A DNA stretch of 64,000 bases, taken from assembly GCF_014643535.1 (NCBI RefSeq), contig NZ_BMJQ01000027.1:1-64000 (forward strand), read 5' to 3'. A model generated the notes under the pieces. That model saw only the letters and a program-made list of their open reading frames with translations. It was not told where the DNA came from and made no database searches. The stretch is from Aliidongia dinghuensis (lineage in GTDB: Bacteria > Pseudomonadota > Alphaproteobacteria > ATCC43930 > CGMCC-115725). The stretch's first letter is position 1; the number at the start of each line of letters is the position of its first letter. This document shows, one piece after another, positions 1-64,000 of the stretch. Position numbers and translations under genes: made by a program.

Positions 1-238
1 GCCGAAGGGCCCGCCGTTCCCGCCGCCGCCGGAGAACCCGCCCGGTACGCCGCCGAAGGGCCCGCCGTTCCCGCCGCCGCCGGAAAACCCGCCCGGTACG
101 CCGCCGAAGGGCCCGCCGTTCCCGCCGCCGCCGGAGAACCCGCCCGGTACGCCGCCGAAGGGCCCGCCGTTCCCGCCGCCGCCGGAGAACCCGCCCGGTT
201 CGCCGCCGAAAGGCCCGCCGTTCCCGCCGCCTCCCCCT
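1..238. repeat. 51-bp tandem repeat, about 4.7 copies
   Basis: Units begin at 1, 52, 103, 154 and 205; the last is partial. The 51-bp period equals 17 codons, so copy-number change keeps the frame. Units differ by single bases only (for example ggaaaac versus ggagaac, ggtacg versus ggttcg). The array continues to the left edge, so total length is unknown. Confidence 0.95.
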
Positions 239-247
239 AAAGACTGA
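2..247 (+). CDS. C-terminal part of a proline-rich repeat protein (5' end outside window)
   Basis: An open frame enters the window at base 2 and stops at TGA 245-247. It encodes four near-identical copies of a 17-residue unit, PKGPPFPPPPENPPGTP, then a partial fifth copy ending in PPPPKD. Variation is minimal (ENPP codon changes, one Thr to Ser), so the array is recent or kept homogeneous. A strong hairpin starts 4 nt after the stop, which supports this strand and frame. The opposite strand is also open and would read as a Gly-rich repeat (GGFSGGGGNGG type), so strand choice is not certain. Such Pro-rich tails occur on secreted or envelope proteins, but the N-terminal domain is missing and no function can be given. 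Confidence 0.55.
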   Translation, partial: PKGPPFPPPPENPPGTPPKGPPFPPPPENPPGTPPKGPPFPPPPENPPGTPPKGPPFPPPPENPPGSPPKGPPFPPPPPKD

Positions 248-250
248 TCC

Positions 251-296
251 CTGATCGACGGGGTGAGATCGGCCGACCTCGCCCCGTCGTGATCAG
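251..296 (+). terminator. Strong hairpin just after the repeat-protein stop
   Basis: CTGATC plus GACGGGGTGAG pairs with CTCGCCCCGTC plus GATCAG (one G-T wobble, a 2-nt bulge), leaving a 10-nt loop. It begins 4 nt after the stop codon. There is no T run, so it is terminator-like rather than a textbook intrinsic terminator. It covers position 289, which argues against an upstream start for the next gene. Confidence 0.6.
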
Positions 297-330
297 GCCG
301 CTTACCGTCTTCGGCCGGAGACCTACGGCA

Positions 331-1020
331 ATGATAACCGCTGAAACGTCCAGCGCGCCGCCCAGCACGCGGCTGAGCGCCGCGCTGGTCGCTGAATACC
401 GCCCTGAATTGATCCCGGTCTTGGAGGGTAGCGCCGAAACCGCGTGGAACGCCGCCGATGGCGCTGCGGCCAGGTCCCGTTTCGCTGCCGAGCGGTTTCT
501 CGCCCTCCCCGGAATGCTCTCGGCCGGCGATACGGCGCTCGTCGCGAATTATTATCGGACCCTGATCGAGGCCGGATGGATGGTAGCGGTCCAGGATCCA
601 GTGCGCTGGGTGACCAGCAACGATCCGGTCGGCCGCGCGCTCTTGCAGCAGTTCCGCCCGCTCGTCGAAGCGATCGCCGGCCGACCGCTCCGCGACAGCT
701 ACACCTTCACGGCCGAATATCTGCCGGGCGCGGCGTTGCCGATGCACATCGACCGCCTGCAATGCGAATATACGATCTCGTTGCTGCTCGATTACGATCC
801 GCTGCCCGAGGGAGAGCGGTCGCCCTGGCCGCTCGACGTCGAATCGCCGCTCCATGCGGAGACCCTGCATTTCCACCAGGCGCGCGGCGAGGGCGTCCTG
901 ATCAAGGGCAGGGAACTCAGGCATGGGCGTCCGACCGCGCTCGATAAGGACCGCTGCCTCGTGATCATGCTGCATTACGTCGAAGGCGACTTCCCGGACG
1001 AGCAGATGGAGCCGTATTGA
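331..1020 (+). CDS. 2-oxoglutarate/Fe(II) oxygenase-like protein
   Basis: The 229-residue protein carries the facial-triad pattern of the 2OG-Fe(II) dioxygenase fold: H139-x-D141 (MHIDR), a distal H198 (RHGRP), and R208 ten residues later, where these enzymes bind 2-oxoglutarate. The stretch between HxD and the distal His looks like double-stranded beta-helix strands. The start at 331 was chosen over an in-frame ATG at 289 because 289 lies inside the preceding hairpin; GGAG lies about 12 nt upstream of 331. Substrate is unknown. It stands alone, convergent with the acyl-CoA synthetase gene, whose end is 15 nt away. Family assignment rests on motif spacing only. Confidence 0.5.
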   Translation: MITAETSSAPPSTRLSAALVAEYRPELIPVLEGSAETAWNAADGAAARSRFAAERFLALPGMLSAGDTALVANYYRTLIEAGWMVAVQDPVRWVTSNDPVGRALLQQFRPLVEAIAGRPLRDSYTFTAEYLPGAALPMHIDRLQCEYTISLLLDYDPLPEGERSPWPLDVESPLHAETLHFHQARGEGVLIKGRELRHGRPTALDKDRCLVIMLHYVEGDFPDEQMEPY

Positions 1021-1035
1021 AGGACGCTGGCCTTC

Positions 1036-2616
1036 TTACACCGTCTCCTTCATCAACTGCTCCGCCATTTCGCGCAGTTTCGCCCGCTGGATCTTGATGC
1101 CGTTCGGGCTTGCCGTGGTCGGGAAGGCCTCGACCACGGCGATGCGCGCCGGCACCTTGAACCGGGCGATCCGTTCGCGGCAAAGCGCCTGCAACGCCGC
1201 CTCTTCAAGGCGGGTGCCGGGCTCGGCCGTGACGAAGGCGACGGGCACGGCGTCGGCGGCGTTGCTGGCGGCCCCTTTGGTGGCGGCTACCACCTGGGCA
1301 CTCGCGACGCCGGGCAGGGTCACGAGGAACCCCTCGATCTCTTCAGGATTGACCAGGAAGCCGCCGAGCCGGAGCGTGTCGCCGAGCCGCGTCTCGTAAA
1401 TGAACCCATCGCCGTCGAGGCGGCCGAGGTCGCCGCTGCGGAAGAAGCCGTCGGCTGTCGTGGCGCGCCGCGTCGCTTCGTCGTTGCCGAGATAGCTCAT
1501 GAAGCGCGACGGCGCCTTGAAGCAGAGCTCGCCCGACTGGCCCGGTGGCAAGACCGCCCCGGTTTCGGGATCGCGCACCGAGACCTCGGCCTCCTGATTG
1601 ACCGGGCGGCCCCCGGCCATGAGGCGGTTCGGCCCGTGCGACGCCGCGAACAGCGCCTGCATTTCGGAACTGCCGTACACCCCGCGCGGTGCGAGCCCGA
1701 TCGCCTCGGCCGCAGCGGCCGTTGCCGCGGCGCCGGGATGGAACGCGGCGAAACCGAAGAGCCGCATGGTCGTAAAGGGCTCGCCCGCGGCACCGTCGAT
1801 GATGCGGGCCAGGAGATCATCGCCGCCGACCGCATGGGTGATGCCGTGCCGGCGGATGAGGTGCGCCGCCTCGGCGCCGTCGAAGCGGTCCATGCACACG
1901 ACATGGGCGCCGCCGGCGATGGCCGCCATCGCCGCGGCATTGCCGAACGTGCCGCACAGCGGGATGCAAGCGAGCAGCGCGCTGGTCGGCCGGTCGGTCT
2001 CGAACGCGCGCATGACGTCGGCCGCGTGGCCGGCGATCGCGCGCTGGCTGTGCAGCACGAGCTTCGACCCGCTGGTCGTGCCGGAGGTAGTAAAGGTGAG
2101 GCAGGGCAGGTCCGGTGCCGCCGCGTCGGGCACGTCGCCGGCGAAACGGGCCTCGGGATCGAGCCGCTCCGCCGGCAGGCCGGCGACGGCGCTTACGCCC
2201 GCGGGCAGCCGGCGCCCGATCACGAGGCGCAGCGCCGGTCGGTCCGTCTTGGGGATCGCCGCCAGGAGGGCCGGGAAGTCGACCGGCTCGAAGCCCCATT
2301 CCGTTACCAGCACACGCGCCGCCGACCGATGGAGCAGGCTGCCGACCTCGGCCGTGCGGAACCGCGTGTTCACATGGATCGCCACGGCGCCGAGCCTGGC
2401 GGATGCGAAGACGAGCGCCAGATAGTCGGCGCTGTTCGGCAGCCAAAGAGCGACGCGATCGCCAGGCCGGACACCCGCTGCGCGGAGCTGCGCCGCCGTG
2501 CCCGCGACCCGGGCCGAGAACGCGCGCCAGTCGAGCGTGCCGGTGCCGTCGGTCACCGCCGCGGCATCTGGTTTGCGGGCAGCCCCCTCGGCGAGGAGGG
2601 CGGTGAGCGTCGACAT
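1036..2616 (-). CDS. AMP-dependent acyl-CoA synthetase (ligase)
   Basis: A 526-residue ANL-superfamily adenylate-forming enzyme: it activates a carboxylic acid with ATP and transfers it to CoA. Visible motifs are the P-loop-like TFTTSGTTSGSK, the YGSSEM adenine-binding motif, the SGDLGR hinge region and a C-terminal NGIKIQR carrying the catalytic lysine. Length fits the family. Its ATG overlaps the livF stop by 1 nt (TGATG), so it is the last gene of the liv-type operon. Co-transcription with a branched-chain amino-acid/aromatic-acid type importer suggests the imported substrate is a carboxylate that is then CoA-activated, as in aromatic or fatty acid use. The actual acid cannot be read from the sequence. 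Confidence 0.9.
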   Translation of the reverse strand: MSTLTALLAEGAARKPDAAAVTDGTGTLDWRAFSARVAGTAAQLRAAGVRPGDRVALWLPNSADYLALVFASARLGAVAIHVNTRFRTAEVGSLLHRSAARVLVTEWGFEPVDFPALLAAIPKTDRPALRLVIGRRLPAGVSAVAGLPAERLDPEARFAGDVPDAAAPDLPCLTFTTSGTTSGSKLVLHSQRAIAGHAADVMRAFETDRPTSALLACIPLCGTFGNAAAMAAIAGGAHVVCMDRFDGAEAAHLIRRHGITHAVGGDDLLARIIDGAAGEPFTTMRLFGFAAFHPGAAATAAAAEAIGLAPRGVYGSSEMQALFAASHGPNRLMAGGRPVNQEAEVSVRDPETGAVLPPGQSGELCFKAPSRFMSYLGNDEATRRATTADGFFRSGDLGRLDGDGFIYETRLGDTLRLGGFLVNPEEIEGFLVTLPGVASAQVVAATKGAASNAADAVPVAFVTAEPGTRLEEAALQALCRERIARFKVPARIAVVEAFPTTASPNGIKIQRAKLREMAEQLMKETV

Positions 2617-3365
2617 CAGAACAGCTCCATCAGCGTCGCGTGGTCTGCCAGGTCGGCCGGCACGCCTTCGAAGATCACGCGGCCGGACTTCATCACCGCG
2701 ACCGCGTCGGCGACGGCGAAGGCCTCGTGCACATTCTGCTCGACCAGCAGGATCGACATGCCGCGTGCCTGCTGCAGCGCCCGCACCGGGGCGAGCAGGT
2801 CCTGGAACAGCTTCGGCGCCAGGCCGATCGACGGCTCATCGAGTAGCAGGATCGAGGGGCGCGCCAGCAGCGCCCGGCCGATCGAGACCATCTGCTGCTG
2901 CCCGCCCGACAATTGTCCGGCGCGCCGGCGCCAGACGGTCTTCAAGACCGGCAGGATCTCCAGCACCTCGTCGGTGCGGGCCGCTTCCTCGCCGCCGCCA
3001 AGGCCCGCCGACCAGGCGGCGAGTGCGAAGGTTTCCGCCACCGTCAGGCCAGGAAAGACGCCGCGGCCTTCCGGCACATAGGCGACGCCGGCCCGCGCCA
3101 TGGCAGCCGGGCTCGGCCTGATCGTCGCGCCATCGAGCGTGACGTGGCCGGCCGAGGGCGTGTGCAGGCCGAACAGCAGTCTCATCAGCGTGGATTTGCC
3201 GGCGCCGTTATGCCCGATCAGACAGAGCACTGTACCTTTGGCGAGGCTGAGGCTGACGCCGTCGAGCACACGACGCCCGGCGTAGCCTGCGACCAGATCA
3301 TGGGCCGCCAGGGCTGCGGTGGTTGCCGCCGTCGTTGCTGCCTCCATCGTCGGCGCCGGGATCAT
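2616..3365 (-). CDS. livF: Branched-chain amino-acid-type ABC transporter ATP-binding protein LivF
   Basis: A 249-residue ABC ATPase of the LivF subfamily. Walker A GHNGAGKST is at residues 51-59, the ABC signature is LSGGQQQ, and Walker B is ILLLDEPS. It has a slightly long, Ala/Thr-rich N-terminus before the conserved LVAGY start. The ATG overlaps the livG stop by 4 nt (ATGA), indicating translational coupling. It pairs with LivG on the cytoplasmic face of LivH/LivM to power import. Confidence 0.95.
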   Translation of the reverse strand: MIPAPTMEAATTAATTAALAAHDLVAGYAGRRVLDGVSLSLAKGTVLCLIGHNGAGKSTLMRLLFGLHTPSAGHVTLDGATIRPSPAAMARAGVAYVPEGRGVFPGLTVAETFALAAWSAGLGGGEEAARTDEVLEILPVLKTVWRRRAGQLSGGQQQMVSIGRALLARPSILLLDEPSIGLAPKLFQDLLAPVRALQQARGMSILLVEQNVHEAFAVADAVAVMKSGRVIFEGVPADLADHATLMELF

Positions 3366-4099
3366 TGCCGGCGCTCCCCGAAATAGATCCGGCGCAGGTC
3401 CGGGTTCCGCATGATCTCATCCGGTTCGCCCTCGGCGAGCTTGCGGCCCTGGTCGAGGAAGGCGATACGGTCCGCCACCTCCGTCACGATGTCGAGATTA
3501 TGCTCGATCAGGCAGATCGTGACGCCCTCGGCCATGGCACCGCGCAGCAGCGCCGTGAAGCGGCTGCGCGAGGCGGGGTCGAGGCCGGACGCCGGCTCGT
3601 CCAAAAGCCAGATCTTGGCGCCGGACGCCATGATGCGGGCCAAGGACAGGAACTTCGCCTCGGCATAGGAAAGATCGATCGCGCGGGCACGGGCGAGCGG
3701 CAGGAGCCCGGTGCGCTCCAGCGCCGCCTCCGCCGCCGCCCGCCGTTCCAGCCCGCCGCCGGGCTGCCAGAACCAGGCCCGGCGCTCGAGGCTCGCCAGC
3801 ACATTGTCCCGGACCGACATATGGGTAAAGAGGCGCAAGTCCTGGAAGCTGCGCGCGATGCCGAGGCGCGCCACGCGATGCGGTGCCAGGCCCGTGATCG
3901 GTCGGCCGGCGAGGCTCACAGCACCCGCGTCCGGCATGAGATTGCCGGTCACGAGGTTGAACATCGTCGTCTTGCCGGCGCCGTTCGGGCCGACGAGGGC
4001 GGTGATGATGCCCTCGTGCAGCTCGAGATCGAGCGCCTGGATCGCGGCGAGGCCGCCGAAGCGCTTCGACAGGCCGTTGAGGCTGAGGAGCGCCGTCAT
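3362..4099 (-). CDS. livG: Branched-chain amino-acid-type ABC transporter ATP-binding protein LivG
   Basis: A 245-residue ABC ATPase. Walker A GPNGAGKTT (residues 37-45), Walker B IWLLDEPASGLD and the switch His (LIEHN) are intact. The signature is LSYAEAKFLSLAR instead of the usual LSYGQQRRLEIAR-like sequence, so the Gly-Gln-Gln core is missing. The ATG overlaps livM by 1 nt. Function is inferred from the operon: the second ATPase of the importer. The degenerate signature could make the two ATP sites unequal. Confidence 0.93.
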   Translation of the reverse strand: MTALLSLNGLSKRFGGLAAIQALDLELHEGIITALVGPNGAGKTTMFNLVTGNLMPDAGAVSLAGRPITGLAPHRVARLGIARSFQDLRLFTHMSVRDNVLASLERRAWFWQPGGGLERRAAAEAALERTGLLPLARARAIDLSYAEAKFLSLARIMASGAKIWLLDEPASGLDPASRSRFTALLRGAMAEGVTICLIEHNLDIVTEVADRIAFLDQGRKLAEGEPDEIMRNPDLRRIYFGERRQ

Positions 4100-4977
4100 C
4101 AGCGCTGTCCCACGGGCCGGCCGGCGAGCCCCGCAGGGCGGAAGATCATGAGCAGCGTCATGGCGAGGCCGTAGATCAGTTGCTGCACCGCGCCAATGTC
4201 GGTCGGCGGGATGAAGGGCAGGAACGAGAGCCCGGCCGGCAGCAGCAAGAGGAGCACGGCGCCGACGAGCGGCCCGGCGAGTGTGCCGACGCCGCCGATG
4301 ATGACCATGGCGAGGAGCAGGATCGACTGTTCGAGCGTGAAGCTCTCGACATTGACGAACGCCTCCTGGAACGCGAACAGCGCTCCCGCGAGGCCGGCGA
4401 GCGCGCAGCCGACGGCGACGGCGAGCGTCTTCAAGCGCGCCACATCCTTGCCGAAGGCGCGCGCCGCACTCTCGCTGTCGCGCAGCGCCATCAGCGAGCG
4501 ACCGAAGCTGCCGCGCATCAAGAGCCGAATGCCGATGAGGCAGGCGCCGAGTGCTGCGAGGCAGACGGCAAAAAACGCCCAGGGCGAGGAGACGTCGAGG
4601 CCCAGGAGCGTCGGCGGCGGAATGCCGACCAGCCCGCCGATGCCGCCGGTGAGCGACTGGGCCTGGGTGAAGACGGTCGTCGCCAGCATCTGCAGCCCCA
4701 GGCTCGCCGCCACGAAATATTCGCCGCGCACGCGGAGCGCGGGAAGGGCGAGGCAGAGCGAGGCGGCACCGGCGAGCGCCGTCGCCGCGAGTGAGGCCAG
4801 CGCCACGTCCGGTGTGACGAGCAGCGCCACCTGCGCCCCGGCATAGGCGCCGAGGCCGAAGAACACGGCGTGCGCCGTGCTGAAGATGCCGGCATATCCC
4901 ACCAGCACGTTCAGGCTGACGGCGAGGATGCCGAAGATGGCCGCGAGCGTCGCGAGATTGAGCAGATAGGCGGTCAT
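4099..4977 (-). CDS. livM: Branched-chain amino-acid-type ABC permease LivM
   Basis: A 292-residue multi-spanning membrane protein with the LivM hallmarks LNVLVGYAGIFSTAHAVFF near the N-terminus and GGVGTLAGPLVGA near the C-terminus. The start at 4977 (MTAYLLNL) was preferred because it overlaps the livH stop in an ATGA; a longer frame upstream runs inside livH and has low-complexity sequence. It forms the inner-membrane channel with LivH. Confidence 0.93.
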   Translation of the reverse strand: MTAYLLNLATLAAIFGILAVSLNVLVGYAGIFSTAHAVFFGLGAYAGAQVALLVTPDVALASLAATALAGAASLCLALPALRVRGEYFVAASLGLQMLATTVFTQAQSLTGGIGGLVGIPPPTLLGLDVSSPWAFFAVCLAALGACLIGIRLLMRGSFGRSLMALRDSESAARAFGKDVARLKTLAVAVGCALAGLAGALFAFQEAFVNVESFTLEQSILLLAMVIIGGVGTLAGPLVGAVLLLLLPAGLSFLPFIPPTDIGAVQQLIYGLAMTLLMIFRPAGLAGRPVGQR

Positions 4978-5843
4978 CGCGGCACCGGCTGGCCCAGGAG
5001 CCCGCTCGGGCGGAACAGGATGAAGCCGAACAGCAGCACGAAGCCCGCCGCCTCGCTCCATTGCGTGTCGAGCACGGCCACGACGAGGCTCTCGGTCACG
5101 CCCAAGAGCAGGCCGGCTGCGACGGCGCCGCGCAGGCTGCCGATGCCGCCGACGATCGAGGCGGCGAGGCTGATCAGCATGACATGGGGGCCGATCGAGG
5201 GCTGCAGGCCGCTCGTCGCCGCGATCAGCACCGCGCCCGGCACGGCGAGCGCCGAGCCCAGCGCGAAGGCGAGGGCAGAGAGCCGGCGAGCGGACAGCCC
5301 GTAGGCCCTGAGCAGCTCCGGGTTCTCCGAGAGCGCCCGGAGCGCCACGCCGGCCCGGGTCCGGCCGAGGAACAGGCCGGTGAGTACCAGCAGCAGGATC
5401 GTAACCAGGATCGCGACCCAGAACACGGGGGCGAGATAGAGGCCCGGCAGCACGGCCGTCGCCCGGGTGAGCGGCGAGCTATAGGCGACGAAGCTGCGGC
5501 CGAACGCCAGCTCAAGCAGGCTCTGCACGACGACGACCATGCCGAACGCCGCGACGAACACCGTGAAGAACGAGCCTTCGTGCCTGAGGATCGGCCGATA
5601 GACGAGCGCATCCATCGCGAGCCCGAAGCCCACGGCCACGACGAGTGAGGCAACGCAGGCAAGCGGCCAGGCGAGGCCGGCATCCGCCGTCTCCAGGAAG
5701 GCATAGCCGGCGAGCGCGAAGGTGGCGCCATGCGCCACATGGAAGACGCGGGTCGCCCCGAAGATCAGCGCGAAGCCCGCGGCCGTCAGCGCATAGATGA
5801 GGCCGGTCTGGATGCCGGATGCGAGCAGCTGGACGAGCAGCAT
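4974..5843 (-). CDS. livH: Branched-chain amino-acid-type ABC permease LivH
   Basis: A 289-residue permease with about eight hydrophobic segments. It has the LivH signatures GLIYALTAAGFALIFGATR at the N-terminus and the GGIGSLRGAVAAGLLLG region near the C-terminus. It starts 4 nt after the substrate-binding-protein stop, so the operon order is binding protein, livH, livM, livG, livF, ligase. Confidence 0.93.
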   Translation of the reverse strand: MLLVQLLASGIQTGLIYALTAAGFALIFGATRVFHVAHGATFALAGYAFLETADAGLAWPLACVASLVVAVGFGLAMDALVYRPILRHEGSFFTVFVAAFGMVVVVQSLLELAFGRSFVAYSSPLTRATAVLPGLYLAPVFWVAILVTILLLVLTGLFLGRTRAGVALRALSENPELLRAYGLSARRLSALAFALGSALAVPGAVLIAATSGLQPSIGPHVMLISLAASIVGGIGSLRGAVAAGLLLGVTESLVVAVLDTQWSEAAGFVLLFGFILFRPSGLLGQPVPR

Positions 5844-5847
5844 CGGC

Positions 5848-6975
5848 TCAGCCGATCCGCTCGGCCTTGCCTCCCTTCATCCGGTTGATCTGGATCGGGA
5901 TCGAGATGTTGCAATTGTCGTCGAACGTGCCTTCGCCGCCGACCAGCGCGAATTTGCGCACGCGCAGCAGTTCGGCTCGAAGCGCCTCACCATCGACCGG
6001 CTTGCCGGCCTTCTCGAGCCCCTGCGCCAGGAGGCCGAACAGGCGGACCGCGTTGTAGTAGTTCTGGTGATAGGTCGTGGGATCGCTGTGGTACTTCTCG
6101 CGCCAGTCCTTGACGAAGCGCTGGGTCACCGGGTCCTGGAGCGTCCAGTCGCTCAGCTGGGCGGTGAACACAAGGCCCTCCGCCTCCGCGAGGTCGCGCA
6201 CCGAGGGGATGGTCGCCGCCGAATAGGTCACGAGCTGCTGGCTCACGCCATTGTCGCGCAGCTGCTTGATGATCTGCGCCTGCTGCGCGCCGTAGCTCGC
6301 GAAATAGACGGCGTCCGGCGTGCTTTCGCGGATCTTGGCCGCGATCGGGCCGAACTGCTGGGCGGTGGGTGCGATGCTGAAGCTGCCGGCGAGCGTGCCG
6401 CCGTTTGCCGGCAGGGCGTCGGAAATCTGCTTCAGCGCCGCGTTGCCGAGCGGATCGTCGACATAGAGCACGGCGACCCGCTTGGCGCCCTGCGCCTTGA
6501 GCCACGGGATGATGGCCGCGATCTCCTTGTCGATCAGCGGGATGACGTTCCAGAACAAGGGCGCCAGGCCGGAGAGGTCCGGCCCGACGCCGCCGCCGTT
6601 GACCATCACCACCTTGTTGCGCTGGCCGATCGGGGCGGCCGCCTTGGAGACGCCGGTAAAGCCGATCAGCGTGTAGACCGCGTGATCGACGTTCGCGAGC
6701 TTGGTCATGCCGGTGGCGCCGCCCTGGGGCGTCGCCTGGCTGTCCTCGGCGCGCAGCTCCACGGGCTTGCGCAGCATCTTGTCCTCGGCGAGGTGCGCGA
6801 GCGCCATTTGCGCACCGGCCGTGAAGATGGCGCCGTATTCCGCGTTCGGCCCGGCCATGGGGAAGAGGGTGCCGATGATGTAGCTGGCCGCCTCCTCGGC
6901 AAAGGCGCGGCGGCAGGCGAGCAGCAGCGCCGCGGAGGCGGCGGACCCCATGAGCAGCGTTCGGCGTCGAATCAT
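5848..6975 (-). CDS. ABC transporter periplasmic substrate-binding protein, LivK-like (peripla_BP_6)
   Basis: A 375-residue type I periplasmic binding protein. The start at 6975 follows a perfect Shine-Dalgarno (GGGGAGGAA, 5-6 nt spacer) and gives MIRRRTLLMGSAASAALLLA, a signal peptide with an RRR motif compatible with Sec or Tat export and an AFA cleavage site. The mature part has the Leu/Ile/Val-binding fold pattern (GTLFPMAGPNAEYG, GFTGVSKAAAPIGQ). It is first in the liv operon. With the downstream CoA ligase, the ligand may be an aromatic or aliphatic carboxylate rather than an amino acid; this is inference. Confidence 0.92.
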   Translation of the reverse strand: MIRRRTLLMGSAASAALLLACRRAFAEEAASYIIGTLFPMAGPNAEYGAIFTAGAQMALAHLAEDKMLRKPVELRAEDSQATPQGGATGMTKLANVDHAVYTLIGFTGVSKAAAPIGQRNKVVMVNGGGVGPDLSGLAPLFWNVIPLIDKEIAAIIPWLKAQGAKRVAVLYVDDPLGNAALKQISDALPANGGTLAGSFSIAPTAQQFGPIAAKIRESTPDAVYFASYGAQQAQIIKQLRDNGVSQQLVTYSAATIPSVRDLAEAEGLVFTAQLSDWTLQDPVTQRFVKDWREKYHSDPTTYHQNYYNAVRLFGLLAQGLEKAGKPVDGEALRAELLRVRKFALVGGEGTFDDNCNISIPIQINRMKGGKAERIG

Positions 6976-7078
6976 GATCGTTCCTCCCCAGCCCGGGACG
7001 CGTCTTGGGCGCGCCATCGTCATTTTGTCGGAAAGGGGACCATCGGGGCCGCCAGAAATCAAGTGCATATTCAACAAT

Positions 7079-7093
7079 CGGAACGCCATTCCG
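7079..7093. promoter_or_regulatory. Inverted repeat in the 387-bp divergent region between the liv operon and the signalling gene
   Basis: CGGAA-CGCCA-TTCCG is a 15-bp dyad about 105 bp upstream of the binding-protein start. Its GGAA/TTCC arms resemble operators of IclR-type regulators, but no regulator gene is adjacent. The rest of 6976-7362 holds the liv ribosome binding site on the left and the GAGGGG ribosome binding site of the next gene on the right; no gene was seen in it. Confidence 0.35.
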
Positions 7094-7362
7094 TATGGGG
7101 ATGAAGGTTGGCGCTCTCGGCCGGATTTTTCGCCGTTTCTGCCAAGGCGCATTTTTGCCGTGAAATGACAATCCCGATAAGCGGGCGATGGATGGATCGT
7201 GACCGACCATCGGCAGATGCTCGATGCCATGAGGCGGCGGTTTGCCGCGCGACCCTTTGCGCATTGGCGTGACAGCGTCTACAGCCGTGGGTATCGTCGC
7301 CATCGATCGGCGCGCGTGTTGCGCGATGCCGTGACACATTCGCCGGACGAGGGGCCTGCCGT

Positions 7363-10300
7363 TTGGAAGCCACGTCTATTGCCCGCGACGACAAGCCCTT
7401 CGCCGCAGGCATCACGCTCGGTGCCTTTCGCATACTTGGCCTGGCCCAGGACGAGCCGCACGCATATTGGTACAGAGCAACCCGGTTGGCAGATGGCCAG
7501 CCGGTCGTGCTCTATCTGCCGCACCAGATGCGGCGTCCGGTGCTGGAACGCCAGCGGGCGCTGCTGGCGCCGATTGCCGATCCGGCCATCGATCGCATGC
7601 TCGATCTCACCGAGCTGGCCGGCCGGCCGGCGATGGTCCTGGCACACGACGGGCATGCCGCGTTCCTGTCGGAGCTCTGCGGCACGCCGATTGGGGATCT
7701 CGACCGGTTTTTAACGATCGCGATCGGCCTCGCCGACGCGCTGGCGCGGCTGCACGAGCGCGAGATCGTGCATCGCGACGTTCGTCCGGCGAACGTGCGC
7801 TACGCGCCCGAAACCGGGTCGGTGCGGCTTGCCGGCTTCTCGCTTGCGGCGGAACTGCATCGCGCCGGCGCGGTCGATCCGTCGGCGCCGCTGCATGGCG
7901 ATCTGCCCTACATGTCGCCCGAGCAGACCGGTCGGACCAATCGGCCGGTCGACTGGCGCAGCGATCTCTATTCGCTGGGCGTCCTGTTCCACGAGCTCTT
8001 GACCGGTGCCACGCCGTTCCAGGCCCACGACCCGATCGGCTGGGTGCATTGCCATATTGCGCGCCAGCCGGCGCCGGTCACGGCCTCGCGCCCCGACCTG
8101 CCGCCGATGCTGGCGTCGATCGTGCTCAAGCTGCTCGCGAAGAGCGTCGAGCAGCGCTACCAGTCGGCGGCCGGCCTCAAGGCCGATCTCGAGGAATTCC
8201 GCGTGCGGCTCGCGGCCGACAATGGCGAGGCGGGCTTTCCACTCGAGCGGCATCAGCGGCGTAGGGAGCTGGTGCTGCCGCACCGCCTCTACGGCCGCGA
8301 TGCGGACGTCGGAGAACTGCTCGACGCGTTCGAACGGGCGCGGGCCGGCAATGCCGAGCTGCTGCTGGTCACGGGGCCGTCAGGCATCGGCAAGTCGGCG
8401 CTCGTGCACGAGGTGCTGAAGCCGATCACGCGCGAGCGCGGCTATTTCGCCCAGGGCAAGTTCGACCAATATCGGCACGACACGCCCTATGCCGCCGTCA
8501 TCGACGCGCTCCGGACGCTGGTGCGCAGCCGGCTGACCGAAGGGCCGGTCCGCGTCCGGCGCTGGCGCGAGGCGACGCTCCAGGCGCTTGGCGCCAACGC
8601 GGCGCTGGTGACGGACGTGATCCCGGAGCTCGCGCGCACGCTTGGGCCCACGATCGTGCCGGCGCCGGTGCCGCCGAGCGAGGCGAAGAACCGCTTCCAC
8701 AATGCCGTGACGCGCCTCGTCCAGACGCTTGCCAGCGACGAGCATCCGGTGGCGCTCGTGCTCGACGACCTGCAATGGGCGGACTCCGCGTCGGTCGAGC
8801 TGCTGGCCGGTCTTTTGACCGATCCGGACAGCCGGCATTTCCTGGTGATCGGCGCCTATCGCGACAACGAGATCCTGGCCGAGGGGCCGCTCGCCCGCGG
8901 TGTCCGGCGCATCGAAGCGGCGGCGCGCGTGACGCGGCTCGACCTTGCCCCGCTCACGCGCGACGAGATCGCGACCTATCTGGCGGATGCGCTCCAGGAA
9001 GACCGGCCGGACCTGCTGCCCTTGGCCGAGATCCTGGCGGCGCGCAGCGAGGGCAATCCGTTCTTCCTTGGGCAGCTGCTGCTGTCGCTCGCGCAAGCCG
9101 GCTCGATCCGGCGCGAACTGGGCGTCGACGGCTGGGTGATCGACCGGGCGGCGATCCTGCGCCAGGCGGCGACGGACCCGCTCGCCGACCTGCTGGCCCG
9201 CCGGCTCGACCAGCTGCCGCCCGCGACCGCGTCGGCGCTGGGACAGGCCGCCGCAATCGGCAACCGGTTCGCGCTCACGACGCTCGCCGCCCTCTGTGAT
9301 CAGACGGAGGAGGCGACGGCGGCCGAGCTCGTGCCGGCACTTCGGGCGGGCCTGCTGATCGCGCTCGACGACGGCGACAAAGCACCGGTCTTGCAATTCG
9401 CCCACGACCGGCTGCAGCAGGCGGCCTACCGGCTGGTGCCGGAGGGTGAGCGGCCGACGGTCCATCTGAAGCTCGGCCGCTTGCTGCGCGGGCTGGCACC
9501 GGCCCCGGAGGATCCCGGCTTCTTCGACGCGGTCGGCCATCTCAATATCGCCCGCGTCCTGATCTCGGACCCGACCGAGCGGGAGGCGCTTTCCCGCCTC
9601 AACGTGGCGGCGGCCGATCGGGCGCGCAGCGCTGCCGCCTTCGATGCGGTCCTGCGCTCGCTCACCGTGGCGCTCGAACTCCTGGGCGGCGAGCCGTTCG
9701 ACCGCGCCTTTGCGCTCCGGCTGCATCTTGAGGCGTCCGAGGCGGCCCGGCTCGAGCAGCAGGAGGCCCTGTCGGAGCGCTTGATCGCCGAGGCGCGCCG
9801 CTTCGTTGCCTCGGCGCACGACGAGGCCGCGGTGCTCGAAATGGTGACCGAGAACCGGGTCGTGCTCGGCGATCTCGCCGGCAGCGTCGCAAGCGCGCTC
9901 GAAGCGCTGGCGCTGCTCGGCCTGCCGCTGTCGGAGCGTTTCGCCAAGCTTCGCCTGCTGCCGGCGATCGCGAAACTCAAGCTCACGTTCTGGCGCCGCC
10001 CGATCGAGCAGCTGGCCGATCTGCCGGCGATGACGGACCCGCGCGCGCGGCTCGCCATGCGGATCATCTCGGCCTGCTCGGTCCCGGCCTACGTGCTGGG
10101 GGCCGACGTCTGGCCGCTGCTTATCCTGCTGCAGACGGAACTGTCGATCCGCTATGGGCTGGCGCCGGCGACACCGCACAGCTTCAGTTCCTGCGCCGTG
10201 GTGCTGTGCGTCGTGGGCGACGTCGAGGCCGGCACGCGGCTCGGCCGGCTGGCGCTCGAACTGGGCCCCCGGCTCGGCGCCTTGAAGCAGGACTTCGTCT

Positions 10301-12465
10301 TCGCCTTCAACACCCATCACTGGAAGCATCGGGTTGCCGACAGCCTGGTGCCGCTCCGGCGCTCCTGCATCGCGCTGCACGAGGCGGGCGACTACAATTT
10401 CGCCGAATATGCCGCCTGGGCCGAGATCACCCATCTGCTCTATGCTGGCGCCGACCTCGCGGGCGCCGACAATTTCCGCGCGGAAATCCTGCCGCGCATC
10501 CGCCGCCGCGGCTCGCCGTTCGGCAATGGCGGCGTCGACATGGTGCTGTTCTTCATCGACGCCCTGCGCTCGGAGCATCTTGAGATCGATGTCGGCGCTC
10601 AGGATTTCGGCGCCCCGATCGAGGACAGGACTGAGCTGTCGGGCCTGCATCGCGCCTATTTCCTGGTCGCCCGCTGCATGCTGCGCCTCGTCTTCGGCGC
10701 GACCGGCGCAGCACTCGCCGATGCCGCTGCGCTCGAGCCGCTGCGCAACACGCTGCTCAGCACCGTCGCCTTCACCATCGCGCCGTTCTACGAGGCGCTG
10801 GCGGTTCTGGGCGAGCTCGACCGGATGCCGGCCCAGGCACGGCGCCGGGGCCTCCGCCGCGTCCGCTCGGTCCTGCGCCGCCAGCGCCGCTGGGCGCGCC
10901 TGTCGCCGGGCGATCACGATCACCGTGTCTTCCTGATCGAGGCGGAGCTGGCGCGTGTCGCCGGGCGCCACGACCGGGCGGCCGGTCTCTATCTCGCGGC
11001 CCTCGAGCGGGCCGCGGCCGCGGGCTTCCAGATGGATTGCGGCCTCATCGCCGAGGCGGCGGCACGGCTCCATCGCGCGCTCGGCCGCGATCTGCGCGCC
11101 GACCGCTATCTGATCGAGGCGCACGGCTATTACCGGGCCTGGGGTGCCCGCGCGAAATGCCAGCAGCTCGCAACCCAGCATCCGACCCTGTTCCGTCCGG
11201 GACCGGGCGAGGCGGCGGCCCGTCCAGCGGCGCGGCCGGGGGCGCTGTCGGGCGCATTTGGCGCCGATGCACTCGACGCCGCGACCGCGATCAAGCTCGC
11301 CGCCGCGGTCTCGAGCGAGCTCTTGCTGGAGCCGCTGGTCGTTCGGCTGCTCGATCTCGCCATGGAGAACGCCGGGGCCCGTTTCGCAGCCCTCATCCTC
11401 GCCGACGGTGGCGAGCTCACGGTGCCGGCCGAACATCGGGTCGACGGGGACGAACGGCTCTTCATCCTCGACCGGCCGCTCGCCGAGACCGATCTGCCGG
11501 CCGCTGTGGTCCATTACGTGACCCACACGGGCGAGACGGTCGTGCTCGAGGACGCCGGTGCCTCGCTCCAGTTCGGCAATTCCGCCCGCTGGGCCGACGG
11601 CGTGCCGCGCTCCGTGCTCTGCTTGCCGATCACCGATCGCGGCCGGCTCACGGGCGCGCTTTATCTCGAGAACGACCTCGCGACCGGCGCTTTCACCCAG
11701 GAACGGGTCGAGCTGCTGCGCGTGCTCGCCGGCCAGGCGGCAATTGCCATTGCCAATGCCCGGCTGTTCACCGAGCTTGACGAGACGCGGGCGGCGCTCA
11801 AGCGGTCGAACGAGGCGCTCGAGAATTCGAACCGCGAGCTCGAGCGCAAGGTCGCCGAGCGGACCAGTGACCTCGAGGCGTCGCTCCAGCGGCTCGAGGA
11901 GGCCAATGTCGAGCTGGAGCGGCTCGCCAACCACGACATGCTGACGGGGCTGTTCACGCGCCGGCGCTTCTTCGAGGCGGCGGAGCTGGAGCAGGCGCGG
12001 GCGCGCCGCACGAACCACACCGGCAGCATCTTCGTGGCCGATCTCGACCATTTCAAACGGATCAACGACACCTATGGCCATGCCGCCGGCGACGCTGCGC
12101 TCAGGGCGGTGGCACAGTGCCTGAAGGCGAGCCTGCGCTCGGTCGACATCGCCGGGCGGCTGGGCGGCGAGGAGCTGATCGCGCTCTTGCCCGAGACGGC
12201 GCTTGCGGATGCGGCCTGTGTCGCCGAGCGCTTCCGCGTGATGCTGGAGCGCACGGTGATCCGGCACGAGGACCTGAGCTTCTCGGTCACGACCAGCGTC
12301 GGCGTCGCCAGCTGGTCCGGTGCCGACGAGGAGATCGCGCGCGTGATGGCCCGCGCCGACACGGCGCTCTATCGCGTGAAGCACGAGGGCCGCAACGCGA
12401 TCGCGGTCGGGACGGCACCGATACAACGGTCGGAGCGGCCAGAGGCGGAGCCTGCGGTCGACTAG
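7363..12465 (+). CDS. Multidomain signalling protein: pseudokinase - AAA ATPase - TPR-like - GAF - GGDEF
   Basis: 1700 residues. The TTG start has GAGGGG 8-9 nt upstream. Residues 15-280 have a Ser/Thr kinase-like fold (HRDVRPAN at 137-144, YMSPEQTGRTNRPVDWRSDL), but DFG is AGF at 157-159 and the beta-3 Lys is replaced (VVLYLP), so catalysis is doubtful. An AAA_16-type ATPase follows, with Walker A GPSGIGKS (338-345) and Walker B LVLDDLQW. A long helical repeat region leads to a GAF domain (about 1290-1460), a Glu-rich coiled coil, and a GGDEF domain with GGEEL at 1601-1605. RxxD (1592-1595) lies five residues before it, the c-di-GMP inhibitory I-site. The output is therefore probably a feedback-inhibited diguanylate cyclase. 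Related trifunctional proteins often end in a histidine kinase instead. Confidence 0.9.
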   Translation: MEATSIARDDKPFAAGITLGAFRILGLAQDEPHAYWYRATRLADGQPVVLYLPHQMRRPVLERQRALLAPIADPAIDRMLDLTELAGRPAMVLAHDGHAAFLSELCGTPIGDLDRFLTIAIGLADALARLHEREIVHRDVRPANVRYAPETGSVRLAGFSLAAELHRAGAVDPSAPLHGDLPYMSPEQTGRTNRPVDWRSDLYSLGVLFHELLTGATPFQAHDPIGWVHCHIARQPAPVTASRPDLPPMLASIVLKLLAKSVEQRYQSAAGLKADLEEFRVRLAADNGEAGFPLERHQRRRELVLPHRLYGRDADVGELLDAFERARAGNAELLLVTGPSGIGKSALVHEVLKPITRERGYFAQGKFDQYRHDTPYAAVIDALRTLVRSRLTEGPVRVRRWREATLQALGANAALVTDVIPELARTLGPTIVPAPVPPSEAKNRFHNAVTRLVQTLASDEHPVALVLDDLQWADSASVELLAGLLTDPDSRHFLVIGAYRDNEILAEGPLARGVRRIEAAARVTRLDLAPLTRDEIATYLADALQEDRPDLLPLAEILAARSEGNPFFLGQLLLSLAQAGSIRRELGVDGWVIDRAAILRQAATDPLADLLARRLDQLPPATASALGQAAAIGNRFALTTLAALCDQTEEATAAELVPALRAGLLIALDDGDKAPVLQFAHDRLQQAAYRLVPEGERPTVHLKLGRLLRGLAPAPEDPGFFDAVGHLNIARVLISDPTEREALSRLNVAAADRARSAAAFDAVLRSLTVALELLGGEPFDRAFALRLHLEASEAARLEQQEALSERLIAEARRFVASAHDEAAVLEMVTENRVVLGDLAGSVASALEALALLGLPLSERFAKLRLLPAIAKLKLTFWRRPIEQLADLPAMTDPRARLAMRIISACSVPAYVLGADVWPLLILLQTELSIRYGLAPATPHSFSSCAVVLCVVGDVEAGTRLGRLALELGPRLGALKQDFVFAFNTHHWKHRVADSLVPLRRSCIALHEAGDYNFAEYAAWAEITHLLYAGADLAGADNFRAEILPRIRRRGSPFGNGGVDMVLFFIDALRSEHLEIDVGAQDFGAPIEDRTELSGLHRAYFLVARCMLRLVFGATGAALADAAALEPLRNTLLSTVAFTIAPFYEALAVLGELDRMPAQARRRGLRRVRSVLRRQRRWARLSPGDHDHRVFLIEAELARVAGRHDRAAGLYLAALERAAAAGFQMDCGLIAEAAARLHRALGRDLRADRYLIEAHGYYRAWGARAKCQQLATQHPTLFRPGPGEAAARPAARPGALSGAFGADALDAATAIKLAAAVSSELLLEPLVVRLLDLAMENAGARFAALILADGGELTVPAEHRVDGDERLFILDRPLAETDLPAAVVHYVTHTGETVVLEDAGASLQFGNSARWADGVPRSVLCLPITDRGRLTGALYLENDLATGAFTQERVELLRVLAGQAAIAIANARLFTELDETRAALKRSNEALENSNRELERKVAERTSDLEASLQRLEEANVELERLANHDMLTGLFTRRRFFEAAELEQARARRTNHTGSIFVADLDHFKRINDTYGHAAGDAALRAVAQCLKASLRSVDIAGRLGGEELIALLPETALADAACVAERFRVMLERTVIRHEDLSFSVTTSVGVASWSGADEEIARVMARADTALYRVKHEGRNAIAVGTAPIQRSERPEAEPAVD

Positions 12466-12654
12466 GGCGGCTGAGCGGTCGGCCCAGGCGCGGCACAACG
12501 CCGCTCGACAGCTTCGTGAAAGGTTCGGCCCTTAGAATGGTATCCGAGAACGATAAGCGGCCGAGACGGCCGCCGGGAGGCCGCCCATGCTGCGAACGAT
12601 CGCGCCGCGAACAATCCGCTTGCCCCGCCGCGCCATCGCGTTCATGGGACCGTG

Positions 12655-13650
12655 ATGAGATCCATGCGACGACTGATGCTGGCGCTGCTTCTGTCTGCGC
12701 TGGCGACGACCGCCCGCGGCGCCGACAAGGTTACGCTGATGGTCGGCGGCATCGAGAAGATCATCTATCTGCCGGCGGCGCTCGGCGAGCAGCTCGGCGC
12801 GTTTCAGGAGCAGGATCTGGATGTGGAGATCCGGTCCGAGCCTGTCGGCATCGAAGCCGAGGACGAGCTCCTGGCCGGCGCGGTCGACGGTGTGGTTGGT
12901 TTCTACGATCACGCCGTCGACCTGCAGGCGCGCGGCAAATTCATCGAATCAATCGTGCTCTTCGGCCTGACGCCTGGCGAGGCCGAGCTCATTCCGACCC
13001 GTCTTGTCGGGGAAATCCGGTCGCCGGCCGATTTCAAAGGGCGCACGCTCGGTGTCACCGGCCTCGGCTCATCGACCGATTTCCTCACGCAATACCTGGC
13101 CGTGAAGCACGGCGTGCCGCTGCGCGACATTTCCCTGCTGCCGGTCGGTGCCGGCGACACGTTCATCGCCGCGATGCTCGACGGCCGGATCGACGCAGGC
13201 ATGACGACGGAGCCCACCGTCTCCCGTCTGCTCAAGACCGGCGGCGCCCAGATTCTCGTCGACATGCGAACGCCGGAGGCGACCCGGGAAGCGCTCGGCG
13301 GCATCTATCCATCCGCCTGTCTCTATGTTCAATCCTCCTGGGTGCGGCACCATCGGGACGTGGCGCAGCGCCTGGTCAACGCCTTCGTCAAGACGCTCCG
13401 TTTCATTGACACCCACAACGCCGCCGAGATCGCGGACCGTATGCCGAGCGAATATTTCGCGGGCGACAAGCTGAGCTACATCCAGGCGCTCGCCGAGGGC
13501 AAGGCGCGCTTCACGCCCAGCGGCAAGATGCCGGGCGACGGGCCGCCGACCGTGCTCGCGGTGCTGAGCGGCTTCTCGCAAAACGTACGCGGCAAGACGA
13601 TCGATCTCTCGAAGACCTACACCAACGAGTTCGTCAACGCCGCGAAGTGA
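12655..13650 (+). CDS. NMT1/THI5-like ABC substrate-binding protein
   Basis: About 331 residues with a signal peptide (MLALLLSALATTARGA) and a type II periplasmic-binding fold of the NMT1/SsuA kind: KVTLMVGG start, YLPAALGEQLGAF, GVVGFYDHAVDLQ, LGVTGLGSSTDF, DAGMTTEP. It would deliver a small organic ligand (thiamine-precursor, sulfonate or nitrate types share this fold). No permease or ATPase is adjacent, so it is an orphan. GTG 12652, ATG 12655 and ATG 12664 are all possible starts and none has a clear ribosome binding site. The 189 bp upstream shows no other gene. Confidence 0.85.
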   Translation: MRSMRRLMLALLLSALATTARGADKVTLMVGGIEKIIYLPAALGEQLGAFQEQDLDVEIRSEPVGIEAEDELLAGAVDGVVGFYDHAVDLQARGKFIESIVLFGLTPGEAELIPTRLVGEIRSPADFKGRTLGVTGLGSSTDFLTQYLAVKHGVPLRDISLLPVGAGDTFIAAMLDGRIDAGMTTEPTVSRLLKTGGAQILVDMRTPEATREALGGIYPSACLYVQSSWVRHHRDVAQRLVNAFVKTLRFIDTHNAAEIADRMPSEYFAGDKLSYIQALAEGKARFTPSGKMPGDGPPTVLAVLSGFSQNVRGKTIDLSKTYTNEFVNAAK

Positions 13651-13662
13651 AGGCCCGCGTGC

Positions 13663-15042
13663 CTAATCGTCGGGTGCCGCGGGAAGGGTGACCTCGACGA
13701 GCAGGCCCGACCCGAGCGGTGAGTCGGCGAGCGTCACCGTGCCGTCGTAGCGCCCGGCGATCTCCCGCACGATCGACAGGCCGAGACCGCTGCCGTCGCC
13801 GTCGGTGCCGAGCATCCGGTAGAACCGGTCGAACACGCGTTCCCGCTCGTGCAGTGGGATGCCCGGTCCTTGATCGGCAACGCGCAGGATGCCGACGCCG
13901 TCACCGGCCGCGACCGTGGCGTTGATGGCGCCGCCGGGCGGGCTGTAGCGCAGCGCATTGTCGACGATGTTCATGACGAGCTCGTGCAGCATGGCACGAT
14001 TCGCCAGCACCCGGACGGGTGTGGCGTCGAAGCTGAGCTCGATGTTCCGGTCGAGCGCCCGATCCGCCACGGTCTCGAGCACGTGCCGCGCCGTCTGGGC
14101 GAGATCGACCGGCTCGCGCACGATCGAGAGCGCGCCGGGCTCGATCTTGGCGAGCATCAGCAGCTGGTTGGTCAGATGAACCATCTGGCCGACGCTCTCG
14201 TCGACGGCCGCGAGCGACTTGTTCTTCTCGTCCTGGTCGGTCGTGCTGAGGCCGTAGAACACCTGCGTCTTCAGCAGGGTAAGCGGCGTGCGCAGCTGGT
14301 GGGCGGCGTCGGCGATGAAGCGCCGCTGTACGGCGATCTGGTTGCGCACGCGCTCGACCGAATGGTTGAGCGCGGCCACCAGCGGGCGCAGCTCCTTCTG
14401 CACCAGGTCGGTCGCGATCGGGTCGAGCGTGTCCGGCGCACGCGCCGCGATCTCCTCGCTCAACCGCACGAGCGGCGCCAGGCCGCGATTGAGGCCGAAC
14501 CAGGCGAGCGCCGCGGCGATGACGACGAGGCCCAGCTGACGCTCCGTCTCCGCCACCCACAGGTCGGCGATCATGCGCCGATGACCGCGCAGGGTCTGTC
14601 CGACGATGACGAGCGCAAATTGCCGGTCGCTGTCGCCGATCAGCGGCTGGCTGAGCGCCACGGCCCGGATCGGCTGGCCGCGGAACATGGCGTCGAAATA
14701 GCGCGGCTCAAAGGCCTCCGTCGCGTTCACCGGTCCGGGCACGTCGGAATAGCCGGCGAGCAGCGTGCCGTCAGCATTGGCGACGCGATAGACCACCCGG
14801 TCCTGGAAGCCCGACGCGAACATCTCGAGCGCCGAGGGCGGCACGATGGCCTCGACCAGGCCGTCGACGACCTTGATCTGCTCGGCGATGGTGTGCGCGG
14901 AGCCGACAAGCGTGCGGTCCGTGACGATGCCGGCGACGAGGCGGGCGTTCGAATAGCTCTGCCACGCGTTGAACAGCACCAGGACGAAGAGCGGTGCCAG
15001 GATCCAACGCAGCAGCTGCAAGTGCAGGCTGCTGCTCAGCAT
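13663..15042 (-). CDS. TctE-like sensor histidine kinase
   Basis: 459 residues. There is an N-terminal membrane anchor (LLRWILAPLFVLVLF), a periplasmic 2CSK_N-type region typical of TctE kinases, a second membrane segment (LGLVVIAAALAWFGL), then HisKA with H248 in ADAAHQLRTPL. HATPase_c follows with an N box, G1 (ADQGPGIP) and G2 (GSGLGLSIV). Its ATG lies inside the response-regulator gene (7-nt overlap), so the two are coupled. In known systems TctDE responds to tricarboxylates and controls their porin and carrier; a porin and a 2-hydroxycarboxylate carrier lie about 1.5 kb away here. Ligand specificity is inference. Confidence 0.93.
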   Translation of the reverse strand: MLSSSLHLQLLRWILAPLFVLVLFNAWQSYSNARLVAGIVTDRTLVGSAHTIAEQIKVVDGLVEAIVPPSALEMFASGFQDRVVYRVANADGTLLAGYSDVPGPVNATEAFEPRYFDAMFRGQPIRAVALSQPLIGDSDRQFALVIVGQTLRGHRRMIADLWVAETERQLGLVVIAAALAWFGLNRGLAPLVRLSEEIAARAPDTLDPIATDLVQKELRPLVAALNHSVERVRNQIAVQRRFIADAAHQLRTPLTLLKTQVFYGLSTTDQDEKNKSLAAVDESVGQMVHLTNQLLMLAKIEPGALSIVREPVDLAQTARHVLETVADRALDRNIELSFDATPVRVLANRAMLHELVMNIVDNALRYSPPGGAINATVAAGDGVGILRVADQGPGIPLHERERVFDRFYRMLGTDGDGSGLGLSIVREIAGRYDGTVTLADSPLGSGLLVEVTLPAAPDD

Positions 15043-15707
15043 GGATCCTGGCGCAAGGCGTAGCCCAAGCCCCGGAAAGTGACGATGCCGACGCCGCTGC
15101 CTTCGAGCTTCTTGCGCACCCGGTGGACGTAGATCTCGATCGAATTGACGTTGCCGCTGTCGCCGAAGCCGAAGACGCTTTCCATCAGGCTGGTCTTGCT
15201 GACCGTGCCGCCCTCTTTGAGGATCAGGCTCTCCAGCACGACATGCTCGCGGGGGGTGAGCACGAGATCGGCGCCGGCCAGGAAGAATTGCCCGCTGTTG
15301 CGGTCGAGCGAGAGGGCGCCGTAGCGGGTGGTCGGGCTCAGCGGTTCGTGCCGGCGGCGCAGGCGGGCGCGGATGCGGGCTTCCAGCTCCTCGATGTTGA
15401 ACGGTTTCGCGAGATAGTCGTCGGCCCCGCCATCGAGCGCCGAGACGCGGCTCGGCACGCTGTCGTCCGCCGTCAGCACGAGCACCGGCGTCGTGCTGCC
15501 GCGCGCCCTGAGGCGCGCCAGCACCTCGGTCCCGCTCAGCGCCGGCAGGGCCAGGTCGAGGATGACGAGCGAATAGTCCTGGGTCTTGAGGGCGTAGTCC
15601 GCGTCCTCGCCGTCATAGACGCAGTCGATCACATATTTGCTGCGGCGCAGCAGCATGGCGATCCAGTCGGACAGTTTCCGATTATCCTCGACAATCAGAA
15701 TCCGCAT
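15036..15707 (-). CDS. OmpR/TctD-family response regulator
   Basis: 223 residues. The receiver domain has the acidic pocket (VEDN), phospho-acceptor D51 (VILDLALPALSG) and Lys in YLAKPF. The C-terminal winged helix has the GLGYALR end of the OmpR family. It starts after AGAGGGACGAA. It is the first gene of the pair with the TctE-like kinase and divergent, across the LuxR gene, from the porin and carrier genes, its most likely targets. Confidence 0.93.
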   Translation of the reverse strand: MRILIVEDNRKLSDWIAMLLRRSKYVIDCVYDGEDADYALKTQDYSLVILDLALPALSGTEVLARLRARGSTTPVLVLTADDSVPSRVSALDGGADDYLAKPFNIEELEARIRARLRRRHEPLSPTTRYGALSLDRNSGQFFLAGADLVLTPREHVVLESLILKEGGTVSKTSLMESVFGFGDSGNVNSIEIYVHRVRKKLEGSGVGIVTFRGLGYALRQDPC

Positions 15708-15820
15708 TTCGTCCCTCTCGGACCGCGCTTCACGGCACGGCCGCCGTCGTCTGCCCGCGACGGTACACCGCCCATCGCCGGAACGCGACGCTCACGACGG
15801 GCCGGGGCTTTGGTCACGGC

Positions 15821-16177
15821 TCAGGCGAGCAGCCGGAACAGCTCGTGCTGAGAGGAGATGCCGAGCCGCTCATACGCCCGCTTCCGGTATGTCACGACGC
15901 TGCTCTTCTTGATCTCGAGCTCGAGCGCGATCCCTTCGGCGGTCATGCCGGCGAGCGCACGGGTGCAGACGTCGATTTCGCGGCCCGTGAGACCGCGGTC
16001 CAAGGCCAGGAGCCGTTGCCGGTAGAAGCGGAGCGATGTGTCCTTGGAGCGCGCGGTCGCCTCCGCGTCGCCCGAGATTGCCTGTCCTCCCGGGGATGCC
16101 TGTCCCAAGGTCGGCGCGATCTGGAGCGCCAGCCGGAGCACTTCCCGCGCGATCGACTGAGACAAGTGCTCGTACAT
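15821..16177 (-). CDS. Small LuxR-type HTH regulator
   Basis: 118 residues. The last 60 form a LuxR/GerE helix-turn-helix (LTGREIDVCTRALAGMTAEG, KKSSVVTYRKRAYERLGI). The N-terminal part is too short for a receiver or PAS domain and shows no known fold. The start has GGGAGTGG upstream. It sits between the two-component pair and the porin promoter region and is transcribed away from the porin, so porin control is plausible but unproven. Confidence 0.8.
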   Translation of the reverse strand: MYEHLSQSIAREVLRLALQIAPTLGQASPGGQAISGDAEATARSKDTSLRFYRQRLLALDRGLTGREIDVCTRALAGMTAEGIALELEIKKSSVVTYRKRAYERLGISSQHELFRLLA

Positions 16178-16232
16178 CCGCCACTCCCTAAATTTTTATA
16201 TTTCTCCGGCCTCGGGCCGGCTTCACCTCGCT

Positions 16233-16398
16233 GAAATCTAGCACCGCCAAACTTTCATTTAGCTTTCAGGGCAGAACTTCGCTTCCCCATTCGGGGGGAC
16301 AGCCTGTCCCCCTTGAAATGGTCAGATTACGTCGCAGTGAAATGCGACCATTCACTCGAAATCTAGCATCGCACCTTGGCTGGAAAACTCAGTTTTCC
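16233..16398. promoter_or_regulatory. Cluster of dyads and direct repeats upstream of the porin gene
   Basis: Within 166 bp there are three near-perfect palindromes: GGGGGACAG-C-CTGTCCCCC (16294-16312), GTCGCA-N6-TGCGAC (16331-16348) and GGAAAACT-C-AGTTTTCC (16382-16398). A direct repeat GAAATCTAGCAYCGC occurs at 16233-16247 and 16358-16372, 125 bp apart. The region is AT-richer than its surroundings and lies between divergent genes. It looks like a multi-site control region; the direct repeats are candidate binding sites for the nearby OmpR-type or LuxR-type regulator. Some dyads could instead act as mRNA hairpins. Confidence 0.6.
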
Positions 16399-16439
16399 GG
16401 GGCGGGGCCTATTTTTCAAAAATCATGGGGGAGAGATAC

Positions 16440-17993
16440 ATGCCTAAGCGCGGAATATCAGCAGTTCTACTTGCATCTACTGCCGCTGCTCTATTGTTCT
16501 CCGGCGCCGCCCGGGCGGACGACATGGCAGATCTCAAGGCGCAGATCAAAGCCTTGAGCGATCGTCTGAGCCAGATCGAGGCGGAGCGCGCCGCCGCGGC
16601 TAAAGTGCCGGCGGTCCAGACGACGACCGGCGCGCCGAAGCAGACCTCGGTCCCGGCGACGCTCCAGAAGGACCAGCAAGGCAACACGCCCGGCGGCACG
16701 ACGGCGGTCGTCGACACCTCGGTGCCGGCGACCCTGCAGAAGGACACGGGCGGCAATGCGATCGGGATCCTGAACAACCCGGTCATGCTCTACGACGACA
16801 AGAACACGAGCGTGCGTCTCTACGGCCTCATCGAGGCGACGCTCGGCGTCGCGAACAACCAGAACAACAAGGGCGATCTGGCGGTCGGCTATCAGACGTC
16901 CTGGTTCAGCGGCAACCGCCTGGGCTTCGACGCTTTCCACGCCCTGAGCTTGGGCGACCAGATCGGCCTGCCGGGCCTGAAGGTGATCTCGAAGCTCGAA
17001 ACTGAGTTCGAATCGCCGACCGGCAATGCCGACACGCCCGGCGTCATCTTCAATCGCGACGCCTGGGTCGGTTTCGAATCGGATGATCTCGGCAAGATCA
17101 CATTCGGTCGCCAGAACTCGCTGACCCGCGATTTCACCCAGAACTGGGGCGATGCCTACGGCACGCCGGAGGTCACCACGAAGGAAGGCGGCTACAGCAA
17201 CGTCAACAACTTCAAGCAGCTCATCTTCTACTCGGCGAGCTCGACCGGCACGCGCAACAACAGCGCCATCGAATGGAAGAAGCATCTGGGCGACCACTGG
17301 CTGGTCGGCCTCGGCTATGCGTTCGGTTCCGGCGGCGTCGGCGGCAGCGGCAACGGCGGGCCGGGCCAGTTCAACGCCGGCGGCGGCGGCACGCCTGGCC
17401 AGTTCTCGCTCGGCAGCAACGAGGCCGTGTCGATCGCCTACAACAATCTCGCCATCGGCCCCGGCAAGGCGAACTTCAACGTGAGCTACAACCGGGCCAA
17501 CAACCACGAAAACGTCAACCAGGCCGAGCTGGTCGGCGGCAACTATTCGATCGGGCCGTTCCGGTTGAACGCCGGCTACATCCACTACACGGGCGAGCAG
17601 GGCGAGCACAACAGCGCCGGAACGCGCACCGACAATGCCTGGACGGTCTCGGGCAGCTATTGGCCGGCGGCAAAGGTCGAGACGGACATCGGCTACGTCC
17701 GCATGGACGGTACGCATGCCGGCAATTGTGGCGGCAACACGCTGCTGCCCTTCCTGCAGGACGCAAGCTGCGTGACGCGCGCGACCGTCGCCAACGGCGG
17801 CAGGGGAACGGTGTTCGGCTCGGTCATCTTCCACGCCGACAAGCAGACCGATTTCTACCTGGCCTCGGACTACCTGAAGGTCGACGGCGGCTGGTCGGTC
17901 GGGGATGCCCAGGGCAACGTCGACGGCATCGGCCACGGCCGTGCGCATGACGACGAAGTCGAGGTCGCGACCGGCTTCCGCTTCAAGTTCTGA
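16440..17993 (+). CDS. Outer-membrane porin (general/OmpC-like, Porin_4 type)
   Basis: 517 residues. The start at 16440 (MPKRGISAV) is fixed by GGGGGAGAG upstream; an ATG 15 nt earlier would use the ribosome binding site as coding sequence. It has a signal peptide ending ARA-DD, then a short coiled coil (DLKAQIKALSDRLSQIEAER), a Pro/Thr-rich linker with a doubled SVPATLQKD motif, and a beta-barrel with YGLIEATLGV, GRQNSLTRD and alternating hydrophobic strands. The protein ends GFRFKF; the terminal Phe is the usual BAM signal. It is longer than most porins (about 350-400) because of the coiled coil, linker and Gly-rich loops. It probably admits the carboxylate taken up by the adjacent carrier. 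Confidence 0.92.
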   Translation: MPKRGISAVLLASTAAALLFSGAARADDMADLKAQIKALSDRLSQIEAERAAAAKVPAVQTTTGAPKQTSVPATLQKDQQGNTPGGTTAVVDTSVPATLQKDTGGNAIGILNNPVMLYDDKNTSVRLYGLIEATLGVANNQNNKGDLAVGYQTSWFSGNRLGFDAFHALSLGDQIGLPGLKVISKLETEFESPTGNADTPGVIFNRDAWVGFESDDLGKITFGRQNSLTRDFTQNWGDAYGTPEVTTKEGGYSNVNNFKQLIFYSASSTGTRNNSAIEWKKHLGDHWLVGLGYAFGSGGVGGSGNGGPGQFNAGGGGTPGQFSLGSNEAVSIAYNNLAIGPGKANFNVSYNRANNHENVNQAELVGGNYSIGPFRLNAGYIHYTGEQGEHNSAGTRTDNAWTVSGSYWPAAKVETDIGYVRMDGTHAGNCGGNTLLPFLQDASCVTRATVANGGRGTVFGSVIFHADKQTDFYLASDYLKVDGGWSVGDAQGNVDGIGHGRAHDDEVEVATGFRFKF

Positions 17994-18044
17994 GGCGCCT
18001 CAAGTTCTGAGTCGCCGGGGCGCGGCACCCGCCTGCGGCGAAAG

Positions 18045-18088
18045 CCGGGGATCCGGTCGGCCTCTCAGAGGTCGGTCCGGGTCCCCGG
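18045..18088 (+). terminator. Long imperfect hairpin between porin and carrier genes
   Basis: CCGGGGATCCGG...GCCTCT pairs with AGAGG...CCGGGTCCCCGG through about 20 bp with a bulge and wobbles and a minimal loop. It lies about 50 nt after the porin stop and 55 nt before the carrier start. No T run follows, so it may stabilise the porin mRNA or attenuate read-through rather than terminate. Confidence 0.4.
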
Positions 18089-18143
18089 TACCCGAACATT
18101 TGATGCGCTCATGCGCCCGCCCGCAGACTTCTGGAGATCCCTT

Positions 18144-19484
18144 ATGACCGACACCACGATCCGGCCTACAGCCAAACGGGCCGACGGCTTCTGGCCCTAC
18201 GGCTGGTGGAAGATCGTCGACTGGCAGATCGGTATCATCCCGCTGCCGATCTTCGTTCTCCTGTTCGGGCTCATCGCGGCCTTCGTCATGACCGGCAAGG
18301 TGCCGTCCGACATCCTGATGGCGATCGTGCTGCTCGCGATGGGCGGCTTTACCTGTGCCGAGCTCGGCAAGCGGCTGCCGCTGATCCGCCATGTCGGCGC
18401 GGCCGCCATCTTCGCGACCTTCATCCCGTCCTACCTGGCGTTCCGCCATGTGCTGCCGGATTCGATCCTGAGCTCGGTCACCGAGTTCACGAAGTTCAGC
18501 AATTTTCTCTATCTCTTCATCTCGTCGATCATCGTCGGCAGCATCCTCGGCATGGATCGCCATGTGCTGATCGCGGGATTCCTCAAGATCTTTGTGCCGC
18601 TGGCGCTGGGCTCGGTCGTGGCCGGCATCGTCGGCACGCTCGTCGGCACGGCCCTCGGCCTCGGCGCCTATCACAGCTTCTTCTTCGTCGTAGTGCCGAT
18701 CATGGCCGGCGGCGTCGGCGAGGGGGCGATCCCGCTGTCGATCGGCTATGCCGCGATCCTGCATTCACCGCAGGGCGAACTATTCGCCCAGGTGCTGCCG
18801 CCGGTGATGCTCGGCAGCCTGACCGCGATCCTGCTCTCGGGCGGCCTCAATTTCCTCGGCAAGCGCTACCCGCATCTGACCGGCGAGGGGCGGCTGCAAC
18901 CGGGCACGCATCCGGAGATCGAGCCGGGTGAGGAGCCTGCGGGCGCCGTGCCGGATGTGACCACCATCGCGGCGGCCGGGGTGACGGCGGTGACGCTCTA
19001 TCTGATCGGCGTCTTGTCGCAGCGCCTTTGGGATTTCCCGGCGCCGGTGACCATGTTGTTCATCGCCGTGCTCTTGAAGCTCACGCGCTCTGTCTCGCCG
19101 CGCCTGCAGAACGGCGCCTTCATCGTCTACAAGTTCTTCTCGACGGCCGTCACATATCCGCTGCTGTTCGCGATCGGCGTCGCGATGACGCCTTGGGACA
19201 AGCTCGTCGCCTCCTTCACGCTGCCCTACATCCTGACGATCATCGCAACCGTCGCGACGCTGATGGCGACCGGCTTCTTCGTGGCGCGGCTGCTCAAGAT
19301 GTATCCGATCGATGTGGCGATCGTGAATGCCTGCCACAGCGGGCAGGGCGGCACGGGCGACGTCGCGATCCTGACCGCAGCCAATCGTATGCAACTGATG
19401 CCGTTCGCCCAGATCGCGACGCGCATCGGCGGCGCCATCACCGTGACGCTGACCCTGATCGCCCTCGCACGCTTCTTTACCTGA
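18144..19484 (+). CDS. 2-hydroxycarboxylate transporter (CitS/MaeN-like, CCS family)
   Basis: 446 residues, matching the CCS family length. It has about eleven hydrophobic segments and the two family GGxG re-entrant motifs, AGGVGEGAIPLS in the first half and GQGGTGDVAIL in the second. The start was placed at ATG 18144, with GGAG upstream. These secondary carriers move citrate, malate or related 2-hydroxycarboxylates with Na+ or H+. The neighbourhood (TctDE-like sensor, porin, two citrate synthases) supports citrate or malate. The family is uncommon in alphaproteobacteria as far as I know. Confidence 0.9.
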   Translation: MTDTTIRPTAKRADGFWPYGWWKIVDWQIGIIPLPIFVLLFGLIAAFVMTGKVPSDILMAIVLLAMGGFTCAELGKRLPLIRHVGAAAIFATFIPSYLAFRHVLPDSILSSVTEFTKFSNFLYLFISSIIVGSILGMDRHVLIAGFLKIFVPLALGSVVAGIVGTLVGTALGLGAYHSFFFVVVPIMAGGVGEGAIPLSIGYAAILHSPQGELFAQVLPPVMLGSLTAILLSGGLNFLGKRYPHLTGEGRLQPGTHPEIEPGEEPAGAVPDVTTIAAAGVTAVTLYLIGVLSQRLWDFPAPVTMLFIAVLLKLTRSVSPRLQNGAFIVYKFFSTAVTYPLLFAIGVAMTPWDKLVASFTLPYILTIIATVATLMATGFFVARLLKMYPIDVAIVNACHSGQGGTGDVAILTAANRMQLMPFAQIATRIGGAITVTLTLIALARFFT

Positions 19485-19496
19485 CGAACCGGAGCC

Positions 19497-19550
19497 GGGC
19501 CCGGCAATACTCCAATGAGACGATGCTCAGACGGAGCAATTGCCGCGCCC
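19497..19550 (+). terminator. Stem-loop after the carrier gene
   Basis: GGGCCCGGCAAT (19497-19508) pairs with ATTGCCGCGCCC (19539-19550), 11 of 12 positions, with a 30-nt loop, starting 13 nt after the stop. No T tract; weak terminator candidate. Confidence 0.35.
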
Positions 19551-19603
19551 GGCCCCATGGGTCGCCCTTTGACGGCATCGGCCCGACCGCCCATAGTCGG
19601 GCC

Positions 19604-20053
19604 ATGAACCGCGATTATCCCTATTCGCCGATGGTCGGCATCCTCTCGGTCGTCCGCCGCGGCGACCGGTTCCTGCTCGTGCGCCGCGCCAAGCAACCCA
19701 ATCTCGGACGCTGGGGCTTCCCGGGCGGCGTCCAGGAGCTGGGCGAGACCGTGATCGACGGCGCCCGCCGCGAGCTCCTCGAAGAGACTGGCCTCTCATC
19801 CGGCGGCGGGCGCACGACCACGGCGCTCGACGCGATCGAGCACGATGAGGCGGGTCGCATCCGCTACCACTACACGCTGGTCGTGGTCCTCATGACGGAC
19901 GTCGCGGGCGAGCCGGTCGCCGGCGACGATGCGGCGGAGGTCGGCTGGTTCGGCCTCGATGACGTCGAACGCATCCCGACCATCGCGGCCGTGCGGCCGC
20001 TGATGGTCGAGATCTTGGGTCAGGCCGCGGCCTTGGGCATCGGCCCGACATAG
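19604..20053 (+). CDS. Nudix hydrolase
   Basis: 149 residues with an intact Nudix box: GGVQELGETVIDGARREL then LEETGL (G-x5-E-x7-REL-x-EE-x-G). This family cleaves nucleoside-diphosphate-linked compounds in a Mg-dependent way. The N-terminal strand (PMVGILSVVRRGDRFLLVRR) resembles ADP-ribose pyrophosphatase/NUDIX-CoA types, but the substrate is not readable. The ATG at 19604 was chosen because the frame upstream lies within the carrier gene. Its 3' end overlaps the convergent citrate synthase gene by 34 nt. Confidence 0.88.
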   Translation: MNRDYPYSPMVGILSVVRRGDRFLLVRRAKQPNLGRWGFPGGVQELGETVIDGARRELLEETGLSSGGGRTTTALDAIEHDEAGRIRYHYTLVVVLMTDVAGEPVAGDDAAEVGWFGLDDVERIPTIAAVRPLMVEILGQAAALGIGPT

Positions 20054-21108
20054 GCCGATTGCGGGCGGATGATCCGGCCGCCCCGCGTCTGCTCCATGAT
20101 ATGCGCGGTCCAGCCGACAACCCGGCCGATCGCGAAGATCGGCGTGAACAGGTCGCGCGGCAGTTCCAAGGCCTCCAGCACGAGGGCGGTATAGAACTCG
20201 ACATTGGTGTCGAGCCGGCGGCCGGGCTTGAGCCGGGCCAGGACCCGGAGTGCCCCGGCCTCGACGGCCTCGGCGAAGCGGATGCGGTTCGATCCGGCGC
20301 GCAAGGACAGCGCCACCGTCTTCAGCACGTCGGCGCGCGGATCGCGCACCCGATAGACGCGATGGCCGAAGCCCATCAGCCGGTCACCGTCGGAGATGGC
20401 ATGCTCGAGCCAGGGCTCGATCTGATCCTCGTAGCCGATCGCGTCCAGCATGTCGAGCACCGGGCCCGGCGCGCCGCCGTGCAGCGGCCCCTTGAGCGCG
20501 CAGAGCGCCGCCACGACCGACGAGAAGACGCCGGCGCGGGTCGACGCTACGACGCGCGCCGTGAAGGTCGAGGCGTTGAGCCCGTGGTCGGCGACCGTCA
20601 CCAGATAGGTCTCGAGGGCGGCGACATGATCGGGCGTGGCCGGCATTCCGCGCAGCATGCGCAGGAAATCCGCGGCCTGGGGTAGCGCCGGGTCGGGCGG
20701 TACCGCTGCCGCATCCTGCCGAGCGCGGGCGAGGGCGGCGACGAACACCGGCATGGCAGCTGTCGCGAGCAGATGATGGGGCAACGGGTACGTGTCCGGC
20801 AACGCCGCGAGCAGCAGCCGCAAGCCTTCAGTCACGGTCAGGCCCGCCGCCGCCGGCAGCAGCGGCCGCCCGATCTCGAACGCCGCGACCCGGGCCTCGC
20901 CGAGAGCGCGGGAGATCGTCTCCGGGGCTGCGGCCTCGTCTGTGAAGCCGTGCCACAGCAAGGCTGCGACCGCCTCCTGGCTCACATGCCCTGCCAATTC
21001 CTCGATGTCGTGGCCCCGGAAGATCAGGCGCCCCTGTTCGCCGTCCACATGGCTCAGCACGGTCTCCGCCGCGATGATGCCGTCCAAACCGTCCGATGCT
21101 GCCGTCAT
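20020..21108 (-). CDS. Citrate synthase-family protein (catalytic Asp replaced by Glu)
   Basis: 362 residues, GGAGA 8 nt before the ATG. It has the citrate synthase landmarks LIFRGHDIEEL, KGPLHGGA with H210, GFGHRVYR with H249, and NVEFYT. The residue at the position of the catalytic Asp is E304; the spacing H249 to E304 (55 residues) equals that of pig enzyme H320 to D375, so the substitution is real. The enzyme would condense acetyl-CoA or propionyl-CoA with oxaloacetate, but may have altered activity or act with the divergent paralogue. It is shorter than gltA-type enzymes (about 430). The genome probably has another housekeeping gltA. Confidence 0.85.
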   Translation of the reverse strand: MTAASDGLDGIIAAETVLSHVDGEQGRLIFRGHDIEELAGHVSQEAVAALLWHGFTDEAAAPETISRALGEARVAAFEIGRPLLPAAAGLTVTEGLRLLLAALPDTYPLPHHLLATAAMPVFVAALARARQDAAAVPPDPALPQAADFLRMLRGMPATPDHVAALETYLVTVADHGLNASTFTARVVASTRAGVFSSVVAALCALKGPLHGGAPGPVLDMLDAIGYEDQIEPWLEHAISDGDRLMGFGHRVYRVRDPRADVLKTVALSLRAGSNRIRFAEAVEAGALRVLARLKPGRRLDTNVEFYTALVLEALELPRDLFTPIFAIGRVVGWTAHIMEQTRGGRIIRPQSAYVGPMPKAAA

Positions 21109-21161
21109 GGCGAATCTCCAAATTGCGCACTCGCCAGACATCGGATCGGTGGTTAATATCG

Positions 21162-21187
21162 TCAATATTGATTCAATACATCAATAT
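21162..21187. promoter_or_regulatory. TCAATA-rich operator between the two citrate synthase genes
   Basis: Three direct TCAATA hexamers (21162-21167, 21173-21178, 21181-21186) overlap a perfect inverted repeat ATATTGAT-N7-ATCAATAT (21165-21187). The patch is an AT island in very GC-rich DNA and touches the ATG at 21188. It is a natural target for the DNA-binding domain of the flanking citrate synthase fusion, giving autoregulation; this is inference. Confidence 0.6.
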
Positions 21188-22384
21188 ATGGAGATCGCGT
21201 TGCCGGCCGGAGATCTGATCGATGCCGCCGAGGCGACGGCGCTGCTGGGCGTCGGGCGGGCGACGCTCTATGCCTATGTCAGCCGCGGCCAGATCCGGGC
21301 GGAGCCGGACCCGGCCGACCCACGGCGCCGGCTCTATCGCCGGGTCGACATCGAGGCACTGAAGACGCGCAAGGCGCGCGGCCGCCGGCCTGAGACGGTG
21401 GCGGAGACGACGCTCGACTGGGGTCTGCCGGTGCTCGAATCGGGCATCACCCTGATCGCTGACGGGCGGCTTCATTATCGCGGGCGGGATGCGACGGCGC
21501 TCGCCGGCACGGCGACGCTCGAGGCGACCGCGCGGCTGCTATGGGACTGCGGTGCAACGGACCCGTTCGATCGGCCGGCGCCGCCGATGCCGGCGGCCTG
21601 GCCGGCCGTCCTGCCGCACCTCACGGCGCTGACGCCAATCGAGCGGGCCGCAGCCCTGCTGGCGCTGACGCCGCCGTCCTTGCCGACCACCGGTCGCGCG
21701 GCAGCGCGGCTGTGGCCCGAGGCCTCGGAGTTGCTGCGCCTGGTCGCGGCCGCCGCGATCGGCCGGGCGCCGTCGGACCAGCCCATTCATCAGGTACTGG
21801 CCGAGGCCTGGGGGCTCGATGCGGCGGGGGCGGACCGGCTCAGGGCGGCGCTGGTGCTGTCGGCCGACCATGAATTGAACACCTCGGCCTTCACCATGCG
21901 GTGTGTCGCCTCGACCGGCGCCTCGCTGCCGGCAGCGCTCCTGGGCGGGCTTGCCGCCCTCTCCGGGCCGCGCCACGGCGGCATGACGGCGCAGGTCGAG
22001 GTGCTGTTCGAGGCGCTCGCGCGCGACGGCGATGCGGAGCGGCTCGTTGCCGGCCGGCTCGCGCGCGGCGAGGGGGTGCCGGGGTTCGGCCATCCGCTCT
22101 ATCCGGCGGGTGATCCGCGCGGTGCGGCCCTGCTGGCGCTTGCGGCGCCGGATGCGCGTGCCGAGGCTTTGGTGCGCGCCGTGGCCGACCTCGCCGGCCA
22201 GGCGCCGACGATCGACGTCGGGCTCGTCGCCCTCAGCCGTGGACTGGTTCTGCCGGCAGGTGCTGCGATTGCCCTGTTCGCGATCGGCCGCACCGCCGGC
22301 TGGCTCGCCCATGCGCTGGAGCAGGTCGGCGAGGGCCGCCTGATCCGGCCGCGGGCGCGCTATGTCGGCCCGCTACCGAACTGA
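21188..22384 (+). CDS. Citrate synthase-family protein with N-terminal helix-turn-helix domain
   Basis: 398 residues. Residues about 10-62 form a MerR/excisionase-type HTH (IDAAEATALLGVGRATLYAY, DPRRRLYRRVDIEALK). The rest is a citrate synthase-like domain with GPRHGG (H263), GFGHPLY (H302) and a candidate Asp at 343 (TIDVGL). H302 to D343 is only 41 residues, shorter than in canonical enzymes, and RVYR is PLYP, so activity is uncertain. ATG 21188 abuts the operator and has no ribosome binding site; leaderless translation, or TTG 21200 with GGAG upstream, are alternatives. It is divergent from the first citrate synthase gene. HTH-fused citrate synthases are known from genome annotation, but to my knowledge their role is not established. 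Confidence 0.85.
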   Translation: MEIALPAGDLIDAAEATALLGVGRATLYAYVSRGQIRAEPDPADPRRRLYRRVDIEALKTRKARGRRPETVAETTLDWGLPVLESGITLIADGRLHYRGRDATALAGTATLEATARLLWDCGATDPFDRPAPPMPAAWPAVLPHLTALTPIERAAALLALTPPSLPTTGRAAARLWPEASELLRLVAAAAIGRAPSDQPIHQVLAEAWGLDAAGADRLRAALVLSADHELNTSAFTMRCVASTGASLPAALLGGLAALSGPRHGGMTAQVEVLFEALARDGDAERLVAGRLARGEGVPGFGHPLYPAGDPRGAALLALAAPDARAEALVRAVADLAGQAPTIDVGLVALSRGLVLPAGAAIALFAIGRTAGWLAHALEQVGEGRLIRPRARYVGPLPN

Positions 22385-23232
22385 CCGCCGGACTGCTGAA
22401 CCGCGCGTGCGAACTGGACCGGCGTGATGCCGAAGGCGCCCTTGAAGCGCCGATTGAGGTGGCTCTGGTCGACGAATCCTGCTGCGGCTGCGACTTCCGC
22501 CGCCGGCTCGCCTGCGGCCAGCAGCCGTTTCGCTTCCGCCAGCCGGAGCCGCAGCTGATAGGCGTGCGGCGGCAGGCCGAAGCGGCGATGGAACTGGCGG
22601 CACAGCTCGTAGCGGCTCATGCTGGCGAGGGCCGCGAGTTCCGCGGTCGCGACCTCCGTCGCTGCGTCGGCGTGCAGCCGCTCGCGCACCCGGTCGAGCG
22701 CCCGGTCGTGGCGGCCTGCCGCGCGCGGCTCGGTGCCGAGGCCGCCATGGGCCGCGAGCCGCCGGATCATGGCGCTGAAGGCAGCGTCGCGCTCGAGGCG
22801 GGACGACGATGTGGTGAGGAGCGCGTGCGTGCGGGCGACGAGCAGGCCGGCGGTCGGATCGGCGATGAGCGGGGCGGCAAAGAACGGCAGCGGGCCGGGC
22901 CGCTCGCGCGCATCCTCCAGCACGGCGCGGACGGCTGCGGTCTCGATATAGAGCATGCGATAGGCGAAGCCCGCGTCGTCGCCGGCGTGGCCGTCGTGTG
23001 GCTCGTCCGGGTTGAACGCCATGACCATGCCCGCCGTGCTGGCATGGGCGCCGCCGCGGCAGCGGAAGGCCTGGACGCCCCAGTCGGTGACGCCCAGCGC
23101 ATAGCCGTCATGGGCGTGGCGTTCGTAGACATGGCGGCGCATGCGGGCGCGCAACAGCTCGACGCCCGGTTCGGGCGCGGTCGCATATTCGGTCCAATCG
23201 GCGGCGAGGTCTCGGGGCATGCCAAGTCCCAT
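22360..23232 (-). CDS. AraC-family transcriptional regulator
   Basis: About 290 residues. The C-terminal pair of HTH motifs is clear (ASMSRYELCRQFHRRFG and AAAAGFVDQSHLNRRFKGAF). The N-terminal half is a cupin-like AraC ligand domain (HAHDGYALGVTDWG, NPDEPHDGHAG). Starts at 23232 or 23220 both fit; the upstream frame is low quality. Its end overlaps the HTH-citrate synthase gene by 25 nt, tail to tail. It is divergent from the DUF2000 gene, its most likely target. Confidence 0.88.
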   Translation of the reverse strand: MGLGMPRDLAADWTEYATAPEPGVELLRARMRRHVYERHAHDGYALGVTDWGVQAFRCRGGAHASTAGMVMAFNPDEPHDGHAGDDAGFAYRMLYIETAAVRAVLEDARERPGPLPFFAAPLIADPTAGLLVARTHALLTTSSSRLERDAAFSAMIRRLAAHGGLGTEPRAAGRHDRALDRVRERLHADAATEVATAELAALASMSRYELCRQFHRRFGLPPHAYQLRLRLAEAKRLLAAGEPAAEVAAAAGFVDQSHLNRRFKGAFGITPVQFARAVQQSGGQFGSGPT

Positions 23233-23263
23233 GGCGGGTTCCGGGTCCCATGGCGGGTCCCGG
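23227..23263. repeat. Short tandem duplication at the AraC gene start
   Basis: TCCCATGGCGGGTTCCGGG (23227-23245) is followed by TCCCATGGCGGGTCCCGG (23246-23263). It duplicates the ATG context of the AraC gene, so two in-frame start regions exist. Confidence 0.7.
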
Positions 23264-23343
23264 CCGGCAACCCGGTACAAGCGGGCAAGCGGGGCTTGAG
23301 GATAACATCCTCGTCGGATCATCCAAGAAGGACGACGACGGGC

Positions 23344-23754
23344 ATGCGATTCGATACCAAGATTGCCGTGGTGCTGCGCGCCGATTTGCCGGTCTGGCAG
23401 AAGCTGAACGTGACCGCCTTCACGGTGAGCGGCCTTGCCGCGACCGATCCCGCGACGGTGGGCGAGCCGTATCGCGACGCCTCGGGCCAGGAATATCTGC
23501 CGATGTTCCGCCAGCCGGTGCTGGTGTTCGCCGGCGACGCGGCTGACCTACGACGCGCCTATGAGCGCGCGATGGAGCGGGACGTCCGGCTTGCGATCTT
23601 CACCGAGGAGCTGTTCGTGACCGGCCATGACGAGGCGAACCGCGCCGCGGTCCGCGCCGTCGCGAGTGCCGAGCTCAACCTGGTCGGTTTCGCGCTGCGC
23701 GCCGACCGCAAGGACGTCGACAAGATCCTGAAGGGCTTGTCGCTCCACAGCTGA
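23344..23754 (+). CDS. DUF2000 family protein
   Basis: 136 residues matching the DUF2000 pattern: KIAVVLRADLPVWQKLNVTA at the start, a QPVLVFAGD middle, and VGFALRADRKDVDKILKGL at the end. The family has a peptidyl-tRNA-hydrolase-II-like fold and no settled function. It is divergent from the AraC regulator with a 110-bp gap, a common regulator-target arrangement. Confidence 0.85.
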   Translation: MRFDTKIAVVLRADLPVWQKLNVTAFTVSGLAATDPATVGEPYRDASGQEYLPMFRQPVLVFAGDAADLRRAYERAMERDVRLAIFTEELFVTGHDEANRAAVRAVASAELNLVGFALRADRKDVDKILKGLSLHS

Positions 23755-23785
23755 CGATCGGAGCCCCGGGGGCAGAACTGGTCGA

Positions 23786-24837
<1,052 letters not shown>

Positions 24838-24841
<4 letters not shown>

Positions 24842-25332
24842 TGGACGACCCGTGCTGCTTCAGTATTGACCCGACTGCATTCCGCGCAGAGGCCGCGCAC
24901 CTCGATCGTCTGGCGCTCGGCGCGGAAGCCCAGGCGCGCGGCGCGCGCGCGGACCGCCTCGGCGATTTCCGGATCGTCGAGCTCGCCGATCGAGCCGCAG
25001 CCGCGGCAGATCAGGAACTGGCCGCTGTGCGCCTGTTCCGGGTGCGGGCAGCCGACATAGGCGTTGAGCGATTCGATGCGATGCACCAGGCCGTGCTCCA
25101 TCAGGAAATCGAGCGCGCGATAGACGGTCGGCGGTGCCGCGCGCCGATGGGTGGTGCGCAGCGCGTCGAGCAAATCATAGGCGCCGATCGGCTCGTGGCG
25201 CTTCCAGATCAGTTCCAGCACCTGGCGGCGGATGTCGGTCAGCCGCGCGCCGCGCGCGCCGCACACGAGCTCCGCGCGGTCGATCGCATCCTCGATGCAA
25301 TGGGCGTGGTCGTGGCTCTTGGGCTCGAACAT
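24838..25332 (-). CDS. zur: Fur-family regulator, Zur-like
   Basis: 164 residues. It has an N-terminal winged helix (RLTDIRRQVLELIWKRHEPI, APPTVYRALDFLMEHGLVHR) and a dimerisation domain with structural zinc Cys pairs CRGC and CAEC. The His-rich N-terminal DHAHC and PHPEQAHSG fit Zur-type sensing. It is the middle gene of a three-gene operon with a COG0523 GTPase, the usual Zur context. No clear palindromic Zur box was found upstream of the operon; CCTAA-G-TTAGG at 25732-25742 is the only dyad there. Confidence 0.88.
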
Positions 25333-25338
25333 AGTGGC

Positions 25339-25692
25339 TCAGCCTGCTTTGCCTGCAGTGGTCGCGACCGGCGCAGAGGCCACGACCGGACAGCCGCAAA
25401 TCGGGCAGCGCATGGCCGCGAGCGCCGCCGTGATCTGGGCGTCGCTCATGGTGCCGGCGAGCTTGGTGCGCTCTTCCGCTGCCAGCTGCTCGTGATAGCC
25501 GTCGGTCGCGAGCTTGCAGCGGTCGGCATAGAGCCTGTGAGTCGCCGCATCCATCGGCTGCTCGGACCAGGCACGCGCCGTCCGGGCGCTCATGAGCAGG
25601 CCGACGCCACCGAGCAGGCTGAGCCCGCCGAGCGCGGTCGAGCTCAGGAAACGGCGCCGGGCCGCGGATGCCACGCGATCGGTCTCGCTCAT
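25339..25692 (-). CDS. Small Tat-exported cysteine-motif protein of unknown function
   Basis: 117 residues. The N-terminus has a twin-arginine motif (ARRRFLSS), a hydrophobic core and an ARAW cleavage region. The mature part, about 75 residues, has four Cys: one in YADRCKLA and three in CPICGC. Spacing suggests a metal-binding or rubredoxin-knuckle-like site. It starts the operon with zur and the COG0523 GTPase (6-nt gap), so a periplasmic zinc role is plausible. I do not recognise the family. Confidence 0.75.
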   Translation of the reverse strand: MSETDRVASAARRRFLSSTALGGLSLLGGVGLLMSARTARAWSEQPMDAATHRLYADRCKLATDGYHEQLAAEERTKLAGTMSDAQITAALAAMRCPICGCPVVASAPVATTAGKAG

Positions 25693-25883
25693 GTCTCTCC
25701 TCCGCAGGCGATCGGGGATGCCCGCACGGCTCCTAAGTTAGGCGCGCGCCCTCCGGGGGTCAACGGACGGGCCGGACCGTGACCATCGCCGCGACAAAGT
25801 GGTAGGCGAGGCGGCTTGACGCGCCCGACGAGCCATCCCATGTTGGAAATGGTCCTTCTTCGAGAAGGATCGAACGGATGCTT

Positions 25884-26036
25884 GTTCTCAGGGCAGGGTG
25901 CAATTCCCGACCGGCGGTAATCGTCCTCGCAAGAGGGCGGGAGCCCGCGAGCGCTTCGAGGCCTTGAAGGCCGCGAAGGTCAGCAGATCCGGTGTGAAGC
26001 CGGGGCCGACGGTATAGTCCGGATGGAAGAGGACGA
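25884..26036 (+). promoter_or_regulatory. FMN riboswitch (RFN element)
   Basis: The conserved RFN core is unmistakable: TTCTCAGGGCAGGGTGCAAT then TCCCGACCGGCGGTAAT at the 5' side, GAGCCCGCGAGCG in the middle, and GGTCAGCAGATCCGGTG, GCCGGGGCCGACGGTATAGT, CCGGATGGAAGAGGACGA at the 3' side. It senses FMN and lies 140 nt upstream of ribB on the same strand, so FMN should repress ribB. The variable P3-type arm is GC-rich. Together with the downstream hairpin it fills the 483-bp gap between the zinc operon and ribB. Confidence 0.97.
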
Positions 26037-26052
26037 GTTGGTGGACGTTCGT

Positions 26053-26070
26053 CCGGGGGATCTTCCCCGG
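26053..26070 (+). promoter_or_regulatory. Hairpin in the riboswitch expression platform
   Basis: CCGGGG-N6-CCCCGG lies 17 nt after the aptamer. No T run follows, so the platform probably acts on translation (hiding the GGAG at 26164) or through Rho rather than by an intrinsic terminator. Which pairing competes cannot be decided by eye. Confidence 0.4.
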
Positions 26071-26175
26071 CTGACGGCTGCCTACGCCCGGGGTTCGTCT
26101 CGCGCGTTTGCGGGCGATCTTCGGTCACTCTTTGACGCGCCCTGATTCAGGCTCGCCCCATTTGGAGTGAGTGAC

Positions 26176-26838
26176 ATGAATCAGAATGACGAAACCCCGC
26201 TGACCCTGGCCGATTTCGGTACGGCCAACGTGCGGGTCGAGCGGGCGGCGGCCCAGATCCGGGCCGGCGGCGGCGTGATCGTCGTCGACGACGAGGATCG
26301 CGAAAACGAAGGCGACATCATCTTCGCCGCCGAGACGATTTCTCCCCAACAGATGAACCTCTTGATCCGGGCGTGCTCGGGCATCGTCTGCCTGGTCATC
26401 ACCGACGAGCGGGCGAGGGCACTCGACTTGCCGCCGATGGTAAGCCGGAACACCGGGCGCTACGGCACGCCCTTCACGGTCTCGATCGAGGCCAAGGAGG
26501 GGGTGACGACCGGCGTCTCGGCCGCTGATCGGGTGACGACGATCCGCACGGCGATCGCCGACGACTGCCGGCCCGAAGACCTGGCGCGGCCGGGCCATGT
26601 CTTTCCGCTCCGGGCGCATCCGGGCGGGGTGCTCGCCCGGCGCGGCCATACGGAAGCGACGATCGAGCTCATGCAACTCGCCGGGCGCAAGCCGGCCGGC
26701 GTGCTGTGCGAGGTCATGAACGAGGACGGCACCATGGCGCGCCTGCCCGAGCTCCTGGAGTTCGCGCGACGCCACGCCATGCCCGTCGTCACCATCGAGG
26801 ATCTTACGGCCTATATCGAGCAGCGGGCCGCAGCCTGA
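26176..26838 (+). CDS. ribB: 3,4-dihydroxy-2-butanone-4-phosphate synthase
   Basis: 220 residues; makes DHBP from ribulose 5-phosphate for riboflavin synthesis, releasing formate. The acidic metal-binding loop [10 protein letters not shown] is at 38-47; downstream are [37 protein letters not shown] and the C-terminal [15 protein letters not shown]. It is a stand-alone RibB, without a fused GTP cyclohydrolase II domain. GGAG 8 nt before ATG 26176 sets the start over GTG 26167. It is controlled by the FMN riboswitch upstream. Confidence 0.97.
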
Positions 26839-26982
26839 CGCGCAAGACGGAGAGGGGGCAGCAGCCTCCTCTCTTTGGTTTTTGGGTCACGTTATTGAGA
26901 GTGATTATCGGTCGCATAGAGGGCGTGGCGACTGGTTGCTATAAGGCGCCTCTGTTTTCAGGAGCTTGCGCAGGTCGCCACC

Positions 26983-27786
26983 GTGATCACCGATCCCTGG
27001 TTCTATGCGTTGGCGATCCCGGCGCTGCTCATCACCAGCATTTCCAAGGGCGGTTTCGGCGCCGGGCTCGGCGTGCTCGCGGTGCCGCTCATTGCGCTCC
27101 GCCTGCCGGTCGCTGAGGTGACGCCGATCCTGCTGCCGATCATCTGCCTGATGGATGCGGCGTCGCTCTGGGGCTATCGCGGCCGCTGGGACGGCCGGAT
27201 CCTGGCGATCACCCTGCCGGGCGCGCTAATCGGCATTGCGCTCGGCGCGGTCGGTGTCGGCACCCTGCCGGACGTCTGGTTGCGTCTGGCGATCGGCACG
27301 ATCGCTGTCGCCTTTCCCTTGCGGCGCTGGCTCGCGGCACCACGCCGGCAACGCACCCATGAAGGGCCGGGGGGCGAGGGGCGATTCAGCGGGAGACGGC
27401 CGGCGCAGGGCGTGTTCTGGTCGTTCCTCTCCGGCATCACGAGCTTTCTCGCGAACGCCGGCGGGCCGCCGTTCTCGATCTATCTGATGACGCTCCGGCT
27501 CGACAAGACGCTGTTCGTCGGCACCACGGCGGTCTTCTTCGCCGTGGTCAATTTCACGAAGCTCGTGCCATTCGCCTGGCTCGGCCTGTTCACGCGCACG
27601 AGCCTCATCACCTCGGCGGCGTTGAGCCCCGTGGCGCTCGTCGGCATTGCGCTCGGCTTCTGGCTGCACCGGCGCCTCGATCCAGCGCTGTTCTACCGGA
27701 TCTCCTTTGCGCTGGTGTTCCTGCTGGGCGTGCGCTTCGTCTGGAGCAGTGCGGCGACCATCCTCGGAACCGCTGCCGCCGGTTAG
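26983..27786 (+). CDS. TauE/SafE family (COG0730) membrane permease
   Basis: 267 residues, about eight membrane spans with the duplicated TauE pattern: SISKGGFGAGLGVLAVPL in the first half and GITSFLANAGGPPFSIYL in the second. The family exports or imports sulfite, sulfonate-derived or other organic anions. GTG start with poor ribosome binding site. It overlaps the convergent molybdenum hydroxylase gene by 4 nt. The substrate is unknown and the neighbours give no clear hint. Confidence 0.9.
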   Translation: MITDPWFYALAIPALLITSISKGGFGAGLGVLAVPLIALRLPVAEVTPILLPIICLMDAASLWGYRGRWDGRILAITLPGALIGIALGAVGVGTLPDVWLRLAIGTIAVAFPLRRWLAAPRRQRTHEGPGGEGRFSGRRPAQGVFWSFLSGITSFLANAGGPPFSIYLMTLRLDKTLFVGTTAVFFAVVNFTKLVPFAWLGLFTRTSLITSAALSPVALVGIALGFWLHRRLDPALFYRISFALVFLLGVRFVWSSAATILGTAAAG

Positions 27787-30104
27787 TGCAACGCCTGCCA
27801 GAGCTTGAGCGGCGTCAGCGGCATCTGCAGCGCATCTGCTTCCGACGCTCGGCCGGCGCGGACGAGCGCATCGGCGACCGCGTTCACCACCGCAGGCGTG
27901 GCACCGATCGTGCCGAGCTCGCCCACGCCCTTGACGCCGAGCGGGTTGTTGAGACACGGCGTCGACTGGTCGAGCACATGGACGAAGTCGCGCAAGATAT
28001 CGGCGCGCGGCATCGCATAGTCCATGAGGCTCGCCGTCACTGCCTGACCGGACGCCTCGTCGTAGCGCATGTATTCGCCCAGCGCCTGACCGATGCCCTG
28101 CACGGCGCCGCCGTCGAGCTGGCCGCGCACGATCAGCGGGTTGACGACGCGGCCGACGTCGTTGGCCGAGACGTAGGACTGGATCTCGACCACGCCGGTG
28201 TCCGGATCGACCTCGACCTCGCAGATATGGGCGCCGTTGGGCCAGCTCGGCCCCTGCACCTTGCTCGTCATGTCGACGAAGATGCGACGGTCGGGCTGGC
28301 GGTCCGCCAGCTCGAACAGGCCGATCTCACGATCGGTGCCGGCGACGCGGAACACGCCCTCGGCATATTCGATGTCGACGGCGGCGGCCTCGAGCACGTC
28401 GCCCGCGAGCTCGCGTCCGGTCGTGACTGCCTGTTCGGTGGCGTGCCGGATCGCCGAGCCTGCAGTGAAGAGCGAGCGCGAGCCGGCACTGCCGAAGCCC
28501 TGGCCGCGGTCGGTGTCGCCCATGATGATGCGGATCTTGTCGATCGGCACGCCGAACGTGTCGACCACCAGCTGGGCGTAGGAGGTCGCGATGCCCTGGC
28601 CCATCGGCATGGTCGCGGCATAGACCTCGATCTCGCCCGCGCCTGAGACCGCGACCGTGACACGCTCCTCGAACACGTTGCCGCCGGTCCATTCGAGGAA
28701 CGAGGCGAGGCCGCCGCCGCGCAGCTTGCCGCGGGCGCGCGATGCCGCCTCGCGTGCCGGGAACGCGTCCCATTGCGCGAGCTCGAGCGCCTGGGTCAGG
28801 ACCGAGCCGAACTTGCCGCTGTCGTAGGTCTGGCCCATGGCGTTGGTGTAGGGCATCTGCTGCGGATCGATCAGGTTGCGCCGGCGGATCTCGGCCGGGT
28901 CGAGGCCGAGTTCGCGCGCGGCTACGTCGAACAGCCGCTCGATCAGGAAGATCGCCTCCGGCCGGCCGGCGCCGCGATAGGCGGCGGTCGGTGCGGTGTT
29001 GGTCAGCACGGCATTCAGTTCGAGATCGATCGTGCGGATGTCGTAGATGCTGGTCGTGACCCAGGGGCCGATCAGCAGCTGGATGATGATGCCCGACGTG
29101 CCGGCATAGGCGCCCATGTTGCAGAGCGAGCGGACGCGATAGCCCAGCACCTTGCCGTTCGCGTCGAGCGCCAGCTCGGCCCGGCTCTCGGTGTCGCGCC
29201 CGTGGGTCGCGGCCAGGAATTCCTCGATCCGCTCGGCCGTCCATTTCACCGGCCGCTTCAGCTGGCGCGCCGCATAGGCCACGACGATATCTTCCGGATA
29301 GAGGCCGGTCTTCATGCCGAAGCCGCCGCCGACATCGTCGACGACCACGCGCACCTTGTCGGTCGGAATGCCGAGCACGGCATTGCACAGCGTGTCACGG
29401 GCGCCCGACGGCATCTGGCTCGAAAGGCGGAGCGTCAGCCGATCGGTCGCGGCGTCGTAGATGCCGAGCGCGCTGCGCGGCTCCAAGGGCGTCGGCGCCA
29501 GGCGCTGGTTGACGACGTCGAGTGAGACGACATGAGCGGCGGCCGCGAAGGCGGCGTCGGTCGCCGCGGCATCGCCGTGCCGCATCTGCGCCGCGATATT
29601 GTCGCTCGCGGCCGGCCAGACCTGCGGCGCGCCGGGCGCTACGGCATCCGCGAGGGCGGTCACGACCGGCAACTCCTCGTACTCGACCTGGATGCCCTCG
29701 AGCGCGTCCTTCGCCTGGTCGCGCGTCTCGGCGATCACAGCGGCAACCGCCTCGCCGACGAAGCGGACGACCTCGTGGGCGAGCGCCGGACGCAACGGCG
29801 TCTCGGCGGGTGAGCCGTCCGGCCTCTTGAACATTGGTGCCAGCGGCAGCGGCTTCACGCCGGCCGCGACCAGGTCGGCGCCGGTCAGCACGGCGACGAC
29901 GCCCGGCATGGCGAGCGCCTCGCTGGCATCGATCGAGACGATGCGCGCATGGGCGTGGGGCGAGCGCAGGAAAGCGAGCGCCGTCTGGCCGGCGGTCGCG
30001 ACGTCGTCCGTGAACCGGCCGCGCCCGGCGAGCAGGGCCGCGTCCTCGATCCGCCGCACCTCACGGCCGCTGCCGAAACGTCCGATCGCCGATTGCGCCG
30101 ACAT
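27783..30104 (-). CDS. Xanthine dehydrogenase-family molybdopterin-binding subunit (orphan large subunit)
   Basis: 773 residues with Ald_Xan_dh_C-like N-terminal domain (GRGRFTDDVA, LRSPHAHARI) and MoCo-binding domain: GGGFGMKT, AYRGAGRPE in the active-site loop, MPMGQGIATSY, GSAGSRS and the C-terminal GVGELG with the catalytic Glu. The loop lacks the Cys of true CO dehydrogenase (AYRCSFR), so it is an aldehyde/carboxylate/purine hydroxylase-like enzyme. The usual FAD (M) and 2Fe-2S (S) subunits are not adjacent; they may be elsewhere. AGAGGAAG precedes the ATG. Confidence 0.92.
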   Translation of the reverse strand: MSAQSAIGRFGSGREVRRIEDAALLAGRGRFTDDVATAGQTALAFLRSPHAHARIVSIDASEALAMPGVVAVLTGADLVAAGVKPLPLAPMFKRPDGSPAETPLRPALAHEVVRFVGEAVAAVIAETRDQAKDALEGIQVEYEELPVVTALADAVAPGAPQVWPAASDNIAAQMRHGDAAATDAAFAAAAHVVSLDVVNQRLAPTPLEPRSALGIYDAATDRLTLRLSSQMPSGARDTLCNAVLGIPTDKVRVVVDDVGGGFGMKTGLYPEDIVVAYAARQLKRPVKWTAERIEEFLAATHGRDTESRAELALDANGKVLGYRVRSLCNMGAYAGTSGIIIQLLIGPWVTTSIYDIRTIDLELNAVLTNTAPTAAYRGAGRPEAIFLIERLFDVAARELGLDPAEIRRRNLIDPQQMPYTNAMGQTYDSGKFGSVLTQALELAQWDAFPAREAASRARGKLRGGGLASFLEWTGGNVFEERVTVAVSGAGEIEVYAATMPMGQGIATSYAQLVVDTFGVPIDKIRIIMGDTDRGQGFGSAGSRSLFTAGSAIRHATEQAVTTGRELAGDVLEAAAVDIEYAEGVFRVAGTDREIGLFELADRQPDRRIFVDMTSKVQGPSWPNGAHICEVEVDPDTGVVEIQSYVSANDVGRVVNPLIVRGQLDGGAVQGIGQALGEYMRYDEASGQAVTASLMDYAMPRADILRDFVHVLDQSTPCLNNPLGVKGVGELGTIGATPAVVNAVADALVRAGRASEADALQMPLTPLKLWQALH

Positions 30105-30244
30105 GCCGTCTTCCTCTCGTCCGTCTGATGGATCGGGAACAAGGTTAACGAACGTGATCGATGTTTTCTATCGCGACGGACGCGCGGCGGTCAGGCCGGC
30201 AGGTGGGTTGTCGGATGGGGCGCGAGGACCCACCTCTGCTTATT

Positions 30245-30274
30245 CCGTCATCCCCACCTTCGCGGGGATGACGG
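30245..30274. repeat. Short extragenic palindrome (repeat family, partial copy)
   Basis: CCGTCATCCCC-N8-GGGGATGACGG forms a near-perfect hairpin between the divergent ends of the hydroxylase promoter and queD. The arms match those of the longer element at 53223-53315 and, more loosely, 41438-41528. The remaining bases of 30105-30292 hold the hydroxylase promoter side and no gene. Confidence 0.75.
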
Positions 30275-30292
30275 GTTATAACGCAGGCAGGG

Positions 30293-30670
30293 TCAGGCGC
30301 CGCGCCGCCGGATCGTGCAGCGCTCGCCGATCGAATCGCGGTGGATTGTCACGCGGACGACTCCGGACAGGCGCTCTGCGGCGCGTTCGAAGATCCAGGT
30401 GCCGATCACTTCCAGGGTCGGGTTTTCGAGGCCGGGGATCTCGTTCAGGGTCGTGTGGTCGAGCTCGGCCGCGAGGCCGGCCAGCACCCGGTCGACCTCG
30501 CTGAAGTCGGCAATCCAGCCGAGCTTCGGGTCGGGCGCGCCGTCGAGCGAGACCTCGACCCGGAAGGAATGGCCGTGCAGGCGGCGATACATGTGCCCGT
30601 CCGGCATGTTCGGCAGGCAATGGGCCGCGTCGAAGCGGAATTCCTTGGTGATTTCGATGTCGTAGGCCAA
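30293..30670 (-). CDS. queD: 6-carboxytetrahydropterin synthase-like protein (QueD family), atypical active site
   Basis: 125 residues, start TTG 30670, one base after the queE stop. Zinc ligands are visible: H17 in DAAHCLP and H32/H34 in RLHGHSF; LDHTTLNE and PGLENPT match QueD. In E. coli QueD (from memory) the catalytic Cys lies four residues before HGH (HKCGRLHGH); here the motif is HMYRRLHGH, so Tyr replaces Cys, and the C-terminal Glu region reads HRDSIGER. Cys18, next to the first zinc His, is the only Cys near the site. It probably acts in queuosine/7-deazaguanine synthesis with QueE, but chemistry may differ. Confidence 0.82.
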   Translation of the reverse strand: MAYDIEITKEFRFDAAHCLPNMPDGHMYRRLHGHSFRVEVSLDGAPDPKLGWIADFSEVDRVLAGLAAELDHTTLNEIPGLENPTLEVIGTWIFERAAERLSGVVRVTIHRDSIGERCTIRRRGA

Positions 30671-30671
30671 C

Positions 30672-31304
30672 TCAGGCGATCCCAATAAATTTGTGGGTCT
30701 GCAGCGACAGGCGCCAGTGCGGATGGGCAAGGCAATAGGCGACGGCGGCGGCGGTATTGGCCGCGCGGTCGGGCCCGTCCATGGGCTGCAGGAAGAAATG
30801 CTGGAAATCGAGCCGGGCGAGCGCATCCAGGTCCTGTCCCGGCTGGGGATAGACGACCTTGAGTTCCGAGCCGCGCCGGGCGACCAGGTCAGCCCCTTGC
30901 TTCGGGCTGACGCAGATCCAGTCGAGCCCTTGCGGCGGTTCGATCGTGCCGTTGGTCTCGACCGCGATCTCGAAGCCGCGGGCATGGAGGGCGTCGATGA
31001 CCGGCCGGTCCAGCTGCAACAGCGGCTCGCCGCCGGTCATCACCACATAGCGCCGCTCGGATCCGGCGGCCCAAGTCGCGAGGATACGGTCGGCGAGCGC
31101 CGCGGCATCGGCGAACTTGCCGCCGCCCGGGCCATCCGTGCCAACGAAGTCGGTATCGCAGAATTGACAGGTTGCCGACGCCCGGTCGGCCTCGCGGCCG
31201 GACCACAGGTTGCAGCCGGCAAAACGGCAAAAGACGGCCGAACGACCGGCCTGTCCACCCTCACCCTGCAGGGTGTGGAACAGTTCCTTGACGGTGTAGG
31301 TCAT
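30672..31304 (-). CDS. queE: 7-carboxy-7-deazaguanine synthase (radical SAM)
   Basis: 210 residues. The QueE-specific cluster motif is exact: C-x14-C-x2-C (GCNLWSGREAD to ATCQFCDTDF). MTGGEPLLQ is the radical-SAM GGE motif; VETNGT follows. It rearranges 6-carboxytetrahydropterin to 7-carboxy-7-deazaguanine. Start MTYTVKE at 31304 has GGGATC upstream. It is first in a two-gene operon with the QueD-like gene; queC and queF are not in the window. Confidence 0.95.
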   Translation of the reverse strand: MTYTVKELFHTLQGEGGQAGRSAVFCRFAGCNLWSGREADRASATCQFCDTDFVGTDGPGGGKFADAAALADRILATWAAGSERRYVVMTGGEPLLQLDRPVIDALHARGFEIAVETNGTIEPPQGLDWICVSPKQGADLVARRGSELKVVYPQPGQDLDALARLDFQHFFLQPMDGPDRAANTAAAVAYCLAHPHWRLSLQTHKFIGIA

Positions 31305-31435
31305 TGATCCCACGCACAACAGCCACCGGCCTGAACGCCGACGCCGGGCGCGACCATAGCAAATTTTCCGCGCCCGCGCTCATGCAGCCTCGCGACGGAA
31401 GCCTTGCGTCGTCCCCAGGCACTCAGATCCGGACG

Positions 31436-32239
31436 CTAGCGCTGGGACAGGCCGCCGCCCAGGTTGAAGCGCACGGCCGGATGGAACAGCCGGGGCAGGT
31501 CGAGCGTCGCGTCGCGCGCCTCGCGCATGGCGACGAAGGCTGCCTCGTCGATGCCGTCGCGCACATGGGTATTGCCGGCGCGCTCATCCGGCACCGTGGT
31601 CATCCAGTCGGCCGGCCGCGTCGCCGGCGGATAATCATGGCCGACGAACAGCCGGGTCTCGTCCGGCAGAGCCAGGATGCGGCGGATCGAGCGATAAAGC
31701 GTGCGCGCGTCGCCGCCGGGGAAATCCGCGCGCGCGGTGCCGCAGTCCGGCATGAACAGCGTGTCGCCGAGGAAGATCGCGTCGCCGATCAGATAGCTGA
31801 GGCAGGCCGGCGTGTGGCCCGGCGTCGCGAGCGCCCGGGCGTCGAGCCGGCCGATGCGGAACGCCTCCTCCGGCGCGAACAGGTGATCGAACTCGAGCGG
31901 GCTGTCCGGGTCGAGGGCGAACTGGTCGGCGAAGGTCGCGCGGACCTGGCGGACGCCGGCACCAATCGCCCGCTGGCCGCCCAGCCGCTCTTTGAGATAG
32001 GCGCCTGCCGACAGATGGTCGGCATGGATGTGGGTTTCGAGCAGCCACTGCACCTCGAAATGCCGCTGCCGGACCGTGTCGATGATCTGGTCGGCATTCA
32101 CGGTCGAGGCGGCACCGGTCGCGGGATCGAAATCGAGCACCGGGTCGATGATCGCCGCAGCGCCGGTCTCGGGATCCGCCACCAGGTAGGAAACGGTCTT
32201 CGTCGTCTCGTCGAAGAAGCCGGTGATGTCGGGCGTCAT
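31436..32239 (-). CDS. MBL-fold protein, persulfide dioxygenase (ETHE1/Blh)-like
   Basis: 267 residues. Metal motif THIHADH and downstream TPGHTP, GDTLF and GHDYPP follow the ETHE1/Blh pattern. Mono-iron persulfide dioxygenases oxidise glutathione persulfide to sulfite; related proteins are linked to sulfide detoxification and biofilm control. The start overlaps the pdeM stop by 4 nt, so it is co-translated. No rhodanese or sulfide:quinone reductase is adjacent. Confidence 0.87.
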   Translation of the reverse strand: MTPDITGFFDETTKTVSYLVADPETGAAAIIDPVLDFDPATGAASTVNADQIIDTVRQRHFEVQWLLETHIHADHLSAGAYLKERLGGQRAIGAGVRQVRATFADQFALDPDSPLEFDHLFAPEEAFRIGRLDARALATPGHTPACLSYLIGDAIFLGDTLFMPDCGTARADFPGGDARTLYRSIRRILALPDETRLFVGHDYPPATRPADWMTTVPDERAGNTHVRDGIDEAAFVAMREARDATLDLPRLFHPAVRFNLGGGLSQR

Positions 32240-33018
32240 CGATCGGTCCTCACGGTTTCGACCTCGTCGAACGGCAATGGCCGCTGCGCATCGGGCGCTT
32301 TCGGGAACGGTACCATGGTCAAGCGCGTCTTGCCCGCGAGATAGGCGGCGAAGCCGTTCGGGAACAGATCGGCGATCGCCGGATCGCGCACGTCCAGCCC
32401 GCCGGCATAGGCGCCGAACGCCGGCAGGATCACGCGCCGGTCGTCGGCGACGAAGCAGCGGCAGGTGAGCCGCCGGCCATGGATCGAGATGCCGGCCTTG
32501 GGGTGGAAATGGCCGCTGAGCTCGCCGGGCGCAGTGTCACGCGCGGCTTCGTGGCGCAGCGTGAGCGGACCCAGCCGCAGCGCATCCGGGACGATGCGGC
32601 CGCCAAGCGCCGGGCCGGGTGCCGGATCATGGTTGCCGGCGATCCAGATCCAGTCCTGGTGCGCGACCAGCATCGCCAGCCGCTCAGCGTCGTCGTGGCC
32701 GATCTGTTCGGCGCCGTCGGCGTCATGGAACGAGTCGCCGAGTGCTACGACTCGCGCCGGGGCGAGGCGCTCGATCAGTGCTGCCAGAGTTGCCAGCGTC
32801 GCGCGCGTGTCGTAGGGCGGCAGCAGGGTGCCGCGCCGGGCGAAGGCGGCACCCTTCTCGAAATGCAGGTCGGCGACCACAAGCGTCCGCTCGGCGGGCC
32901 ACCACAGCGCACCGCTCGGCTCGGCGAGAAGATCGACGCCGGCGAGCGACAGGGCGAGCGGCTTCGTGGCAGGGGCGGGGGCGGGGGCGTGGGCCGGTAT
33001 GGCGAATGGTGCGTTCAC
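32236..33018 (-). CDS. pdeM: Ligase-associated DNA damage response phosphoesterase PdeM
   Basis: 260 residues, calcineurin-like metallophosphoesterase: VVADLHFEKG, LGDSFHD, GNHD and SGHFHPK metal motifs, GTG start. This is the Pde member of the Lhr-helicase/exonuclease/ATP-ligase repair group. Here it is about 8.5 kb from that cluster (41.5-47 kb) and paired with an MBL protein. An Ala/Pro-rich stretch fills residues 7-20. Confidence 0.9.
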   Translation of the reverse strand: MNAPFAIPAHAPAPAPATKPLALSLAGVDLLAEPSGALWWPAERTLVVADLHFEKGAAFARRGTLLPPYDTRATLATLAALIERLAPARVVALGDSFHDADGAEQIGHDDAERLAMLVAHQDWIWIAGNHDPAPGPALGGRIVPDALRLGPLTLRHEAARDTAPGELSGHFHPKAGISIHGRRLTCRCFVADDRRVILPAFGAYAGGLDVRDPAIADLFPNGFAAYLAGKTRLTMVPFPKAPDAQRPLPFDEVETVRTDR

Positions 33019-33073
33019 GCCGTCGTTGTTAGGCCATCCGGCGACGGCGCGCCAGTGGGATGCGTCCCTGCGA

Positions 33074-33934
33074 CTATTTGGGCGCGCCCGGAACGAGGGA
33101 GCGCTCCCAGCCGGTGGGCCGGGGCCGCGCTGTAGTCGGCGGGGGACCGGGGGGCGGACCGTGTGGCATACCCTCGGGCGGTGGGCCGCCGGGAAAGTCT
33201 CCAGGACGGTCGGCGATCGTCTTGCTGTTCCGATCCGTAGCGACGACGAGCGATGCCAGATAGCGGTCGGCCTCTTCCTTGATCGAGCAGAACGCGCCGT
33301 GCCCGCCGCCGCCCATCCGCAGGATCCCGTCCGTGGCGTTGGTCGTGTCGCGTGCTTCCTTGCGGCGGTTGTAGGGCGGGACGTGCTGATAGATGAACTC
33401 GCTGAGCGCGTCGGGCAGATAGAGCTGGCCGTTCAGCACGCAGGTCTGGTCCAGCAGGACCTTGAAATGGATGTGCGGCGTCCGCCCGCGGTACCAGCCG
33501 GGATAGATCGTGTCGAAGCGGACGAGGCCCGTCCGGTCGGCGAACTGGGTGCCGCGCAGGAAACGGGCCGCCTTGACGCTCGTGTCGCCGTGATTGTCCG
33601 GCTGGTCGTAGCCGGAATAGAACCCGTCGGCATCCGCGTGCCAGACGTCGACGCGGGCGCCCGCGAGCGGCGCGCAGGTTCCGGCGTCGACGATCTGGAA
33701 CAAAAGGTGCAGCGGCACACCGACCCGGCCGTCGGTAATGTCGGACCGTTCGAGCTTCGGGTCGAAATAGAACGGCCCTTCGACCGACTGGGCCGTCAGC
33801 ACGCAGACATTCGTCGCCGGCAGCAGGCCGGCCGTGTCCGGCGGTGCGGCGGCCGCGGCCAGGGTCGGCCGGGCCGCCGCGGTGAGAGCGAGCCCGGTCA
33901 AGGCCTGTCGCCGCGTGATCGGCATTGTCTTCAT
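33074..33934 (-). CDS. Exported intradiol ring-cleavage dioxygenase-like protein
   Basis: 286 residues. Start MKTMPITRRQALTG gives a twin-arginine-like signal (TRRQALTGLALTAAA), so it is probably exported by Tat. The dioxygenase core has VDVWHADADGFYSGYD, then YPGWYRGRTPHIHFKV with the paired His and Tyr Fe(III) ligands. C-terminal 30 residues are Pro/Gly-rich (GGPPPEGMPHGPPPGPPP). Exported members of this family act on catechols or lignin-derived aromatics; the substrate is unknown. Last in a possible four-gene minus-strand operon. Confidence 0.88.
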   Translation of the reverse strand: MKTMPITRRQALTGLALTAAARPTLAAAAAPPDTAGLLPATNVCVLTAQSVEGPFYFDPKLERSDITDGRVGVPLHLLFQIVDAGTCAPLAGARVDVWHADADGFYSGYDQPDNHGDTSVKAARFLRGTQFADRTGLVRFDTIYPGWYRGRTPHIHFKVLLDQTCVLNGQLYLPDALSEFIYQHVPPYNRRKEARDTTNATDGILRMGGGGHGAFCSIKEEADRYLASLVVATDRNSKTIADRPGDFPGGPPPEGMPHGPPPGPPPTTARPRPTGWERSLVPGAPK

Positions 33935-34006
33935 CCTCGTCCGCTCCAATCGCGGGCAAGGATAGGGGGCCGGAGGGCACTCGGCCTTTTTAAATATTGC
34001 GGGCAA

Positions 34007-34669
34007 TCATGTGAGCTGCTCGGCCAGCGCATCGGCACCCTTGTCGATGCCGGTCTTGGCGGCCGCGAGCGATCCTATGCTGGCGCCGACGTTGTAGGCG
34101 CCCGGATATTGCTTCGTCACGAACGCGTCGAGCAGCTGGTTGCTGGTGGCGTCGTAGATCTCGACGGCGTAGATCACGGAGCCCGTCATCATGCCTTCGC
34201 GCCCTCGGATGGCCTGGACGCCGTTATAGAGGCCGCCGGCGATATCGAACCGGGTGAAGGTGCTGAGAAACGCGGTATTCGTCGCGGCACCCGTCAGGGT
34301 CAGCTTGACGCGCAGCGTGCCCGACGCCGGCCGGTCCGTAAGCGTGAAGCGCTGCCCCAGTTTCTGGGTGAACTGGCTTCGCATATAGCTGGCGAGTTCG
34401 GCACGATCCTCCTGGTCCATGTCGCCGAATTGGTTGTCGGCACCCTGGTAGATCTCGACCGGATCGATGATGACCCTCGAATAGCCGCGCCAGTCCGTCG
34501 GACCGGAATAACGATACGGAATCCGGCCGGTCGTATCCTGCGTGTTGGGCTTCAAATAGGACGCGGAGGCAAGGCCCGTGTAGGACACAGGGTCGGGACT
34601 CGCGCAGCTGGCCAATGCGGCACAGACAGCAAGGATCGACAGCGGCCGCATGGGCACTGGACTGGACAT
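34007..34669 (-). CDS. DUF3313 family lipoprotein
   Basis: 220 residues. GGAGA 7 nt upstream of ATG. The signal peptide ends in a lipobox (ALASC), so it is lipid-anchored. The mature part (DWRGYSRVIIDPVEIY, LKPNTQDTT, YAVEIYDATSNQLLDAF) matches DUF3313, outer-membrane lipoproteins of unknown role. The downstream gene is the dioxygenase, 72 nt away. Confidence 0.85.
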   Translation of the reverse strand: MSSPVPMRPLSILAVCAALASCASPDPVSYTGLASASYLKPNTQDTTGRIPYRYSGPTDWRGYSRVIIDPVEIYQGADNQFGDMDQEDRAELASYMRSQFTQKLGQRFTLTDRPASGTLRVKLTLTGAATNTAFLSTFTRFDIAGGLYNGVQAIRGREGMMTGSVIYAVEIYDATSNQLLDAFVTKQYPGAYNVGASIGSLAAAKTGIDKGADALAEQLT

Positions 34670-34701
34670 TCAAATCTCCATTGGGGTTATGGGCGTGGGT
34701 T

Positions 34702-34905
34702 TCAGCCGATCAGGGTGGTGATCGGGGATAAGGGATCGCACCAGACACCCGCAGCCATCAGGGCAATGCCAGTGACGAGGGCGGCGAGGATCAACACGTC
34801 CGCCATGGACCAGCGGTCCGGTGCTTCGAACAGCGGGTCCGCTTCGTCGCGGGTGATGCCGGCAGGTTCGAGTTGTGCCGCGGGCGTCGGTTTGCTGGTT
34901 GCCAT
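34702..34905 (-). CDS. Small single-span membrane protein
   Basis: 67 residues, ribosome binding site GGAGGGCGAGGG. One hydrophobic span (ADVLILAALVTGIALMAAGVW) near the C-terminus and a charged cytoplasmic N-terminus. 32 nt upstream of the DUF3313 gene. No recognisable family. Confidence 0.65.
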   Translation of the reverse strand: MATSKPTPAAQLEPAGITRDEADPLFEAPDRWSMADVLILAALVTGIALMAAGVWCDPLSPITTLIG

Positions 34906-34947
34906 TCCCTCGCCCTCCGATTGATCCGGGGCAGTAGCGTCAATAAG

Positions 34948-34963
34948 CCGTCTGGGCGGTTTG
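34948..34963. promoter_or_regulatory. Operator-like site CCGTCTGGGCGGTTTG
   Basis: Lies 43 bp upstream of the small membrane protein start, between it and the 62-residue lipoprotein gene. It shares the pattern CCGTYYRGDCGGTTT with sites at 35302-35317 and 37628-37644; the last lies upstream of the tetR gene. Confidence 0.45.
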
Positions 34964-34999
34964 TTTTTCGGCCGATCGTTACCGATCGATCGGGAGAAA

Positions 35000-35188
35000 T
35001 CAGTCGATGGCGTCGGCCGCCGCGTCGAGGGGGGCGGCGGCAACATGGCCTGCCACCGGGACCGTCTTGACCACGGCGCTGGCCGTGCGGACCGGCAACG
35101 CCACGACGCCGCAGCCGGCCAGGCCTGCGCTTAAGACCATGATCAGCATCAGACCTCGTCCTGGGCTCCATGCGTAACGCTTGACCAT
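35000..35188 (-). CDS. Short lipoprotein
   Basis: 62 residues with AAGGAGATG before the ATG. Signal peptide MLIMVLSAGLAGC ends in a lipobox (LAGC). The mature 38 residues are Val/Ala-rich (VVALPVRTASAVVKTVP). It resembles small alphaproteobacterial lipoproteins often left unnamed. First gene of the lipoprotein/membrane/DUF3313/dioxygenase run. Confidence 0.75.
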   Translation of the reverse strand: MVKRYAWSPGRGLMLIMVLSAGLAGCGVVALPVRTASAVVKTVPVAGHVAAAPLDAAADAID

Positions 35189-35296
35189 GCTGGCATCTCC
35201 TTATCGGCATGGACCGGGTTCGAAGCGCAGGCGATGCGGCCTCCGCTGAGACAATCCGGTTCACCAACCTCTAAGGGCATATCTAGCATCCTATTT

Positions 35297-35318
35297 AAAA
35301 ACCGTCTAGACGGTTTTT
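35297..35318. promoter_or_regulatory. 22-bp perfect palindrome (operator or bidirectional terminator)
   Basis: AAAAACCGTCT is followed directly by AGACGGTTTTT with no loop. As DNA it is an ideal dimeric-regulator site and contains CCGTCTAGACGGTTTT; as RNA it would fold with a CTAG loop and end in T/A runs, so bidirectional termination is possible. It is 109 bp upstream of the short lipoprotein gene. The 341-bp gap 35189-35529 holds nothing else I can identify. Confidence 0.6.
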
Positions 35319-35529
35319 TATTTGTCGCGCTGGAATTGGCGCGGCCTTTGCCACGCCGCAGGCGCCCGGCTGGTGCGGGGTCGAAGCTCGTGCACCGACT
35401 CATTCAGACGGTTCATGGAAGCGGCTGAGCTGTCGAGGATGGTTGCGGCGGGCTTCGTCCAAACGAGGGGCTTGGAGTTCTTGTTGTGCTGCCGGATCTA
35501 GCGGGCGATGGCACCTTGGACGTCGGGCG

Positions 35530-36588
35530 TCACCCGACGCGATCGCTGACCGTATCGGCCTCTGCGAACAACGGCACCGACTTCGGGATCGGCACCATGC
35601 GTGCCGTGCCTTCGTCCCAGAGCGCCGCGCGCCAGGACTTGAGCGCGTGCCAGGGCTTCATGACGAAGGCCGTCTGCAGGGCCGGGGTCGCGTCATGGCA
35701 GGCTTCGAGCCGGTAGTTCGGGATGCGCGGGTTCAGATGGTGCACATGGTGGAAGCCGATGTTGCCGGTGAACCATTGCAAGAGGGCCGGCAGTTCGAGA
35801 TAGGAGCTGCCCTCGATCGAGGCCGAGACCGGGTGCCACGCCGGCTGCCGCGTCCAGAGCGCGTCCTCGAACCGGTGCTGGACCGAGAACAGCCAGACGC
35901 CGACGATCGCGCCGAGGGCGAGAACCGGTCCCTGGACCAGCAACACGGTGCGGAAGCCCAGCGCGAAGCCTAGCCCCAGATAGAGAGCGAGCAGTGCCAA
36001 GTTGGTCAGTTGCACCGCCCAGCGTTCCCGGCGCCAGGAGCGCGGCGCATCGAACGGCAGCCGGTAGAGCAGCGTGAAGACGAGCGGCGGCAGGACGAGC
36101 CAGGAGACGACAGGATGCTGCATGACCCGATAGAGCCGGCGCTGGGTGCCGGGCAGCGCCTGGTATTCCGCGAGCGTCAGGCAGCCCGAATAGATGTCGG
36201 TGCCCGACAGCCGGCGGTCGAGATTGTTCCAATGGCTGTGATGGCCGGCATGCTGGCGCCGCCACATCAGGTAGGGCGTGAAGGTTACCAGGCTGCACAG
36301 CGTGCCGACCGCGTTGTTGGCCGCGCGCGAGCGGAAGAACGAGCCATGGCCGCAATCGTGCTGGATGATGAAGATGCGCACGAGAAAGCCCGCGGCGGCG
36401 ACACCCAAGGCCGCGGTCAGCAGGGGAGAGAAGGTAAGCGTCCAGTACATAAGCGCGCAGGTGGCAAGGAACGGCAGGAACGAGTTCGCCATCTGCCACA
36501 GGCTGCGCCCGAGCGTGGGGCGCTCGAAGGCGCGGGTGCTGCGGCGAAGCGCGTCGCGCTCGTCGCCGGACGGGTCGTTCGGGGTCAT
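35530..36588 (-). CDS. Membrane fatty acid desaturase (omega-6/COG3239 type)
   Basis: About 352 residues. Three His boxes are intact: HDCGH, HAGHHSHWN and HHVHH (GFHHVHHLNPRIPNY). The stretch SVQHRFEDALW and the GSSYLELP region match bacterial delta-12/omega-6-type enzymes. Diiron enzyme of the inner membrane with paired hydrophobic segments; it inserts double bonds into membrane lipids. Start ATG 36588 is not certain: TTG 36618 with GGAGGGG upstream is an alternative. The tetR gene lies 370 bp upstream on the same strand. Confidence 0.88.
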   Translation of the reverse strand: MTPNDPSGDERDALRRSTRAFERPTLGRSLWQMANSFLPFLATCALMYWTLTFSPLLTAALGVAAAGFLVRIFIIQHDCGHGSFFRSRAANNAVGTLCSLVTFTPYLMWRRQHAGHHSHWNNLDRRLSGTDIYSGCLTLAEYQALPGTQRRLYRVMQHPVVSWLVLPPLVFTLLYRLPFDAPRSWRRERWAVQLTNLALLALYLGLGFALGFRTVLLVQGPVLALGAIVGVWLFSVQHRFEDALWTRQPAWHPVSASIEGSSYLELPALLQWFTGNIGFHHVHHLNPRIPNYRLEACHDATPALQTAFVMKPWHALKSWRAALWDEGTARMVPIPKSVPLFAEADTVSDRVG

Positions 36589-36958
36589 GGTTGCTGCCGT
36601 TCCGGATGGATCGTCGTTCAAAGGAATGCCCCTCCGCAAGGTCGGAGGAAGCGGGGCCGTGTCGAGCGTCTCGGGAACCGGTCGTGACGATCCAGCCCAC
36701 CATCGGGCCTTCGGGGCGCCACGGCAAGCGGATTACGGCGTGCGACCGCAGGCTGCGTCGGTGTTCGCCGCCGCCTTGGGTGCGCCCGATGGCTCAAGCC
36801 TGTGATATCGCTGGCCGAAGACTGTCGTTGCGAGTGGGGCGGTTGCGACTCGGGTCCCTGCTGCCCTCCAAGCCGAAAGTACAGCCGCGGCCATCGAGGC
36901 GCTCTGGAAGCAAAAGCTGGAGATCTTCAACGTCCAGCCCAGCCATCACGCACTGGGA
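36589..36958. other. 370-bp region between tetR and desaturase genes
   Basis: It holds the desaturase leader (GGAGGGG at its left end). On the plus strand, bases about 36804-36965 read as a protein-like tail (AALQAESTAAAIEALWKQKL) after a stop codon, with no start. This may be a gene remnant or chance coding in GC-rich DNA. No complete gene is supported. Confidence 0.4.
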
Positions 36959-37543
36959 CTAAACACCCTGGGGCGCGGCCTTCGCCAGTGCGGCCCATTG
37001 CCGGCTGTCGAGCAGGCGATCGAACAAGCGTTGCCGCTGCTCTACCGTGAGCGGGCAATGCCCCAGCAGAGATGTGATGATGAGGCCTCTGGCGGCTTCC
37101 CAGCGGAGGAGCGCCAGATCCGGATCGGTTGCCTCGGCCTTGATGAGTTCCACCGCTGTCGCATCGATCTCTCGAACGATGGACATGAGGCCAGGCTCTT
37201 CGGCGAGCGCGCCGATGACGGCGAAGGCGACCGAGTTCTGGGTGGAGATGGCCTCGCGCGACGTCGCGATTCGTGTCGCGAGTTCCGGCTCGGGATGCCC
37301 CGGGGGCAGGGCGGCCCTATAATCGCGGCCGAATTTCTCGAAATGCTCGATCTGATGCTCGAGCAGCGCCTTCACCACCGCGCCCTTGGTGCGGAAATGG
37401 TGCATCACGCCGCCTTTGCTGATGCCGCTTTCGCGCGCGATGGCGTCGAGCGTGAGCCGACCCGGGCCATCGCGCGCGATGATGGTCAGCGCGGCCTGGA
37501 TGGCGGCGTTGCGGGAACGTTCGGAGCGGGCGGCATTCTCCAT
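36959..37543 (-). CDS. TetR-family transcriptional regulator
   Basis: 194 residues. The N-terminal HTH (RNAAIQAALTIIARDGPGRL, ARESGISKGGVMHHFRTKGA) is typical; the C-terminal ligand domain resembles TetR_C_37-type (GHCPLTVEQRQRL). ATG 37543 is chosen because MENAARSER begins the family-like sequence; a longer frame adds 14 low-quality residues. Candidate operator 85-100 bp upstream. Likely targets are the lipid/envelope genes downstream. Confidence 0.9.
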   Translation of the reverse strand: MENAARSERSRNAAIQAALTIIARDGPGRLTLDAIARESGISKGGVMHHFRTKGAVVKALLEHQIEHFEKFGRDYRAALPPGHPEPELATRIATSREAISTQNSVAFAVIGALAEEPGLMSIVREIDATAVELIKAEATDPDLALLRWEAARGLIITSLLGHCPLTVEQRQRLFDRLLDSRQWAALAKAAPQGV

Positions 37544-37627
37544 CGTGACTCTCTCGGAACCAGGGCGGCATCGACATTGCCGCAAGACAGCCCGACAGAG
37601 GTAGCTAAAGCACGCGCGAGAAACAAT

Positions 37628-37644
37628 CCGTTCGGTCGGTTTTG
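37628..37644. promoter_or_regulatory. Operator-like site CCGTTCGGTCGGTTTTG upstream of tetR
   Basis: About 85 bp upstream of the tetR start. Read on the minus strand it is AACCGACCGAACGG, a common TetR-type operator pattern. It shares CCGTYYRGDCGGTTT with two sites near the lipoprotein genes. Autoregulation is inferred. Confidence 0.5.
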
Positions 37645-37654
37645 TGCGGCCGCG

Positions 37655-39211
37655 TCAGTTCGCCTTCGTCGCGACGGCGCCGGACTGGCGCGTCGGCTGG
37701 GCCGGAGCCGGGAGCGGTGTATGCGCCTCCATCACAGGGGCGATTGCATGTTGGCAATCGAGCATGGCGATGGCCGCCAGCAGCTGCGGGTCGCCCGGGC
37801 GGTTGGCCGCAGCGCGGCCGGCGGCGAGGCAGGCGGGCGAGGCCGGCGGCGGGTGCTCGGCGACGGCTTCGACCTGGGTCGGGGGCTTCAGCGCGCCCGG
37901 CAGGCTGGCCTCGTGCCCGGCATATGTCTCTTCGAGCCCCGCCACTTTCAGATCGGGCACCAGCCCGTCGCTCTGCAGCCAGGCGCCGGACGGCCGGCGC
38001 AGGAACCAGCCGGTCGCGACCAGGGTCCGACCGTCGGGCAGAGCCTGATGGCCTTGGCTGATGCCCTTGCCGAAGCTGCGCGATCCGACGAGCGTCGCGC
38101 GCCCGTGGTCGCGCAGCGCCGCGGCCAGCACCTCGGCGGCGGACGCGGTGTCGGCATTGATCAGGACCACGACCGGGACCGACCGGGGCAGTCCTGTGGG
38201 GGCATGGGCCACGTGATGCTCGTCCGGATGGCCCACGCTCCAGAAGGTGGCGAGCGAGGCACCGTCGGGCAGCAGCAGGCCGGCGGCATCCTCCGCCTCG
38301 GAGATAAGCCCGCCCAGGTTGCCGCGCAGATCGAGCACGAGGCCGCGTGGCTGCGGCGAGGCGGCGAACAGGCGGGCAGCGGCGCGGCGCAGTTCCGGGC
38401 CGGCGTCACGGGTGAAGGCGTTCAGGCGCAGGACCGCGACGTCGCCGACGAGGCGCGCTTCGACGCGCGGGATCTCGACCTCGGCGCGGCTCGCCGTCAG
38501 GTGCAGGTGCCGGCCCTGGCGATCGATGTCGAGCCGGGCAGCGGCGGGCGTCTCCTCGTGCGAGAGCCGGGTGAAGCTTTTGTTGTCGATGTCGACCGCG
38601 CGCTTGCCGTCAAAGCCGGTGATGATGTCGCCGACCAGGACCCCGGCATGGACCGCGGGGCTGTTTTGATAGAGCCGGGTCACGAGATAGCCGGTCGGCA
38701 CCGGCCGAACCTGGAATCCCAGGCCGCGGTAATGCTCGGCTGTGTCGGCGTGCTTCTCCCACACCGCCTCGCCGCCGGGCGGCTCCAGCTTGGAATGGGG
38801 GTCGAGCACGGCGGTCATGGCCGAAATCGCCGCGTCCGACAGCTTGTCGGCGTTGGCGTCGGGCTTGGTGGCGAGCGTGCGGAGATGATCGAGGACGTTG
38901 GTCTCGAGCGTCCTCGACCACTGCAGGTCGGGCCGTTGCGGCCAATCGGGGCGCGGCGCGCTGCCGGGTGTTAGGTTGGGGGTGCGCCCGGCGGCCGCGG
39001 CATCCATGCCCTCGGTCGCGGCGTCGGCCAGCACGGTCGGGTCGACCGGTACGACATAGCTGCCGAGGGTCAGGCGCCAAGCGGCGTCCAGCCGCGCTTC
39101 CGGGCCGGTCGTTGGTGGGGCGGGGCGGGCTCGCGGCGGCTGGTCGACGCAACCGGCAAGCCCGCTGAGAGCGAGGGCAACGGCTGAAAAGTGCGACCAC
39201 GCGCGAAGCAT
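37655..39211 (-). CDS. S41-family (C-terminal processing) peptidase, lipoprotein
   Basis: 518 residues. Lipobox LAGC at the N-terminus. A PDZ-like domain (GLGFQVRPVPTGYLVTRL, GVLVGDIITGFDG) precedes the S41 catalytic domain: LRGNLGGL, INADTASAAEVLA with the nucleophile Ser, and GSRSFGKGISQ with the general-base Lys. Acts in the periplasm on protein C-termini. The C-terminal 90 residues after the protease core are Pro/Ala-rich with two Cys. It stands alone, divergently spaced from DUF2325 gene end. Confidence 0.9.
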   Translation of the reverse strand: MLRAWSHFSAVALALSGLAGCVDQPPRARPAPPTTGPEARLDAAWRLTLGSYVVPVDPTVLADAATEGMDAAAAGRTPNLTPGSAPRPDWPQRPDLQWSRTLETNVLDHLRTLATKPDANADKLSDAAISAMTAVLDPHSKLEPPGGEAVWEKHADTAEHYRGLGFQVRPVPTGYLVTRLYQNSPAVHAGVLVGDIITGFDGKRAVDIDNKSFTRLSHEETPAAARLDIDRQGRHLHLTASRAEVEIPRVEARLVGDVAVLRLNAFTRDAGPELRRAAARLFAASPQPRGLVLDLRGNLGGLISEAEDAAGLLLPDGASLATFWSVGHPDEHHVAHAPTGLPRSVPVVVLINADTASAAEVLAAALRDHGRATLVGSRSFGKGISQGHQALPDGRTLVATGWFLRRPSGAWLQSDGLVPDLKVAGLEETYAGHEASLPGALKPPTQVEAVAEHPPPASPACLAAGRAAANRPGDPQLLAAIAMLDCQHAIAPVMEAHTPLPAPAQPTRQSGAVATKAN

Positions 39212-39320
39212 CGTGACGTGCGGCTCCCGACTGTCGGTCTGTTAACAGACAGCAATGGTCGTCGAGAGAAGTAAACAGGATATTCACGACGGGCCCGGCA
39301 GCCAGGCTACCCACGGGCGA

Positions 39321-39360
39321 ACGGCCACTACGAACGCACGGCCACTACGAACGCACGGCC
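39321..39360. repeat. 17-bp tandem repeat at the end of the DUF2325 gene
   Basis: ACGGCCACTACGAACGC occurs twice in tandem (39321-39337, 39338-39354) with a third partial copy. The repeat contains the stop codon, so the last codons (VRS-stop) are duplicated downstream. It looks like a recent slippage duplication. Confidence 0.85.
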
Positions 39361-40634
39361 AGAGCGTCGAGCCGGCCGAGACCGGCGAGGAGCGAGCCGA
39401 TGCCGACGCTGCGCAACGGCAAGAACGGCTTGCCGGCCTGGCGGCACAGGCGCTTCACCGCTGCCGCCGCGTCGTGGCTGATGCAATCGACCGGGAAGCA
39501 GGCGACGTCGGCCCGGCTGACGAGGCCGGGCAGCAGGCCCGACCGGTCCTCGATGCCGCCGTCGTGATGCAGCAGCTCGATATCCGCGCGATCGGCAAAG
39601 GCGCGGAGCCGGCGGATCTCCGCCGGCCGGCCGCCGACATAGAGCAGGCTTTCGATGCCGGGCGGCAGCGACGGCCGACCGTCGCCGGCCGGCAAATCGG
39701 CGGACGAGGCTTCCGGCGGAGCGAGTTCGGCCTCGATCGCCGCCAGTTCCTCCGCCAGGGTATCGGCCCGGGCCCCGGCCTGCTGCCGGGCCGTCTCGCT
39801 CGCGGCCAGGTCGCGCTGCGCTTTCTCGGCGCGCCGCTCCGCACGCAGAGCGCGTGCCGCCTCGGTCCTGAGCCGCGCGTCGAGCTCGCCCACCAGGCGC
39901 CGGAGGGCGGCGACCTCGTCGTCTGCTGTCTCTGCAGACTTGCCGGTTGCGAGCTTATCGGCATTCCGCGCGACCGCTGCGGCCAGGGCGGCGTCGAGCT
40001 GGCGGATCGTCGCGTCGGCGGTCTGGATATGGGCCTGGCTCTTCTCGAGCTTGCGCTCGAGCTCGGCCTTTTCCTTCTCGAGCGCAGTCAGGCGCCGGAT
40101 GTCCGCCCGGTTGGCGGCGCCCACCAGGTGGGACAGCATGTGCACATCGGCGAAGGCCTGCTTCACCAGCGCGTCGGTCGCGGCCGGATGGCTGAGGAGC
40201 GCCCAGTAGGCGCCGGGAATCTCGCCGGCCCGCTTGGCTTCGTCCCAGAATGCTGCGACCGCATCGGCCGACCGGGCGGCGGCGAAACGGTTGAGTGCGG
40301 CATGGTGCCGCTTGTCGAGCGCCTTCTGCAGCAGCTTGCCGCCGTCGTCGTGGCGCCCGGCGAGGCGCACGCCCTCGCCGTGGATCTCGTGGTCGCTGAG
40401 CGCGTCGAGGTCGCGGCCGCCGAGCTTGCCGACGATCTGCCGCAGCTCGCGCGTCGAAAGGCAGGTGCCGACGATGGAGCAGTGCAGGTTCGGCGCCAGG
40501 TCCCAGATCCGGCTGCGCCGCTTGGCCGGCGCATTCAGCATCGCGGCCAGCTCGTCGTCGCTGACCGCGGAGAAGGCCGGCGCGTCCTTAAGCTGGCCCA
40601 ATACCAGCCGCGGCGATCCTGCAGATGAAAACAC
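39345..40634 (-). CDS. DUF2325 domain protein with coiled coil
   Basis: 429 residues from GTG 40634 (GGGAGA 7 nt upstream); a longer frame to 40718 adds poor sequence that covers the Mo-box. The N-terminal half has conserved APNLHCSIVGTCLS and a helical region; residues about 180-300 form a coiled coil; the C-terminus is DUF2325 (LLYVGGR, LLHHDGGIEDRSG, PVDCISHDAA). DUF2325 proteins are often found near molybdenum genes but have no settled function. Divergent from mop across a Mo-box. Confidence 0.85.
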   Translation of the reverse strand: MFSSAGSPRLVLGQLKDAPAFSAVSDDELAAMLNAPAKRRSRIWDLAPNLHCSIVGTCLSTRELRQIVGKLGGRDLDALSDHEIHGEGVRLAGRHDDGGKLLQKALDKRHHAALNRFAAARSADAVAAFWDEAKRAGEIPGAYWALLSHPAATDALVKQAFADVHMLSHLVGAANRADIRRLTALEKEKAELERKLEKSQAHIQTADATIRQLDAALAAAVARNADKLATGKSAETADDEVAALRRLVGELDARLRTEAARALRAERRAEKAQRDLAASETARQQAGARADTLAEELAAIEAELAPPEASSADLPAGDGRPSLPPGIESLLYVGGRPAEIRRLRAFADRADIELLHHDGGIEDRSGLLPGLVSRADVACFPVDCISHDAAAAVKRLCRQAGKPFLPLRSVGIGSLLAGLGRLDALAVRS

Positions 40635-40665
40635 GAGTTCGTCTCCCGTCCCACGCTTTCCAGAT

Positions 40666-40689
40666 CGATATATTCGTACAAATATAGCG
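40666..40689. promoter_or_regulatory. ModE-type Mo-box between DUF2325 gene and mop
   Basis: CGATATAT and ATATAGCG form an inverted repeat with an 8-bp spacer, matching the CGnTATAT...ATATAnCG pattern of ModE operators. It is an AT island in GC-rich DNA, 32 bp from the DUF2325 GTG and 59 bp from the mop GTG. ModE-type control of mop is known in Rhodobacter capsulatus. No modE gene is in the window. Confidence 0.75.
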
Positions 40690-40747
40690 CTCTGAACAGA
40701 GGCGGCGAGTAGGATCATCGCGCCAACCGGATCAAAGGGGGAAAACC

Positions 40748-40954
40748 GTGAAGCTCAGCGCGCGTAACCAGCTCAAGGGCAAGATCGTCGCCGTGACCAA
40801 GGGACAGACGACGGCTCATGTGCAAATCGATATCGGCGGTGGCGTGATCGTCACCTCGTCGATCACCAACGAGGCGGTCGACGACCTGGGCCTCGCGGTC
40901 GGCGACGCCGCCGTCGCCGTGATCAAGGCGTCCGACGTGATGGTCGCGAAATAG
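40748..40954 (+). CDS. mop: Molbindin (Mop, single TOBE domain)
   Basis: 68 residues, a complete Mop domain: SARNQLKGKIVAVTKGQTTA, then VTSSITNEAVDDLGL and VIKASDVMVAK. Molbindins form hexamers that store and buffer molybdate in the cytoplasm. GTG start after AAAGGGGG. Preceded by the Mo-box and followed 8 nt later by a molybdopterin-domain gene, so likely a two-gene operon. Confidence 0.95.
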   Translation: MKLSARNQLKGKIVAVTKGQTTAHVQIDIGGGVIVTSSITNEAVDDLGLAVGDAAVAVIKASDVMVAK

Positions 40955-40962
40955 CGCGGACG

Positions 40963-41436
40963 ATGCGCGTCCTGCTTGCGGGGGTCGTGGCTGCGCTGGC
41001 GCTGGCGGCACCCTCGGCCTGGGCTGACGTCGCCGTGACCGGCGCCGTCACGAAGCCGCTCGCGCTCACGCCGGCAGCACTCGCGGCCGAGCCGCTGGTA
41101 TCGCTGCACGTGGCATTCGCGACCAGCCATGGCGACGAGGCGGCGGATTACGCCGGCGTGCCGCTCTGGACCGTGCTGCAGCGGGCCGGCCTGGTCGACG
41201 GCCAGGCCAAGGGCGCGCATCTGCGCCACGGCATCCTGGTAACCGGCGCCGATGGCTATGGCGTGCTGCTCGCGATCGGCGAGCTCGATCCCGAGTTTGC
41301 CGGCAAGCAGGTGATCCTGGCGGTCAAGCGCGACGGCCAGCCCTTGGCCGGCGACGAGGGCGTCCGCCTCGTCGTGCCCGGCGACAAACGCGGCGGCCGC
41401 AGCGTGCGCCATGTCGTGAAGATCGAGGTGGAGTAG
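40963..41436 (+). CDS. Small exported molybdopterin-domain (Oxidored_molyb) protein
   Basis: 157 residues with signal peptide (LLAGVVAALALAAPSAWA). The mature part matches the start of the sulfite-oxidase-type fold (YAGVPLWTVLQRAGL, VTGADGYGVLLAIGELDP, LVVPGDKRGGRSVRHVVKIEV). It lacks the cofactor Cys and is too short for a full enzyme, so it may be a binding or accessory protein. Directly follows mop, fitting Mo-dependent expression. Confidence 0.82.
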   Translation: MRVLLAGVVAALALAAPSAWADVAVTGAVTKPLALTPAALAAEPLVSLHVAFATSHGDEAADYAGVPLWTVLQRAGLVDGQAKGAHLRHGILVTGADGYGVLLAIGELDPEFAGKQVILAVKRDGQPLAGDEGVRLVVPGDKRGGRSVRHVVKIEVE

Positions 41437-41437
41437 G

Positions 41438-41528
41438 GCCCCAATCCCCGTGCAGGCGGGGATCCGGAGCCGGCGACGGCTGCTACGAGCCTTTGCGGCA
41501 ATCCTGGATTCCCGCCTGCGCGGGACGG
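41438..41528. repeat. Extragenic palindromic element (copy A)
   Basis: About 91 bp between convergent genes, with outer arms around CCCCGTGCAGGCGGGGATCC and GGATTCCCGCCTGCGCGGG and a centre GGCGACGGCTG...CCTTTGCGGC. Nearly the same layout and centre occur at 53223-53315. It probably serves as a bidirectional hairpin terminator here. Confidence 0.75.
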
Positions 41529-41534
41529 TTAGAA

Positions 41535-43979
41535 TTAGCCTTCGTCCCCACCCATTGCGTCGCGGATCAGCGTCTCGGCGTCTTCCAGGAGTGCGTCCTC
41601 GTTGCCGTAGATGGTCTCGCGGCCGATCTCCAGCAGCACCGGGACGGCGAGCGGCGAAATGCGGTCGAGCCTTCGGTGGGTGATGCGGCCCTTGATGCGG
41701 CTGAGCAACTCGCCAAGCCGCTTGATGTCGGTCAGGCCCGTCGCCGCGTCGGCGCGGGTCGCGCGCAAGAGGATATGGTCCGGCTGGTGCTTGCGCAGCA
41801 CGTCGTAGATCAGGTCGCTGTTGAAGGTCACCTGCCGCCCGGTCTTGGCGAGTCCGGGCAGGTTGCGGTCGATGAGCCCCGCGATGATCGCGCAATTGCG
41901 GAAGGTGCGGCGGAGCATCGAGGATTCAGCCATCCAGGCCTCGAGATCGTCGCCCAGCATGTCCTCGTCGAACAGCTCGTCGAGCTCGCCCCGGTGCCGG
42001 CCCGGCTGCTCGACGCTCCAGACCGCCAACACATAGTCCGACGCGACGAAGCCCAGCGGTCGGAGCCCCATGCGCTCCATGCGCTTGGTCAGGAGCATGC
42101 CCAAGGTCTGGTGCGCATTGCGGCCCTCGAAGCAATAGGCGATGAGGAACCAGCGCGGCCCCCGCGGGAAGCTCTCGACCAGGAGCCCTCCCGGCGGCGG
42201 CATCTGGCTGCGCCAGCGCTGCAGGCCCAGCCACTCCTTGACGTCGACCGGGAGACCCGCCCAGCGGCCGGGATCGGCGATGATGCCGCGCACCCGGTCG
42301 GCGAGGTAGGTCGTGAGCGGCAGCTTGCCGCCCTCGTAGGCCGGGATCTTCGGCGCGCCGCCGCCCGTTGCGCGCTGGGCGATCACGACCATGTCGCGGA
42401 TCTCGATGAAGCGCAGCAGCTGGCCCGCGAACAGGAACGTGTCGCCGAACCTGAGCTGCTGGGCGAAATATTCCTCGACCTCGCCCAGGGTCGGCCCGCC
42501 GCCGAGGCGCACCTTGAGCACGGTTGCCTCGACAATGGTGCCGATGTTCATGCGGTAGCGCCGCGCCGTCTGCTCGCCCGCAACCTGCCAGCGGCCGAGC
42601 GAATCGCAGAACAGCTTGTGCCAGCGCTCGTAGCTCGCGAGCGCATAGCCGCCGGTCGCGACGAACTCGAGGCAGTCGTCGAACGTCTTGCGGTCGAGCG
42701 TCCGATAGGGCGCCGCCCCTGAGACTTCGGCATAGAGCGCGTCGGCCGTCACCGGCTCGGCGCAGGCGACGCCCAGGATGTGCTGGGCCAAGACATCGAG
42801 CCCGCCCGGCTTCGGCCGCTCGCCGTCGAGCTCGTGTGCCGCGACCGCGTCGAGCGCCGCCTGGCATTCCAGCACCTCGAACCGGTTGGCCGGCGCCAGG
42901 ATGGCGCGGCTCGGCGCATCGAACCGGTGGTTGGCGCGGCCGATGCGCTGGACCAGGCGTGCGACGCCCTTGGGGGCGCCCAGCTGCACCACGAGGTCGA
43001 CCGCGGCCCAGTCGACGCCCAGGTCGAGCGAGGAGGTGGCAACGACGGCCCGGAGCCGGCCCGAGGCCATGGCCGCCTCGACCTTCAGCCGCTGCTCGGT
43101 CGCGAGGCTGCCGTGATGCAGCGCAATCGGCAGGTTGTCGTCGTTGAGCTTCCACAGCTCCTGAAAAATGATCTCGGCCTGGGCGCGCGTATTGACGAAG
43201 ACGAGCGTGGTCCGGTGCGCCTTGATCGCGAGATAGATCTCGGGCAGCGCATGCACGCCCATGTGCCCGGCCCAGGGCAGTTCCGCCGCGGGCTCCAGGA
43301 TCGAGATCTCGGGCTCGGGTGTCGCCGCCCCCTTGATGCGCGCGACCGGCGCGCCGTCGGGGGCGAGATAGGCCGCGAGATCGTCCGGCCAGGCGACCGT
43401 CGCCGACAGGCCGACGCGGCGCGCGCCCGGCGCCAGCTTCGCGAGGCGCGCGAGGCCCAAGGCCAAGAGATCGCCGCGCTTGGTCCCGGCGAGCGCGTGC
43501 AGTTCGTCGATCACGATCGCCTTGAGGCCGGCGAAGATCGTCCGCGCCTCGGGGTAGGAGACGAGCAGCGCCAGCGACTCGGGCGTGGTCAAGAGCATAT
43601 GCGGCGGATCGGTCTTCTGTCGCTGCCGCTCCTTGGCGCCCGTGTCGCCGGTCCGGGTCTCGATGCGCAGATCGAGCGCCATCTCGCTCGCCGGCACCAT
43701 CAGGTTGCGCTGGATGTCGGCGGTGAGCGCCTTCAAGGGCGAGACATAGAGCGTGTGCAGGCCGGGCGGTGCCGCGCGGGCGAGTTCGATCAGGCTCGGC
43801 AGGAACCCGGCCAAGGTCTTGCCGCCGCCGGTGGGGGCGACCAGCAGCGCCGATCGCCCGGCCTCGGCCGCCGCCAGCATGGCGAGCTGATGGCCGTGCG
43901 GCCGCCAGCCGCGTTGGGTGAACCAGGCGCGGAAACGCTCGGGCAGGATGGTGTCGGGCGGTGGGGCGTCGTCGGGCAT
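41535..43979 (-). CDS. Ligase-associated DEXH-box helicase (Lhr-core type)
   Basis: 814 residues. Superfamily 2 helicase motifs: Walker A APTGGGKT, motif II DELH, motif III SAT, motif VI QRIGRANHR, then the Lhr winged helix and DEAD_assoc region (FGDTFLFAGQLLRF). It unwinds DNA 3' to 5' in the Lhr-exonuclease-ligase repair group. Divergent from the exonuclease gene with a 60-bp gap that must hold both promoters. Confidence 0.95.
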   Translation of the reverse strand: MPDDAPPPDTILPERFRAWFTQRGWRPHGHQLAMLAAAEAGRSALLVAPTGGGKTLAGFLPSLIELARAAPPGLHTLYVSPLKALTADIQRNLMVPASEMALDLRIETRTGDTGAKERQRQKTDPPHMLLTTPESLALLVSYPEARTIFAGLKAIVIDELHALAGTKRGDLLALGLARLAKLAPGARRVGLSATVAWPDDLAAYLAPDGAPVARIKGAATPEPEISILEPAAELPWAGHMGVHALPEIYLAIKAHRTTLVFVNTRAQAEIIFQELWKLNDDNLPIALHHGSLATEQRLKVEAAMASGRLRAVVATSSLDLGVDWAAVDLVVQLGAPKGVARLVQRIGRANHRFDAPSRAILAPANRFEVLECQAALDAVAAHELDGERPKPGGLDVLAQHILGVACAEPVTADALYAEVSGAAPYRTLDRKTFDDCLEFVATGGYALASYERWHKLFCDSLGRWQVAGEQTARRYRMNIGTIVEATVLKVRLGGGPTLGEVEEYFAQQLRFGDTFLFAGQLLRFIEIRDMVVIAQRATGGGAPKIPAYEGGKLPLTTYLADRVRGIIADPGRWAGLPVDVKEWLGLQRWRSQMPPPGGLLVESFPRGPRWFLIAYCFEGRNAHQTLGMLLTKRMERMGLRPLGFVASDYVLAVWSVEQPGRHRGELDELFDEDMLGDDLEAWMAESSMLRRTFRNCAIIAGLIDRNLPGLAKTGRQVTFNSDLIYDVLRKHQPDHILLRATRADAATGLTDIKRLGELLSRIKGRITHRRLDRISPLAVPVLLEIGRETIYGNEDALLEDAETLIRDAMGGDEG

Positions 43980-44039
43980 GTCGCCTTAGTTTGGCTCAAG
44001 GCCCTGGTTTTGCCAGCCCCATGGCGGCATCCTGCCGGC

Positions 44040-45053
44040 ATGACAAGCGTGCCGCATCCCGAAACCTGGCTGAAGCCAGTCACCGGCGGGCTCTATTGCC
44101 TGCCCGGCGACTTCTTCATCGACCCGACGCGGGCGGCGGCGCGGGCGGTCATCACCCATGGCCATTCCGACCATGCACGCGGCGGCAACGGCGCCGTGCT
44201 GGCGACGGCCGAGACGCTCGCCATCATGCGCCATCGCCTGGGCGAGGCGGCCGGCACGAGCCTGCAGCCGGTGGCCTATGGCGAGACGGTCACGATCGGC
44301 GAGGTCCGGGTCCGGCTCGTGCCGGCCGGCCATGTGCTGGGCAGCGCCCAGGTCGTGCTCGATTGGCAGGGCAGCCGGGCCGTGGTCTCGGGCGACTACA
44401 AGCGCCGGCCGGACCCGACCTGTGCCCCGTTCGAGCCGGTGCCGTGCGATGTGTTCGTGACCGAGGCGACGTTCGGCCTGCCGGTGTTCCGCCATCCGCC
44501 GGATGGCGAGGAGATCGACAAGCTGCTGCACGCGCAAGCACTCTATCCGGAGCGCTGCTTGCTGGTCGGCGCCTATTCGCTGGGGAAGGCGCAGCGCCTT
44601 TTGGCCCTGATCCGGGCCAAGGGCCATGACGCGCCGATCTATCTCCATGGCGCGATTTCGGCGCTCTGCGACCTCTACCGGGAATTCGGCCAGGATTTTG
44701 GCGATATCCGGCCCTGGCAGGGCGCCGCGAAAGAGGATCTCAAGGGCCGCATCATCCTGGCGCCGCCCGGCAACACGGCCGATCTCTGGGCGCGCAAGCT
44801 GCCCGACCCGGTGGTCGCCATGGCATCCGGCTGGATGCGGGTCAAGCAGCGCGCCAAGCAATGGGGCGTCGAGCTGCCGCTGGTGATTTCAGACCATGCC
44901 GATTGGGACGAGCTCAATCGGACGTTCGACGATGTCGCGGCACCGGAAATCTGGGTGACCCATGGGGCCGAGGAGGCGCTGATCCGCCAGGCGACGCTCA
45001 CGGGCCGCCGGGCGCGGGCCCTCAGGCTCGTCGGACTAGGGGAGGAAGAATGA
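44040..45053 (+). CDS. Ligase-associated DNA damage response exonuclease (MBL/beta-CASP type)
   Basis: 337 residues. Metallo-beta-lactamase motif HGHSDHARGG, GHVLGSAQV, SGDYKRRPDP and the late ISDHADWDEL follow the SNM1-like/beta-CASP nuclease pattern. Mn-dependent nuclease of the Lhr-ligase cluster. ATG 44040 has no clear ribosome binding site. Its stop overlaps the next ATG (ATGA). Confidence 0.95.
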   Translation: MTSVPHPETWLKPVTGGLYCLPGDFFIDPTRAAARAVITHGHSDHARGGNGAVLATAETLAIMRHRLGEAAGTSLQPVAYGETVTIGEVRVRLVPAGHVLGSAQVVLDWQGSRAVVSGDYKRRPDPTCAPFEPVPCDVFVTEATFGLPVFRHPPDGEEIDKLLHAQALYPERCLLVGAYSLGKAQRLLALIRAKGHDAPIYLHGAISALCDLYREFGQDFGDIRPWQGAAKEDLKGRIILAPPGNTADLWARKLPDPVVAMASGWMRVKQRAKQWGVELPLVISDHADWDELNRTFDDVAAPEIWVTHGAEEALIRQATLTGRRARALRLVGLGEEE

Positions 45054-45496
45054 CCATGACCACGACCGCCGGGCCTGCGCCCGAGATCTCCCGCACGCTC
45101 GAAACCTGGCATCGCATCGTCGCGGCAAAGGACGCAACCGACCTGCCGTCGATCATCGCCGAGGATGTGGTGTTCCGCTCGCCGGCCTTCTTCAAGCCCT
45201 ATCCGGGCCGAGAGGCAATCCTGCTGGTGCTTGGCACCGTGCTGACCGTGTTCGAGGATTTCGCCTATCACCGCGAGTTCCTGAGCCTGGACGGCCGCAG
45301 CGTCATCCTCGAATTCTCCGCGCGCATCGGCGACAAGCGGTTGAAAGGCGTCGACATCTTCCGCTTCGACGACACGGGCCTGATCGTCGAGATGGAGGTG
45401 ATGGTCCGGCCCGGCAACGCGCTGATGGCGCTCGGCCAGACCATGGCGGAACGCGCCGGCCCGGGCTTGAAGGCGCTCTTGGCCGGGGCGTCGTAG
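45050..45496 (+). CDS. NTF2-like (SnoaL-type) protein inside the repair operon
   Basis: 148 residues with an NTF2-like fold: helix-rich TLETWHRIVAAKDATDL, then strands with VFRSPAFF, GREAILLVLGTV, LEFSARIGDKRLKGVDIF and MEVMVRPGNALMAL. Translationally coupled to the exonuclease (ATGA) and 13 nt from the ligase start. NTF2-like proteins may be enzymes, ligand carriers or scaffolds. It is not a standard member of the Lhr/exo/ligase/Pde set as I know it. Confidence 0.85.
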   Translation: MTMTTTAGPAPEISRTLETWHRIVAAKDATDLPSIIAEDVVFRSPAFFKPYPGREAILLVLGTVLTVFEDFAYHREFLSLDGRSVILEFSARIGDKRLKGVDIFRFDDTGLIVEMEVMVRPGNALMALGQTMAERAGPGLKALLAGAS

Positions 45497-45509
45497 CGGG
45501 CGGCGCGAC

Positions 45510-47075
45510 GTGATCGCCTTCGCCCGCCTGCTCGACGCGCTGCTGTTCACGCCGGCGCGCAACGGCAAGCTCAGGCTGATGGAGGAATATTTCCGCACCA
45601 CCGCCGATCCGGAGCGTGGCTGGGCGCTGGCGGCACTGACCGGCGCGCTGTCGTTCCCGGAGGCAAAGGCGGCCCAGATCCGCGCGCTGGTGCTGGAGCG
45701 GGTCGATGAGGAACTGTTCGGCTGGTCCTACGATTTCGTCGGCGACCTGGCCGAGACGGCGGCGCTCATCTGGCCCGAGCGGCCCGGCGCCAACCGCGTG
45801 CCCGACCTGACGGAGATCGTCGACGGGCTCATGACGGTCGGGCGCGGCCAGGTCGGGCGCCTCCTCGAAGGCTGGCTCGACGCGCTCGACGCCACCGGGC
45901 GCTGGGCGTTGCTCAAGCTCATGACTGGTGGCCTGCGCGTCGGCGTCTCGGCCCGGCTCGCCAAGACGGCGGTCGCCTCGCTCGGACCTGTCGACCCGGA
46001 TCTGGTCGAGGAGGTCTGGCATGGGCTCGACGCGCCCTACGAGCCGCTCTTCGCCTGGCTCGAAGGCCGGGCGCCCAAGCCCGACCCGGGCGAGCGGCCG
46101 ACCTTCCTGCCGCTCATGCTGGCGAACCCGCTCGACGAGGGCGAGCTCGACCAGATGCCGGCCGCCGAATATCTCGCCGAATGGAAATGGGACGGCATCC
46201 GCGTGCAGATCGCGGTGCGCGGCGGCGAGAAGCGGCTCTATTCGCGCACCGGCGACGAGGTCTCGGCCGCCTTTCCGGACCTGGTCGCAACCCTGCCCGA
46301 CGGCATCGTGCTCGACGGCGAGCTGCTGGTCGGCTCGTTCGAAGCGATCGGCTCGTTCAACGACCTGCAGCAGCGCCTGAACCGCAAGAAGCCGGACCCG
46401 AAGCTGATCCAGCGCTACCCGGCCTTCGTCCGGCTCTATGACGCGCTCTGGATCGAGGGCGAGGACCTCCGGGGCCTGGCCCAGGCCGAGCGGCGGGCGC
46501 TGCTCGAGGCCTGGTTCCGCCGCCAGCCGCGGCCGCGGCTCGACTTGTCGCCGCTCATCCCGTTCGACCAATGGGGCGAGCTTGCGACGCTCAGGGACGA
46601 GGCGCGCGAGCGTGGCATCGAGGGGCTGATGCTGAAGCGGCGCGACACGCCCTATCTCGCCGGCCGGCCCAAGGGGCCGTGGTTCAAGTGGAAGCGCGGC
46701 GCGCTTACGCTCGACTGCGTGCTGATGTACGCCCAGCGCGGCCACGGCAAGCGCTCATCCTATTATTCCGACTATACGTTCGGTGCCTGGCGCGGCGACG
46801 AGCTGGTGCCGGTCGGCAAGGCCTATTCGGGCTTCACCGACGAGGAGCTGATCGAGCTCGACCGCTGGGTCCGCCATCACACGACCAACCGCTTCGGCCC
46901 GGTGCGCGAGGTCGAGCAGGCGCTGGTGCTGGAGATCGCGTTCGACGCGGTCCAAGCCTCGACCCGCCACAAATCCGGCCTCGCCATGCGCTTCCCGCGC
47001 GTCCATCGCATCCGCTGGGACAAGCCCGCCGCCGAGGCCGACCGGGTCGAGACGCTGCAGGCCCTGGTGGAGTGA
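45510..47075 (+). CDS. ATP-dependent DNA ligase (cisplatin-damage-response type)
   Basis: 521 residues, GTG start. An N-terminal helical DNA-binding domain (residues 1-200) precedes the adenylation domain with K226 in EWKWDGIR, the catalytic Lys, then SRTGDE, VLDGELL, GIEGLMLKRRDTPY and KWKRGALTLD (motifs III to V), and an OB domain ending RFPRVHRIRWDKP. This is the nick-sealing member of the repair group. No Ku or polymerase/primase domains are fused. Confidence 0.96.
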   Translation: MIAFARLLDALLFTPARNGKLRLMEEYFRTTADPERGWALAALTGALSFPEAKAAQIRALVLERVDEELFGWSYDFVGDLAETAALIWPERPGANRVPDLTEIVDGLMTVGRGQVGRLLEGWLDALDATGRWALLKLMTGGLRVGVSARLAKTAVASLGPVDPDLVEEVWHGLDAPYEPLFAWLEGRAPKPDPGERPTFLPLMLANPLDEGELDQMPAAEYLAEWKWDGIRVQIAVRGGEKRLYSRTGDEVSAAFPDLVATLPDGIVLDGELLVGSFEAIGSFNDLQQRLNRKKPDPKLIQRYPAFVRLYDALWIEGEDLRGLAQAERRALLEAWFRRQPRPRLDLSPLIPFDQWGELATLRDEARERGIEGLMLKRRDTPYLAGRPKGPWFKWKRGALTLDCVLMYAQRGHGKRSSYYSDYTFGAWRGDELVPVGKAYSGFTDEELIELDRWVRHHTTNRFGPVREVEQALVLEIAFDAVQASTRHKSGLAMRFPRVHRIRWDKPAAEADRVETLQALVE

Positions 47076-47078
47076 TGC

Positions 47079-48029
47079 TCAGTCGGCGGCGGCGAGGGGA
47101 GGTGCCTCGGACTCCTCGAGGATCTCGACGGACGCGCGCAGCAGCTCCGTGAAGTGCCGGGTCACGGCGCTCAGCGGCTGGCGCTGCTCGTCATGGGCGA
47201 AGACGGCGGCCAGTTCCCAGCAGATCTCCGGCTCGGCGAGCTCGGCATAGCCCACGATGGCGGGTGTCCGCGTGGCGATCCGGTTCGCGATCACCGCCTG
47301 GGGCACGAGCGCGATGCCGAGCCCGTGGGCCACGAGATCCAGCTGGGTCGCGGGATCGTTCACCTCGAAGCCGATGCGGCGGCTGAGCCGTGCCTCGGCG
47401 AAGCTGCGGTCGATCAGCTGACGCGTGCCCCAATCCGGCTGCAGGTCGACGAAGGTCTCGCGGGTGAGCTCGGCGAGCGTCACTTCCGTGCGGCCGGCGA
47501 GCGGATGGTCGGGTGCCGAGGCCGCGACCAGCGGCTCGCAGGCAAGCATCCAGGCCGTGGTATTCGGCGGGATGGTGCCGACGAACTGGGTGAAGGCAAG
47601 GTCGAGCGCGCCCGTGCGCACCCCCTCGATGAGCGAGAGCGAGCCGCCCGAGACAAGGCGGATCTCGATGCCCGGATAGGCGGCACGGAAGCGGCCCAGC
47701 ACTTGGGCGATGTCGATGAGCGGCGACAGGCCCTGGATCGTGCCGATCGACAGCGTGCCGCGCTCGAGCCCGCGCATCTGGTCGACGAGCCGCCGCGCGT
47801 CCGCCGCTGCCGCCAGCACGCGGCGCGCCTCGATCAGGAAGGCGCGGCCGGTCGTGGTCAGGGAGACGCGGCGCGTCGTCCGGATGAAGAGGGCGGCGCC
47901 CAGCTCCTCTTCGAGCGTCCGGATCGAGGCGGACAGGCCCGACTGCACGATATGGAGCTTGTGCGCCGCGCGCGTGAAGTTCTGCTCGGCGGCGACGGTC
48001 ACGAAATGCTCGAGCTGCTTCAGGTCCAT
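47079..48029 (-). CDS. LysR-family transcriptional regulator
   Basis: 316 residues. The N-terminal HTH (LEHFVTVAAEQNFTRAAHKL, SGLSASIRTLEEELGAALF) and the LysR effector domain are intact. Divergent from the aldo/keto reductase gene; the 115-bp intergenic region has an AT patch with TAAT-N4-ATTA at about 48043, a possible binding site. Ends 3 nt after the ligase stop, tail to tail. Confidence 0.93.
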   Translation of the reverse strand: MDLKQLEHFVTVAAEQNFTRAAHKLHIVQSGLSASIRTLEEELGAALFIRTTRRVSLTTTGRAFLIEARRVLAAAADARRLVDQMRGLERGTLSIGTIQGLSPLIDIAQVLGRFRAAYPGIEIRLVSGGSLSLIEGVRTGALDLAFTQFVGTIPPNTTAWMLACEPLVAASAPDHPLAGRTEVTLAELTRETFVDLQPDWGTRQLIDRSFAEARLSRRIGFEVNDPATQLDLVAHGLGIALVPQAVIANRIATRTPAIVGYAELAEPEICWELAAVFAHDEQRQPLSAVTRHFTELLRASVEILEESEAPPLAAAD

Positions 48030-48144
48030 CGGCGGTCCAATTAATCAGAATTAGTGCTGAGTCTGAGAAGAATAATGCGTTGGACCATCATAATAGCCCT
48101 GTGCGACCGTCCCGTCGATTGGTTCACCACACCAGGAACACAGC

Positions 48145-49158
48145 ATGCCTCGCGATAATTCTCTGCCCGTCCGGCGGCTCGGCCGGACCGACATGCATAT
48201 TACCCGGGTCGGGTTCGGCTCCTGGGCCGTCGGCGGCGACTGGGCGGTCGGCTGGGGCAACCAGGACGACCGGGATTCGGTTGCCGCGATCCGGCGCGCC
48301 GTCGAGCGCGGCGTCAACTGGATCGACACCGCGGCGATCTATGGCGTCGGCCATTCCGAGGAGGTCGTGGCCGAAGCGCTCGCCGGCATCCCGAAGAGCG
48401 AGCGGCCCTATGTCTTCACGAAATGCGGCCTGATCCCGCATCCGACGGATCGCAACGCGCTGCCGAGCCGGATCGGCGCGCCGGCGAGCCTCCGCCGCGA
48501 GCTCGAGGCGTCGCTCAGCCGGCTGCGCGTCGACCATATCGACCTCTACCAGATGCATTGGCCGACCGAAGACGGCACGCCGCTCGAGGTCTATTGGCAG
48601 GTGCTGCTCGACCTGAAGCGCGAGGGCAAGGTGGCAGCCGTCGGCCTGTCCAACCACTCGGCCCAGCAGCTGGCTGCCGCCGAGGCTCTTGGCCATGTCG
48701 ACACGCTGCAGCCGCCGTTCTCGGCGATCCGGCGCGATGTGGCCGTGGCCGAACTGCCGTGGTGCGCCCAGCACGAGACGGGCGTGATCGTCTACAGCCC
48801 GATGCAGGCCGGCTTGCTCAGCGGCGGCTTCACGGCCGAGCGGGCGGCGGCATTGCCGGCAAACGACTGGCGCTCGCGCAACGACAATTTCAAGCCGCCG
48901 GCGCTCGCCCGCAATCTCGCCGTCGCCGAGATCATGAAGGGCATCGCGGATCGCCGGCATACCAGCGTCGCCGCCGTCGCGGTCGCCTGGACGCTTGCCT
49001 GGCCCGGCGTCACCGGCGCCATCGTCGGCGCCCGCCGGCCAGCCCAGGTCGACGGCTGGATCGACGCCGCGAGCCTGTCGCTCACCAAGGCGGAACTCGC
49101 GGAAATCGCCGGGGTCATCGACCGCACAGGCGCCGGGTCCGGTCCGGCGGAGCCCTGA
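48145..49158 (+). CDS. Aldo/keto reductase
   Basis: 337 residues, TIM-barrel NAD(P)H-dependent reductase. Catalytic tetrad candidates: D and Y in NWIDTAAIYG, K in FTKCGL, H in YQMHWP. NADPH-binding SNHSAQQL and GAIVGARRPAQV are present. Resembles pyridoxal or D-threo-aldose-type reductases; substrate unknown. Probably regulated by the divergent LysR protein. Confidence 0.92.
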   Translation: MPRDNSLPVRRLGRTDMHITRVGFGSWAVGGDWAVGWGNQDDRDSVAAIRRAVERGVNWIDTAAIYGVGHSEEVVAEALAGIPKSERPYVFTKCGLIPHPTDRNALPSRIGAPASLRRELEASLSRLRVDHIDLYQMHWPTEDGTPLEVYWQVLLDLKREGKVAAVGLSNHSAQQLAAAEALGHVDTLQPPFSAIRRDVAVAELPWCAQHETGVIVYSPMQAGLLSGGFTAERAAALPANDWRSRNDNFKPPALARNLAVAEIMKGIADRRHTSVAAVAVAWTLAWPGVTGAIVGARRPAQVDGWIDAASLSLTKAELAEIAGVIDRTGAGSGPAEP

Positions 49159-49328
49159 TCGGGCTTGACGGTGTTACGGCGATCGGGCCGATCGTCGCCT
49201 CACCTGAACGGTATCCGGATCCCGTCGAGTTGATCTGACAAACCCACCGAAAAAGCGCTTAATCATCGGAGCTCGGTCCCATCAAGTTCGAGCCGAGGCG
49301 GCCGAGCGCGGCTTACGGGAGGGCGATC

Positions 49329-50387
49329 ATGACGGCGGATCCGGACAGGCTTCAGGCGTTCGTGGGCAAGATGGCTGGCGATCTGGGCGCGGCGGCGTCC
49401 GCGGCTCTCGTCGTGCTGGGCGACCATCTCGGACTCTACAAGGCGCTGAAGCGCCTTGGGCGGGCGAATTCGGCCATGCTCGCGGCCGAAACCGGCATGA
49501 ACGAGCGCAATCTCAGGGAATGGCTCGCGGCGCAGGCGGCGTCCGGCTACGTCGATTGCGATCCGAAAACGGGCCAGTTCTGGCTCAACGACGAGCAGTC
49601 GATGGTGTTCGCGGACGAGGACGGGCCAGCTTTCATGGCCGGCGGCTTCGACATCATCTCGGCCATGTTCCAGGACGAGCAACGGGTCGAGGAAGCGTTC
49701 CGGACCGGCAAGGGCATGGGATGGCACGAGCATGCTTCGTGCCTGTTCCGCGGCACCGAGCGGTTCTTCCGTCCCGGCTACAACGCCAATCTGGTGGATG
49801 CCTGGATCCCGGCGCTCGACGGGGTCAAGGCCAAGCTCGAGGCCGGCACCACGGTTGCCGACGTCGGCTGCGGCCACGGCGCCTCGACCATCGTCATGGC
49901 GAAGGCCTTCCCGAACTCGCGCTTCACCGGTTTCGACTACCACGGCGCCTCGATCGAGCGGGCGCGCGAGGCGGCGCGCGAGCAGGGCCTGGGCGACCGT
50001 GTCCGGTTCGAGACCGCGTCGGCCAAGGATTTCCCGGGCGCGGGCTATGGGCTCGTCACCATCTTCGACGCACTGCACGACATGGGCGATCCGGTCGGCG
50101 CCGCGCGCCACATCCGGGAGAGCCTCGCGCCGGACGGCACCTTCATGCTGGTCGAGCCTTTTGCCAATGACGATCTCGCCGGCAATCTCAACCCGGTCGG
50201 GCGGATCTACTATGCGGCCTCGACCATGATCTGCACGCCGGCGTCGATGAGCCAGGAGGTGGCGCTGGCCCTGGGTGCGCAGGCGGGCGAGGCGCGCCTC
50301 AAACAAGTGGCGGACGAGGCCGGCTACGGGCAGTTCCGGCGCGCGGCCGAGACGCCGTTCAACATCGTGCTGGAGCTTCGGCCGTAG
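49329..50387 (+). CDS. SAM-dependent methyltransferase with N-terminal winged helix
   Basis: 352 residues, GGGAGGG upstream. The N-terminal winged-helix domain (AAETGMNERNLREWLAAQAA) and SAM-binding motif I VADVGCGHGAS, then FDALHDM and LVEPFAND, match the Rv2258c-like class. Such enzymes often act on small molecules. No biosynthetic cluster is adjacent. The 170 bp before it holds no gene. Confidence 0.9.
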   Translation: MTADPDRLQAFVGKMAGDLGAAASAALVVLGDHLGLYKALKRLGRANSAMLAAETGMNERNLREWLAAQAASGYVDCDPKTGQFWLNDEQSMVFADEDGPAFMAGGFDIISAMFQDEQRVEEAFRTGKGMGWHEHASCLFRGTERFFRPGYNANLVDAWIPALDGVKAKLEAGTTVADVGCGHGASTIVMAKAFPNSRFTGFDYHGASIERAREAAREQGLGDRVRFETASAKDFPGAGYGLVTIFDALHDMGDPVGAARHIRESLAPDGTFMLVEPFANDDLAGNLNPVGRIYYAASTMICTPASMSQEVALALGAQAGEARLKQVADEAGYGQFRRAAETPFNIVLELRP

Positions 50388-50463
50388 GCCGGGTCCCGCG
50401 GCCGTCGGTGCCGAACCGGTTGCGTTCGGCACCGCGCCGTGGATTGATCAGGCTTTGCTTACC

Positions 50464-51105
50464 ATGATGGGTGCCGCAATGCCGCTCGACCATTGGCTCG
50501 CCTTCACCGCTGCCGCCGCGGTCGTGCTGGCTCTCCCGGGACCGACCGTGTTGCTGGTCGTGTCCTATGCCCTCGGGCATGGCCGGCGCTCGGCCTTCGC
50601 GACGGTTGCCGGCGTGACGCTCGGCGATTTCACGGCGATGACCGCCTCAATGCTGGGCCTGGGCGTTCTGCTCACGACCTCGGCTGCCTTGTTTACCGGC
50701 CTGCGCTGGGTCGGGGCGGCCTATCTCATCTATCTCGGCATCAAGCTGTGGCGCGCGCCGGTCGGCGCGATGACAACGGAGGAGACGGCCGAGACCAACG
50801 GCTGGCGCATGTTTCTGCACGCCTATGCGGTGACGGCGCTCAATCCCAAGAGCATCGTGTTCTTCGTGGCCTTCCTGCCGCAATTCTTCCTGGCGAGCGC
50901 GCCGATCGTGCCGCAGATGGTGATTTTCGAAGCGACCTTCCTGGTGCTCGCGGCCGTGAACACGATCGGCTACGCGCTGCTCGCCTCGGCCGCCCGCCGC
51001 GCGGTCAAGCGGCCCGAAGTGCAGCGCCGGGTCAATCGCGTCGGCGGCTCCATGCTGATCGGCGCGGGCCTGTTCGCGGCGGCGTGGAAGAAGGCGGCGG
51101 CCTGA
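50464..51105 (+). CDS. LysE/RhtB-family amino-acid exporter
   Basis: 213 residues, five to six spans; family signature LPGPTVLLVVSYALGHGRR and the LNPKSIVFFVAFLPQF motif. ATG 50464, 50467 or 50479 could start; none has a strong ribosome binding site. Exports amino acids or analogues. Convergent with the CapD-like gene, 6 bp apart. Confidence 0.88.
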   Translation: MMGAAMPLDHWLAFTAAAAVVLALPGPTVLLVVSYALGHGRRSAFATVAGVTLGDFTAMTASMLGLGVLLTTSAALFTGLRWVGAAYLIYLGIKLWRAPVGAMTTEETAETNGWRMFLHAYAVTALNPKSIVFFVAFLPQFFLASAPIVPQMVIFEATFLVLAAVNTIGYALLASAARRAVKRPEVQRRVNRVGGSMLIGAGLFAAAWKKAAA

Positions 51106-51111
51106 ACGATA

Positions 51112-53052
51112 TCAGCGGGCGGCGTCGGCCGCCGGTAAGGCCATCTGTCCGGCCTCGCGCTGCAGCTCCGGCACGAGATGGCTCAAGAGCGTCAGCACGC
51201 GTGCCGTGTCCCGGCCGCGGGCGGCCTCGTCCATCTCGTCGAGCGCGCGGCTCAAGACCGCATAGTCGGCGGTACGCGGGGCGGCCAGGAGGATGCCGTC
51301 GGCCTCGGTCTTCACCGGCGGCTCGGCCTCGTGGAACAGCTCCTCGTAGAGCTTCTCGCCCGGACGGAGCCCGATGTACTCGATCTTGATGTCGCGGTCG
51401 GGCACGAGGCCCGCGAGCCGGATCATCTGGCGCGCGAGGTCGGCGATCTTGACCGATTCGCCCATCTCGAGCACGAAGATGCCGCCGCGCTCCAGCCCCT
51501 TGGGCGGATGGTCGGACATGGCGACGGCGGACGCCTGCAGCACGAGCTCGACCGCCTCGCGCACGGTCATGAAGAAGCGCGTCACGTCCTTGTGGGTGAC
51601 GGTCAGCGGTCCGCCGGCCTGCAGCTGACGCCGGAACAGCGGCACGACCGAGCCGGTCGAGCCCAGCACGTTGCCGAAGCGGACGGTGACGAAGCGGGTC
51701 GCGTTCTTCTGGCCGCCGGCACGGCCGGCGAGATCGAGCGCCTGGCAGATGCATTCGGCCAGGCGCTTGGACGCCCCCATGACGTTGGTCGGATGCACCG
51801 CCTTGTCGGTCGAGATCATGACCATGGCCGCGACACCGGCCGTCCGGCACGCCTCGGCCAGGTTGCGCGTGCCGATGACGTTGGTCAGCACGCCCTCGGT
51901 CGGGTTTGCCTCGACCATCGGCACGTGCTTGTAGGCGGCGGCGTGGAATACGAGCTCCGGCCGCGCCTCGGCCATGATCTCGTCGAGCCGGTGGCGGTCA
52001 CGCACGTCGCCGAGGCTGGTCGTCCGCGGCAGGGTCGCGAAATTCTCAGCCAGGTCCAGGTCGATCAGGTAGAGCTGGTATTCGGCACTGTCGACGAGCG
52101 TCAGGTGCGAGGGCGCGAGCGCCGCGATCTGGCGGACGAGCTCCGAGCCAATCGTGCCGCCGGCGCCGGTCACCAGCACGCGGCGGCCGCGGATGAGGTG
52201 CGCCATGGCCTCGCGGTCGAGCACGCGCTGCGCCCGGCCCAACAGATCCTCGATCGCGATCGGCCGGATCTCCAGCCCGTCGCCGACGCCGGACTTGAGC
52301 TCGCTCACGCGCGGCATGCGTGCGATGTCGATGCCGAGGGCGGAGGCCTGGTCGACCACGCGGCTGATGAGCGCGCCGTCGATCATGTCGTTGGTCAGGA
52401 TGATGCGCTGCGGCCGACGGTCGGTCTCGGTCAGCTTCTCGACCGCGCCCGTCAGCTGGTCGATCGTGCCCACGACCGGCACGCGGTGAATCGTCCGGCC
52501 GACGCGGCCTTCGTTGACGGCGATGATGCCGATCGGATCGTAGTTCGAGCGCCGGTCGCGGCGCATCTCGTTGACGAACAGCTCGGCCCCATCGCCGGCG
52601 CCGACCAGCAGCACCGGGATGCGGCGATGGGCGTCGCGCTCGAACACCCGGTCGAGCCGGCCGTCCTTGAACAGGCGATAGAGAATGCGCGGGCCGGACA
52701 GGAGGCCGATCAGCACGAACCAGTTGATGACGAGCGTCGAGCGCGGCTGCCCCTCGAGGCGGGTCGAGAGGAACAGGACCAGCGTATAGGCGAGCACCGC
52801 CACGGTGACGGCGCGGCCGATCGCGAACAGGTCGTTGAGCGAGGCATAGCGCCAGATGCCGCGATAGAGCCCGGTCAGGCGCAGGAAGACGAGCACGATG
52901 ACCGTGAACAGCGCCATGTCCTGCAGCAGCATCGTCCGGTCGAGCGCCGCCATGTCCGCGCCGAGGCGCAGATAAAGCGACAGCAGCAGCGACAGCGCCG
53001 TCATGAGGGCGTCGTGCACCAGCGCCAGGAATGTCCGATTGATCCGCTTCAC
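51112..53052 (-). CDS. Membrane nucleotide-sugar epimerase/dehydratase (CapD/FlaA1/WbpM type)
   Basis: 646 residues from GTG 53052 (VKRINRTFL); the frame upstream has unusual composition. Four N-terminal membrane spans, then a CoA-binding-like domain (VLLVGAGDGAELF), then an SDR domain with VTGAGGTIGSEL and AAAYKHVPMVE, and ISTDKAVHP. These enzymes act as UDP-GlcNAc 4,6-dehydratases or 4-epimerases in O-antigen or capsule synthesis. A glycosyltransferase gene lies upstream in divergent orientation. Confidence 0.93.
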   Translation of the reverse strand: MKRINRTFLALVHDALMTALSLLLSLYLRLGADMAALDRTMLLQDMALFTVIVLVFLRLTGLYRGIWRYASLNDLFAIGRAVTVAVLAYTLVLFLSTRLEGQPRSTLVINWFVLIGLLSGPRILYRLFKDGRLDRVFERDAHRRIPVLLVGAGDGAELFVNEMRRDRRSNYDPIGIIAVNEGRVGRTIHRVPVVGTIDQLTGAVEKLTETDRRPQRIILTNDMIDGALISRVVDQASALGIDIARMPRVSELKSGVGDGLEIRPIAIEDLLGRAQRVLDREAMAHLIRGRRVLVTGAGGTIGSELVRQIAALAPSHLTLVDSAEYQLYLIDLDLAENFATLPRTTSLGDVRDRHRLDEIMAEARPELVFHAAAYKHVPMVEANPTEGVLTNVIGTRNLAEACRTAGVAAMVMISTDKAVHPTNVMGASKRLAECICQALDLAGRAGGQKNATRFVTVRFGNVLGSTGSVVPLFRRQLQAGGPLTVTHKDVTRFFMTVREAVELVLQASAVAMSDHPPKGLERGGIFVLEMGESVKIADLARQMIRLAGLVPDRDIKIEYIGLRPGEKLYEELFHEAEPPVKTEADGILLAAPRTADYAVLSRALDEMDEAARGRDTARVLTLLSHLVPELQREAGQMALPAADAAR

Positions 53053-53222
53053 CCGATATGCCCAAACCGCCGGAATTCTCGATCCGGCGCGACCATAGCA
53101 AAAGCGGAGGGTCCGTACACCCGGCAGAAGGCAGCATCGCGCCCCGGGCACAACTAGGCGCGCAACTGGGGGCGGCTTGATCTCGCCGGAGGGGAATGGT
53201 ACTCCCGCCCGCTGCCCTTCCT

Positions 53223-53315
53223 GCCGTCATGCCCGCGAAGGCGGGGATCCAGGGCGAGCGACGGCTGTCAGCCTTTGCGGCCGCTCTGGATCCCCGCCTC
53301 CGCGGGGATGACGGC
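53223..53315. repeat. Extragenic palindromic element (copy B)
   Basis: 93 bp with arms GCCGTCATGCCCGCGAAGG and CTCCGCGGGGATGACGGC, inner arms GCGGGGATCCAG/CTGGATCCCCGC and centre GCGACGGCTG...CCTTTGCGGC. The same architecture is at 41438-41528, and the outer arms alone at 30245-30274. It resembles a non-autonomous palindromic repeat. Confidence 0.85.
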
Positions 53316-53337
53316 CCTTACGGCACAACAACGGATC

Positions 53338-54480
53338 ATGATGCCGGCACGCCAGAAGACGCTCATCTACGTGGTCACCGAGGATTGGTATTTCTGGCTG
53401 CATCGCCTGGCCATCGGCCAGGCGGCGCTTGCGGCGGGATATCGCGTCTTCGTCTGCGCGCGCGTGCAGGCCCACCGCGAGATCCTGGAGCAGCTCGGCT
53501 TCACCGTGGTGGCGCTGCCCTGGCGGCGCGGCGGCGGGCCGCTCCTGAACGAGATCAAGACGCTCTGGATGCTGTGGCGGTTGTTCCGGCGCGAGCGGCC
53601 GGACATCGTCCATTCCATCGCCCTGAAGGCGATCATCTACGGCGGGCTCATGGCGCGCCTGGCCGGGGTCAGGGCCAGGGTCTCGACCGTGGCGGGCCTG
53701 GGTTACGTCTTCACCTCGCAGCGCCTGAAGGCGCGAGTGCTGCGCCGCCCGGTGCTGCTGGCGCTGGCGCTCGGCATGCGCGGGCCGGACGCGCTGGTGA
53801 CACTCGAGAACCCGGATGACGGCGACCGGCTCGCCGCCGGCGGCGCCATGCGGCAGAGCCAGGTGGCGCTCGTCTGCAGCTGCGGCGTCGATACCGACCG
53901 TTTCGCCCCCAAGCCCGAGCCCGATGGCGTGCCGATCGTCGCCATGGCCTGCCGCCTCGTGCGCGACAAGGGGCCGGCCGTCGCCGTCGCGGCCATGCGC
54001 CGCTTGAAGGCCGAGGGCGTGCCGATCCGCTTCCTGCTCGCCGGCGGTACCGACAAGGGCAGCGCCGATTCCCATACCAAGGAAGAGGTCGAGAGCTGGG
54101 TTGCCGAGGGGCTGGTCGAATGGGTCGGCCATATCTCCGACGTCGTCTCGTTCTGGCAGGGCTGCCACATGGCGGTCTATCCGTCGCGCTACGGCGAGGG
54201 CGTGCCGAAGACGTTGCTCGAGGCAGCATCATGCGGCCGGCCGGTGGTCACGACCGATATGCCCGGCTGCCGCGAGGCGCTGGTCGACGGCGAGACCGGG
54301 TTCCTGGTGCCGGTCGACGACGACGCGGCGGTCGCGGCGCGCTTGAAACAGCTGGCGCTCGACCCGGAGCTCCGCCGGCGCATGGGGCAAGCCGCGCGCG
54401 CCAAGGCGCTCGCCGAATTCGCCGACGCCCGCGTCCAGGCCGGCATGCTCGACACCTACCGGCGCGTCTTGGCGCTTTAG
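53338..54480 (+). CDS. Glycosyltransferase family 4 (GT4)
   Basis: 380 residues with GT-B fold motifs: VHSIALKAIIYGGLMA, AGLGYVFTSQ, RLVRDKGPA and the E-x7-E-like sugar-nucleotide motif in YGEGVPKTLLEAASCGRPVV. Resembles WbpH/PglA-type transferases of O-antigen and capsule assembly. ATG 53338 or 53341; the longer frame upstream is coding noise from repeat copy B. Divergent partner of the CapD-like gene. Confidence 0.92.
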   Translation: MMPARQKTLIYVVTEDWYFWLHRLAIGQAALAAGYRVFVCARVQAHREILEQLGFTVVALPWRRGGGPLLNEIKTLWMLWRLFRRERPDIVHSIALKAIIYGGLMARLAGVRARVSTVAGLGYVFTSQRLKARVLRRPVLLALALGMRGPDALVTLENPDDGDRLAAGGAMRQSQVALVCSCGVDTDRFAPKPEPDGVPIVAMACRLVRDKGPAVAVAAMRRLKAEGVPIRFLLAGGTDKGSADSHTKEEVESWVAEGLVEWVGHISDVVSFWQGCHMAVYPSRYGEGVPKTLLEAASCGRPVVTTDMPGCREALVDGETGFLVPVDDDAAVAARLKQLALDPELRRRMGQAARAKALAEFADARVQAGMLDTYRRVLAL

Positions 54481-54505
54481 CCCTGGCGCTTTAGCTGACG
54501 GGATA

Positions 54506-55573
54506 TCAGCCGGCGGGACAGCCGGGCGCGTCGAACAGGGCGGCGAGCCCGCAGGTAGAGCCCAGCATCCGGCCGCCGTCATGGGCGACGCCCGGCACAT
54601 CGTGCAGGCTCTGGGCAAAGCCTGTCGGGTGGCGCGCCTGGAGATAGGCGAAATAGGCATGGCCGCGAGCGAAGCGATAGGGCCCCTCGGCCTCGGCGGC
54701 ACAGCTCTTGTCGAGCGCCGGATGGTTCGGGTCGATGTCGGCCGTGCCCAGCAGATAGACGACATCGCGCGCCGCATAGCGCCGCTCCAGTGCGTCGGGC
54801 GTGCTGGCCGCGACATAGGGCGGCGGCGCCTCGAAGCCGTATTTCCACTGGTTGAAGTCGGGGCAGGTGGCGGCCGGAAACGGCCCCGTGCCGCCGGCGG
54901 CGAGCGGCCGGTCGGCGCTGAAATAGACGTAGGACGACGGGTTCGCGACGACGTAGCGCACGTGCACGCCGTGCTGGGTGAGCGCCGCCTCGCCGTTGCC
55001 GGCGACGGCGTAGCGCTGCGCCACCTGGGCCCCGGCGGAATGGCCGGCGACGACGACGGTCTGCAAGGCAGGAAACAGATCGGGATCGGCAAGCCGCGCC
55101 AGGATGGCGTCGATCGCCTCGAACGAGCTCACCGGCGCTGGCCTGTGCGCCGGCTCGCCGCCGGTCCAGCTTGACCGGCCCCAGCGCAGCGTCTCGGCCG
55201 GCAGGTCGTGCGGCGCGATGTCGAGGTCGGCCAGGAACTGCGGCACGATCAGCAGGGTGCCGCGGCCGGCGTCGCCCGCTTCGCTGAGCGCCGTCTCGGC
55301 CGAGCGGAGGTAGGTGTCGGCGTCACGCAGGAGGCCGTGGATGACGATGATCGCGCGCGTCACGGCAGGCTCGGGCCGCGTCCAGTCGCCCGTGACATAG
55401 AGCGGCAGGACGCCGGCGCCGCCGGCCCCGGTCACCGCCAGGCGCTGGTCCGCCACCACCTTGACCGGCAGCTTGTGCGGGTCGGTCTCGTCCGCGGCTG
55501 AGGCGTCGGACGCGGCGACGATGCCGGCGAGCAGGGCGAGTGCGCCCCGGCGAAGCGCGGCGGTCAGGGGCAT
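54506..55573 (-). CDS. Exported alpha/beta-hydrolase-like protein
   Basis: 355 residues, signal peptide (GALALLAGIVAASDASA). Nucleophile elbow AGHSAGAQ, an AIIVIHGLLRD oxyanion region and a late GVAHDGG His are visible. Three Cys (TCPDFN, KSCAAE, STCGL) plus a fourth near the end (PGCPAG) suggest disulfides. Substrate unknown. Third gene of a minus-strand operon. Confidence 0.8.
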   Translation of the reverse strand: MPLTAALRRGALALLAGIVAASDASAADETDPHKLPVKVVADQRLAVTGAGGAGVLPLYVTGDWTRPEPAVTRAIIVIHGLLRDADTYLRSAETALSEAGDAGRGTLLIVPQFLADLDIAPHDLPAETLRWGRSSWTGGEPAHRPAPVSSFEAIDAILARLADPDLFPALQTVVVAGHSAGAQVAQRYAVAGNGEAALTQHGVHVRYVVANPSSYVYFSADRPLAAGGTGPFPAATCPDFNQWKYGFEAPPPYVAASTPDALERRYAARDVVYLLGTADIDPNHPALDKSCAAEAEGPYRFARGHAYFAYLQARHPTGFAQSLHDVPGVAHDGGRMLGSTCGLAALFDAPGCPAG

Positions 55574-55602
55574 GGTCCGAGCGACATGATCCTTGGCGCC
55601 GA

Positions 55603-55914
55603 TCAGTTCGGCGTCGTGCCCGGTGCCGTTCCCGCTCCGGTGTTGGGGGCGGGTGTCGATGCCGGCGGCTCGGCGGGCGCGATGCCGGCACGCGGCGGCA
55701 GCCCGTGGGCCTTGAAGCATTGGTCGACCAGCGCATCGCGCTTGCGCAGCGCTGCCTCGTTATGGTCCGGCACCTGCTTGGTCGCGTCGGCGATGCACTG
55801 GTCGGACTGCTTCCAGCGGCGCATCACCGGGTCGACCGGCTCCGCCGCCCGCGCCGGTAAGGCGGCGTAGAAGACGGTCGCCGCGGTGAGCAAGATCAGC
55901 GAACCACGGATCAC
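55603..55914 (-). CDS. Small exported protein of unknown function
   Basis: 103 residues. Signal peptide (LILLTAATVFYAALPARA). Two Cys (DQCIAD, DQCFKA) 27 residues apart could pair; Pro/Ala/Thr-rich tail. ATG overlaps the preceding monooxygenase stop (ATGA). Confidence 0.7.
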   Translation of the reverse strand: MIRGSLILLTAATVFYAALPARAAEPVDPVMRRWKQSDQCIADATKQVPDHNEAALRKRDALVDQCFKAHGLPPRAGIAPAEPPASTPAPNTGAGTAPGTTPN

Positions 55915-56225
55915 GCTTCGCCCTCGACCTCGGCCTCGATCAGCCGCCGGCTCGCGAGCAGCGGGGCGAGTGCTGCGCCGACTTGGGGCATGCGCGGGGA
56001 ATTGCGGTGCGCGACCACGGCCGCGCGGTCGGCATAGAGTTCGTTCACCAGCAGCTGGTTCGGCACGCGCTGGCCGGTCTCGTCGACCCGGTGCAGCACC
56101 TCGAAGCGCAGGCAGCCCGGCTCCTCGGCGAGCGTGCGGCGGGCATGTTCGCGGATGATCGCCTCGAACGCGGCCTGCTGGCCCGGCAGCGTCTCGAATT
56201 CGACGATGATGGCGATTTGCGGCAT
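55911..56225 (-). CDS. Antibiotic biosynthesis monooxygenase (ABM/YgiN-like) domain protein
   Basis: 104 residues, GGAGATGTC before ATG 56225. ABM fold: IAIIVEFETLPGQQAAFEAI, EPGCLRFEVLHRV, LLVNELYADRAAVVAH. Cofactor-free quinol or aromatic oxidation is typical. First gene of the three-gene minus operon. Confidence 0.88.
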   Translation of the reverse strand: MPQIAIIVEFETLPGQQAAFEAIIREHARRTLAEEPGCLRFEVLHRVDETGQRVPNQLLVNELYADRAAVVAHRNSPRMPQVGAALAPLLASRRLIEAEVEGEA

Positions 56226-56300
56226 GACATCTCCGGCAGCACGAGGGAAGGATCGGTTCAAGTAGCGGTTCGGCCGGAGCCTAGCCGAGCCGTCCCAGCG

Positions 56301-56345
56301 GGGCAATGTGCTGGGGGGCAATGTGCTGAGGGGCAATGTGCGGGA
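56301..56345. repeat. 15-bp tandem repeat, three copies
   Basis: GGGCAATGTGCTGGG, GGGCAATGTGCTGAG, GGGCAATGTGCGGGA in tandem, followed by a decayed fourth. It lies upstream of the ABM gene, within the 344-bp gap 56226-56569, which holds no other supported feature. Confidence 0.85.
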
Positions 56346-56569
56346 GCAATGCGACAGGAGTGAGGCAAGGCTACGACATGGAGCAATAGGTGGCGCGTCC
56401 TTTCGGCGCGTCGAGGGGGAACGCTATTTGCTACGGTTTTGCCACCGGGGCGGGTATTCTTCCGGAACACGTCGGCGCCAGGGGCAGGACCCGCCCGAGG
56501 AACGACCTCCAGGGGCGGCGAGGGCGATGGCGTGCAGCGGAACATTCGTGGCAGGATGAGCGCGCTTCT

Positions 56570-56860
56570 ATGAAACGTCCATCACCCGCACCGCCGCCTT
56601 GGGCGACCGGCCCTTGGGAGCGCTGGTTCGCCTGGTATCCCGTAGCCCTCGGCTGGCGCCGCCGCCGGGGCGTCGCCTGGGGCCGAATGGTCTGGCGCCG
56701 CTGGGTGTGCAACCCGTTCGACACGACGCGCCCGACCGAAACGCAATTCACGCTCGACCCCGCCGGGGAAACCCCGTCCGATCCGACCGGCCGGACCGAG
56801 CTCGTGGATGGCAGCCTGCTCGAGGAACGGCGGCATCAGGTTGAGAGCTACGCGCCGTAG
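56570..56860 (+). CDS. Small Arg/Trp-rich hypothetical protein
   Basis: 96 residues. The first half is basic and Trp-rich (GPWERWFAWYPVALGWRRRR, VWRRWVCNPF); the second is acidic (TLDPAGETPSDPTGRTELV). No recognised family; no strong ribosome binding site. 89 bp before the tRNA. Confidence 0.5.
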   Translation: MKRPSPAPPPWATGPWERWFAWYPVALGWRRRRGVAWGRMVWRRWVCNPFDTTRPTETQFTLDPAGETPSDPTGRTELVDGSLLEERRHQVESYAP

Positions 56861-56949
56861 GCCATGCAGCCGCGGCACCGCGCCCGAGCACTGGTGGCGC
56901 TTGGCCTTCCCGCCGGTGCCGTGCTAGGTACTGGCCCGAGGCTGGCGAG

Positions 56950-57024
56950 GCCGGATTAGCACAGCGGTAGTGCAGCGGTTTTGTAAACCGAAGGTCGCGG
57001 GTTCAAATCCTGCATCCGGCACCA
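56950..57024 (+). tRNA. tRNA-Thr(TGT)
   Basis: Acceptor GCCGGAT pairs with ATCCGGC, A discriminator, encoded CCA (57022-57024). T arm GGTTCAAATCC, anticodon loop TTTGTAA with anticodon TGT. The anticodon stem has a G-A mismatch at its base. tRNA-Thr genes are common integration sites; a lower-GC module follows. Confidence 0.95.
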
Positions 57025-57258
57025 GTTTTGCCCCTCGATGCTCTTTTCGATATTGCGCCGGGCGACGCGCGACAGGAAGTCATCAAGGGTATGCCGGCGG
57101 GTACGTCACAGCGAGGTACCTGTCGCATCCGGATTTTCGGTTTCATCCGCATTGTCACCGGGATCGGTCGGCACCTCGGTTGTCGTCCGAGCTCACACAG
57201 GGCCGTTGACGCTGCGAAGTTGCGCTTGTACTCAATCTGCGCTTGCTACGGTCTGTGA

Positions 57259-58266
57259 ATGCAATGGGGTTGCGAATTGCGTAAGTTGGAAATAGTAACC
57301 CCTGTGTTCAATGACTGGGAATCGTTCTCGGCGTTGTTGAAGAACATCGATATCGCCTGCCAGGACCTGGATTGCGCCGTGTCAGTGCTGGCGATCGATG
57401 ACGGCTCTACCGACCCGGCGCCGGAAATGGGCCGGCCGGACGATGCGTATGCGACACTCCAGGCTGTAGAGATCGTCCACCTGTCCGTCAACGTTGGGCA
57501 TCAGCGCGCTATTGCGATCGGCCTCGCTGTGGCGGCTCAGGACGGGGACGCGGACGCCGTTCTGATTATGGATGCGGATGGCGAGGACCGCCCAGAGGAC
57601 ATCGCGCGCCTTGTAGCGGCGGCCCAGGGACAGCAGGACTTCGTGATAGTTGCTGAGCGGCGTCGCCGCAATGAGCGCGTCACGTTCAAGATTTTCTACC
57701 ATCTCTATAAGATGTTCTTCAAACTTTTGACGGGCAAACTGATAAGCTTTGGAAATTTCAGCCTGATATCGAAATCCTATGTCGGGAGGTTGGTGCTGGT
57801 GCCGGACCTTTGGAATCACCTGCCGGCGGCAGTCATGCGTTCCCGCCTCCCAATTCGGCGAATCCCGATCGACCGCGGCCGGCGATACGCCGGCTCGTCC
57901 AAGATGAATTACGTATCGCTCATGGTGCATGGCCTTAGCGGGATCTCGGTCTACAGCGACATGATTTTCGTGCGCATGCTGATCGCCACGCTGGGTCTGC
58001 TGGCGATTGGCGTGCCTGTCATCCTGGCCGTCATGATCATACGTCTCTTTACGGATCTGGCGACGCCGGGCTGGGCCACGACCGTGTCTTTCGGAGTGCT
58101 CATGATCCTCGCGCAGGCGATCGTTTCGACAATCACTGCGGCATTGCTGCTCCTGAACAATAGAAGCCAGAAATCTGTCATCCCCGCAGTTGACTATAAG
58201 GATTTCCTTCTCTCTCGCAGATTTCTGTTTCAGCAGCAGGAACAGGTCCGCGCGCGTGTCCGATAA
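57259..58266 (+). CDS. GT2-family glycosyltransferase (GtrB/ArnC-like)
   Basis: 335 residues. GT2 fold with EIVTPVFNDWES, AIDDGSTD, VNVGHQRAIAIGL and the DxD-like LIMDADGEDRPED. Two C-terminal membrane spans. Undecaprenyl-phosphate glycosyltransferases of this type make lipid-linked sugars for O-antigen or lipid A modification. ATG 57259 lacks a ribosome binding site; TTG 57277 is an alternative. Codons are visibly less GC-rich than neighbours. The 234 bp after the tRNA hold no clear gene. Confidence 0.9.
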   Translation: MQWGCELRKLEIVTPVFNDWESFSALLKNIDIACQDLDCAVSVLAIDDGSTDPAPEMGRPDDAYATLQAVEIVHLSVNVGHQRAIAIGLAVAAQDGDADAVLIMDADGEDRPEDIARLVAAAQGQQDFVIVAERRRRNERVTFKIFYHLYKMFFKLLTGKLISFGNFSLISKSYVGRLVLVPDLWNHLPAAVMRSRLPIRRIPIDRGRRYAGSSKMNYVSLMVHGLSGISVYSDMIFVRMLIATLGLLAIGVPVILAVMIIRLFTDLATPGWATTVSFGVLMILAQAIVSTITAALLLLNNRSQKSVIPAVDYKDFLLSRRFLFQQQEQVRARVR

Positions 58267-58690
58267 GACGTCACTTCTCTGGCAGGCGGTTGCGCTTGGC
58301 CGGCGGCTGTTTCGATTCGGTGCCGTTGGCGTCGTCGCGACCGCTTCCTATTACCTGATGATGCGGCTTTTCATGAATCTGATGGCGATCCCTCTCGCCC
58401 AAGCACATGTAGCGGCGACGATCCTTTCCCTACTGGTCTCCTACATCGGCCACCACAGCGTCACGTTCGAGGCCGAGGGGCAGCATCCTTATTACTTCAG
58501 GCGCTTCTGCATCACCTCGGCCATCCTGTTCTGCCTGTCGTCAGCCTTCTTGTGGGTGGCGACGACGGGCTTGATGATCAGCCGTGAGACGGCTGCCGGA
58601 ATGGTCGCGCTTGGTTATCCGGTAGCCAGTTTCGCGCTGCACTGGATGTGGTCGTTTCGAGCGCCCTCGGCCGTCGGTGACGCACGATGA
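58256..58690 (+). CDS. gtrA: GtrA-family flippase-like membrane protein
   Basis: 144 residues from GTG 58256, overlapping the GT2 gene by 11 nt, with AGGAACAGG upstream. Four spans; GtrA features RFGAVGVVATASYYLMM, SYIGHHSVTFE and FRRF. Moves lipid-linked sugar across the membrane. Confidence 0.88.
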   Translation: MSDKTSLLWQAVALGRRLFRFGAVGVVATASYYLMMRLFMNLMAIPLAQAHVAATILSLLVSYIGHHSVTFEAEGQHPYYFRRFCITSAILFCLSSAFLWVATTGLMISRETAAGMVALGYPVASFALHWMWSFRAPSAVGDAR

Positions 58691-60915
58691 CCGTCACCCC
58701 TAGCAGAGCCGCCGCCGCGAAAGATCGGATCGTTCTGTTGCCCAGGGCGAGCGAGGCCGGCATCTCGGAGGTGCGCTGGCAAGCCCTTCTATTTGCTGTT
58801 CTGGGGGCGGTCGCCGGATACGTGAACGTCTGGCTGTTGGTGGGGTGGCACCATATTAATCCCAGCGACCTTTCCTGGCTTGTCGGCGATCCTGCGCAAT
58901 ACCAGGCGGCATGGGAGTTTCTTCGCCACCAGAAAGGATGGGGCTTTCCGCTAACCTGGGTTGATGGCCTGGGCTATCCGCTCGGCGTCTCGGCGTCCTA
59001 TCTAGACGTCATCCCCCTGGTGGCGGTTCCGTTGCGCTTACTGTCCGGCTGGTTGCCGACGGATTTTCAATACCTCGGCCTCTATGCTGTCGCCTGCCAT
59101 TCGCTCCAAGCCTATTTCGGCTTCCGTCTCGTTGCCCGGTTTGTGCCGAGAGACATCCTGACGTGTGTCATCGGCGGAATATTCTTCCTGGTTTCCCCAG
59201 CCCTGACGTGGCGCCTCTTTGGCCATTACGCCCTGTCAACCCAATGGGTCATCATCGCCGGTCTCTATTACTATTTCGCGCCGCTGACATCCGAGGGCTT
59301 TGGCAGATACGTCCGGCCCTTCTTGGTCCTGAGTGCGATTGCCAGCGCGATCAATCCTTACATCAGCTTGTTTGCGGCCATGATCGGCGGTGCGGCGATC
59401 TACCGGGCCTATCTCGAAGGGCAGGCTCGCCTTGTGGCCGCGGGTGCCGTGGTCGCGGCGATTTCACTCGTGACGCTGGCAACGCTTGCTGTGTTCGGCT
59501 TCCTCATCGGCGGAGACGGGACGCAATTCGCCGGCAACGGCTATACCCTTTATTCGCTGAATTTGCTGTCGCCGATCGATCCGGCCGCATATCCCTCGAT
59601 TCTTCTGAAGACACAGCCGAGCATTTGGGGGCAGTACGAGGGGTATAACTATCTTGGCTTGGGCGTCGTCGGTCTGTTGCTGATTGGCCTCGCGCGCCGG
59701 CCAGGGCTCGCGCTGCAGCTCTGGTCGCCGGCGCTGCGGCCGCTGTTTCTGATTTCGGCTCTGTGCACGTTGCTGGCCCTCTCGGTCAAGATCACGGCGG
59801 GAACCATAGTTGTCTGGACGATTCCGGTTCCCGACAAGGTCTTCCACGCACTCGCCAGCTTCCGGGCTTCGGGTCGGCTGTTTTGGCCTGCTCACTACGC
59901 GATCATCCTTGCTGCGATTGGCGTCACGACCGTGGCGGTCCGGAGCCGCTGGGCGCTGCGGCTCTGCCTTGGGCTCGCGTTGATCATCCAAGTCGTCGAC
60001 CTCATGCCACTGCGGCACAGTGTTCACGCGGCCGCGAAGGTGACCTATAGCAACCCGTTGACGGCGCCGGATTGGGGCGAGCTGTCGAAGAACCACCGCC
60101 ATATTGTCGTCCTGCCGGCCTGGCAGTGTGGTCTTGCGGGAACTCCGGGAGGTTCTGGGGGGTGGTACTGGTTCGCACGGCTTGCCGCAAGAAGTGGCCT
60201 CACAGAAAATAGCTTCTATCCCGCTCGGATCTCTCCTGCAGCTGAAGACCTTTATTGCTCGAAGATGCCGGACGATCTCCTGCACCAGGGGTTCAAGAGG
60301 GACACGGCATACGTACTGGACGACGACTTGGCTGTTCGCGTCGCAACACGCCCAGGCAACGAGCACTATTGCCGGAGGGTGGACGGCTTTAACCTCTGCA
60401 CCCACGATCCGCAACGGGCGGGGGAGTCGTACCGGATCGTGGATGAGACCCTGCGGCCGTACCAGCTTGGCACCGAGATCACGGCGCGAGATGAAAAACG
60501 GCCGACCGCTGCATTGGTAGACGGGCTGGAAGAGGGCACGCAGCCGGCACACTGGACGCTGGGCCATAAGCTGAGCGTGGATTTGAGGCCGGTGCTTCCC
60601 CCCTCGGGAGATCTGCGGATCGAGGCCGATTTCGGCTGGCCGCCGGTGGTGACGGCTCAGCATCCGCAACAGCGGGCGATCGTCCGGGTCAATGAGCAAG
60701 TTGTCGGTGAATGGACGTTCGTATCCGGTGAGTCGGAGGCAAGCCGCTCCGCGATCATCCCGCGAGATCTGCTCGAAGATGGCAAGGTTGTGTCTGTGAC
60801 TTTTGACCTCCCTGACGCGGTGACCCCGCAGTCGCTGGGAATCAACACCGATGGCCGAACACTTGCCCTTTCGGTCAAGTCACTGCGCATCGTCCCGGTG
60901 GCGGGTGGGCAATGA
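58687..60915 (+). CDS. Large multi-span membrane protein (DUF6311-like, possible glycosyltransferase)
   Basis: 742 residues. Roughly ten N-terminal spans with WLVGDPAQYQAAWEFLR and LPTDFQYLGLYAVACHSLQ; matches the DUF6311 pattern. The C-terminal 170 residues form a beta-rich domain. ATG overlaps the gtrA stop. As third gene of a GT2-GtrA set it sits where gtrC-type sugar transferases do. Confidence 0.8.
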   Translation: MTVTPSRAAAAKDRIVLLPRASEAGISEVRWQALLFAVLGAVAGYVNVWLLVGWHHINPSDLSWLVGDPAQYQAAWEFLRHQKGWGFPLTWVDGLGYPLGVSASYLDVIPLVAVPLRLLSGWLPTDFQYLGLYAVACHSLQAYFGFRLVARFVPRDILTCVIGGIFFLVSPALTWRLFGHYALSTQWVIIAGLYYYFAPLTSEGFGRYVRPFLVLSAIASAINPYISLFAAMIGGAAIYRAYLEGQARLVAAGAVVAAISLVTLATLAVFGFLIGGDGTQFAGNGYTLYSLNLLSPIDPAAYPSILLKTQPSIWGQYEGYNYLGLGVVGLLLIGLARRPGLALQLWSPALRPLFLISALCTLLALSVKITAGTIVVWTIPVPDKVFHALASFRASGRLFWPAHYAIILAAIGVTTVAVRSRWALRLCLGLALIIQVVDLMPLRHSVHAAAKVTYSNPLTAPDWGELSKNHRHIVVLPAWQCGLAGTPGGSGGWYWFARLAARSGLTENSFYPARISPAAEDLYCSKMPDDLLHQGFKRDTAYVLDDDLAVRVATRPGNEHYCRRVDGFNLCTHDPQRAGESYRIVDETLRPYQLGTEITARDEKRPTAALVDGLEEGTQPAHWTLGHKLSVDLRPVLPPSGDLRIEADFGWPPVVTAQHPQQRAIVRVNEQVVGEWTFVSGESEASRSAIIPRDLLEDGKVVSVTFDLPDAVTPQSLGINTDGRTLALSVKSLRIVPVAGGQ

Positions 60916-61078
60916 GCAAGTCTTTGGGCTGAACCAGATGGACAACCGGCGCGTTGAGCGCCGCGCCGGCACCGTGCGCCGCCGCAATGCGCGCTTCGAC
61001 CGCCGCGGAAACCTCGATCCTGGCGCCGCCGCGCGCGATGGCGACGATGTCGGCGATGGTCGGCGGGGGGCTCGCCAA
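60875..61078 (-). pseudogene. Truncated aromatic amino-acid lyase (HAL/PAL-type) N-terminus
   Basis: TTG 61078 reads PPPTIADIVAIARGGARIEV then SAAVEARIAAAHG, the typical N-terminal segment of histidine/aromatic ammonia-lyases (LTLEDVVAIARGG...). After about 40 residues similarity ends; the frame runs into the 3' end of the DUF6311 gene. The catalytic Ala-Ser-Gly region is absent, so it is a fragment. Breakpoint near 60960. Confidence 0.65.
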
Positions 61079-61167
61079 AGGCGGCGGGCGCTGTTCGGCT
61101 TGTCATGGTCGTATCATGCCTCGGGCGGACCTCTCATAGATGCTCATTTGAATCGATCTCTGTCATT

Positions 61168-61183
61168 TTGTATAGACATATAA
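61168..61183. promoter_or_regulatory. GntR/HutC-like operator or promoter
   Basis: TTGTATAGACATATAA is AT-rich and resembles HutC/GntR-type sites (TGTATATACA-like). It lies between the lyase fragment and the truncated cyclodeaminase gene, 118 bp before the latter. Speculative. Confidence 0.35.
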
Positions 61184-61300
61184 GACCAGCAAGCTACAGT
61201 GCTGCGGTTGGAGCCGGCGGGAAACGGGTGTCGCCCGGATTGTCGCCAAGGTTCGGGGGCCGTGTGCCGGTTCCCGGCTCGCCGTTCAGGGAGGACCGAG

Positions 61301-61501
61301 TTGCAGCCCATCTATCTCGCCTATCTGAACCGGCTCGATATCGAAGAGCTCAAGATCACCGACGACGAAATCCTCGCTGCGATCGAATCGAGCCTGGCGA
61401 GCCAGGGGCGCGGCCTGTCGCTGTCCGACATCGCGCTCGGCCACGCCATGCTGGCCAAGGCCGAGCGTCTTGGCATCGGCCAGCGACTGCGCTTCGCTTA
61501 A
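61301..61501 (+). pseudogene. Ornithine-cyclodeaminase-like gene with in-frame internal deletion
   Basis: 66 residues from TTG 61301 (AGGGAGGA, good spacing). The first about 36 residues (PIYLAYLNRLDIEELKITDD) match the N-terminus of ornithine cyclodeaminase/mu-crystallin proteins; the last about 29 (LSLSDIALGHAMLAKAERLG) match the C-terminus. The central 250 or so residues with the Rossmann fold are gone, yet the frame is kept. It may be transcribed but cannot be an enzyme. Stop overlaps the next ATG. Confidence 0.7.
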
Positions 61502-62331
61502 TGCGCGGAATGGCCGGCATGACGCTCGTTGCCAATGCGCGGATGTATGCGGCGACGCCGGCCGCGGCGGCTGCCTGGAAACTGTTCTTCCGCTGGCTTG
61601 CGGACAAGAGCGGCGTCGATCTCGCGGTCATCGACTACGCGTTTCCGGCGCCGCTCGCCGCTCTCTGGTCGCGCCCTGATCTGGGTGCCGCATTCATGTG
61701 CGGCTTCCCGTTCGTCCGCTCGCAGTATCGGCCGAAGCCGCTCGCGGCACCGATCCCGGCGGGCGCGCGGTACGCCGGCCGGCCGGTCTATATGACCGAT
61801 CTCGTGGTGCGGGCGGATGCGCCCTATCGCACGCTCGAGGATACGTTCGGCGGCCGGCTCGGCTACACGGTCGAGGACTCGCACTCCGGCTATAACGCCC
61901 TGCGCCACCATCTGCTGCCGTATCGCTCGAGCCTGCGCCCGGCGCTCTACGGTAAACGCATCGGCCCACTCTACACGCCGCGGCGCGTGCTCGAGGCGAT
62001 CATCGACGGCACCATCGATCTCGGCCCGCTCGACGGCTATGCGCTCGACTTGACGAAACGTCACGAGCCGGCGGTGGCCCAGCGCGTGCGGACGCTGGCC
62101 ACGACCGACCCGGCGCCGATCCCGTTCCTCATCGCAAGCGCGGATTGTCCCGACGAGATCGTCCACCGGCTGCGCTCGGCGCTCCTGTCTTTCGGCGACG
62201 ATCCGCGCTGCGCCGAACTCCGCGACGCGCTCTGCCTTGCGGGCTTCGCGCCTGTGGTCGAGGCCGATTACGCGCTGATCGCGGCGTGGGACCAAGAGGC
62301 GCAGGCGGCGGGCTATAGCTGCCCGGCCTGA
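61501..62331 (+). CDS. PhnD-like phosphate/phosphonate-type ABC substrate-binding protein
   Basis: 276 residues. Type II binding fold of the PhnD/PF12974 group: VYMTDLVVRADAPYRTLED, LGYTVEDSHSGYNALRHHLL, ATTDPAPIPFLIAS. No signal peptide is seen, unusual for a binding protein. Overlaps the truncated cyclodeaminase gene by 1 nt. No permease or ATPase nearby. Confidence 0.85.
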   Translation: MRGMAGMTLVANARMYAATPAAAAAWKLFFRWLADKSGVDLAVIDYAFPAPLAALWSRPDLGAAFMCGFPFVRSQYRPKPLAAPIPAGARYAGRPVYMTDLVVRADAPYRTLEDTFGGRLGYTVEDSHSGYNALRHHLLPYRSSLRPALYGKRIGPLYTPRRVLEAIIDGTIDLGPLDGYALDLTKRHEPAVAQRVRTLATTDPAPIPFLIASADCPDEIVHRLRSALLSFGDDPRCAELRDALCLAGFAPVVEADYALIAAWDQEAQAAGYSCPA

Positions 62332-62366
62332 CCCGAGGGAGCCAGCCCGACACGAAGGAGACGGTG

Positions 62367-63635
62367 ATGACCATGGACGAGACCCGCCGCGGCTGGACCA
62401 TTGTTTTCCTGATCTTCTTCTTCATGTTGATCAACTACGCGGACAAGGCGGTCATCGGCCTGTCGGCAGTGCCGATCATGCGTGAGCTCGGTCTCAGCAA
62501 TACCGAGTTCGGCACGCTCGGCAGCGCCTTCTTCCTACTGTTCAGCCTGTCCGGCGTCCTCGTCGGCTTCCTCGCGAACCGGATCGCGAGCAAGCCGCTG
62601 CTGCTGATCCTGGCGCTCGTCTGGGGTGCCGCCCAGGCGCCGATGGCGGGCACGGTCGGCTTCACGACGCTGCTGATCGCCCGGATCGTGCTTGGGACCG
62701 GGGAGGGGCCGGCCTTTCCGCTGGCGCTCCATGCCGTCTACAAATGGTTCGACGACACGCGGCGGACCGTGCCGACGAGCATCGTCGCCTGCGGGGCCGC
62801 CTTCGGCGCCGGCATCATCGCCCCGGGCGTTACGGCTATTATCGTGCTTTTCGGCTGGCACGCCGCGTTCGCGACGCTGTCGGTGGCGAGCCTGCTCTGG
62901 GCGGTCGCCTGGGGCCTGTTCGGGGCCGAAGGCCGGCTCGATGCCCGCAGCGGCAGGGCCGGCGGTGCGGCGTTTCGACGGCCCTATGCCCGCTTACTGC
63001 TGAGCCGCACCGCGCTGGGCGTGTTCATCGGCGGCTTCGTCGCGTACTGGGCGATCACGCTCAACGTGGTCTGGCTCGCCGCCTATTTGACGAAGGGCGC
63101 CGGCTTCACGCCGCTCGAGGCCGGCTGGATCATCGTGCTGCCGTCCTTGGCCCAGATCGTCATGGCGCCGACGCTCGGCGCCTGGTCCGAATGGCTGGTG
63201 CGCCGCGGTGTCTCGAGCCGCGTCGCCCGCGGCGTGCTGGGCGGCTGCTGCCTCGTGACGGCGGGCGTCGCGATGGTGCTGTTCCCGCTCGTTTCCGTAG
63301 CGCCGATCAAGCTCCTGCTCGTCGTCCTGGCCTTCGCGACCGGCAGCGTGTTCTTCACCCTGGGCTCGACCCTGATCGGCGAAATCTCGCCCCCGTCCCA
63401 GCGCGGCGCGTTGCTCGGCATCACCAACTCGATCCATGCCCTGGCCGGCGTCGTGGCACCGGTGCTGATGGGCGCCATCGTCGATGTGGCCGCAGATCCG
63501 GTTTCAGGCTTCCGCACCGGCTTTCTCGCCGCCGGCGCGTTCGTCGCCGCGGGCGGGATCGCGGCGATGGCGCTCGCCCATCCGGAAGCCGACCACGCGG
63601 CCTGGGCCGAGCGGATCGACGCAACGGCCGATTAG
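62367..63635 (+). CDS. MFS transporter
   Basis: 422 residues, twelve spans. MFS signature LVGFLANRIASKPLL (motif A region), RIVLGTGEGPAFPLALHAVY, and the second-half LGITNSIHALAGVVAPVLMG fit the anion:cation symporter/glucarate-type group. GAAGGAG upstream of ATG 62367. Substrate unknown; it follows a degraded amino-acid catabolic set. Confidence 0.93.
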   Translation: MTMDETRRGWTIVFLIFFFMLINYADKAVIGLSAVPIMRELGLSNTEFGTLGSAFFLLFSLSGVLVGFLANRIASKPLLLILALVWGAAQAPMAGTVGFTTLLIARIVLGTGEGPAFPLALHAVYKWFDDTRRTVPTSIVACGAAFGAGIIAPGVTAIIVLFGWHAAFATLSVASLLWAVAWGLFGAEGRLDARSGRAGGAAFRRPYARLLLSRTALGVFIGGFVAYWAITLNVVWLAAYLTKGAGFTPLEAGWIIVLPSLAQIVMAPTLGAWSEWLVRRGVSSRVARGVLGGCCLVTAGVAMVLFPLVSVAPIKLLLVVLAFATGSVFFTLGSTLIGEISPPSQRGALLGITNSIHALAGVVAPVLMGAIVDVAADPVSGFRTGFLAAGAFVAAGGIAAMALAHPEADHAAWAERIDATAD

Positions 63636-63814
63636 GCGTAGCGGCCGAAGAATTGACGGCACCGGTGGTGCACCGACGACATGCTCCCCATATGACCTCT
63701 TTGGAGATCATTGGTAAAAGCGGCGGTTTGGGCTTCGCGCAGTACGGAAAAGCGGACCGGTAGTCTAACGGGACTACGTTGCGATGTTCGGTCCTTACAA
63801 GCGGAGGAACCGAA

Positions 63815-64000
63815 ATGACGTCGAGGCGGATAGGCTTCTTGCTGCTTCCAGGCTTCTCGATGGTGACCCTGGGCGCTGCAGCTGATTTGCTGAATGTGGC
63901 AGGGGGGCTGGCCGGGCCATCGCTCTATACCTGTCACACCGTCGGCATCGACAATACTCCCGTCCGGGCCAGTACCGGCATGATTGTCGTGCCGGAGCTT
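63815..64000 (+). CDS. GlxA-family AraC-type regulator (5' part, runs off window)
   Basis: GGAGGAA precedes ATG 63815. The 62 visible residues (RRIGFLLLPGFSMVTLGAAAD) match the DJ-1/PfpI-like N-terminal domain of GlxA-type regulators (RIGFLLLPGFSMLAFASA). The HTH part lies outside. The 179 bp before it holds no other gene. Confidence 0.85.
   Translation, partial: MTSRRIGFLLLPGFSMVTLGAAADLLNVAGGLAGPSLYTCHTVGIDNTPVRASTGMIVVPEL

Follow-up and report, generated by a model that had tools for sequence, protein, structure and literature searches.

A helix-turn-helix–citrate synthase fusion, encoded divergently from a CitA-type citrate synthase, is proposed as a transcription regulator in Pseudomonadota

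In Bacillus subtilis, the LysR-type regulator CitR is encoded divergently from citA. The MocR/GabR regulators combine a winged helix-turn-helix (HTH) of the GntR type with an aminotransferase fold. In Caulobacter crescentus, CitB complements an Escherichia coli gltA mutant, while CitC does not, according to the main text of PMC7083601. The available text of PMC12153269 describes Xanthomonas citri PrpR as a repressor that is bound upstream of prpB at the site GTTGCAA-N2-TTGCAAC. In the open-access papers searched, no earlier report was found in which a fusion of an HTH with a citrate synthase is described as a regulator.

The locus described here lies in a window of 64,000 nucleotides from Aliidongia dinghuensis, which is the whole stretch of DNA that was analysed. 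The original prediction placed a divergent pair of citrate synthase genes and their gap at 20020-22384, and both genes are found at these positions. P0002, a CitA-type (PRK12350) citrate synthase of 362 aa, is encoded on the minus strand (20020..21108, start ATG at 21108), and P0001, an HTH–citrate synthase fusion of 398 aa that we propose to be a transcription regulator, is encoded on the plus strand (21188..22384). The start codon of P0001 is uncertain from the sequence: no ribosome-binding site was seen before the ATG at 21188, and the alternative TTG at 21200 has GGAG six bases upstream.

P0001 had been described as a DNA-binding fusion, which agrees with its profile matches, since PF12728 (HTH_17, 31.7 bits) and PF00285 (181.4 bits) both exceed their curated cutoffs of 27 bits. 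The HTH_17/MerR-like winged HTH, delineated by PF12728, the structural model and the alignment, covers residues 11-61 (21218..21370, plus strand), and the citrate synthase domain, delineated by PF00285 and the structure match to 1IXE, covers residues 78-389 (21419..22354, plus strand). The MerR family profiles PF13411 and PF00376 reach 16.1 and 12.7 bits, below their curated cutoffs of 21.6 and 28.2 bits, respectively; Pfam thus identifies on P0001 only HTH_17, Citrate_synt and these weak MerR models, and the MocR/GabR architecture was not found. P0001 is not of the CitA type either, as it scores 152.6 bits with NF009005 (cutoff 332) and belongs to a separate clade (support 100). The predicted model of P0001 (mean pLDDT 91) displays a helix-helix-strand-strand-helix arrangement at residues 13-64, followed by a whole citrate synthase fold, which VIA-align superposes on 1IXE (Z 35.0, 320 residues, rmsd 2.8) and 8GI7 (Z 32.8); the best Foldseek match is 8gll, the CitA of Mycobacterium tuberculosis (E 3.8e-15, TM by target 0.74). 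Within the HTH, residues L27, Y28, S32, R33 and Y50 are invariant in a 56-row alignment of relatives.

Catalysis by citrate synthases involves two histidines and an aspartate. P0002 matches PF00285 (340.3 bits, cutoff 27) and NF009005/PRK12350 (419.3 bits, above the NCBIfam cutoff of 332), which assigns it to the CitA type; it is 38.5% identical to B. subtilis CitA, and the 23 partner proteins in the tree form one clade (support 98). Both catalytic His residues are retained in P0002, and the predicted Glu does occupy the position of the catalytic Asp (Glu304, codon GAG at 20197..20199, minus strand), where the GltA-like protein of the same genome carries Asp. However, the same Glu is common to 38 of 39 partners, to all five CitA-type proteins encoded without a fusion, and to the CitA enzymes of B. 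subtilis (2C6X) and M. tuberculosis (8GMF). Since Glu is typical of this known enzyme subfamily, the substitution is no sign of a new function and was rejected as a mark of one. P0002 is most likely an ordinary active minor citrate synthase.

In C. vibrioides T5M6, the partner shares 37% identity with B. subtilis CitA, the value also given for CitB, and a value of 34% over 187 residues was obtained for the fusion, near the 32% reported for CitC (PMC7083601, main text); CitB and CitC of strain NA1000 are matched to the partner and the fusion by identity and adjacency only. CitB, the apparent orthologue of the CitA-type partner, is a working citrate synthase in the main text of that report.

In P0001, the pocket positions are filled by His228, His263, His302, Asp343, Arg368 and Arg387, among which His263, His302 and Asp343 are the catalytic residues; as His, His and Asp are kept, no catalytic residue has been lost in the fusion. 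Among 107 fusion proteins, and in E. coli numbering, His264, Asp362, Arg314, Arg387 and Arg407 are present in all 107, His226 in 106 and His305 in 105. The original prediction of a shortened spacing between catalytic residues holds in all 107 fusions: their His305 and Asp362 are 41-48 residues apart, whereas the distance is 51 residues for PrpC-like proteins, 57 for the GltA-like protein of the same genome and 53-60 for 39 partners. Compared with these CitA partners, the fusions are shorter by 5-19 residues in this stretch. Four residues beyond His305, GltA and CitA have a basic residue that is mostly missing from the fusions; this is no proof of a loss of activity, because PrpC-like proteins lack it too.

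The retained His264, Asp362 and His305 are compatible with an active enzyme as well as with a sensor. The fusion could therefore be a trigger enzyme, i.e., a DNA binder that is still active as a (methyl)citrate-synthase-like enzyme and whose turnover sets the regulatory state, a reading that accords with the near-universal catalytic and pocket residues and with the entire fold predicted by the model. We nevertheless consider it unlikely, given the shortened His305-Asp362 stretch and the failure of CitC, the apparent Caulobacter orthologue, to complement E. coli gltA where CitB succeeds, an observation from one host and one reaction (PMC7083601, main text).

Of the 398 Pseudomonadota genomes that were sampled, 53 contain the fusion. 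In the phylogeny, which had been suggested along with the original prediction, the 44 fusions included form a single clade with a support of 100, i.e., the sequences place a single origin of the family within this tree. The main locus set comprises 107 distinct fusion genes, whose loci are related, and the counts given are not independent events. Their divergent neighbours encode PrpB (44), citrate synthase (41, all but one of the CitA type), CoA-transferase III (8), DinB (4) and methyltransferase-like proteins (2), with 8 lacking an assignment. In the class sample, a CitA-type gene is present in 27 genomes, of which 22 carry the fusion as well, and the two genes are adjacent in 21 of those 22. 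A conserved citrate-transport context, consisting of a CitS-like transporter, a TctD-like regulator and kinase and a porin, was considered and rejected, as a genome of the same genus shows only the NUDIX gene and the pair among the recognised genes in the 19.1 kb covered.

Citrate synthases are dimers, and this frequent adjacency would suit a heteromeric enzyme, as originally suggested, in which P0001 and P0002 form a mixed citrate synthase and the HTH is a leftover. As a general rule, however, this is not supported, since 66 of 107 fusion loci have no citrate synthase assigned as the divergent neighbour (58 with another type and 8 unassigned). Moreover, CitB complements gltA by itself (PMC7083601, main text), and invariant HTH residues are unexpected of a leftover; hence, we regard a mixed enzyme as very improbable.

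The reading of the fusion as a transcription regulator is carried by the gap between the two genes. This gap of 79 bp drops to 37% GC (60-bp window) as against 60-80% on either side and contains the predicted AT-rich island of TCAAT/ATTGA repeats, with TCAATATTGAT at 21162-21172 and ATCAAT at 21180-21185. On the basis of motif conservation, we propose an operator at 21161..21185 (no strand assigned), which consists of the palindrome TCAATATTGA within 21161-21172 and ATCAAT as a third half-site, which places a further TCAA 19 bp beyond the first. The candidate operator immediately precedes the start of the fusion gene and stands some 50 bp away from that of the CitA-type gene. Because related loci show the same arrangement, the island is beyond chance: the motif ATCAANNTTGAT, with at most one mismatch, lies upstream of 97 of the 107 distinct fusion genes compared with 0.7% of shuffles. 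Of the 107, 87 have an additional TCAA at a distance of precisely 19 bp, and the number rises to 90 if 18-20 bp is allowed. The new loci from the phylum sample (n = 26, leaving out L157, which is identical to L087) carry the full motif TCAANNTTGA-N9-11-TCAA in 25 cases, and no site was found at one new locus, L163. The same motif lies between partner and fusion in C. vibrioides T5M6.

The 7.37-Mb genome of the window contains a single copy of the exact motif. An exact site was found in 35 of 289 genomes. It neighbours a fusion gene in 21 of the 35, as seen in 19 of 30 retrieved loci and from coordinates in 2 more; the other 11 retrieved loci have no fusion within roughly 1.5 kb, and the last 3 exact sites are in fusion-free genomes. 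The 19-bp spacing is exact in 20 of the 21 fusion-side sites versus 5 of the 14 others. In 25 named fusion genomes, 20 of 21 exact sites fall, by coordinates, at the known fusion locus, and the remaining one heads a gene string that leads to a second fusion paralogue about 3 kb away. No exact site is present in 5 of these 25 genomes or in 12 of the 33 fusion genomes of the class, several of which have near variants. At the level of sequence, the motif tracks the fusion gene and not the neighbouring target gene: it stays where prpB or a CoA-transferase gene takes the divergent position, and it is missing from five of five CitA-type genes without a fusion, which come from two genera and whose products are 42-43% identical to P0002.

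MerR operators sit inside promoters with a spacer of 19-20 bp. To the eye, some alphaproteobacterial gaps suggest a putative MerR-like promoter with a 20-bp spacer, in which the third half-site would occupy the -35 position. Within 21060-21260, no sigma-70 promoter was recognised with spacers of 16-18 bp and no terminator was found; additionally, no known RNA element was found in the gap, as Rfam gave no match at the gathering score over 19500-22900. Both proteins could be ordinary enzymes, the HTH binding no DNA and the conserved site being a promoter element or the target of another regulator, and the location of the site in what is probably the promoter region of the two genes would suit this. 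We find it hardly credible, however: the site is absent before the fusion-free CitA-type genes (five of five, from two genera), is kept beside prpB or CoA-transferase genes and has almost no second copy per genome away from the fusion gene, such that another regulator would need to track the fusion gene through these lineages.

Since a near-invariant DNA site accompanies the fusion gene despite its changing neighbours, the fusion is most likely a gene switch, and we consider it probable that it is a local autoregulating transcription factor with the citrate synthase fold as its sensor. The winged HTH (MerR/HTH_17 type) would recognise TCAANNTTGA-N9-TCAA as a tripartite operator between the divergent genes, and the bound fusion would control its own gene along with the divergent metabolic gene, i.e., the minor CitA-type citrate synthase here and prpB(C) or CoA-transferase in other species. 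The citrate synthase domain would bring the HTHs together in a presumed dimer and would serve as the sensor, with its oxaloacetate/citrate-binding residues and both catalytic groups kept and its small domain trimmed. We infer that the fusion protein binds the motif, that its ligand is oxaloacetate, citrate, 2-methylcitrate or acyl-CoA, and that this ligand alters DNA binding. A metabolite-sensing regulator had been suggested originally; its DNA-binding half is well supported by the invariant HTH and by a site that tracks the fusion gene, whereas the sensing of a metabolite is suggested by the conserved ligand pocket. Repression would be our guess for the sign of regulation because the site abuts the start of the fusion gene. 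The evidence leaves evenly balanced the wider proposal of a widespread family of factors, in which a complete citrate synthase active site reads oxaloacetate along with an acyl-CoA, or their product (citrate or methylcitrate), and switches the divergent acyl-CoA-handling gene, be it citA, prpBC or a CoA-transferase gene. In this proposal, the tripartite operator has hardly changed in alpha-, beta- and gammaproteobacteria, although its targets were exchanged.

If this is true, the fold of an enzyme of central metabolism has become a genetic sensor in about one-eighth of the sampled Pseudomonadota genomes, in which the fusion probably passes for one more citrate synthase. This could account for some of the extra citrate synthase homologues that do not complement, such as Caulobacter CitC, for which the defined DNA site makes the proposal directly testable, and it would offer an off-the-shelf sensor of citrate, methylcitrate or acyl-CoA.

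Among the known systems, X. citri PrpR acts upstream of prpB, where Lysobacteraceae relatives carry the fusion gene; however, it was ruled out as a published member of the family by its different site and by its authors' comparison with Salmonella PrpR (PMC12153269, available text). C. crescentus CitB/CitC (CCNA_03757/CCNA_03758) are likewise two homologues of citrate synthase, and their locus numbers are adjacent; they are presented as citrate synthase homologues in PMC7083601, whose main text contains 'helix-turn-helix' in no place and 'DNA-binding' in one, whereas the fusion is proposed here as a regulator. M. tuberculosis CitA (8GLL and others) provides the best Foldseek match of the fusion model, although VIA-align places other citrate synthases (1IXE and 8GI7) slightly higher, and this enzyme of the CitA type has Glu in place of the Asp and carries no HTH. 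MocR/GabR regulators resemble the fusion in joining a winged HTH to an enzyme fold whose retained ligand pocket acts as a sensor, as proposed for the fusion, but they differ in their GntR-type HTH and aminotransferase fold and contain no citrate synthase domain. The B. subtilis citA-citR pair similarly combines a minor CitA-type enzyme, in which Glu replaces the Asp, with a divergent regulator; however, CitR is of the LysR type, whereas the regulator proposed here is built from a citrate synthase.

The citrate synthase pair consists of P0002, a 362-aa enzyme of the PRK12350/CitA subfamily (20020-21108, minus strand; 419.3 bits, cutoff 332), and P0001, a 398-aa protein in which an HTH_17 domain is fused to a citrate synthase domain (21188-22384, plus strand; 31.7 and 181.4 bits). 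The two are encoded divergently across a 79-bp gap. A NUDIX hydrolase gene (19586-20053) is oriented toward the CitA-type gene and overlaps its 3' end, and again adjoins the pair in a same-genus genome; at the other side, the 3' end of the fusion gene shares 25 bases with an AraC-type regulator gene on the minus strand (22360-23322). The genes at 13663-19484, which encode a TctD-like response regulator, a sensor kinase, a 522-aa protein that we label porin-like (no match in Pfam or NCBIfam) and a CitS-like 2-hydroxycarboxylate transporter (PF03390, 470.1 bits; TIGR00783, 447.7 bits, under the cutoff of 549), resemble a module for citrate or dicarboxylate uptake; in the same-genus genome they were not recognised next to the pair. 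PF00285 also occurs in three other places in the genome, namely in a protein that we label GltA-like (contig C17), in one that groups with PrpC proteins in the tree (C37), and in a short, citryl-CoA-lyase-like frame by our label (C3), matched as two pieces. The latter, of 293 aa, keeps the Asp, while several pocket neighbours are altered.

The original prediction that P0002 carries Glu in place of the catalytic Asp is borne out, since Glu304 aligns with the catalytic Asp of the genome's own GltA-like protein. The substitution is ordinary and compatible with activity, because it is common to 38 of the 39 full-length partners encoded divergently from fusions (the exception being L028), to all five CitA-type genes without a fusion, and, in printed alignments, to the CitA enzymes of B. 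subtilis (2C6X) and M. tuberculosis, and because Caulobacter CitB, a likely orthologue of the partner, complements an E. coli gltA mutant (PMC7083601). Phylogenetically, 23 partners group in a single clade (support 98), which joins the B. subtilis and M. tuberculosis CitA proteins (support 94).

The AlphaFold model of P0001 (mean pLDDT 91) displays a winged HTH and a full citrate synthase fold, joined by a poorly modelled stretch (68-81). Its top Foldseek match is M. tuberculosis CitA, and VIA-align superposes it on 1IXE over 320 residues (Z 35.0, rmsd 2.8). In E. coli residue numbering, the equivalents of His264, Arg314, Asp362, Arg387 and Arg407 are kept in 107/107 distinct fusion relatives, that of His226 in 106 and that of His305 in 105. 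The shortened spacing between catalytic residues, also predicted, recurs throughout, as His305 and Asp362 are 41-48 residues apart in fusions versus 53-60 in partners, 51 in PrpC-like proteins and 57 in the GltA-like one. Four residues after His305, all 39 partners and the own GltA-like protein carry Lys or Arg, PrpC-like proteins carry Thr (43/43), and fusions mostly carry Pro (97/107), two having Arg. The HTH is conserved as well, with no variation at L27, Y28, S32, R33 or Y50 across an alignment of 56 rows. Forty-four fusions form one clade on a long stem (support 100, quick method), the position of which with respect to GltA is uncertain, long branches meeting at that point.

Upstream of the fusion genes lies an operator-like palindrome. 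Relatives were fetched at 110 loci (30 from the class sample, 80 from named genomes), and the counts rest on the 107 that are distinct and whose start could be assigned, L035, L092 and L116 being left out. The core ATCAANNTTGAT occurs without mismatch in 50/107 and with one mismatch in 47/107; among 5350 dinucleotide shuffles, 0.7% reach one mismatch and none reaches zero. An additional TCAA half-site follows 19 bp past the first in 87/107 (at 18-20 bp in 90/107); in six of the 17 exceptions to the 18-20-bp spacing (L009, L032, L044, L068, L091, L099), the upstream string, which stops at the chosen start codon 13-23 bases past the beginning of the core, is too short to hold it. In a phylum sample, where 53/398 genomes contain a fusion at E 1e-70 or better, 30 loci were fetched, of which three had already been seen and L157 is identical to L087; TCAANNTTGA-N9-11-TCAA was found near the start in 25 of the 26 new loci, many of which fall within a shared handful of families. 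The remaining locus, L163, has a full fusion gene with no motif near its start, and may show the consequence of site loss. No CitA, PrpB or CoA-transferase neighbour was detected there.

Divergent neighbours were typed by the best similarity of the ORF starting within 450 bp upstream of each of the 107 fusions. They are citrate synthases in 41 (CitA type except at L028), PrpB in 44, with a citrate synthase homologue next in 43 (PrpB and PrpC assignments checked on one representative), CoA-transferase family III in eight (two of three query types checked), DinB in four (one checked) and methyltransferase-like in two (by similarity alone); eight were given no type. CitA-type genes occur in 22/33 fusion genomes of the class sample, by our count, versus 5/256 others (Fisher p about 2e-20, ignoring relatedness).

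Searching the 7.37-Mb genome for the exact pattern TCAATMTTGATN{5,9}TCAAY gives a single site, at 21162-21185 of the window. Across 289 genomes of the class, 35 match the pattern and none matches the reversed control. A fusion gene adjoins the site in 21 of these 35, as judged from 19 of the 30 loci fetched (one of them a contig-end fragment) and from coordinates in two. At the other 11 fetched sites no fusion lies within about 1.5 kb, and the last three, unfetched, are from genomes where the class search detected no fusion. Exact 19-bp spacing is found in 20/21 fusion-adjoining sites versus 5/14 others. Exact sites are present in 20 of 25 fusion-bearing named genomes, and 20 of their 21 sites coincide by coordinates with the fusion locus. 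The other is in Caballeronia, where a 2-hydroxyacid dehydrogenase gene flanks it on one side and, divergently, an SDR-MFS-(short ORF) gene string on the other; that string leads to a second full-length fusion paralogue, of 261 bits, at a distance of about 3 kb (L147:2155-4188 and L181:1022-2351), an arrangement that hints at targets in catabolism other than that of citrate and propionate. Since sites are mostly at fusion loci and none was found at the five CitA-type genes of fusion-free genomes in the class sample (two genera, 42-43% identical to P0002), the motif tracks the fusion and not citA. In one such genome, G162, a weak P0001 match runs upstream of the CitA-type gene across a stop, and no HTH signature was found in that stretch.

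Taken from sequence, the fusion is most likely a regulator acting through the operator at its own locus. From the anatomy and conservation described, we infer that it would bind the operator via the winged HTH as a dimer or higher form and regulate both divergent promoters, with the citrate synthase domain sensing a ligand of the preserved pocket. The third half-site abuts the P0001 start codon in the window, thus suggesting that P0001 may repress its own gene. Because the catalytic residues persist, the main rival is a trigger enzyme, i.e., an enzyme that also regulates. Evidence against plain citrate synthase activity comes from CitC, apparently the Caulobacter orthologue, which did not complement gltA, a result for one host and one reaction. 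For the regulator reading, no description of a citrate synthase fold as a transcription factor sensor was found in searches limited to an open-access library. Enzyme folds serving as transcription factor sensors are a known kind, exemplified by GabR/MocR; the fusion would likewise employ an enzyme fold as its sensor, the proposed one here being that of citrate synthase.
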